Shown one piece after another: positions 1-36,004 of a stretch of 36,004 nt of DNA. Positions within the stretch are counted from its first letter, which is position 1, and each line of letters opens with the position of its first letter. Location of the stretch: positions 1 through 36,004 of the forward strand of contig JALRGX010000018.1 in NCBI GenBank assembly GCA_023259635.1, read 5' to 3'. The position numbers and the translations under genes are program-made. Under the pieces are notes generated by a model. The model saw nothing but the letters and a program-made list of their open reading frames with translations. It did not search any database and was not told where the DNA came from. The stretch comes from Methylotenera sp. Lineage in GTDB: Bacteria; Pseudomonadota; Gammaproteobacteria; Burkholderiales; Methylophilaceae.

Positions 1-339
1 CGAGGCTGGATTGGTGACTATGTCGATGCCAATAACTTTTTGGATTTGTTCATTACCGATGGTGGCAACAACAATACCCACTACAGCGACCCCGTCTATG
101 ACGATCTGATTCTGTATCGCGCCCCAAAGGCGGAAACCCGAGAGGAGCGCTATCGCTTGTTCACCGAGGCAGAGAGTATGCTGATGGACGAGATGCCCAT
201 CATTCCCATCTACACCTACACGTGGAAGCACCTCATTCACCCAAGCGTCGAGGGCATGTACCCCAACCTCATGGATTCTTTAAATCTTAAATACGTTCGG
301 CTGGTATCTGACCGACACCTGCCTGAGGCGCTACGCTAA
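1..339 (+). CDS. Peptide/oligopeptide ABC transporter substrate-binding protein, C-terminal fragment (5' truncated by window edge)
   Basis: Open frame from base 1 (RGWIGDYVDANNFLDLFITDGGNNNTHYSDPVYDDLI...EMPIIPIYTYTWKHL) resembles the C-terminal part of OppA/SBP_bac_5 proteins; TAA stop at 337-339. Confidence 0.8.
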   Translation, partial: RGWIGDYVDANNFLDLFITDGGNNNTHYSDPVYDDLILYRAPKAETREERYRLFTEAESMLMDEMPIIPIYTYTWKHLIHPSVEGMYPNLMDSLNLKYVRLVSDRHLPEALR

Positions 340-505
340 TGCTGCGATTCATCCTTATACGCTTGTTGCAGGCGCTGGAGCATCCCCGGGCGGAAGATCT
401 GGACGGTGCCCGAACCCTCTTTTTTCGCCTCATAAAGCGCAAGATCGGCGCATTTATATAAATAATCGGTACGGGTTTCCCGGTCAGAGATAACAATCCC
501 GATGC
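336..505 (-). pseudogene. C-terminal tail of a GGDEF (diguanylate cyclase) protein, fused in frame to a porin fragment
   Basis: CIGIVISDRETRTDYLYKCADLALYEAKKEGSGTVQIFRP is the characteristic end of a GGDEF domain (SIGIA...ADxALYxAKxxGR). No upstream GGDEF half is present; the frame continues into an unrelated porin. Confidence 0.75.
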
Positions 506-1397
506 AGGCATCAATATTTTTATCACCGCCTGAGTAATCCTGCTGTTTCGCATATTCAGCGGTGTAAAGAATCTTCCAGTCATCATTCAGCTTACTAGCA
601 CCATCTAAACGTAGCCCTAAAGTACGGTTAGATTGATTTGCATTGTCATCTCCCAGCCATGCCTTGCCATAACCCAGATCATCAAAACTGGAGAAATAGC
701 CATAACCGGTAAGTGATGCTGTTGGTGAAAAGTGATATTTGATATTGGCAATATCAAGCGCGCCATCAGTACGCAGCTTAGTGTTGATTTGACGTACAGA
801 TTCATAATGCGCCAATCTGATATCGGTATTGGCAATAGATTTATTTAAAACCGATATGCCATCAAAAACTTGCATCACCTGACGGAAACCGATGTCGCCG
901 ATAAACCTGACGTTATCCAGGTTAACTTGCTGGCGTCCAAGTTTGATGTTGGTGTTATCAATCGCACTGATATCTACATATAGTTGATTAATGCCGGTGT
1001 AGCTTGGATCTATTATTTTTGCGTAACTAACATTGCGTGGCTGGTTTGAATATGCATAGATTGGGCCGCTGTAAGGTACGCCATCATTAAAATGATCCTG
1101 AAGTTTTGAAACATCAATTAACTGGGCACTGATATTGAAACCATTAAATGCAGCGGTCTGCCATCCGATCAGGCTGCGAAGCGTTGTTCCATTTGCTGCT
1201 GTGATTCCGTCCTGGTCCACGTGTTCATAACGCAGGCGAAAACTGCTAAGATTCTTGCCATTTTCTACCGCCTCAATAAAACTTTCCGCATTGGCGCTGT
1301 CTGCCTGCGCTTGTGCTGACATAAGCGTTGCACATGCCAATAAACCAGAACTCATTTTTATCATCTGATTCTTAAACCGTTGTTGAGAATTTTTCAT
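506..1397 (-). pseudogene. Outer-membrane porin (alginate-export-like family), N-terminal part, C-terminus missing
   Basis: Signal peptide MKNSQQRFKNQMIKMSSGLLACATLMSAQAQA followed by porin-like sequence (SFRLRYEHVDQDG, KLGRQQVNLDNVRFIGDIGFRQVMQVFDG, YGYFSSFDD, YAKQQDYSGGDKNIDA), which stops abruptly at the GGDEF tail. Start at 1397 is preceded by AAAAGGACAACAA. Confidence 0.7.
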
Positions 1398-1425
1398 TTG
1401 TTGTCCTTTTATAAAAATTGATGAA

Positions 1426-2562
1426 CTATGCATGGATATCAAATTGATTTGCATAAGCGTCAGGATTACTGCCATTCCAGACCGTGCCGTCGATTAATTT
1501 GCTAGCTCGCATTGGGGATTCTGGAATCGAAATATCCATTGCGTTTGCAGCGTCCTGATAAAGGTCAATACGATTTACTTTCCGGGAAATGGCAAGATAA
1601 TCAGGCGCCACATTTAACAGGCCCCAGCGCTTGAACTGTGTCAAGAACCACATGGCATCAGAAAGATAAGGAAAATTTACTTTTCCTTCATCGAAGAACT
1701 TAATCGCATTGGCATCTTGCCACTGGCTGCCGTTACCGTTGTCGTATTGGCCTACGAAACGGTCATGAATGACTTGCTCCGGTGCATTCACATAATCTTT
1801 ACCTGACAACAGTGTTGTAACTGCAGAGCGATTTACCATCACATCCAGATAGCGGCAGGATTCCAGTGTTGCCATGATCATTGCGCGACAAGTGTCTGGG
1901 TAGCAGGCTGCAAACTCTGCTGTAACTCCCAGTACTTTCTCCGGGTGATCTGCCCAAATATCCTGACTGGTAGCGACCGTAAATCCTACATTGTCATAAA
2001 CTGCACGCGCATTCCATGGTTCGCCTGCACAATATCCGGCTACATTTCCGACGCTGATATTCGAAACCATTTGAGGTGGTGGCACGACCGTGGTTTTGAT
2101 GTCTTGTAAAGGGTTTATGCCATGACTAGCCAGCCAGTAATACAACCACATCGCATGCGTTCCGGTTGGAAAGGTTTGTGCAAAAGTGAGTTTTGAAGAA
2201 TGCTGTTTAACGAACTGACTGAGTTCAGTGCCGTTAATGATGCCTAAGGTTTTTAACTGGTTAGATAAAGTGATGCCTTGGCCATTCTGGTTCAGCGTCA
2301 TCAAGACTGACATTTCTTTTTGCTGCCCGCCGATTCCAAGCTCAACCCCATAGATCATGCTGTAAAGTGCGTGCGATGCATGCAGGTCACCACTGATTAA
2401 CTTATCGCGAACTGCAGCCCACGAAGCTTCCTTATTAAGATTAATCTTGATGCCGTATTTCTGGTCGAACCCCAGGTAAGAGGCGATCACTAACGGAGCG
2501 CAATCCGTAAGTGCTATAAATCCTATATTTACTGCCTCAAGTTCTGGCTTAAATAGATACAT
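1426..2562 (-). CDS. nasS: NrtA/NasS-family nitrate-binding protein without signal peptide; probable cytoplasmic nitrate sensor NasS
   Basis: MYLFKPELEAVNIGFIALTDCAPLVIASYLGFDQKYGIKINLNKEASWAAVRDKL is typical of NrtA/CmpA/NasS; no signal peptide or lipobox from the likely start at 2562 (preceded by GATTGAGGTTAGTGAA). Adjacent to nasT. The ORF track start at 2631 would run through the leader RNA. Confidence 0.8.
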   Translation of the reverse strand: MYLFKPELEAVNIGFIALTDCAPLVIASYLGFDQKYGIKINLNKEASWAAVRDKLISGDLHASHALYSMIYGVELGIGGQQKEMSVLMTLNQNGQGITLSNQLKTLGIINGTELSQFVKQHSSKLTFAQTFPTGTHAMWLYYWLASHGINPLQDIKTTVVPPPQMVSNISVGNVAGYCAGEPWNARAVYDNVGFTVATSQDIWADHPEKVLGVTAEFAACYPDTCRAMIMATLESCRYLDVMVNRSAVTTLLSGKDYVNAPEQVIHDRFVGQYDNGNGSQWQDANAIKFFDEGKVNFPYLSDAMWFLTQFKRWGLLNVAPDYLAISRKVNRIDLYQDAANAMDISIPESPMRASKLIDGTVWNGSNPDAYANQFDIHA

Positions 2563-2580
2563 TTCACTAACCTCAATCAA

Positions 2581-2641
2581 TAAAAAACAAAAAAGGCGTC
2601 CCTGCAGCCGGTTAAAAAATAACCATCGCAAGGACGCCTTT
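2581..2641 (-). terminator. Intrinsic terminator (attenuator) in the nasS leader
   Basis: Minus strand: AAAGGCGTCC (2641-2632) pairs perfectly with GGACGCCTTT (2601-2592), with internal hairpin GGTTA-TTTTT-TAACC, followed by TTTTGTTTTTTA. Confidence 0.9.
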
Positions 2642-2650
2642 GTCCGATGG
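2623..2650 (-). promoter_or_regulatory. ANTAR-substrate hairpin P2 (antiterminator), hexaloop AAAGGC
   Basis: Minus strand 5'-CCATC GGAC [AAAGGC] GTCC TTGC GATGG-3': hexaloop with A1 and G4. The loop plus 3' inner stem (AAAGGCGTCC) is exactly the 5' arm of the terminator. Confidence 0.8.
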
Positions 2651-2679
2651 GCAATAAATTGCCCTTAACTCTTATATAA

Positions 2680-2709
2680 CGCTATTAATTCCTCATTGAA
2701 TCAATAGCG
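2680..2709 (-). promoter_or_regulatory. ANTAR-substrate hairpin P1, hexaloop AATGAG
   Basis: Minus strand 5'-CGCTATTGATTC [AATGAG] GAATTAATAGCG-3': 12-pair stem including one G-U, hexaloop with A1 and G4. Confidence 0.85.
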
Positions 2710-2728
2710 AGCATCTAAAACTTATGTA

Positions 2729-3304
2729 TTAAACTGGCTTCGTTGCCATTTCTATTACATCTTTTGCCAAATCTGCAATACGTTTGTTTTGACGCATTGC
2801 TATGCTACGTAACATTGCATATGCATGATCCTCATCAAAACCATGCTCTTTCATTAGCAAACCCTTGGCTTTTTCAAGCACTTTACGCTCGGCTAATTTA
2901 ACCTTGGTTTGACCAAGCTCATCTCTTAACAGCTTAACTTCTTCAAATCTTATAACCGCCGCATTAATAACCGGTGTCAGGCTCTCGCTTGGCAAGCTGC
3001 CAACTACATAAGCAGAAACACCAGCTTTGATTGCTTCACGCATTTTTTTTATATCGCCATCATGCGTAAACATCACAATCGGTTTTGGTACATTCTGGTT
3101 CATTACACACAGGTTCTCCAAAGTGTCGCGACTTGGAGAGTCTGTATCAATAATCACAATGTCTGGTCTCAATTCACAAACTGCATCATCAAGGTTGGCG
3201 GTACTGTTTAAATGTGCAATTACCTGATATCCAGCTTCAATTAATAATTGCTTTAATGGAGCAACCCTCAACCAATCATCATCTACCAACATTACAGAGA
3301 GCAT
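2729..3304 (-). CDS. nasT: NasT-like response regulator: REC domain plus C-terminal ANTAR RNA-binding domain
   Basis: MLSVMLVDDDWLRVAPLKQLLIEAGY... with IIDTDSP receiver motif and ERKVLEKAKGLLMKEHGFDEDHAYAMLRSIAMRQNKRIADLAKDVIEMA ANTAR signature. Likely start 3304 (ORF track start 3355). Confidence 0.88.
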   Translation of the reverse strand: MLSVMLVDDDWLRVAPLKQLLIEAGYQVIAHLNSTANLDDAVCELRPDIVIIDTDSPSRDTLENLCVMNQNVPKPIVMFTHDGDIKKMREAIKAGVSAYVVGSLPSESLTPVINAAVIRFEEVKLLRDELGQTKVKLAERKVLEKAKGLLMKEHGFDEDHAYAMLRSIAMRQNKRIADLAKDVIEMATKPV

Positions 3305-3466
3305 GTGTAACCCAAACAAAGCATTTTTATTGATATCAAGCAACATGTATGCCAACGTTAACTTTAAATCATAACCATATGAAATATAATGAAAAGTTAA
3401 TAATATTAATGATCGGGTGATGATTTGGTGTAATTTTCCGATGCACTATTGATGTGCAATTGCACC

Positions 3467-3633
3467 TAAATAAACTGAAGAAAACATGGAATAAGTGCCT
3501 ACGCAAACAAATTGCAGCGTTGCAAGGTGTTCGCAACTTCGCTATATACCGCAACTATTCCGGCTCCAGCGTTCCGTTCGCTTGGTGCTTTATCTCGCTC
3601 GACGACTTATTCCATGTTTCCTTAACTTATTTA
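3467..3633. repeat. Inverted-repeat element with structured interior (MITE-like or ncRNA-like)
   Basis: Left arm TAAATAAACTGAAGAAAACATGGAATAAGT (3467-3496) versus right arm reverse complement TAAATAAGTTAAGGAAACATGGAATAAGT (3605-3633); 15-bp perfect core AAACATGGAATAAGT; internal hairpins GTTGC...GCAAC and CCAGCG...CGCTTGG. Confidence 0.6.
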
Positions 3634-3938
3634 TATTGGAGGCAAAATTCAATTTAATGATACTTGCCTGCCGATTTGTTGATTCCAACAAAGATAAATT
3701 CAAAACTTCTACAAATAAAATATATATTTATACAATTAAATAGCGTTTATTTTTAATGTCTAAATACCGTTAATTCTGGCAGGTAAACTATGTATGTGGA
3801 GTGATTATTTTTTTATTTGTTGACATGTACTTGTAGACAGTTTTATATATTTAACCAATTGATTTAATAATGTTTAAATTCAAATACCCCCTGCACCTTC
3901 ATAACAATCAAGCAAAAATAGACAGTTAAATAATATGC

Positions 3939-3966
3939 TTGACAATGCGTTTTTAATCTGTATATT
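3939..3966 (+). promoter_or_regulatory. Sigma70-like promoter for the MerR-cyclase gene
   Basis: TTGACA (3939-3944), 16-nt spacer, TATATT (3961-3966), 25 nt upstream of the ATG at 3991. Confidence 0.55.
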
Positions 3967-3990
3967 TAAAATTGTCTAAATGATGGGTTA

Positions 3991-5562
3991 ATGGATGCGA
4001 TAATGATTACTAGTAAATATTTACTGGAACAGACCGGACTTTCCCGTGCTACTTTAAATAACTACATTAGCTTAGGATTATTACCTAAGCCTGTGGTTAA
4101 ACGTATCGCAGCTGAGCCTGGAGCCAGGCTTACAACTTTGGGGTATTTCCCGGATTGGGTATTGAGCCGTATTCAACTGATTCAATCCTTAAAAAAACAA
4201 GGGTTGACTATGAATGCTATCAGCCAGCAAATATCATCAGAGAATAACGCTCTGCCCCTCTTGAATGAAGAACTGTCAGAAAAATACAGCGTATATGCAG
4301 TTGATACTTCAACGGATCATAAAAAGTCATCCTTAGAAAAGGAGCGTGATATGTCCTTGAATAACCCTCCCACAAAGATTCATTCACAAGAATCTCTAAA
4401 CGTGTCAATTGATAGCATTCCCTACCCTGCATATATGATTAATTATGAATGCGGGCTGGTATGGCTAAATACCGCAGCTCAGCAATCCTTATTCACAGGT
4501 GCAGTTATCCCGGACCGTGCGGAAGATCGATCCATTATTCAGAAGTTACTTGAATGGGCTGGAAATTTAGATGCTACTGACAAAGAACTGTTATTTAAAT
4601 CACATTTTAATGTTGTAAAGCATCGGTTATCTAAAGACACGCTATCCAGAACCATTCTATCTTTGCCGCTGGAAGAAAGGCAATGGCTGGAAAACTGTTA
4701 CGACCAATCAGATCCGCCTGAAAATACATTAATACAGGATACAACGCTGCATCATTGGACTAATGTTAATAAACGTATTATTTCCATTAGCTTTAGAGAG
4801 GGTGTACTTTTCACTTATGCTCCCCAGAGTGCAGATTCTAATCAATTGCTTGAATGGTTATCACATCGCGACTCGGTAATTCGAACACTTCTTAGCCAGC
4901 GACTTCCGGTTCTGACGCCAGTGGTTGCTATGGTTGCTGATTTGCAGAATTCTGTCCGTATCTGTTCAGAGCTTCCACCAGATGAATATTTTCAATTAAT
5001 CAATGAAGTTTGGTCTGCACTTGATCCAGTTTTCAGGGAATACTATGGAGCATATGGGAAGCATACCGGTGATGGTATGGTCTATTATTTCTTTCCGCAG
5101 CCCGATAGCAACTACATCATGAATGCGGTTTTATGTGCGTGCAGGATTCGCGAGTGCATGAAAGTGATTAGCCATAAGTGGGCACTTAAAAAGGGATGGA
5201 CCAATCAGTTGTTTATGAACATAGGCCTTAATGAAGGAGAGGAATGGCTGGGCACATTTAAAACCAATACCAGCTATGAACTTGTCGTTTTAGGGGAAAC
5301 AATTAATATTTGCAGCAGACTTTCTGATTTTGCCAAGTATGGTGAAATTTGGGCCACTAAGAACTTGGTAAGTAAGCTAAATCATTCAGAACGGGACTTG
5401 TTGGACTATGGCGTTACGCGCAAAACATTAGACCAGGATGTCTTTGTTTCAAATAGCTATGCCCAGATATCCACGTTGATTGATAAAGATAATTTGAAGC
5501 ATATGAAGCTGATAGATATTTCAAGTGCAGCCGTAACCCAAATACGCGCCATTAAACAATAA
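3991..5562 (+). CDS. MerR-type HTH N-terminus + PAS-like region + class III adenylate/guanylate cyclase domain
   Basis: N-term MITSKYLLEQTGLSRATLNNYISLGLLPKP...LTTLGYFPDWVLSRIQLIQSLKKQGLTMNAI (MerR-like HTH); middle SIPYPAYMINYECGLVWLNTAAQ (PAS-like); C-term VAMVADLQNSVRI, GKHTGDGMVYYF, LVVLGETINICSRL (class III cyclase motifs). Confidence 0.75.
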   Translation: MDAIMITSKYLLEQTGLSRATLNNYISLGLLPKPVVKRIAAEPGARLTTLGYFPDWVLSRIQLIQSLKKQGLTMNAISQQISSENNALPLLNEELSEKYSVYAVDTSTDHKKSSLEKERDMSLNNPPTKIHSQESLNVSIDSIPYPAYMINYECGLVWLNTAAQQSLFTGAVIPDRAEDRSIIQKLLEWAGNLDATDKELLFKSHFNVVKHRLSKDTLSRTILSLPLEERQWLENCYDQSDPPENTLIQDTTLHHWTNVNKRIISISFREGVLFTYAPQSADSNQLLEWLSHRDSVIRTLLSQRLPVLTPVVAMVADLQNSVRICSELPPDEYFQLINEVWSALDPVFREYYGAYGKHTGDGMVYYFFPQPDSNYIMNAVLCACRIRECMKVISHKWALKKGWTNQLFMNIGLNEGEEWLGTFKTNTSYELVVLGETINICSRLSDFAKYGEIWATKNLVSKLNHSERDLLDYGVTRKTLDQDVFVSNSYAQISTLIDKDNLKHMKLIDISSAAVTQIRAIKQ

Positions 5563-5567
5563 AATAA

Positions 5568-5594
5568 AAAAGCAGCTCAAAATGAGCTGCTTTT
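5568..5594. terminator. Bidirectional terminator between convergent genes
   Basis: AAAAGCAGCTC AAAAT GAGCTGCTTTT; the minus-strand continuation is TTTATTTTATTG. Confidence 0.75.
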
Positions 5595-5624
5595 GGGGAA
5601 AGTGACTAATAAATAATAGAGGCG

Positions 5625-6005
5625 TTATCTATTATTGAAAAATGCAATATTCATTACTTTATCATTTACCAGCGTAAGTTCAGTTTCTTTGTATGTATGT
5701 TTTGGATCGTACTTAACAATATTCTTGTAGTACCACATTTCAACTTGCACAGGTTTAGATTTTGATTCATCCGCTCCGGCTTTTAGTAACATTGAGTTAG
5801 CACCTGCTGGTTTTACTGAAAGCTCTTTTTTGAAGGGCTGACCAAGTTTTTCAACAACGACTTTTTTGGATTTTCCGCTGAAGGTATTTAAAAATTCATT
5901 TTCAGTGTAGTTTTTTTTCGGTGGTGCTGCATTCACAATTGAAATTGTGGCGAGTAAACAAGCCGCCATCGCAAAACTTAATAATTTTTTTATAGTAAAT
6001 TGCAT
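5625..6005 (-). CDS. Small secreted protein, possibly BamE/SmpA-like fold
   Basis: Signal peptide MQFTIKKLLSFAMAACLLATISIVNA; VVVEKLGQPFKKE...VEMWYYKNIV...TELTLVNDKVMNIAFFN resembles the BamE/OmlA layout. RBS TTGGAGATAAAG before 6005. Confidence 0.55.
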   Translation of the reverse strand: MQFTIKKLLSFAMAACLLATISIVNAAPPKKNYTENEFLNTFSGKSKKVVVEKLGQPFKKELSVKPAGANSMLLKAGADESKSKPVQVEMWYYKNIVKYDPKHTYKETELTLVNDKVMNIAFFNNR

Positions 6006-6081
6006 CTTTATCTCCAAAATTTAGCCTTTCATTATCTCATTTATTGAGACTTAAGCATAACGTTTGACAGAACATTGACGT

Positions 6082-6849
6082 TTACATTGGCAACTGTAAC
6101 CTCAATCCGTCATAGCCCACAAAAACATTATCGGGTAACTGTGAACTAAGTGTGCTGTATTCCATATCATGAGTCATGTGAATCAAATAAGTGGATTTAG
6201 CTCCTATCTGACCGGCATACGCTAAACTTTGTTCCAGATTGATATGACTATAATGTGCGGTATACCTTAAGCAATCCAATAACAGGATATCTACCCCCTT
6301 TAACAGATCAAACGAAGTTTCAGGGATCATTGAAACATCGGTGATATAGGCAATGTTTCCTATCCTGTAACCATATATATCGCTGTTGCCATGTTTGACT
6401 GGAATTGGTGTGATTAACTGATCGAATAAATAGAATGTTGCTTTAACGGGGTTTGTTTTCAATATAGGCAAATCCCAGAAATTGCCAACTTCACGCAATG
6501 TGTAACCAAATTTGTCTGCAATATGCATCATCGCTTCCGGGCTGCCGTATAACGGTATCTGGGTGCGCTGGATCTGACAGAACGCCCTCAAATCATCAAT
6601 TCCGTGTATATGGTCTGCATGGGTATGTGTATATAACACCGCATCCACCTGCGAGAGCCCTTCCCTTAAAGCTTGCTGGCGTAAATCCGGGCCGGTATCT
6701 ATCAATATGGTCTTTCCGTTGTCCAGCTCAATTACGCTGGAGCAACGTGTCCTATGATTTCTATTGTCAGAGGACCTGCACGTATCGCACAGGCAGCCAA
6801 CCACAGGCGTGCCTGCGCTAGAGCCTACTCCCAGCATTGTCAACTGCAC
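6082..6849 (-). CDS. MBL-fold metallohydrolase (PhnP-like)
   Basis: MLGVGSSAGTPVVGCLCDTCRSSD, HTHADHIHGIDDLR metal-binding motif. Confidence 0.85.
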   Translation of the reverse strand: MQLTMLGVGSSAGTPVVGCLCDTCRSSDNRNHRTRCSSVIELDNGKTILIDTGPDLRQQALREGLSQVDAVLYTHTHADHIHGIDDLRAFCQIQRTQIPLYGSPEAMMHIADKFGYTLREVGNFWDLPILKTNPVKATFYLFDQLITPIPVKHGNSDIYGYRIGNIAYITDVSMIPETSFDLLKGVDILLLDCLRYTAHYSHINLEQSLAYAGQIGAKSTYLIHMTHDMEYSTLSSQLPDNVFVGYDGLRLQLPM

Positions 6850-6873
6850 GGGATATTTCCTTGGGAGAAATTA

Positions 6874-7644
6874 TTAAGAATGGGCATGCTTGAACAGGTT
6901 GAAGAAGTTCTGCGTTGTTGCTGCTGTCACTTCTTCCAGGGATATTCCGCGTAATTTTGCGATTTCTTCAGCCACATATTTAACATAGCTAGGTTGGTTG
7001 ATTTTTCCGCGATATGGAATTGGCGCTAGGTATGGCGAATCGGTTTCTACCAGAACTCTGTCTAGCGGCACTTGTTTCGCAACCTCTTTAATAGCAGCTG
7101 CATTTTTAAAAGTAACAATTCCCGAAAAAGATATGTAAAAGCCAAGTTCTATTGATTGCATTGCTACATCCAGGCTTTCTGTAAAACAATGCATTACACC
7201 GCCAACCTGCTTGGCATTTTCTTCACGCATGATACGCAAGGTATCTTCTGCCGCATTACGGGTATGGATAACCAATGGCTTATTGCACGCTATCGCAGCG
7301 CGGATATGATTGCGAAAACGAGTACGCTGCCATTCCAGGTCACCAGTCAGCCTGAAATAATCCAGACCAGTTTCACCGATTGCAATCACTTTGGGATGGC
7401 TTGCCAACTTCACCAATTCTTCAACAGTTGGCTCATCTATATCTTCATAATCCGGGTGAACTCCCACAGATGCAAAGAAATGAGGGTTATTTTCTGCAAG
7501 TGCCAACACTTGGGGAAAATCAGGCAAAGTTACAGAAATACAAAGGGCGTACCCTACCCCGTTATCCTGCATGGATTGTTTGATGGCGGGTAGGTTGGCA
7601 GCAAGCTCTGGAAAGTTTAAATGGCAGTGTGAATCAACAAGCAT
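6874..7644 (-). CDS. TatD family metal-dependent hydrolase
   Basis: MLVDSHCHLNFPEL, IGETGLDYFR, VLVETDSPYLAPIPYRGK motifs. Confidence 0.93.
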   Translation of the reverse strand: MLVDSHCHLNFPELAANLPAIKQSMQDNGVGYALCISVTLPDFPQVLALAENNPHFFASVGVHPDYEDIDEPTVEELVKLASHPKVIAIGETGLDYFRLTGDLEWQRTRFRNHIRAAIACNKPLVIHTRNAAEDTLRIMREENAKQVGGVMHCFTESLDVAMQSIELGFYISFSGIVTFKNAAAIKEVAKQVPLDRVLVETDSPYLAPIPYRGKINQPSYVKYVAEEIAKLRGISLEEVTAATTQNFFNLFKHAHS

Positions 7645-7649
7645 ATGAA

Positions 7650-8027
7650 TTACATCGTGTGTGTAGGACGTGATGATCTCAGAACATTTCCTAAAAGCGC
7701 TTCAATTTTATTACGGGCTTCCTGTCCGCCGTTTTTTTCGTGAAACTGAACCCCTATGCCCTGAGGCTTGCTGCCTTGGGTGGCTGGTGTAATCCATACT
7801 ACATGACCTACTACTTTCAGCTTCATAGGGTCATCCAGCAAGCTTAACAGCATGAAAACTTCTTCCCCCATTTTGAAGGGTTTGTTTGTAGGGATGAACA
7901 AGCCGCCACCTGCTAAAAAAGGCATATAGGCCGCATACAATGCAACCTTTTCTTTAATTGCCAGTGAAAGGACCCCTGGCTTCAGGTTACCTACCATTTT
8001 GCTATCGTCTTGTATGTTTTCGGGCAT
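7650..8027 (-). CDS. PilZ domain protein
   Basis: PilZ-like sequence with FIPTNKPFKMGEEVFMLLSLLDDPMKLKVVGHVVWITP; conserved position between tatD and holB. Confidence 0.85.
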   Translation of the reverse strand: MPENIQDDSKMVGNLKPGVLSLAIKEKVALYAAYMPFLAGGGLFIPTNKPFKMGEEVFMLLSLLDDPMKLKVVGHVVWITPATQGSKPQGIGVQFHEKNGGQEARNKIEALLGNVLRSSRPTHTM

Positions 8028-8071
8028 AATTTTTTATTTCTTGAATAGCAGGTTAAACAAATAAACAGATA

Positions 8072-9082
8072 TCAGGATTGAAAAACCTTTGTATATTCAA
8101 CAAGAAGGCTTTCCATTTGTAACTCATGATTCAACGGATGCGCCGCTAACTTGCGAAGCTCGTTGGTTTTCTTTTGCAAATCGAATAGTCTCCCCAAGTT
8201 TACCTTGTCTGCCAGCGATTGCAAAGCACGAACATGCTGTATGTGATATCTGGCCTGATGACCTAGTTTCACTGCCACAATATCATACAACCATTTCTGG
8301 ATTGCTATCACACCGGACTCTACTGAACTGGCAATCAGTATGGGAGCTGCCGCATGGGGCTCTATCTTGTGGCCCAGCGCCAAGTGCTTCCAAACATCAG
8401 ATAGCTGATTGAATTGTGCTTGATCCGTCAAAACCTTGATAGGAGAACCCTCAAGGTAAGCTAATTGCTGCTCCGGGTTCTTTACCCCTTTCATACGCAG
8501 CCATGCCATTGCTTGTGCTGCATCCGGTACCGGCATGTTTATTTTATGGCATCTGCTCAGGATAGTCGGAAGTAAGCGTTGTAACTGATGGGAAATTAAT
8601 ATAAAAATCACTCCCGGCGCAGGTTCTTCCAGCATTTTTAACAATGCATTGGCAGAAGCCTGATTCAATGCTTCTGCAGGGTTAATCAACACTATACGCA
8701 AGCCACTGGTTTGATGACTGGATAAACTTAAAAAGTCACTTAGCTCACGAATCTGGGCAATGGAAATCTGCGTTTTTTTCCTGGTCTTTTTTGCTGCCGG
8801 CGACTCGTCATCAGTGCCGCTTTCCTGTTCAGTGCTCACTAAACGGAAATCAGGATGGCTTTCATCATTAAACCAGTGACAGCTTGGACACGTATTACAT
8901 GCATGCCCACTTTCATCGGTATTAGGGCATAACAGCGCCTGGCTGAATCTTAATGCGAAATCGTATTTGCCAATACCGGTACGTCCGTGCATTAAAAATG
9001 CATGGTGCAGCTTCTGGCGACCCTGGCTCAGGTTCTGCCAAAGCTTGTTTTGCCATGGATATATCTCATTAAAATTATTCAT
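8072..9082 (-). CDS. holB: DNA polymerase III subunit delta'
   Basis: HAFLMHGRTGIGKYDFALRFSQALLC, CNTCPSCHWF, NALLKMLEEPAPGVIFILISHQ; next to tmk. Confidence 0.93.
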   Translation of the reverse strand: MNNFNEIYPWQNKLWQNLSQGRQKLHHAFLMHGRTGIGKYDFALRFSQALLCPNTDESGHACNTCPSCHWFNDESHPDFRLVSTEQESGTDDESPAAKKTRKKTQISIAQIRELSDFLSLSSHQTSGLRIVLINPAEALNQASANALLKMLEEPAPGVIFILISHQLQRLLPTILSRCHKINMPVPDAAQAMAWLRMKGVKNPEQQLAYLEGSPIKVLTDQAQFNQLSDVWKHLALGHKIEPHAAAPILIASSVESGVIAIQKWLYDIVAVKLGHQARYHIQHVRALQSLADKVNLGRLFDLQKKTNELRKLAAHPLNHELQMESLLVEYTKVFQS

Positions 9083-9087
9083 ATAAA

Positions 9088-9693
9088 TTATATGGTTGCA
9101 ATGATATATTTAACCATTTCAGCAACTTCTTCTAAAGACTTGCTGGCATCGATAACTCTGAATCTTTGTGGGTTTTTGCTTGCGCGCTCTAAATAAGCGT
9201 TGCGAATTTTTGTAAAAAAATCTACTGATTCGCGCTCAAATTTGTCCGGGCTACGTGCACCGGCTAGCCTTGCTATGCTGACTTCAACCGGCACATCGAA
9301 TAAAAGCGTAAGGTCTGGTTGCAAACCTTCCTGCACCCATTGTTCTAAGATTTCTATTTTATCCGCTGGTACGCCTTTTGCACCACTCTGATATGCGAAA
9401 GTGGCATCTGTAAAGCGGTCTGAAAGTACATAAGCCCCTCTTGCCAGTGCAGGTACAATTACATTGGCGATATGTTCTCGCCGTGCTGCAAACATTAGTA
9501 AGGTTTCGGTTTCCGCATGCATTGCCTCATGCAGCAGTAATTCACGCAAGCGTTCACCCAAGGGGGTGCCGCCTGGCTCACGCGTAGATACCACCTCTCG
9601 CCCATGGGCTTTAAGCATTTCAATGATAGTGGGAATATGGGTGCTCTTACCCGCGCCATCCATGCCTTCCAGAGTAATAAATTTTGCTGTCAT
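9088..9693 (-). CDS. tmk: Thymidylate kinase
   Basis: [50 protein letters not shown]. Confidence 0.96.
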
Positions 9694-9697
9694 AAGC

Positions 9698-10699
9698 TTA
9701 CTTTTTTAACTGATATTTAACGACGGCACGATTATGCTCGTCCAGGTTGCTGGAAAATGCATGGCTACCATCGCCCTTGCCTACGAAATAGAGTGCTTTG
9801 GTGTTGGCAGGATGCAAGGCCGCCTCAATTGCGGCCAAGCCTGGCATGGCGATAGGCGTTGGAGGTAAGCCGCTGCGCGTATATGTATTATAGGGTGTAT
9901 CAATTGACAGGTCTTTTTTACGAATATTGCCATCAAACCTCATACCCATACCGTAAATTACTGTCGGATCAGTCTGTAAACGCATACCTAAACGCAACCT
10001 GTTAACAAAAACACCGGCAATCATTGGCCGCTCACTGGCTTTACCAGTCTCTTTTTCAATAATAGAGGCCATTACCAAAGCTTGGTAGCTGTTTTTATAA
10101 GGCAAGTCCGGGGCCCTGCCCTGCCATGCTTTCTCTAGCTTTGATTGCATCGCATTGTAGCTGGTTTTAAGTAACTCAATATCCGTAGTATTCCGGTCAA
10201 AATAAAAAGTATCCGGAAAGAACAGGCCCTCAGCAGCACTGTAAGGTGAGCTTATTAACTTCAGAATCTCTGCCTCAGGTAATCCGGCAATGGTTTGCTT
10301 GACGGCATCATTGACAGCCAGTTTCTGACGCATCTGTTCAAAAGTGCGTCCTTCGATAAACGTAATACTACCCTGCGTCGTTTTGCCATGATTCAATGAC
10401 AACAATAACTGATAAGGAGATATGTTCTTGTTAAGCGTATAACTGCCAGCTTGCAGATATTGCTCTTTATGTAACAGTTTTGCCAGAAATATAAACCGCC
10501 AAGGCTCTTTTAATACCCCTTGTGCTACTAACTGGTTGGCTATGCTTTTAAGGCCGCTCTTGGGCTGAATCACGACTTCCTGGCTACTGGGCCGCAGTTT
10601 CAATGGATAAATCGCATAATAAACAAACCACCCACTTAGCAATACGGTACTGATGATGGATACCGTAATCCATTTCTTAATGTGTTTAATCATTTGCAA
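9698..10699 (-). CDS. mltG: Endolytic murein transglycosylase MltG (YceG-like)
   Basis: [62 protein letters not shown]. Confidence 0.95.
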
Positions 10700-11528
10700 C
10701 TATATTTCTTATTTTTGCAGCCAAATCCTGTTGAGGCCAGATTTTATTATTGATTTTAGTTACCTGAAAGGCACCGAAAAGACTATTACAGATAATAACT
10801 TCATCGGCTTGTAACAGTTCATCTAAAGTTAAGGTTTGAACCAGAATATTTAAATCAAGCACACCACCTAAGCCAAGTATATGTTGCCTGGTGATACCAG
10901 ATACACCACAAACACTCAGATCCGGTGTAACCAGTTCGCTGCCGAATCGGGCAAACACATTACTCATCGTGCATTCAATTACATTGCCTGACGAATCTAA
11001 AAGCAAACCGTCAAATATAAAATCTTCACGCCATTCCATGCGTGCAAGCACATTCTCGAGACGGTTTAAATGTTTAATACCTGCAAGTTTTGTCTGTGCG
11101 GCTAGCCTGATGTCACAAACATGTAATTGCACACCTTTATTATAGTTAGACGCCTCGTAATGCGGGAACCCAGACTTGATAACCACCCTGGTGGGAATTG
11201 TGATTGTAGGGGGCGCATACCCCCTTTCTCCCTCACCCCGGGTAATAACGATTTTGGCAACCTGAATTAAATCGTCAGAAAAAAGCTCTTTTTTAAACAA
11301 TTTCTGTAGGTCGCCCATCAGTAATTCTGCACTTGGGCAGACGATACCAATAGCGGCACAATCAGCTACCAGTTTCTGGTAATGAAATGGCCAGTTTACG
11401 GGTAATCCGTTGTGCATCTTCATGGTGCGAAAAACACCGTCACCATATGTAAAACCACGGTCAGAAACAGAAATTGTCTGCTCGAAGCTTCCATTTACGA
11501 GATAGGAATGATTACGTATCATAGCCAT
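10686..11528 (-). CDS. pabC: Aminodeoxychorismate lyase (class IV aminotransferase)
   Basis: ISVSDRGFTYGDGVFRTM, GIKHLNRLENVLARMEW, CTMSNVFARFG; overlaps mltG. Confidence 0.9.
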   Translation of the reverse strand: MAMIRNHSYLVNGSFEQTISVSDRGFTYGDGVFRTMKMHNGLPVNWPFHYQKLVADCAAIGIVCPSAELLMGDLQKLFKKELFSDDLIQVAKIVITRGEGERGYAPPTITIPTRVVIKSGFPHYEASNYNKGVQLHVCDIRLAAQTKLAGIKHLNRLENVLARMEWREDFIFDGLLLDSSGNVIECTMSNVFARFGSELVTPDLSVCGVSGITRQHILGLGGVLDLNILVQTLTLDELLQADEVIICNSLFGAFQVTKINNKIWPQQDLAAKIRNIVAND

Positions 11529-11585
11529 AATTAAACCATAGCATCTTCGAATTAACTACTGAAAGCGCCAGTAGTTATAAAGAAA

Positions 11586-11615
11586 AAAGCCCGCTTACAA
11601 TGAGGTGCGGGCTTT
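11586..11615 (-). terminator. Intrinsic terminator downstream of fabF
   Basis: AAAGCCCGC / GCGGGCTTT stem followed on the minus strand by TTTTTTC-type sequence. Confidence 0.7.
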
Positions 11616-11643
11616 TAAAAGTTATATATCAGCGAAGCTGTAT

Positions 11644-12876
11644 TTATATTTTTTTAAATACCAGGCTGCCATTAGTACCGCCAAAGCCAAAGTTGTTTTT
11701 CAGCGCATATTCAATTTTCATGTCACGCGCAGTATTCGCACAGAAATCCAGGTCACATTCAGGATCCTGATTGAATATATTAATGGTTGGTGGCGAAATC
11801 TGGTTATGTACAGAAAGTACTGTAAATACAGACTCTAAACCACCAGCACCGCCAAGCAAGTGACCAGTCATGGATTTTGTGGAATTCACAACCAGGTTAT
11901 ATGAATGTTCACCAAATGCAGCTTTGATTGCATTGGTTTCATTGGCATCTCCTAATGGAGTAGATGTGCCATGAGCATTCACAAACTGGACTTGATCAGG
12001 ATTAACGCCTGCATTCTGCATGGCATTGCGCATGGAGCGGCGTGGCCCATCCATATTAGGTGCGGTCATATGATATGCATCAGCACTCATGCCGTAGCCG
12101 CTGAGTTCCGCATAGATTTTTGCACCACGTTTTTTTGCATGCTCATACTCTTCAAGCACTAGAACACCTGCACCCTCACCTATAACAAAACCATCACGGT
12201 CTTTATCCCATGGACGACTCGCTGTAGCCGGGTCATCGTTTCGCGTTGACAATGCGCGTGAAGCAGCAAAACCACCAACACTCAAGCGTGTAATCGCAGC
12301 TTCTGCGCCGCCGGCAACCATCACATCTGCATCACCGTACTCAATCATGCGTGATGCATCGCCAATAGAGTGTGTGCCCGTTGTACAAGCGGTCACTATC
12401 GCAACATTCGGGCCTTTAAAACCAAACATGATTGATAAATTACCGGAAATCATGTTGATAATAGTGCCGGGAATAAAGAATGGTGAAATCTTGCGTGGGC
12501 CTGATGCCTGATAAAGCAAGTCAGTATCCTCAATAAACTGCATACCGCCAATACCAGAACCGATAGAAACGCCAATGCGCTCTGCATTTTCTTCTGTTGC
12601 GACGATACCGGAATCTTTAACTGCTTCGATAGCTGCAGCCAGACCGTATTGAATGAATGTATCCATCCGCCTGGCGTCTTTAGCAGGAATGAAATCTTCA
12701 GCATTAAAGTCTTTCACTTCACCAGCAATGGTAGAAGTAAATGCACTTGCATCGAACTTTGTAATTTGTGTGATGCCGGATTTACCAGCAATAAGATTGT
12801 CCCAAGCTGTTTTTACACCGATTCCAACAGGTGAAACAACGCCAAGGCCAGTAACGACAACTCTACGTTTGGACAT
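11644..12876 (-). CDS. fabF: Beta-ketoacyl-ACP synthase II
   Basis: [63 protein letters not shown]. Likely start 12876 rather than 12897. Confidence 0.97.
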
Positions 12877-12918
12877 AAGATAAAGTCTCGAAGACAAGAT
12901 TAAGAAACAAAAAGGAAA

Positions 12919-12950
12919 AAGCAGTAAACCCGTAATCGGGTTTACTGCTT
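12919..12950 (-). terminator. Perfect 14-bp hairpin between acpP and fabF, probable partial terminator
   Basis: AAGCAGTAAACCCG TAAT CGGGTTTACTGCTT, followed on the minus strand by TTTCCTTTTTG. Confidence 0.65.
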
Positions 12951-12960
12951 AAATTTGGAT

Positions 12961-13197
12961 TTATTTGAGGTTAGTATTGATGTAATCAATCGCTAATTGA
13001 ACTGTAGTAATTTTTTCTGCTTCTTCATCAGGAATTTCGCAGTCAAATTCTTCTTCTAGCGCCATTACCAACTCTACTGTATCCAATGAGTCAGCTCCCA
13101 AATCATCTACAAATGATGATGTGTTTTTTACATCAGCTTCATTTGCACCTAGTTGTTCAGCAACAATTTTTTTAACGCGTTGTTCGATGTCAGACAT
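12961..13197 (-). CDS. acpP: Acyl carrier protein
   Basis: [17 protein letters not shown]...[35 protein letters not shown]. Confidence 0.98.
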
Positions 13198-13325
13198 CTA
13201 ATTACCCCTTTTATAAAAAATAGCTTGGTTCAGCTAAGTCAGTATTCTACCAAAACTAAACAATAATACAAAAAACTTAATCACTACTTTAAACCATATT
13301 CAGCCCATTTTAAAGCTGAATAATG

Positions 13326-14066
13326 CTACACCATTAACATGCCACCATTGACGTGTATGGTTTCACCCGTAATATAGGCTGCCCCTGGTGAAGCCAGGAA
13401 TGCTACTGTAGCTGCAATTTCCTTTACTGAGCCCAGGCGGCCTACCGGAATACGCGCCAGCATTTTTGTGGTGATATCTTCAGGCAGTTCCGCAGTCATA
13501 TCCGTTTCAATAAAGCCTGGTGCCACGCAGTTAACGGTAATGCCACGACTACCCACCTCTGCTGCCAGGGATTTGGTAAAGCCGGTCATACCCGCTTTGG
13601 CTGCTGCATAATTTGTTTGGCCAGCATTGCCCATGTGACCTACTACCGATGAAATGCTGATAATGCGCCCTGTACGCGCTTTCATCATCGGGCGCAACAC
13701 TGCCTGGCTCATGCGGTAAACTGATGTCAGATTGGTGCTTAATACCGCATCCCAGTCTTCATCTTTCATGCGCATCAGTAATGTATCGCGTGTAATACCG
13801 GCATTATTTACCAGCACGCTAACATCACCATATTTTTCACTGATGGATTTTAATGTGGCATCAATTTGTGCAGCATCATTTACATCCAAAGCCATGCCCT
13901 CGCCTTTGATGCCTGCAGCAGCCAACGCAGAGGAAATAGAAGATGCGCCATTTTCTGACGTGGCTGTTCCAATCACTGTTGCGCCTTGTTTGCCTAGTTC
14001 GGTTGCAATGGCAGCGCCAATACCACGACTAGCGCCGGTAACTAAAACAATTTGTCCAGTTAACAT
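13326..14066 (-). CDS. fabG: 3-oxoacyl-ACP reductase
   Basis: VTGASRGIGAAIA, NNAGITRDTLLMRMKDEDWDAV, YAAAKAGMTGFTKSLA. Confidence 0.97.
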   Translation of the reverse strand: MLTGQIVLVTGASRGIGAAIATELGKQGATVIGTATSENGASSISSALAAAGIKGEGMALDVNDAAQIDATLKSISEKYGDVSVLVNNAGITRDTLLMRMKDEDWDAVLSTNLTSVYRMSQAVLRPMMKARTGRIISISSVVGHMGNAGQTNYAAAKAGMTGFTKSLAAEVGSRGITVNCVAPGFIETDMTAELPEDITTKMLARIPVGRLGSVKEIAATVAFLASPGAAYITGETIHVNGGMLMV

Positions 14067-14091
14067 ATTTAATCCTCTGAATATTTAGTAA

Positions 14092-15018
14092 TTAAATGGA
14101 GTTCTTTAATTCAAGCAAAGCATCATTGCTGGTTAATGCTACGCATGGTAACTCAGCCACAATACGTTTCGTGAGGCCCGCCAGCACTTTGCCTGGGCCA
14201 CATTCAGCGGTTTGCGTTACACCTTGGGCGGCAATCGCCTGCACTGTTTCAACCCAGCGCACAGGACTATACAACTGACGAACTAAAGCATCCTTGATTT
14301 TCTCACTGTCACTATATGCCGCTACATCAGCATTATGCAGCACAGGTATCTGCGGTGTATTGACCGTTACATTTTTGAGGTATTCGGCAAGTTGCAGTGC
14401 CGCCGGTTTCATCAGGGCGCAATGAGAAGGTACGCTTACAGGTAGAGGTAGCGCACGTTTGGCACCCTTGGCCTTTGCCAATTCCATGCCCCGTTCTACC
14501 GCGGCTTTATTACCGGCAATCACGACTTGTCCTGGTGAATTCAGGTTAACAGCTTCCAGCACTTCGCTTTGCGCAGCTTCTGTACAGACAGCACGTACTG
14601 TCTCATCATCCAGACCCAATATAGCGGCCATAGCGCCAACACCCGCTGGCACCGCATTCTGCATTACTTCAGCACGGTAGCGCACCAGTGGCAAGGCGTC
14701 TTTAAAAGATAGAGCGCCAGATGCCACCAATGCAGTGTATTCACCCAGGCTATGTCCGGCAAGAACGATTGGCAATCGATCTGATGTTGCATGCCAGGCA
14801 CGCCAGGTTGCCACACCTGCCGCCAGCATAATCGGTTGCGTGTTGGTAGTTTCGTTGATGCTGTCATTGGCTTCTGTAGCCATTACCCATAAATCAACAC
14901 CTAAAATATCCGAAGCTTCGGTAAAAGTGTCCCGGATGATATTTGAATCACCAAAGCCGCTCATCATGCCTACTGATTGCGAACCCTGGCCCGGAAATAA
15001 GAATGCAATATTTTTCAT
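14092..15018 (-). CDS. fabD: Malonyl-CoA:ACP transacylase
   Basis: AFLFPGQGSQSVGM, AGHSLGEYTALVASGAL. Confidence 0.97.
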   Translation of the reverse strand: MKNIAFLFPGQGSQSVGMMSGFGDSNIIRDTFTEASDILGVDLWVMATEANDSINETTNTQPIMLAAGVATWRAWHATSDRLPIVLAGHSLGEYTALVASGALSFKDALPLVRYRAEVMQNAVPAGVGAMAAILGLDDETVRAVCTEAAQSEVLEAVNLNSPGQVVIAGNKAAVERGMELAKAKGAKRALPLPVSVPSHCALMKPAALQLAEYLKNVTVNTPQIPVLHNADVAAYSDSEKIKDALVRQLYSPVRWVETVQAIAAQGVTQTAECGPGKVLAGLTKRIVAELPCVALTSNDALLELKNSI

Positions 15019-15055
15019 AAATTACTTTATATAAGTTATATAACTATTTGAATAA

Positions 15056-16012
15056 TCAATATTTAATTAACGCAGAACCCCATGTGAAGCCGCCACCAAA
15101 TGCTTCCATCAAGATAACATCACCACGCTTGATGCGGCCATCGCGCACTGCCGTATCAAGCGCCAAAGGGATTGAGGCTGCCGAGGTGTTGCCATGACCG
15201 TCTACAGTTACGACCACTTTATCAAGATCCATATCCAGTTTTTTAGCTGTAGCCTGCAATATGCGAATATTGGCCTGATGCGGAACCAGCCAGTCGATAT
15301 CACTTTTCTGCATACCGTTCGCATGCAGCGTCTCATCTACAATCTGGTCCAGCGTATTCACTGCCATTTTAAAAACAGCATTACCTTCCATCTTGACTGT
15401 TTTGTCACCATCCTGCTTTGAAACGCCAGCGGGTACATTCAATAATTTTTCATAGCTACCGTCAGCATGCAGATGCGTAGTAATAATGCCAGCCTCATCC
15501 GAAGCCTGCAAGATAACAGCACCTGCTCCATCACCCCATAAAATGCAATTGCTGCGATCGGTCCAGTCCGTAATTCGTGACATAGTTTCAGCGCCGATTA
15601 CCAAGGCGGTTTTAGCCGCACCGCTTTTAATCATACTATCAGCAATGCTCAATGCATATACAAAGCCGCTGCAAACAGCCTGCACATCAAAGGCTGGGCT
15701 GTTGTTTTTGATACCAAGCTGACCTTGTATCAGGCAGGCTGTACTTGGAAAGAAGCGGTCAGGTGTCGTCGTTGCAACAATGAGCAAATCAATGTGCTGC
15801 GGATCAATATCGGCAGCTTCTATTGCTTTTTTTGCTGCAGCAATTCCTAAATCACTAGTAAATTCATTACTTGCGGCGATGTGGCGCTCACGAATGCCCG
15901 TACGTGCAAAGATCCATTCATCGGTAGTGTCTACCATGCGCTCCAACTCAGCATTGGTAAGGATTTTAGCGGGCAAATAACTACCTGTGCCAGCAATTCT
16001 GGAGAATATCAT
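15056..16012 (-). CDS. fabH: Beta-ketoacyl-ACP synthase III
   Basis: [57 protein letters not shown]. Confidence 0.97.
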
Positions 16013-17055
16013 TGTGTATCCTGTGAAGTTTTTACAATAGGAGTTGTACGTATATGTTCGATTTCCAGCTGTTCACTGATGCGACGCAACACACCGCTAC
16101 GCGCCTCCTCGGTGGCGACATGAATTGCAGAAAGATAAGCCAGTTGGTCAGCTCCGCCATGGCTTTTTACAACAATACCGCGCAACCCCAGAAAGCTGGC
16201 ACCATTATAACGGCGAGGGTCTAAACGTTTTTTGAAGGATTTAAGTACAGGTAAAGCACAAAGTGCCATCAACTTGGTTAGCCAACTGCGCTTGAATTCC
16301 TGCGTTAGAAATTTACCCATCATATGTGCCAGGCCTTCGGTTGTTTTCAATGAAACATTACCAACAAAACCGTCACACACAACTAAATCAGTAGTGCCTT
16401 TGAAAATATCATCGCCTTCGACATTGCCGTAAAAATTCAAGTGGCTTGTTTTTAACAACTCGCCAGCTTGTTTTACAACTTCATTACCCTTAATGTCTTC
16501 TGAACCAATATTAAGCAAGCCTACGGTTGGACGTTCTTTATGCTCAACACAGCTTACCAGCATTGCCCCCATGATCGCGAACTGGTAAAGATGTTCAGGT
16601 GTGCAGTCAGCATTGGCACCTAAATCCATCATGTAAGTATTACCCTTTTCACTCGGCAGAACCGAAGCAATCGCTGGGCGATCAATGCCTGGCAAAGTTT
16701 TGAGCACAAATCGTGCTGTAGCCATTAGCGCTCCGGTATTGCCGGCACTGACGCAGGCATTAGCCTCTCCGTTTTTAACCAGGTTAATAGCCACGCGCAT
16801 AGATGAATCTTTTTTGTTTTTAAGCGCGCTCTGGGGAGATTCATCCATCGTCACGACTTCGCTTGCATGATGGATGCGCAAGCGTGGGCTTGTTGTTGTT
16901 TTTCGTGTTTTTAACTCTGATTCAATAGCGTCTTGCAAGCCAACCAATACGATATTGAGCTGGTCATCAGCCTCCAGCGCTTTTAGTGCGGCAGGAACAG
17001 TAACATGCGGACCATGATCGCCGCCCATTGCATCAATTGCGATTGTAATATCCAT
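16009..17055 (-). CDS. plsX: Phosphate acyltransferase PlsX
   Basis: [34 protein letters not shown]; 4-nt overlap with fabH. Confidence 0.96.
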
Positions 17056-17172
17056 GTAGCTCCATACTCACTGAATGGTAAGGTTTAGTCGAAATACTAT
17101 AAGCCAAAAACTGGCAGTATGACTACGAGATAATAATAACTATACCGTGAAAAAATTGTGCCGTTAAAACAC

Positions 17173-17204
17173 TAGCGCCGCTCCAAGTATTTGGAGCGGC
17201 GCTA
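17173..17204. repeat. Perfect 14-bp stem-loop in the rpmF-plsX intergenic region
   Basis: TAGCGCCGCTCCAA GTAT TTGGAGCGGCGCTA. Confidence 0.8.
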
Positions 17205-17277
17205 AATGATTTCTTAACTGCCGGATGAATTCAATCTAAACAGTTGCTTAAGTATTGAATTTACAGGCTAAATTAAA

Positions 17278-17457
17278 TTACTCGCCTTTTGATGGCATTA
17301 CTTTACGACCACGGTAGTAGCCGTTTGGGCTAACGTGATGACGCAAGTGTGTTTCGCCAGTGGTTGGCTCAACCGCTAATGGTGGATTTGTCAAAAAGTC
17401 ATGTGAACGGTGCATGCCACGTTTTGAAGGTGTCTTTTTGTTTTGTTGAACTGCCAT
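17278..17457 (-). CDS. rpmF: 50S ribosomal protein L32 (59 aa, missing from supplied ORF track)
   Basis: Manual translation: [59 protein letters not shown]. Confidence 0.97.
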
Positions 17458-17611
17458 AATAAAACTCCAATAAAATGATTAAAACATCATCTCAATTACT
17501 TACAAACCGATGCAGTTAAATGAATAGCGCATCACTAATTTAAGATACAAAAATAACTAATCCGCAATAATAATATAAAACAAAGCTTTTGTCAGCCTAA
17601 ATTAAAGCTTT

Positions 17612-18163
17612 TTATGATTTGATCAAACCCTTCAACACCGCAAACGGATTAGGTTTCTCCCCGCTTTGCATGGGCGCTTGTGTACAATCCCCTTCATGGG
17701 CCGGGGCAATTGGCATTGCCATAATGATTTCATCCTCAATGAGCGCCAGCAAATCCATAGCTTGACTGGCCTCCTGCAGGTCGTACCCGTCATCATCTTC
17801 AAGCGCTTCAGCATCAACATCACTTACACCTGCATCACTGATCAAATAATTAAAATCCAGACTTAAATTAAGTGGCATTTGTTCCAGGCAGCGCTGGCAA
17901 TAAGTGGTCAGGTCTGCATTTAATGTGAGATGTAAAAAATGCTGCCCAAGTACATTGGTTTCACCATTCAGGGAAAAATTAATAACATTGCCATCTTGCA
18001 AGGAATTTTTATTGCTGGCAGACAAATCGTCATGCGGCGCTTGCGATGCTAGCAGCTCAGCAAGCCTGGGGCATTCTGCAAGAGACAATGCGCCTGCAAG
18101 ATGCTCGTTTCTTTTGGCAAAGGCTACGTTATCTATCAGCAATGGATGGGTACTCATTTTCAA
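17612..18163 (-). CDS. YceD/DUF177 family protein
   Basis: LTTYCQRCLEQMPLNLSLDFNYLI and acidic EALEDDDGYDLQEASQAMDLLALIEDEIIMAMPIAPAHEGDC; upstream of rpmF as is usual. Confidence 0.9.
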   Translation of the reverse strand: MKMSTHPLLIDNVAFAKRNEHLAGALSLAECPRLAELLASQAPHDDLSASNKNSLQDGNVINFSLNGETNVLGQHFLHLTLNADLTTYCQRCLEQMPLNLSLDFNYLISDAGVSDVDAEALEDDDGYDLQEASQAMDLLALIEDEIIMAMPIAPAHEGDCTQAPMQSGEKPNPFAVLKGLIKS

Positions 18164-18217
18164 TGCTCACTGTGAATTAAAATGTAAATTATTGCACTTA
18201 AATTTAGTGCTGGGGAT

Positions 18218-18245
18218 TTGGCTATCAGCCAGCACATGCTACAAT
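18218..18245 (+). promoter_or_regulatory. Sigma70-like promoter for the carboxylase operon
   Basis: TTGGCT (18218-18223), 16-nt spacer, TACAAT (18240-18245). Confidence 0.45.
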
Positions 18246-18280
18246 TATGCGGTTTTTGTATTAAATTTAAGGTTTACTAC

Positions 18281-19699
18281 GTGTTCAAAAAAATTCTAGT
18301 TGCTAACCGCGGTGAAATCGCAGTGCGTATTGTACGCGCTTGCTCAGAAATGGGCATCAAATCCGTTGCAATTTATTCAGATGCGGATCGTCAGGCTTTG
18401 CATGTAAAAAAAGCTGACGAGGCCTATCATATCGGCACAGACCCTGTGTCTGGATATCTGAATGCACACAATATTGTAAATCTCGCAGTAGCAACAGGTT
18501 GCGATGCACTGCATCCCGGATACGGTTTCTTATCTGAAAATCCGGAATTAGCAGAAATATGCGAGCGCCGCGGCATCAAATTCATTGGCCCTAGTGCGCA
18601 TGTAATTCGCCAGATGGGTGATAAAATCCAAGCCCGCAATGCAATGACCAATGCCGGCATCCCCTGCACACCTGGCAGTAATGGTAACTTGAAAAACCTT
18701 GATGAAGCCGTGGCACTTGCAAGCAAGATTGGCTATCCAGTGATGCTTAAGGCTACCAACGGTGGCGGTGGACGCGGCATTCGCCGATGTGACAGTGAAA
18801 AAGAATTACTGAGTAATTATGATAGGGTAATCAGTGAGGCTAGCAAAGCTTTCGGCAAGCCTGAAGTGTTTCTGGAAAAATGCGTCATATCCCCACGTCA
18901 CATTGAAGTGCAGGTGTTAGCGGACTCGCAAGGCCATGCGATTCACTTGTTTGAACGTGACTGTTCCATTCAGCGCCGCAACCAGAAGCTGATTGAAATT
19001 GCACCTTCCCCGCAATTAAGCCAGGCGCAGCGTGATTATATCGGTGGCCTAGCTGTTAAAGCGGCAAAAGCGGTTGGATATGAGAATGCCGGCACCGTCG
19101 AGTTCCTGCTGGACTCAGACAACACTTTCTATTTCATGGAAATGAATACTCGCTTGCAGGTTGAGCACACGGTTACAGAAACCATTACCGGCATTGATAT
19201 CGTGCAAGAGCAAATCCGCATTGCATATGGTTTGCCATTACAATACAAACAAAATGAAGTGCAATTCCGCGGTTATGCCATGGAGTTCCGTATTAATGCG
19301 GAAGATCCAAAAAATGGCTTTTTACCAAGTTTTGGTAAAATTACACGTTATTACGCACCAGGCGGCCCTGGCGTAAGGATGGATGCGGCAATCTACAGTG
19401 ACTATGTTATTCCGCCCTATTACGATTCCATGTGTGCAAAACTTACGGTGTGGGCACTGGATTGGAACAGCGTCATTGAACGGGGACGCCGTGCTTTGGA
19501 TGACATGTTGATTTATGGTGTAAAAACAACCATTCCTTATTATCAACAAATTCTAAAACATCAGGATTTTAGAAAAGCAGAATTCAACACCAGCTTTGTG
19601 GAATCACATCCGGAACTGGCAAACTACGCTAACGAGATTCCGCCGGAATTGATTGCCGCGGCTATTTCTGCAGCGATTGCAGCGCACGAAGGCATTTAA
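18281..19699 (+). CDS. pycA: Pyruvate carboxylase subunit A (biotin carboxylase family)
   Basis: GTG start: VFKKILVANRGEIAVRIVRACSEMG, HPGYGFLSENPELAE, MLKATNGGGGRGIR, EMNTRLQVEHTVTE. Paired with a carboxyltransferase/BCCP subunit. Confidence 0.85.
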   Translation: MFKKILVANRGEIAVRIVRACSEMGIKSVAIYSDADRQALHVKKADEAYHIGTDPVSGYLNAHNIVNLAVATGCDALHPGYGFLSENPELAEICERRGIKFIGPSAHVIRQMGDKIQARNAMTNAGIPCTPGSNGNLKNLDEAVALASKIGYPVMLKATNGGGGRGIRRCDSEKELLSNYDRVISEASKAFGKPEVFLEKCVISPRHIEVQVLADSQGHAIHLFERDCSIQRRNQKLIEIAPSPQLSQAQRDYIGGLAVKAAKAVGYENAGTVEFLLDSDNTFYFMEMNTRLQVEHTVTETITGIDIVQEQIRIAYGLPLQYKQNEVQFRGYAMEFRINAEDPKNGFLPSFGKITRYYAPGGPGVRMDAAIYSDYVIPPYYDSMCAKLTVWALDWNSVIERGRRALDDMLIYGVKTTIPYYQQILKHQDFRKAEFNTSFVESHPELANYANEIPPELIAAAISAAIAAHEGI

Positions 19700-19757
19700 T
19701 TGCCCTCGTTAACACTTACCAAGATTAACTTATAACCTTAAAGCGATAGATTAAAAA

Positions 19758-21605
19758 ATGGCAAAAGTACATGTTTCTGAATTAGTTTTACGTGATGGTC
19801 ACCAATCACTCATTGCGACGCGCCTGCGTACCGATGACATGCTTCCCATCTGTTCAAAGCTTGATTCTATTGGCTTTTGGTCACTGGAAGCCTGGGGTGG
19901 TGCAACATTTGATGCATGCGTGCGTTTTTTGAAAGAAGACCCTTGGGAGCGTTTGGCAAAACTGCGTAAAGCTTTGCCAAATAGCCGCATTCAAATGCTG
20001 CTACGTGGCCAGAACTTATTAGGCTACCGTCATTACTCTGATGATGTGGTACGCGCATTCGTACAGAAATCAGCAAATAACGGTGTAGATGTATTCCGTA
20101 TATTTGATGCAATGAATGATCTACGTAATTTGAAAACATCGATCGAAGCTGTAAAAAAAGTTGGAAAACACGCTGAAGGTACAATTAGCTATACCACCAG
20201 CCCGGTTCACAATGTTGACTACTTCGTCAGTCTTGCAAAAGAACTTGAAGCAATGGGCTCAGATACAATTGCCATAAAAGATATGGCAGGCCTGCTCACA
20301 CCGCAGGCTACGAGCGATTTGGTAAAGGCGCTAAGTGCGAATGTTAACCTGCCTATTCACCTGCACAGCCATGCAACTTCAGGCTTGTCTGCAATGTGCA
20401 TGCTCAGGGGCATTGAAGCAGGGACATCGATTGTTGACACCTGTAACTCTTCTTTTGGCGAAGGTGCAAGCCACACCTCTACAGAAAGTTTAGTCGCGGC
20501 ATTAAAAGATACCGAATATGACACTGGTTTAGATTTGGCCGCATTACAGGAAATCACTGCCTACTTCCGTGATGTACGTAAAAAATACTGGCAATTTGAA
20601 AGTGATTTTACTGGCGTAGATACCCGTGTACTGGTCAATCAGGTACCAGGCGGCATGATTTCAAACCTATCAAACCAGTTAAAAGAGCAAGGTTCACTTA
20701 ATCGCATGGACGAAGTGTTAGCCGAGATTCCACGCGTCCGTCAGGATTTGGGCTATCCTCCACTGGTAACGCCTACCTCGCAAATCGTGGGCACACAGGC
20801 TGTGCTTAATGTCATGACTGGTGAGCGTTACAAATCAATCACCAACGAAGTGAAAAATTACTTCCTCGGCCATTATGGGAAATCCCCAGCCCCGGTTGAT
20901 GAAAGCGTAAAGACAAAAGCTGTTGGCGATAGTGAAGTCATTACCTGTCGTCCGGCCGATTTATTAGAGCCAGAAATGGAAAAACTCACTATAGAAGCCG
21001 AGCTCTTCGCAAAATCCCAAGAAGATGTGCTGACATATGCCATGTTCCCGGATATCGGCCAAACCTTTTTACAAGAACGTAATGCCGGCTCGGCCGCACC
21101 TGAAGCGCTGCTGGAAAAAGCAGCAGCACAATCTGGTTCGTCCCGTTTTGCGCCTAATGAGTTCAAAGTTACCTTGCATGGAGAAACATTCCATATCAAC
21201 CTGACCGGAAGCGGTCATGCCGGTGAAGAACATCGCCCGTACTATGTCACTATTGATGGCATTGCTGAAGAAGTCATCGTTGAAACCTTGAGTGAAATTG
21301 AAGTCTCTGATAGCGGCGTTACATCAGGCGGCAGCAAGAAAAAAACTGCCAGCAATACAGAAAGCGGCCGCCCGCGCGCAACACATGCCGGACACGTTAC
21401 CACGTCAATGCCAGGCACCATCGTTGCGGTAAAGGTAAAAGTTGGTGATAAAGTGAAGGCTGGTGATGGCGTGCTTGTGATTGAAGCCATGAAAATGGAA
21501 AATGAAATCCAGGCCGCCACTTCAGGCGTTGTTGTCGCTGTCAATGTAAGCAAAGGCGATACAGTAACACCTGATGAAGCTTTGCTTGAAATCCAACCAG
21601 AGTAA
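19758..21605 (+). CDS. pycB: Pyruvate carboxylase subunit B / oxaloacetate decarboxylase alpha-like carboxyltransferase with C-terminal biotinyl domain
   Basis: LVLRDGHQSLIATRLRTDDM, EAWGGATFDACVRFL, C-terminal VIEAMKMENEIQA biotinylation motif. Confidence 0.88.
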   Translation: MAKVHVSELVLRDGHQSLIATRLRTDDMLPICSKLDSIGFWSLEAWGGATFDACVRFLKEDPWERLAKLRKALPNSRIQMLLRGQNLLGYRHYSDDVVRAFVQKSANNGVDVFRIFDAMNDLRNLKTSIEAVKKVGKHAEGTISYTTSPVHNVDYFVSLAKELEAMGSDTIAIKDMAGLLTPQATSDLVKALSANVNLPIHLHSHATSGLSAMCMLRGIEAGTSIVDTCNSSFGEGASHTSTESLVAALKDTEYDTGLDLAALQEITAYFRDVRKKYWQFESDFTGVDTRVLVNQVPGGMISNLSNQLKEQGSLNRMDEVLAEIPRVRQDLGYPPLVTPTSQIVGTQAVLNVMTGERYKSITNEVKNYFLGHYGKSPAPVDESVKTKAVGDSEVITCRPADLLEPEMEKLTIEAELFAKSQEDVLTYAMFPDIGQTFLQERNAGSAAPEALLEKAAAQSGSSRFAPNEFKVTLHGETFHINLTGSGHAGEEHRPYYVTIDGIAEEVIVETLSEIEVSDSGVTSGGSKKKTASNTESGRPRATHAGHVTTSMPGTIVAVKVKVGDKVKAGDGVLVIEAMKMENEIQAATSGVVVAVNVSKGDTVTPDEALLEIQPE

Positions 21606-21625
21606 TCAATTTGTTTTTTAACGCT

Positions 21626-21660
21626 AAAGCCGACAGAATCCTACTGTCGGCTTTTTTATT
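21626..21660 (+). terminator. Intrinsic terminator after pycB
   Basis: AAAGCCGACAG...CTGTCGGCTTT then TTTATT. Confidence 0.9.
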
Positions 21661-21674
21661 CTCAGTATAAATTT

Positions 21675-22256
21675 ATGAACAAAAACCTCATTCTTGCCTC
21701 TTCTTCTCCCTTTCGGCGTGAACTGCTTACACGTTTACAAATCCCCTTTTCATGCGTATCACCGGATGTAGATGAGACACCCTTACCCAACGAATTACCT
21801 CAAGAAACCGCGCTGAGGCTGGCACAGGTAAAAGCAAGAAAGATAGGCGCATCGCACACGGACGCACTAATTATCGGCTGCGACCAGGTTGCAACTTTAG
21901 ATAACCAGCAATTGGGTAAACCGTTAACACACGAAAATGCTACCAGGCAACTACGTTTGATGCGTGGCAGGGAAGTCATTTTTCATAGCGCACTTTGTCT
22001 TTACAATGCAGCTACACAAAGCATGCAAGCAGAAGTGGTACCTTTTGTCGTGAAATTCAGGAATCTGACTGATACTCAAATTGAAAGTTATCTAAATAAA
22101 GAACAGCCGTACCATTGTGCCGGCAGTGCAAAATCTGAAGGCCTTGGCATTGCTATTATTGAGAAAATGACGGGTGACGATCCTAATGCACTCATTGGAT
22201 TACCATTAATTGCACTGGTTAATATGCTACAGAATGAAGGTTTGGCAGTAATATAG
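21675..22256 (+). CDS. Maf family nucleotide pyrophosphatase
   Basis: [54 protein letters not shown]. Confidence 0.93.
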
Positions 22257-22310
22257 ACGCTGAGTGTAACCAAGTAGATACAGTACAAATCCATTTAAAA
22301 GGAATATGCC

Positions 22311-23756
22311 ATGTCTGCCCGACACATATTAATTACATCTGCCATTCTTTCAGCATTTTCTACTGTTGCAATCCCGGCCGAACTGAATGAAATACATAGC
22401 ACGTTAAATGACCAGCAAACTGTAGCAGTTACTATTTACAATAACAATCTGGCTTTAGTAAAAGACCAGCGCAAAGTAAATCTGAATAGCGGCCTCAATA
22501 GCCTGGCATTACGGGATGTCAGCGCCCAGATAAGGCCTGAAACAGCATTATTGCGCAGCTTGAGCCATGATGGAAGTTTTACCACACTAGAGCAGAATTT
22601 CGATTTCGATTTGCTCACACCGCAAAAACTGCTTGAAAAATATGTTGGTAAAAATGTATCCATTGTCAGAGTTAACCCGGCCACAGGTGCTGAAACCAGC
22701 GAGCAGGCAGTTGTTCTCTCAGCCAATAATGGAGTAGTACTGAAAATTGGCAATCGCATTGAAACCGGAATACCGGGTCGTATTATTTACGATGACGTAC
22801 CCGACAACCTTCGCGACCGCCCTACTCTAGTGACTAAACTTAACAACAAAACAGCTTCCATGCAAACTGTGGAACTCAGCTATTTAACTGGAGGCTTGGG
22901 CTGGAGGGCAGATTACGTAGCCGAGTTAAGTCCTAAAGAGGACAGCATAGATTTATCAGGCTGGGTTACGCTAACCAACACCAGCGGCACCAGTTATAAC
23001 AACGCAAAACTGCAGCTCGTTGCCGGCGATGTAAATACGGTGCGAGAGAGTTACCCCAGACCAGTGGCAATACGCAAGAATATGGCAATGATCGCTGAAG
23101 ATAGTGCCGGCATGGCCGAGGAGTCTTTACTTGAATATCATTTATATTCACTGGAGCGCCCAACCACGATCGCAGAGAACCAAACCAAACAAGTGGCATT
23201 ATTGTCTGCTTCCAACATACCTGCACGTAAAGAGCTTGTTCTGCGTGGTGCAGACTATTATTACGGCGCAAGTTATGGTGATTTAGGCCAAAAAATGAAA
23301 GTCGGTACCTTTATTGAGTTTGATAATAAGGAAGCTGCAAAACTCGGAATGCCTTTGCCTAAAGGCATTATGCGAGTCTATAAGAAAGATAGTCAGGGTA
23401 ATGCCCAGTTCGTAGGTGAGGATAAGATCGACCATACCCCAAAAAATGAAACTGTACGTTTGAAACTTGGCGACTCCTTTGACGTAACCGCTGACAAAAA
23501 ACAAACGGATTTCAAGGCGCTACCGCGCCCCGTTAAAGGAAACAGTTTATTTGAAAGTGCGTATGAGATCGTACTCAAAAATGCAAAAAAAGAACGGGTA
23601 ACAGTGGTAGTTCAAGAACCGATACCAGGTGACTGGAAAATACTTAAAGAAAATCATATAAGCCAGAAGGCCACAAGTAATACTGCAGCATGGAAAATAG
23701 AAATACCCGCTGAAAGTAAAACCATTTTAAACTACCGTGTACAAGTAAAGTATTGA
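22311..23756 (+). CDS. DUF4139 domain-containing exported protein
   Basis: N-terminal signal sequence; VTIYNNNLALVKDQRKVNLNSGLNSLALRDVSAQIRPETALL and GGLGWRADYVAELSPKEDSIDLSGWVTLTNTSGTSYNNAKLQLVAGDVN are typical of DUF4139. Confidence 0.8.
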   Translation: MSARHILITSAILSAFSTVAIPAELNEIHSTLNDQQTVAVTIYNNNLALVKDQRKVNLNSGLNSLALRDVSAQIRPETALLRSLSHDGSFTTLEQNFDFDLLTPQKLLEKYVGKNVSIVRVNPATGAETSEQAVVLSANNGVVLKIGNRIETGIPGRIIYDDVPDNLRDRPTLVTKLNNKTASMQTVELSYLTGGLGWRADYVAELSPKEDSIDLSGWVTLTNTSGTSYNNAKLQLVAGDVNTVRESYPRPVAIRKNMAMIAEDSAGMAEESLLEYHLYSLERPTTIAENQTKQVALLSASNIPARKELVLRGADYYYGASYGDLGQKMKVGTFIEFDNKEAAKLGMPLPKGIMRVYKKDSQGNAQFVGEDKIDHTPKNETVRLKLGDSFDVTADKKQTDFKALPRPVKGNSLFESAYEIVLKNAKKERVTVVVQEPIPGDWKILKENHISQKATSNTAAWKIEIPAESKTILNYRVQVKY

Positions 23757-23759
23757 TTA

Positions 23760-24482
23760 ATGACGACTTCCATAAAACCGGGCACACTCTATTTTATTCC
23801 CGTAACACTTGGCGATGACAATCTTGAGCGCACATTGCCACCTGATGTCATCCGCATTGCACAGAAGCTGGAAGTGTTCGTGGTGGAAAATGAAAAGACA
23901 GCGCGTCATTTTTTAGGGCTGATGAAAACCTTCAGGCCAGTACGCGAGCTGACTTTGCTAACGTTAAACGAGCATACTGAAGAGAAGGCAATCCCGGCCT
24001 TACTTACACCGCTGCTTGCAGGCAAAGATGTTGGCGTAATGAGTGAAGCTGGCTGCCCAGGCATTGCCGACCCCGGTGCAAAGCTCGCTGCGCTGGCACA
24101 TAAGAAAGGCATCCGCGTTACACCGCTGGTAGGCCCAAGCTCTATTTTATTAAGCCTAATGGCATCTGGTTTTAACGGCCAGCGATTTACCTTTCTTGGG
24201 TACCTGCCTGCTGATAAAGCAGCCCGTGTACACCGCCTGAAAGAGATCGAGAAATACTCGCAGAAGCACAACGAGACGCAGATATTTATTGAAACCCCGT
24301 ATCGTAACCAGCACTTACTAGCGGATATTCTGGCACATTGCCATCCTGACACACAACTCTGCGTTGCGTGTAATATCAGCTTGGAAGATGAATTGATCAT
24401 CAGCCGCTACGTTAAGGTATGGAAACAACAGCCTTTGCCTGACCTGCATAAGAAGCCGGCTGTTTTCTTGTTATTAGCTTAG
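23760..24482 (+). CDS. RsmI/tetrapyrrole-methylase-family SAM-dependent methyltransferase
   Basis: LYFIPVTLGDDNLERTLP, VGVMSEAGCPGIADPGAKLAALAHKKGIRVTPLVGPSSILLSLMASGFNGQRFTFLGYLP, IFIETPYRNQHLL. Confidence 0.88.
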   Translation: MTTSIKPGTLYFIPVTLGDDNLERTLPPDVIRIAQKLEVFVVENEKTARHFLGLMKTFRPVRELTLLTLNEHTEEKAIPALLTPLLAGKDVGVMSEAGCPGIADPGAKLAALAHKKGIRVTPLVGPSSILLSLMASGFNGQRFTFLGYLPADKAARVHRLKEIEKYSQKHNETQIFIETPYRNQHLLADILAHCHPDTQLCVACNISLEDELIISRYVKVWKQQPLPDLHKKPAVFLLLA

Positions 24483-24488
24483 CAGTAC

Positions 24489-25055
24489 CTAGGAATTAGC
24501 GAGCAGTATTTTCACCGGTGCATAACTGCGCCTGTGCACGTCTGATACGCCATGCACGCTTAGCATTTCCAGGTGGTAAGGTGTCGGATAGCCCTTGTGT
24601 TTGGCAAAGCCATACTGCGGATATTTAACATCTAACGCATAAAGCTCAGCATCACGTGCCGTTTTAGCAAGGATAGATGCAGCGGAAATTGCCTGTACTT
24701 TACTATCTCCTTTTACAATCGCCTCGCATGGCAGTGCAGTTTTTGGGCATTTATTACCATCCACCTGTACCAGATCAGGCAATACTTCCAGCATTTCAAT
24801 CGCACGCTTCATGGCTAGCAAACTCGCCTGCAAAATATTGATTTCATCAATTTCTTCTGCCGTACAACTGGCAACAGCCCAGGCTAATGATTTTTTTTTA
24901 ATCTCAGCCGCTAAATAATCACGCTTCTTCTCGGAAAGTTTTTTGGAATCAGCGAGACCGATTATTGGTTGACTTTCATCGAGAATGACAGCTGCAGCAT
25001 ATACACTGCCAGCCAACGGCCCACGTCCGGCCTCATCTACACCGCAGATCAACAT
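24489..25055 (-). CDS. rnhB: Ribonuclease HII
   Basis: [56 protein letters not shown]. Confidence 0.97.
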
Positions 25056-25062
25056 AAGTCAT

Positions 25063-26196
25063 TCATTTCAAATAAGCCAGCACCGCTGTTGCCGCTTTTT
25101 CAGCAGTATTTTGACGTAGGCTATGGTGAATCCGGGTAAACTCTTCCTGAATCTCCACCAGTTTATCCTTATTGCCAACCAGCTCTAGTGCAGCCTCTGC
25201 TAACTTTTCCGGTGTAGCATCATCTTGCAACAGTTCAGGCACCACAAACTTTCCTGCCAATATATTGGGCAATCCGACATAAGGCTGTAATTGCATACGC
25301 TTTAACAATTGCCAGCTAAGTTTGGGCATACGGTATGTGATGATCATGGGTTTTTTTAGCAACGCAGCTTCCAGAGTCGCTGTACCGGATGCAACTATCA
25401 CTACATCAGCTGCTTCCATTGCATCGTGCGCATGCCCGAACAGTAATTCAATCGGTAACTTTTCCGGCTCATTAAAAATCACCAGTTCAAAAATCTGGCG
25501 TGTTTCACGTGTTATTAATGGCACCAGAAATTTAACATTCGGTCTTTCTGCATAGATACGCTTCGCAGTTTGTACAAATAAATCTGCATGTTGCCGCACT
25601 TCACTCTGGCGACTACCAGGCAACATTGCAATAACCAATGTCGAATTATCCAGTTTTAACGTATCCCGCGCCCCAGATACGTCAGGTTCCAAAGGTAACA
25701 TATCAGCCAAGGGATGACCTACATAACTGACCGGTATGCCTTCATTCTGATACAGAACAGGTTCAAACGGGAATAATGCAAGCATTTCTGTAACCGCATG
25801 CTTGATTTTTTTTATACGGTTTTTACGCCACGCCCAAATAGATGGGCTGACATAATGAATCGTCTTGATCCCTTTATTTTTTAATTTTTTTTCTAACCAG
25901 AAATTAAAATCAGGAGCATCTATGCCAATAAATAAATCCGGTGGATTATCCAGAAAATGATTTAATAACTGACGCCTGAGTTTCAACAATCCCCATAGGT
26001 GCTTGATCACTTCAAAGTATCCGCGTACTGATAAGCATTCGATAGGAAAAAGCGACTGTGCACCCCCCCGTATCATTTTAGGACCGGCGATGCCGATAAA
26101 CTCAATGTCTGGACGTTGTTGTTTTAGAGCCTGGATAAGATGGCTTCCAAGCAGATCGCCCGAAGCCTCGCCCGCTACAATACCAATTCTAACCAT
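25063..26196 (-). CDS. lpxB: Lipid-A-disaccharide synthase
   Basis: GIVAGEASGDLLGSHLIQAL, YVSPSIWAWRKNRIKKI, MLPGSRQSEV. Confidence 0.97.
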   Translation of the reverse strand: MVRIGIVAGEASGDLLGSHLIQALKQQRPDIEFIGIAGPKMIRGGAQSLFPIECLSVRGYFEVIKHLWGLLKLRRQLLNHFLDNPPDLFIGIDAPDFNFWLEKKLKNKGIKTIHYVSPSIWAWRKNRIKKIKHAVTEMLALFPFEPVLYQNEGIPVSYVGHPLADMLPLEPDVSGARDTLKLDNSTLVIAMLPGSRQSEVRQHADLFVQTAKRIYAERPNVKFLVPLITRETRQIFELVIFNEPEKLPIELLFGHAHDAMEAADVVIVASGTATLEAALLKKPMIITYRMPKLSWQLLKRMQLQPYVGLPNILAGKFVVPELLQDDATPEKLAEAALELVGNKDKLVEIQEEFTRIHHSLRQNTAEKAATAVLAYLK

Positions 26197-26209
26197 AGCA
26201 GTAACTATA

Positions 26210-26992
26210 CTAGCGAACTATGCCACGGGTAGAGGCATTCAAAAAGTCTGTCAGCAATGCTATTTCCGGTGCTTGTAATTGCATGGCTAATAGCTCAGAT
26301 TTCGCCTCATCCAGCGTTAAATTTTTGCGATATAAAGTTTTGTACGCACGCTTAATCTGTAAGATGCTATCTGCTGAAAAGCCGCGACGCTTCAATCCTT
26401 CGGCATTAATACCATGGGGCTTGGCATCGTAACCGGCAGCGGTAATGTATGGCGGGATATCCTTAAAAACGACTGAACCAACTGCTGTAATAACATGAGA
26501 ACCAATTTTGCAGAACTGGTGTATGAGTGTGAAACCACCCAAAATCGCATAATCGTAAACATCTACATGACCGGCCAAAGATGAATTATTTGCAAAAATA
26601 GTGTTATTACCGACTTGGCAATCATGTGCAATATGGACATAGGCCATGATCCAGTTGTCATTACCGATTTTTGTGGTGCCTTTGTCCTGAACCGTACCGC
26701 GGTTGAATGTACAGAACTCACGAATGGTGTTGTTGTCACCAATTTCCAGCAAGGTTGGCTCGTCTTTGTATTTCTTGTCCTGCGGTACCTCTCCAAGAGA
26801 AGAAAACTGAAAAATCTGATTGTTTTTACCAATAGTAGTAAATCCATTTATGGAAACATGGCTGCCAATACGCGTGCCTGCATCGATGCTGACATTTGGG
26901 CCAATAATAGAATAAGCACCTACTTCCACACTTGAATCTAACTGTGCTGATGTATCTACGATTGCGGTCGGGTGGATTTTGGCGGTCTGCAT
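26210..26992 (-). CDS. lpxA: UDP-N-acetylglucosamine acyltransferase
   Basis: Hexapeptide repeats, [53 protein letters not shown]. Confidence 0.97.
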
Positions 26993-27042
26993 TATTGCTT
27001 CACTTAATTTTCATTTACTATTATTACTAACCTGAAAGCCAG

Positions 27043-27510
27043 TTATTTTTCAATAGCCTTTAATATACACATCATTTGTGCTTCAGCGACAACAGAGCCA
27101 TCAACAGTAGCAACACCTGAATATTTCCAGATTCCTTTCAGGATACGGTCAATTTTCACATTGAGTACGATTTGATCGCCGGGAGAAACAGGTTTTTTAA
27201 AGCGGGCGCTATCAATACCCGCAAAGTAATAAACTGAGTCATCACTAGGTTTGGTATCCATTGTTTTAAATGACAGGATGGCTGCAGCCTGGGCCATTGC
27301 CTCAACAATTAATACCCCTGGCATGACTGGATGATATGGGAAATGACCTGGGAAATAAGGTTCATTAACGCTAACATTCTTAATTGCAACAATCTCTTTA
27401 CCTAATTCCAAAGACACTACACGATCAACCAGTACAAATGGATAACGATGCGGTAAATGTTCCAGAATTTCATGTATATCCATGCCGGTAGTGTCTACTG
27501 TATTTGTCAT
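27043..27510 (-). CDS. fabZ: 3-hydroxyacyl-ACP dehydratase FabZ
   Basis: [41 protein letters not shown]. Confidence 0.97.
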
Positions 27511-27563
27511 GATAATTTCAACCTGCTCTTAAATATGTGATTTATTAGTTTTTTTTAAAAAAA

Positions 27564-28601
27564 TTATGATCGAGACTTTAATAATGCAATCTCTTTTTCC
27601 AACTGCTTAATTCTATCTGCGTAATCATCTAGATGACGGATTTTTGCAGCAGTATTAAGCCATGCCTTATGTGATTGGAAGGGCATTAAGGCTGTATAAG
27701 TATCTGCAGCGGTAAGAGAGCGTGTAATCATACTGCCTGGTGAAATTGTGACGTTATCCGCAATTTCCAAATGCCCTAATACCATGGCTGCACCACCAAT
27801 TTTACAATGCCTGCCAATACGGGCACTACCAGCAATACCAACACATCCTGCAATTACTGTATGTGCGCCTATGATACAGTTATGGCCGATTTGGATCAGA
27901 TTATCAAGCTTAACACCTTCCTCAACTATCGTATCATCCAGTGCACCACGGTCTATCGTCGTATTGGCACCAACATCTACATAATCTTGCAAAATTGTGC
28001 GACCTACCTGTGGAATTTTAATCCACCGCCCATTTTCTTCAGCGTAGCCAAAACCGTCCGACCCGATAATAGCACCAGAAAATATATGGCAGTTCTTACC
28101 TATTTCACAATGGTGTTTGACCGTAACAGCCGGTTCCAGACGGGTCTTATCTGCGATAAAAACATCATTTTCTATGATGCAGCCGCTTCCTATGACTACA
28201 TTTTCCCCCAAAACAACATTTTCGCCGATTACTACCAACTCTCCAATACTGCATGTTACGGGGATTTTAGCAGAGGCTGCTACTACGGCTGTAGATGCAA
28301 TACCAGCAATGGGAATAGATACCGGATTTAAGAACGCTGAGACTTTAGCAAAATAAGCATAAGGATTATCGACGATAATCCTTGGGCCAGCAGTTAAGTC
28401 GGCATGTTCTTGTTTTAGTATAAAAGCAGTTGCTTTACTTGTAGCAACTGCCCCTTGATATTTAGAGTCGCTAACAAAGCTGATATCACCTGCTTTGGCA
28501 TTAGCTAGCGACGATACTCGCCGAATTAATGTACTGCCATCTCCAACAACGAGCCCGCCTAATGCTTTGACAATCTCATCAAGTGAGTATTGATTACTCA
28601 T
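27564..28601 (-). CDS. lpxD: UDP-3-O-acyl-glucosamine N-acyltransferase
   Basis: Hexapeptide repeats; GSDGFGYAEENGRWIKIPQVGRTILQDYVDVGANTTIDRGALDDT. Confidence 0.97.
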   Translation of the reverse strand: MSNQYSLDEIVKALGGLVVGDGSTLIRRVSSLANAKAGDISFVSDSKYQGAVATSKATAFILKQEHADLTAGPRIIVDNPYAYFAKVSAFLNPVSIPIAGIASTAVVAASAKIPVTCSIGELVVIGENVVLGENVVIGSGCIIENDVFIADKTRLEPAVTVKHHCEIGKNCHIFSGAIIGSDGFGYAEENGRWIKIPQVGRTILQDYVDVGANTTIDRGALDDTIVEEGVKLDNLIQIGHNCIIGAHTVIAGCVGIAGSARIGRHCKIGGAAMVLGHLEIADNVTISPGSMITRSLTAADTYTALMPFQSHKAWLNTAAKIRHLDDYADRIKQLEKEIALLKSRS

Positions 28602-28638
28602 TTATATAAACGCACTTCAATCTGAACTTGCTTCCCAA

Positions 28639-29142
28639 CTATCTTTTACCTAGCGACTTTAATACTTTGTCAGTAATATCAATCTTTTTACTTGCATATG
28701 CTACACCACTGTAAACAACCAGGTCATATCCTTCCGCTTCAGAAACAGATTGCACAGCCTTGTTTACCCGATCTTGCAAAGCGCCCAGCTCTTCGTTTTT
28801 ACGTAAATTGATATCTTCTCTCAGCTCTCTCTGTTTGCGTTGAAATTCAATTTTAATATTTTGAACATCACGCTCCTTATTACGTCGCTCAGATTCAGAA
28901 ATAGTTAGCCCATCCTTATCCAAGGAAGCTTCAAGATCTTTAATCTGTTTAGCCATACGATCCAGCTCTTGAGAACGGGGGCCAAATTCACGTTCAAGCT
29001 TCTTACCACTTTCAGCTGTTTGCGGGGCCTCTTGCAGAATTTTATCAACCTGGACGTAGCCCACTTTCAGTTCTGCAGATTGCACATTGACAGCAAACGT
29101 TACCAAGCTAGCCATTACTAAACTTTTTATAATTTTATCCAA
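28639..29142 (-). CDS. skp: OmpH/Skp periplasmic chaperone
   Basis: Signal peptide; LKVGYVQVDKILQEAPQTAESGKKLEREFGPRSQELDRM; between lpxD and bamA. Confidence 0.92.
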   Translation of the reverse strand: MDKIIKSLVMASLVTFAVNVQSAELKVGYVQVDKILQEAPQTAESGKKLEREFGPRSQELDRMAKQIKDLEASLDKDGLTISESERRNKERDVQNIKIEFQRKQRELREDINLRKNEELGALQDRVNKAVQSVSEAEGYDLVVYSGVAYASKKIDITDKVLKSLGKR

Positions 29143-29238
29143 TTAAATTCTCCTAAAACCTACACTTCTACATTAGCTATATTATGCCACAAGCCATATA
29201 AAATAGCTGACCACAAGCCACTGCGGCCTTTATTTAAA

Positions 29239-31569
29239 TCAGAATTGCTGCCCCATCTGGAATTGTATAGTCTGTGTTTGATCATCAGGGCTGCTATTAA
29301 ATGCCTTGGCATAAACCACCTTTAAAGGGCCGAACGGTGAAATCCAGCTTGCACCGATACCTGCTGAATATCTAAGATCTCCCAAGCTATAAGATTCGCT
29401 GACACCAAATACGTTGCCGGCATCTATAAAAGCGCTCATTTTAAATTGGTTTGAATCTTTCAAGCCGGGAATAGGGAAAAATAACTCCGCATTGCCAAGT
29501 AAGCGTTTTGTACCGCCTACTGAATATTGAGTTTTTGTAGCGCTATCTATATCTTTTGGACCAAGAGTGCCGTTCTGATATCCACGAACGGAACCAACGC
29601 CCCCCATATAGTAATTTTTAAAGAATGGATACTTTGCACTACCATAAGCATCGGCATAACCTATCTCGCCATTCAGCATAAATGTGTAGCCTTTGAATAC
29701 CTCTTTATACCAGGCCTGCTTGTATTCAAGCTTATAGTACTGCAAGTCTAATACCGGCAACGAAACTTCTGCAGTCAAACGCTGCAGCACGCCTTTTGAG
29801 GGGAAGAAAACTGTATCTCTTGAGTCATGTGACCATCCGGCAGAGAGCACCACAGAGTTACTAGTGCAACTGCTACTAACTCCGCCGCAATAATCAATGT
29901 ATCGTTGAGGGCTATCGCTATTTAAATCAATACTAGTAAGATCACCTGCAATACCAAAACTAATGCCGTCGCGCTCATTTAATGGAATGCCAAAACGCAA
30001 ACCTGCACCATAGGATGAGGAGTTGTAGGAACCAACATTATTTAGCGAACCTGTATTTACATCCCTGCGATATAAATCTATACCTCGACTTACGCCATCT
30101 GGAGTAAAGTAAGGATCGGTATATGATAAAGAATAAGTTGTGTTGACTTTACCAGTATTAATCTGGGCGCTAACACGGTTACCCGTACCCAGGAAATTAT
30201 TCTGGTTTACAGTAACGCCAAAGACAACACCTTGGTTACTTGATAAGCCAGCACCAAACTGTACACTGCCTGTAGATTTCTCAACCACACTGATATTCAA
30301 ATCAACCTGGTCTGAAGTACCGGGGACAGCAGGCGTTTCAATATTCACGTCTGAGAAGTAATCGGTACGCCTAACTCGCTCTTTTGAGCGATTGATTTTG
30401 TCTGAAGCATACCAGGCAGATTCCAGTTGCCGAACTTCACGGCGAATTACTTCATCACGTGTACGCGTATTGCCTGCAATGTTGATGCGGCGCACGTAGA
30501 CGCGCTTGCCTGGGTCAACAAAAAAGGTAAAAGCCGCGGTATGCTCTTCTTTATTAAGCTCTGGTACGGGATTGACGTTTGCAAAAGCGTAACCGTCATT
30601 ACTGAGCCGGTCACTAATGGCCTTGCTGGTTTGTGTCACATTTTCTCGGCTGAAAGTATCGCCAGCCTGAACTTGCAGCAACTGGCGCAATTCATCTTCG
30701 GGCACCAATGTTTCACCGGCTAATTTCACTTCGGAAATCGTATATTTCTCACCCTCTGTAATATTGATGGTAATGTAAATATCTTTTTTATCTGGCGTTA
30801 TTGATACCTGGGTCGAGTCGATATTAAACTCAAGATAACCTTTGTTCATATAAAAAGAACGCAGCGTTTCCAAATCGGCATTGAGCTTCTGTTTTGAATA
30901 CTGATCGTCTTTATTCCACCAACTCATCCAGTTAGGTGTGGTCAATAAAAATTCCGCACGTAGATCATCAGTAGTGTAAGCCTGATTACCGACAATATTG
31001 ATGTCACGTATTTTGGAAACCACGCCCTCTTCAATATCAAAACGAACGGCTACACGATTACGCTCCAGAGGTGACACTATTGCTTTAACTGTTGCACCAT
31101 ATTTACCTTGAGATAAATACTGGCGTTTAATTTCTTGCTCCGCTCGGTCTAATTGAGACTTATCGAAAATCTGACCTTCTGAGATGCCAATCTGCTTCAG
31201 ACCCTCTTTCATTTTATCGGTCGGGAATGATTTGTTACCGCTAAAATCAATCTGGGCAATAGCAGAACGCTCTTGCACGGTAACAATCAGCACATTATCT
31301 TCGGCCTCAATTCGAACATCTTTAAAAAAACCAGTGCCATAAAGAGATTTAATTGCCTGGGATGCCAAATCGTCATCCATAGTCTCACCGACTTTTACCG
31401 GCAGGTAACTAAAAACTGTACCGGCTTCTGTTCGCTGAATCCCTTCGACTCGAATATCTTTCACCACGAATGGTTCGAGTGCTGCGGCAGAGCTTGCATA
31501 TAAGCCCGAAACCAGCAGCAAAATAGACTTGAGTTTAATATTTTTGTGCTTCAAGTTTTGAATAGCCAT
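29239..31569 (-). CDS. bamA: Outer membrane protein assembly factor BamA
   Basis: POTRA repeats ([28 protein letters not shown]), [18 protein letters not shown], final F. Confidence 0.97.
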
Positions 31570-31573
31570 TAAA

Positions 31574-32947
31574 TTAGCCTGTTATCAATCTGTTCATATC
31601 ATTATATAGCGCTAAAACCATCATCCAGCCAAGAATAAAAAATCCTATCCTTTGCCCTGTATTTATTACCGCTTCCGATACAGGTTTCCCTGTAAAAAAT
31701 TCAATCATATAATACATGAAATGTCCGCCATCTAGTATCGGTATTGGCAATAGATTTAATATACCGATACTAATACTTACAAGCGCTAAAAAGCCAATAA
31801 AAGCCTTTAATCCCATATTGGCGCTTTGCCCTGCATAGCTGGCAATCGTCACAGGACCACTCATCCCTTTCCATGACACATTACCCAGCAACATATTACC
31901 CAGCATTTTCAAACTAAAAATAGCTGTCTCCCAGGTTTTCCCTACACTTTTTACAAGCGCTTCTGCTAAAGAAAAGTGCTGGGTAATTAAATATTGATCC
32001 AGCTGCGCTTGTTCAACTTTATATCCAGCGCCTATTCGGCCAATGACTTTACCTTTTTCGTTAACCTCGTCGGGAATAATCTCCAAGCGCAGCTCATCAG
32101 CATCACGCTGAATCAGCATCTCTATTTTTTTTGCCGGATACAGCTTTATTTCATGAACAAATGCCTCCCAATCAACGATTCCTTTGTTATTTATCGCCAG
32201 AACCAAATCGCCGACTTTTAAACCAGCTGAATCTGCAGGGCTACCTTTAATGATTTCCCCAATGCGAGCCGGCACTTTGAGTTGGTATGCAGTTAAACCT
32301 AAAACATCCAGAACATCAATATTTGCATCATCATAATTAAGATTAGAAATAGTCATGTGATAAACATGAACTTCATTATTACTATCAATCACCTGAATTT
32401 CAACACTACTGCTTTTCAATGACTCATTTAACAAAAGCCAGCGAACATCCTGCCAGGTTGCAACGTCTTTACCATTAATCTTCTGAATCATATCTCCCGA
32501 TTGGATCTGGCTAACAGCAGCCGGGCTGTTATCTATAACACTCCCTATAATAGGTTTAATACCGATGACGTCCGTCATGAATAATGCCCAATACAAAATA
32601 ATTGCAAGCAATAAATTGGCGAATGGCCCGGCAAGCACAATTGCCATTCTCTTGATAACGCTCTGTTGATTAAGAGCTCGTGACTTGTCCTGATCAGCCA
32701 GGCTTCCCTCTTCAGAAAATGGCTCTTCCCCCAACATTTTGACATAGCCACCTAGAGGGATTGCAGCAATAACAAACTCCGTCTGGTCACGACCTATCTT
32801 TTTACTCCAGAGGGGGTTCCCAAAACCAACAGAAAATTTAAGCACCTTGACGCCGCACCATTTGGCCACTTGGAAATGACCATACTCATGAACTGTGACC
32901 AGAATGCCTAGTGTTAGAATAAAAGCGAGAATAGTTAACATAAACAA
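31574..32947 (-). CDS. rseP: RIP metalloprotease RseP
   Basis: [26 protein letters not shown], two PDZ-like regions, [15 protein letters not shown]. Confidence 0.96.
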
Positions 32948-32974
32948 TAGTCACTATTAATCAAAACATGAGAT

Positions 32975-34210
32975 TTATGCATGATTTTTAAGCCATATAT
33001 TAGCCGCGCGCCTTGCCTCTGCATCCACTTCAGCAAGCTGCGCAATTGAAGCAACATCTTCAATGCCAGAGGTTGTTAACACTGACTCTATCATTATAGG
33101 AATATCCATAAAACCAATTCGTTCTGCCAAGAATGCTTCAACCGCGATTTCATTTACAGCATTCAGAATGGCAGGGGCGGTCCCACCAGCTTTAAGCGCG
33201 TCATACGCTAAGCGTAAACATGGAAACCGCGAAAAGTCCGGTGCACTGAAATCCAAACGGCCAATTTTTATCAGATCCAGACTGCTTACACCGCTTTCCA
33301 AGCGATTCGGAAAACCCAAACCATAAGCAATAGGTGTACGCATATCCGGATTACCCAATTGCGCCAGTACGCTGCCATCACTGTATTCAACCATAGAATG
33401 AATGACGCTTTGCGGATGCACCACTACATCAATCTGGTCAGCAGAAGCATTAAACAGCCAGTGCGCCTCTATTACTTCAAGCCCTTTATTCATCATTGTT
33501 GCTGAATCAATTGTAATCTTAGGCCCCATCACCCAGTTTGGATGATTTAATGCCTGTTCAGGCGTCACGGCGCGCATATCATCCAGACTGGCATTTCGGA
33601 ACGGACCTCCCGATGCAGTCAGTAACACGCGTTTAATACCCATATCCACCAAGTTTTTTGCACGCTGACGCGGCATCACCTGAAAAATGGCATTATGTTC
33701 ACTATCTATAGGTAACAGCGTTGCTCCACCTTCTTCTACAGCACGCATAAACAGACTGCCAGCCATCACCAGCGTTTCTTTATTGGCAAGCAATATTCGC
33801 TTTCCTGATCTAGCAGCGGCCATTGCTGGATGTAAACCCGCAGCGCCTACAATAGCAGCCATTACGGTATCGACTTCAATATGCCCGGCAATTTCTGCCA
33901 AGGCCTGTTCACCGTGCAGCACTATAGTGCTTGCATTAACTGCTTTCAGCGCCGCATGCAGAGCTAAAGCTGCCTGTTCCTGCAACATAACAGCATATTT
34001 TGGCGTGTATTGCTGACACAAACTGATCATGCTTTTGACATTGTTATTTGCTGTTAATGCAAATACATTAAAGCGCTCCGGATGCTGCGATATAACATCC
34101 AGAGTTTGTATACCAATGGTACCGGTGGCTCCCAGGATTGCTACATTCTGAACAGTTTCAAAAGCCAGATTGGACATTACAGGTTTACTATCTATCAATG
34201 TGTGATCCAT
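32975..34210 (-). CDS. dxr: 1-deoxy-D-xylulose 5-phosphate reductoisomerase
   Basis: VAILGATGTIGIQTLDVISQHP, LLANKETLVMAG, LPIDSEHNAIFQ, NHPNWVMGPKITIDSATMMNKGLEVIEAHWLF. Start may be internal (MSNLAFETV). Confidence 0.97.
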   Translation of the reverse strand: MDHTLIDSKPVMSNLAFETVQNVAILGATGTIGIQTLDVISQHPERFNVFALTANNNVKSMISLCQQYTPKYAVMLQEQAALALHAALKAVNASTIVLHGEQALAEIAGHIEVDTVMAAIVGAAGLHPAMAAARSGKRILLANKETLVMAGSLFMRAVEEGGATLLPIDSEHNAIFQVMPRQRAKNLVDMGIKRVLLTASGGPFRNASLDDMRAVTPEQALNHPNWVMGPKITIDSATMMNKGLEVIEAHWLFNASADQIDVVVHPQSVIHSMVEYSDGSVLAQLGNPDMRTPIAYGLGFPNRLESGVSSLDLIKIGRLDFSAPDFSRFPCLRLAYDALKAGGTAPAILNAVNEIAVEAFLAERIGFMDIPIMIESVLTTSGIEDVASIAQLAEVDAEARRAANIWLKNHA

Positions 34211-34215
34211 GCCGA

Positions 34216-35028
34216 CTAAAATCCGATTAAAAGTTGGAGGTAGATAAAAAACAATACGATAGGTAACGTTGGAATAAACCCATCGATTCTATCCAGCACA
34301 CCTCCATGCCCCGGTAACAACTGGCCACTATCCTTTAAATCAGCTTTTCGTTTCAAAAGCGACTCAACCAAGTCCCCCATAATACTCATCACTACAAGTA
34401 ACCATAGAAAAACAATTAACCATAGGCTGAAATTCTTATAGTAACAAAGCGCAATTCCATAAACAGTAACAGCAGCCAATGCCCCCCAAACACCCTCCCA
34501 GGTTTTACCGGGGCTAATTTCAGGCGCCAGCTTGTGTCGACCGAACTTTTTACCGGAAAAATAAGCAGCGCTATCCGCAATACTTACCGTAGCAACCACC
34601 CCTAATAACAATAAAGGATTAATAGCATGCAATCCAACCGAACCAGCCCAAGTGGCAAGGATCAGGAACACCCCCAAAACACTCATCACCAAGGTATTGG
34701 TGCAGGTTTTTCTGGTAATTAACCAAAGCGGTGCAATTACAACCCAGAACAGGCTGGCTATCCCTAGCAATGCCAATATGGTATAGCTTTGATACTGCGA
34801 AAATGGCGTTACGTGCATGTAAGCAATAAACAATCCGAAAAACAAAGCTGCGGCAAGAATGAAAATTCGCTGATTTTTTTTCAGCCCAATCAAATTTGAC
34901 CATTCTGCAGTAGCCAGTAAAACAACACCTAAAGTTATCAATGCCCAAATTTGGGTTGTAGCAGAAAACACAACGATTAATAAGCCTAGTAACAAGGCCG
35001 CAGCGGTAAAAATACGAGTTTTAAGCAT
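34216..35028 (-). CDS. cdsA: Phosphatidate cytidylyltransferase
   Basis: Multi-TM; ADSAAYFSGKKFGRHKLAPEISPGKTWEGVWGAL, LPGHGGVLDRIDG. Confidence 0.96.
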   Translation of the reverse strand: MLKTRIFTAAALLLGLLIVVFSATTQIWALITLGVVLLATAEWSNLIGLKKNQRIFILAAALFFGLFIAYMHVTPFSQYQSYTILALLGIASLFWVVIAPLWLITRKTCTNTLVMSVLGVFLILATWAGSVGLHAINPLLLLGVVATVSIADSAAYFSGKKFGRHKLAPEISPGKTWEGVWGALAAVTVYGIALCYYKNFSLWLIVFLWLLVVMSIMGDLVESLLKRKADLKDSGQLLPGHGGVLDRIDGFIPTLPIVLFFIYLQLLIGF

Positions 35029-35085
35029 AATTGAGGGGGAGTGTTAACCTTAATAAAAATAGAACAGATAATTTATTTACAAGGC

Positions 35086-35844
35086 CTATGGCTTAGGCTT
35101 TTGCAATTGCTCACTTGTTCTGCCAAAACGACGTTCACGTTTCCCATAAGATTCAATCGCGAGATTGAAAGCATCCTCATCGAAATCAGGCCATAGCGTG
35201 TCGGTGAAATATAGTTCCGTGTATGCGAGCTGCCAAAGTAAAAAATTACTGATACGCATCTCGCCTCCGGTACGGATAAACAAATCAGGCTCTGGCGCGT
35301 AATTCATTGACAAGTAAGGTAGCAGATTTTCTTCCCGATAATGCCCAGTTAATTCTGGCTGATTAATTTGCATTTTATTGACGGCCTGTAATATATCCCA
35401 ACGGCCGCCATAATTTGCCGCAATCGTCAGTATCAGACCAGTATTATTAGCCGTTAAACTTTCTGAAGCCTCGATTTGCGCAACCAGCTTGACGTCAAAC
35501 CGGCTACGATCACCTATCATCACCAGTTTGATATTGTTCTGATGCAATTTAACAACTTCTCGTTCGAGTGCATCAATGAACAAGCTCATCAGAAACGACA
35601 CCTCTTCAGCAGGGCGACGCCAGTTTTCACTGCTAAACGCAAACAAAGTTAAAAACTTGACATCAAGTCTCACGCATTGCTTGACCAACTCCCGCACGGT
35701 ATCTACGCCGCGTTTATGTCCGGCAATCCTGGGCAAAAAACGCTTGCGTGCCCAGCGCCCGTTACCGTCCATAATCACAGCGATGTGCTTAGGAACAGCG
35801 GAAACTTCAGGAACGCGCTGTGTTGCACTTGAGAATAAAGCCAA
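35086..35844 (-). CDS. uppS: Undecaprenyl diphosphate synthase
   Basis: [71 protein letters not shown]. Confidence 0.97.
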
Positions 35845-35917
35845 TCAATACTCCATATCTTGATATGTTGAAGTATTGGATGAATAACGAATCATCACTT
35901 TCAAAACAGCACCCTAC

Positions 35918-36004
35918 TTACACTGCCATCAAATCTGCTTCTTTAACCTGCAGCATTTTATCTACCTCAGCAACCGCCCTGTCAGTTGCTTTCTGAATTT
36001 CATC
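35918..36004 (-). CDS. frr: Ribosome recycling factor, C-terminal end (truncated by window edge)
   Basis: Manual minus-strand translation DEIQKATDRAVAEVDKMLQVKEADLMAV* matches the RRF C-terminus; canonical position upstream of uppS. Confidence 0.93.
   Translation of the reverse strand, partial: DEIQKATDRAVAEVDKMLQVKEADLMAV

Follow-up and report, generated by a model that had tools for sequence, protein, structure and literature searches.

Does the structured region between nasT and nasS of Methylotenera sp. encode an RNA target of the ANTAR protein NasT, and what would a switch accomplish when placed between the gene of an activator and that of its inhibitor? The region lies in a stretch of 36,004 nucleotides (assembly GCA_023259635.1, contig JALRGX010000018.1), referred to hereafter as the window. 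Leaders of this type have been described upstream of nasA, nirBD and nos genes; in Paracoccus, nitrate dissociates the NasS-NasT complex and NasT binds the nasA leader RNA (PMC3795266), and in Pseudomonas the nirBD leader, NalA, is transcribed by sigma-54 and stands under NasT control (review PMC12830290).

The loop model of the ANTAR protein EutV was revised in 2022, and the NasT leader family bears on the same question. EutV contacts the loops successively, with G at position 4 (G4) as the only base-specific contact, and binds isolated hexaloops with similar affinity, the minimal motif being redefined as one hexaloop (PMC8934654). On the other hand, termination at a dual motif is prevented only when both of its hexaloops are contacted, and 20 additional nucleotides in the linker between the loops abolished antitermination in vitro (PMC8934654). 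A preliminary description of the window had claimed a complete dual-hexaloop switch between nasT and nasS, comprising two hairpins, P1 and P2, each with A at position 1 and G at position 4 of the loop (A1/G4), and a terminator incompatible with P2. Sequence comparison identifies the element as a NasT (ANTAR) antitermination leader, kin of NalA (Rfam P11): a real, conserved representative of a known kind, unusually placed and with partly decayed signals.

Architecture and predicted folding of the leader

The sequences quoted in the preliminary description were all found where it had placed them, on the minus strand between nasT and nasS (Table 1). P1, here called the distal hairpin, displays a stem of 12 bp, the outer C-G pair included, and resembles the distal loop ATTC[AATGGC]GAAT of canonical relatives (L010, L179-L181). 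Dinucleotide shuffling of the upstream region, repeated 20,000 times, never produced an A1/G4 hexaloop hairpin as strong as P1, and a weaker A1/G4 hairpin of some kind appeared in 3.7% of the shuffles. The P2 hairpin sequence occurs once in the genome at up to one mismatch. As had been described, the AAAGGC loop and the 3' stem of P2 are contained in the 5' arm of the terminator, so that the two structures exclude each other; the terminator arms pair perfectly, and the predicted hairpin extends beyond them.

Between P1 and P2 the fold places a further hairpin, missed in the preliminary description, which may alternatively pair as 6 bp around a UUUA loop. This near hairpin occupies the place of the near hexaloop of the relatives, and its loop ATTTAT has lost G4. 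The outer P2 stem CCATC/GATGG, proposed in the preliminary description, is not borne out: it competes for bases with the near hairpin and is absent from the structure predicted before the 3' arm of the terminator is present, and no counterpart was seen by eye in the sequences of the relatives.

Table 1. Features of the nasT-nasS locus, in window coordinates
Feature	Position	Strand	Sequence or evidence
sigma-54 promoter-like site, upstream of nasT	3339..3354	-	TGGCATACATGTTGCT; pattern scan
nasT (receiver domain and ANTAR domain)	2729..3304	-	Pfam Response_reg 2.8e-11, ANTAR 2e-18
Distal hexaloop hairpin (P1)	2709..2680	-	CGCTATTGATTC[AATGAG]GAATTAATAGCG; A1/G4 loop 2697..2692
Leader as matched by covariance model R1	2591..2669	-	56.2 bits, E 2.2e-11 over the genome
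Near hairpin	2664..2649	-	GGGCA[ATTTAT]TGCCC (GGGCAATTTATTGCCC); fold
P2 hairpin	2645..2632	-	GGAC[AAAGGC]GTCC, A1/G4 hexaloop; conserved 4-bp core
Intrinsic terminator	2588..2645	-	arms AAAGGCGTCC (2641..2632) and GGACGCCTTT (2601..2592) with inner stem, then U tract
nasS (nitrate-binding-protein homologue without signal peptide)	1426..2562	-	NMT1_2 2.4e-93; NrtA 2g29 1.5e-79
Porin gene, 5' part (alginate-export-like), broken by contig junction	507..1397	-	

For 2581-2712 the predicted folding energy is -57.2 kcal/mol (z = -8.1; 0 of 200 shuffles as stable), and the minimum-energy structure contains the distal hairpin, the near hairpin and the terminator; P2 forms in the predicted structure once the 3' arm of the terminator is omitted. 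The full fold reaches -61.8 kcal/mol versus -44.7 kcal/mol with P2 forced. At equilibrium the P2 form is thus about 17 kcal/mol less stable than the terminator, and NasT would therefore have to act kinetically; in this folding model, the terminator is the default state and P2 has to be trapped during transcription.

The EutV dual-hexaloop and Klebsiella NasR/nasF leaders share with this leader the A1/G4 hexaloops and the overlap of P2 with the terminator (PMC3369931, PMC8934654), but they answer to other sensor modules and carry two close-set loops with strict spacing. The gap between P1 and P2, which contains the near hairpin, measures 34-40 nt according to where the P1 stem is taken to end. 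Judged by EutV, which reads G4 and does not tolerate 20 additional nucleotides, this pair is not a textbook dual hexaloop. From the claim of a complete dual hexaloop, P2 and an upstream A1/G4 loop (AATGAG) survive, whereas P1 corresponds only to the distal loop and the near loop is devoid of G4.

A family of leaders downstream of nasT

Leaders of relatives, located by their position after nasT and not by the P2 sequence, have in common GGAC[AAAGGC]GTCC, or close variants, and a terminator; the P2 sequence is identical in 31/31 aligned leaders. An upstream A1/G4 hexaloop hairpin was found in 24 of 26 family leaders, compared with 1.1 in shuffles, and the A1/G4 class accounts for 36 of the 53 upstream hexaloop hairpins in the family, the next loop class numbering 4. 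In addition, 91 of 104 other nas leaders display an upstream A1/G4 hexaloop (3.4 in shuffles); these were picked by the exact P2/terminator pattern and therefore test the upstream loops, not P2. The upstream A1/G4 loops are closed by 17 different stems, a figure that informs on the variety of the stems and not on the constancy of the loop, the hairpins being preselected for A1/G4. Loop-class counts against shuffles were used because the MAFFT alignments (A1, A2) placed the near hairpin out of register, both between Pseudomonas and Methylophilaceae and within the close set, and were left out of pair counting.

One or two A1/G4 hexaloops, a near and a distal one, usually lie upstream of P2 in related leaders. 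Both are present in the majority of canonical leaders of the genus in which P2 was located, the near loop at a gap of 8-18 nt and the distal loop at about 49-72 nt, and such leaders thus comprise three A1/G4 loops, P2 included. No description of three-loop ANTAR leaders was found in the part of the literature covered, which counts as weak evidence. As members with one, two and three A1/G4 loops occur naturally in the family, the loop number and spacing that an ANTAR protein needs become directly testable.

A covariance model (R1), built from nine other leaders of the NasT family, none with nasS downstream, retrieves the window leader as the single match in its genome (Table 1). In four further genomes the number of matches equals the number of nasS/nrtA loci, amounting to one leader per locus in five genomes, the window's included; neither R1 nor the P2 sequence at up to one mismatch disclosed a second leader in the window's genome. 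At Rfam gathering scores the window is without a match, and a permissive search returned P11 (RF00625; 27.9 bits, E 7.8e-4) beside other matches that look like chance. Lying below the P11 gathering score of 70, the leader is related to P11 and is not to be filed as P11. Rfam P11 is in all likelihood NalA, judging by the scores of the P11 model on Pseudomonas nirB leaders (131.7 and 110.9 bits). NalA and the window leader have in common the GGAC[AAAGGC]GTCC and terminator module and, probably, sigma-54/NtrC control and NasT. In NalA, 2-4 nt separate a near A1/G4 hexaloop from P2, a distal AACGNN loop is often present as well, and the leader precedes nirBD, whereas the window leader lies between nasT and nasS and its near loop is without G4.

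Closer relatives are the nasT-leader-nrtA loci of Methylophilaceae, with the leader right after nasT, a P2/terminator module, a sigma-54 site before nasT and usually a distal A1/G4 loop. They differ in that the first gene encodes a Tat-signal NrtA, accompanied by its transporter, in place of the cytoplasmic NasS of the window, and in that many keep both the near and the distal A1/G4 loops.

The regulator genes and the operon

The ANTAR regulator that had been noted beside the leader is a NasT with mostly preserved RNA-contact residues. It matches the EutV structures 6wsh/6ww6 (E 2.2e-26) and is the single ANTAR match in the genome; mapped by hand on the EutV alignment, 9 of 11 RNA-contact positions are as in EutV, including (EutV numbering) R142, K143, K147, K149, E160, Y164, R168, M172 and R177, with N173 and R175 altered. 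Of the 30 loci covered by the pattern scan (L002-L031, window included), 28 have a sigma-54-like site upstream of the NasT match, usually at a distance of 30-67 nt.

The product of the downstream gene, which adjoins nasT, is a CmpA/NrtA homologue devoid of a signal peptide. The other Methylophilaceae binding proteins examined carry a Tat signal, except those of its own small clade. Its tree placement with Pseudomonas NasS (support 96/96), rather than with periplasmic NrtA, agrees with the absent signal peptide in supporting the NasS identity proposed earlier; the branches are long, so that long-branch effects are possible and "nasS" is a fair name held with some doubt. The alternative that the protein is an NrtA which merely lost its signal is disfavoured by the same tree. 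As side observations, most Methylophilaceae examined encode only one NrtA/NasS-like protein with a Tat signal beside nasT, and a cytoplasmic NasS was not found in most of them.

The preliminary description had anticipated further genes downstream, and a nitrate operon is indeed there. Window bases 507-606 are a 100-bp identical overlap with the end of another contig, C47 (C44/C47 join), which carries, in order, the rest of the porin, cobA, nirB, narK, a phosphatase/kinase gene, nirD and nasA; through this overlap the operon nasT-nasS extends as porin-cobA-nirB-narK-kinase-nirD-nasA. No continuation of the porin lies in the first 506 bases of the window: read by eye, the porin frame enters a GGDEF-like C-terminus and a peptide-binding-protein-like fragment, and this segment is probably a chimeric contig tail.

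Upstream of nasT, a MITE-like repeat of 143 bp with terminal inverted repeats (3478-3620) has three further near-full and many partial copies in the genome and is also present in G006 and G068. Beyond it lies a divergent gene (3991-5562) encoding a guanylate-cyclase-type domain with a weak MerR-like N-terminus.

Loss of upstream loops in nasT-leader-nasS loci

A survey of the genus found a binding protein in 29 of 52 genomes, of nasS type in four: that of the window (G000), G006, G068 and G084, the last with a leader that reads the same as the Methylotenera sp. AG31 leader (L149). G006 and G084 each hold two nitrate-binding-protein loci, one of nasS type and one of Tat-NrtA type, each with its own leader.

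All four nasT-leader-nasS loci retain the P2/terminator module and display a near hairpin shortly before P2, the loop of which is ATTTAT (window), TGGGTA, CGCATG or ATAAAG, in no case A1/G4. A distal A1/G4 loop occurs in the window only, and in the other three no upstream A1/G4 hexaloop of any kind was detected. The conservation in relatives on which the preliminary description had staked its claim holds for P2/terminator and for the A1/G4 loops of the family at large, and partly fails in the other three nasT-leader-nasS loci, where the pair of A1/G4 loops is not conserved. The four loci form one clade, so these departures may amount to one event. Given the wide spacing and the loop decay, a response of the window leader to NasT appears likely, not certain.

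Proposed mechanism and alternative explanations

We consider a NasT-dependent transcription attenuator within one sigma-54 operon to be the probable function of the leader. Under nitrogen limitation, nasT would be transcribed from the sigma-54 promoter and the polymerase would reach the leader; in the absence of free NasT, the terminator would form and most transcripts would end before nasS. Upon nitrate binding by NasS, NasT would be set free and could load onto the nascent RNA at the distal AATGAG loop, a possible loading site, and then hold the P2 loop AAAGGC, the putative essential element, long enough to block the terminator. Read-through would yield nasS-porin-cobA-nirB-narK-kinase-nirD-nasA. 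The anatomy of the leader, its conservation, the gene order of the operon and the NasS type come from the present comparisons; the binding of NasT to this leader and the role of each loop are what we infer by analogy, and the nitrate-driven release of NasT and the control it exerts would carry over from Paracoccus and Pseudomonas.

Because nasS stands behind the switch, NasT probably raises its own inhibitor, which would make the circuit self-limiting through negative feedback; a switch between the two genes predicts self-limiting nitrate induction. Paracoccus denitrificans shares the nitrate-released NasS-NasT complex and the NasT-bound leader RNA (PMC3795266, PMC5424462), but in that species nasT and nasS share a transcript and the leader lies between nasS and nasA, so that NasS is not behind the switch. 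Tentatively, the attenuator of the Methylotenera-like clade could be seen as a feedback device by which NasT antiterminates NasS, its target shrunk towards P2 alone and the near hairpin preserving a shape without the signal. With a similar leader-nasS-nasT arrangement in Pseudomonas, such feedback through nasS may have more than one origin.

A variant compatible with NasT control, possible if somewhat unlikely, is that NasT needs P2 only, the distal hairpin being a leftover and the near hairpin a spacer in a lineage whose target has gone from several loops to one. No A1/G4 loop other than P2 is retained in all four nasT-leader-nasS loci, and the EutV minimal motif is one hexaloop with similar affinity for each; yet the same study requires contact to each hexaloop of a dual motif (PMC8934654), and the distal hairpin of the window is stronger than any in the 20,000 shuffles and resembles the canonical distal loop.

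The disappearance of the near loop from four of four and of the distal loop from three of four of these loci, with the terminator staying, would also suit a decayed control in which the leader is a NasT-independent partial terminator setting the nasT:nasS ratio. We regard this as unlikely: GGAC[AAAGGC]GTCC is unaltered in all four, though the arm of a plain terminator would be free to change together with its partner, as in relatives L011 and L018, and the RNA-contact residues of the NasT ANTAR domain are kept.

Less probable still is a sponge, in which nasT mRNA stopped at the terminator, with the distal A1/G4 hairpin at its end, would mainly titrate free NasT, in analogy to the single-hexaloop sponge role suggested for EutX in Enterococcus (PMC8934654). 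The terminated transcript would contain nasT and the distal hairpin, but the terminator locks up P2 in that transcript, the distal A1/G4 loop is missing in three of the four related loci, and the searches of the genome yielded no second leader as its target. An ordinary intergenic terminator after nasT, with nasS read from its own promoter and coincidental ANTAR features, accounts for the strong terminator and is very improbable in view of the covariance-model match, the one leader per locus and the family-wide A1/G4 excess.

Related leaders in Pseudomonas and other bacteria

The P11 "sRNA" coincides with the nirB leader at L040, L043, L061 and L087, and its 5' part looks more like a sigma-54 promoter than like RNA. 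The Rfam narK RNA (RF03032) of Pseudomonas comprises ggtaacc[AACGGC]ggttgcc, cgac[AAAGAC]gtcg and an overlapping terminator, with two A1/G4 loops (L040:3146-3215, L087:2150-2218 and other narK upstream regions), and is, at the level of pattern, likely a NasT leader. Both Rfam families of Pseudomonas appear to be NasT leaders, which would make the "sRNA" and the motif parts of one regulon. In most Pseudomonas loci examined (L040:1215-1303 and others), the nasS-nasT operon comes immediately after a NasT-type leader that has a sigma-54-like site, and a GAC[ANNGGC]GTC hairpin with a terminator lies before nasS, again at pattern level, in most loci readable there.

In Christensenellaceae, Spirochaetales and other Bacillota (L047, L086, L097, L131, L159, L091, L095), the P2/terminator sequence of the nas leaders lies close to what look like transcript starts, and an upstream hexaloop was not found at these loci; by eye, some of these Bacillota/Spirochaetales modules precede CTP synthase or glutamine-amidotransferase-like genes. 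In Nitrospira (L138, L081), two tandem P2/terminator modules precede a NasS/NrtA-like gene.
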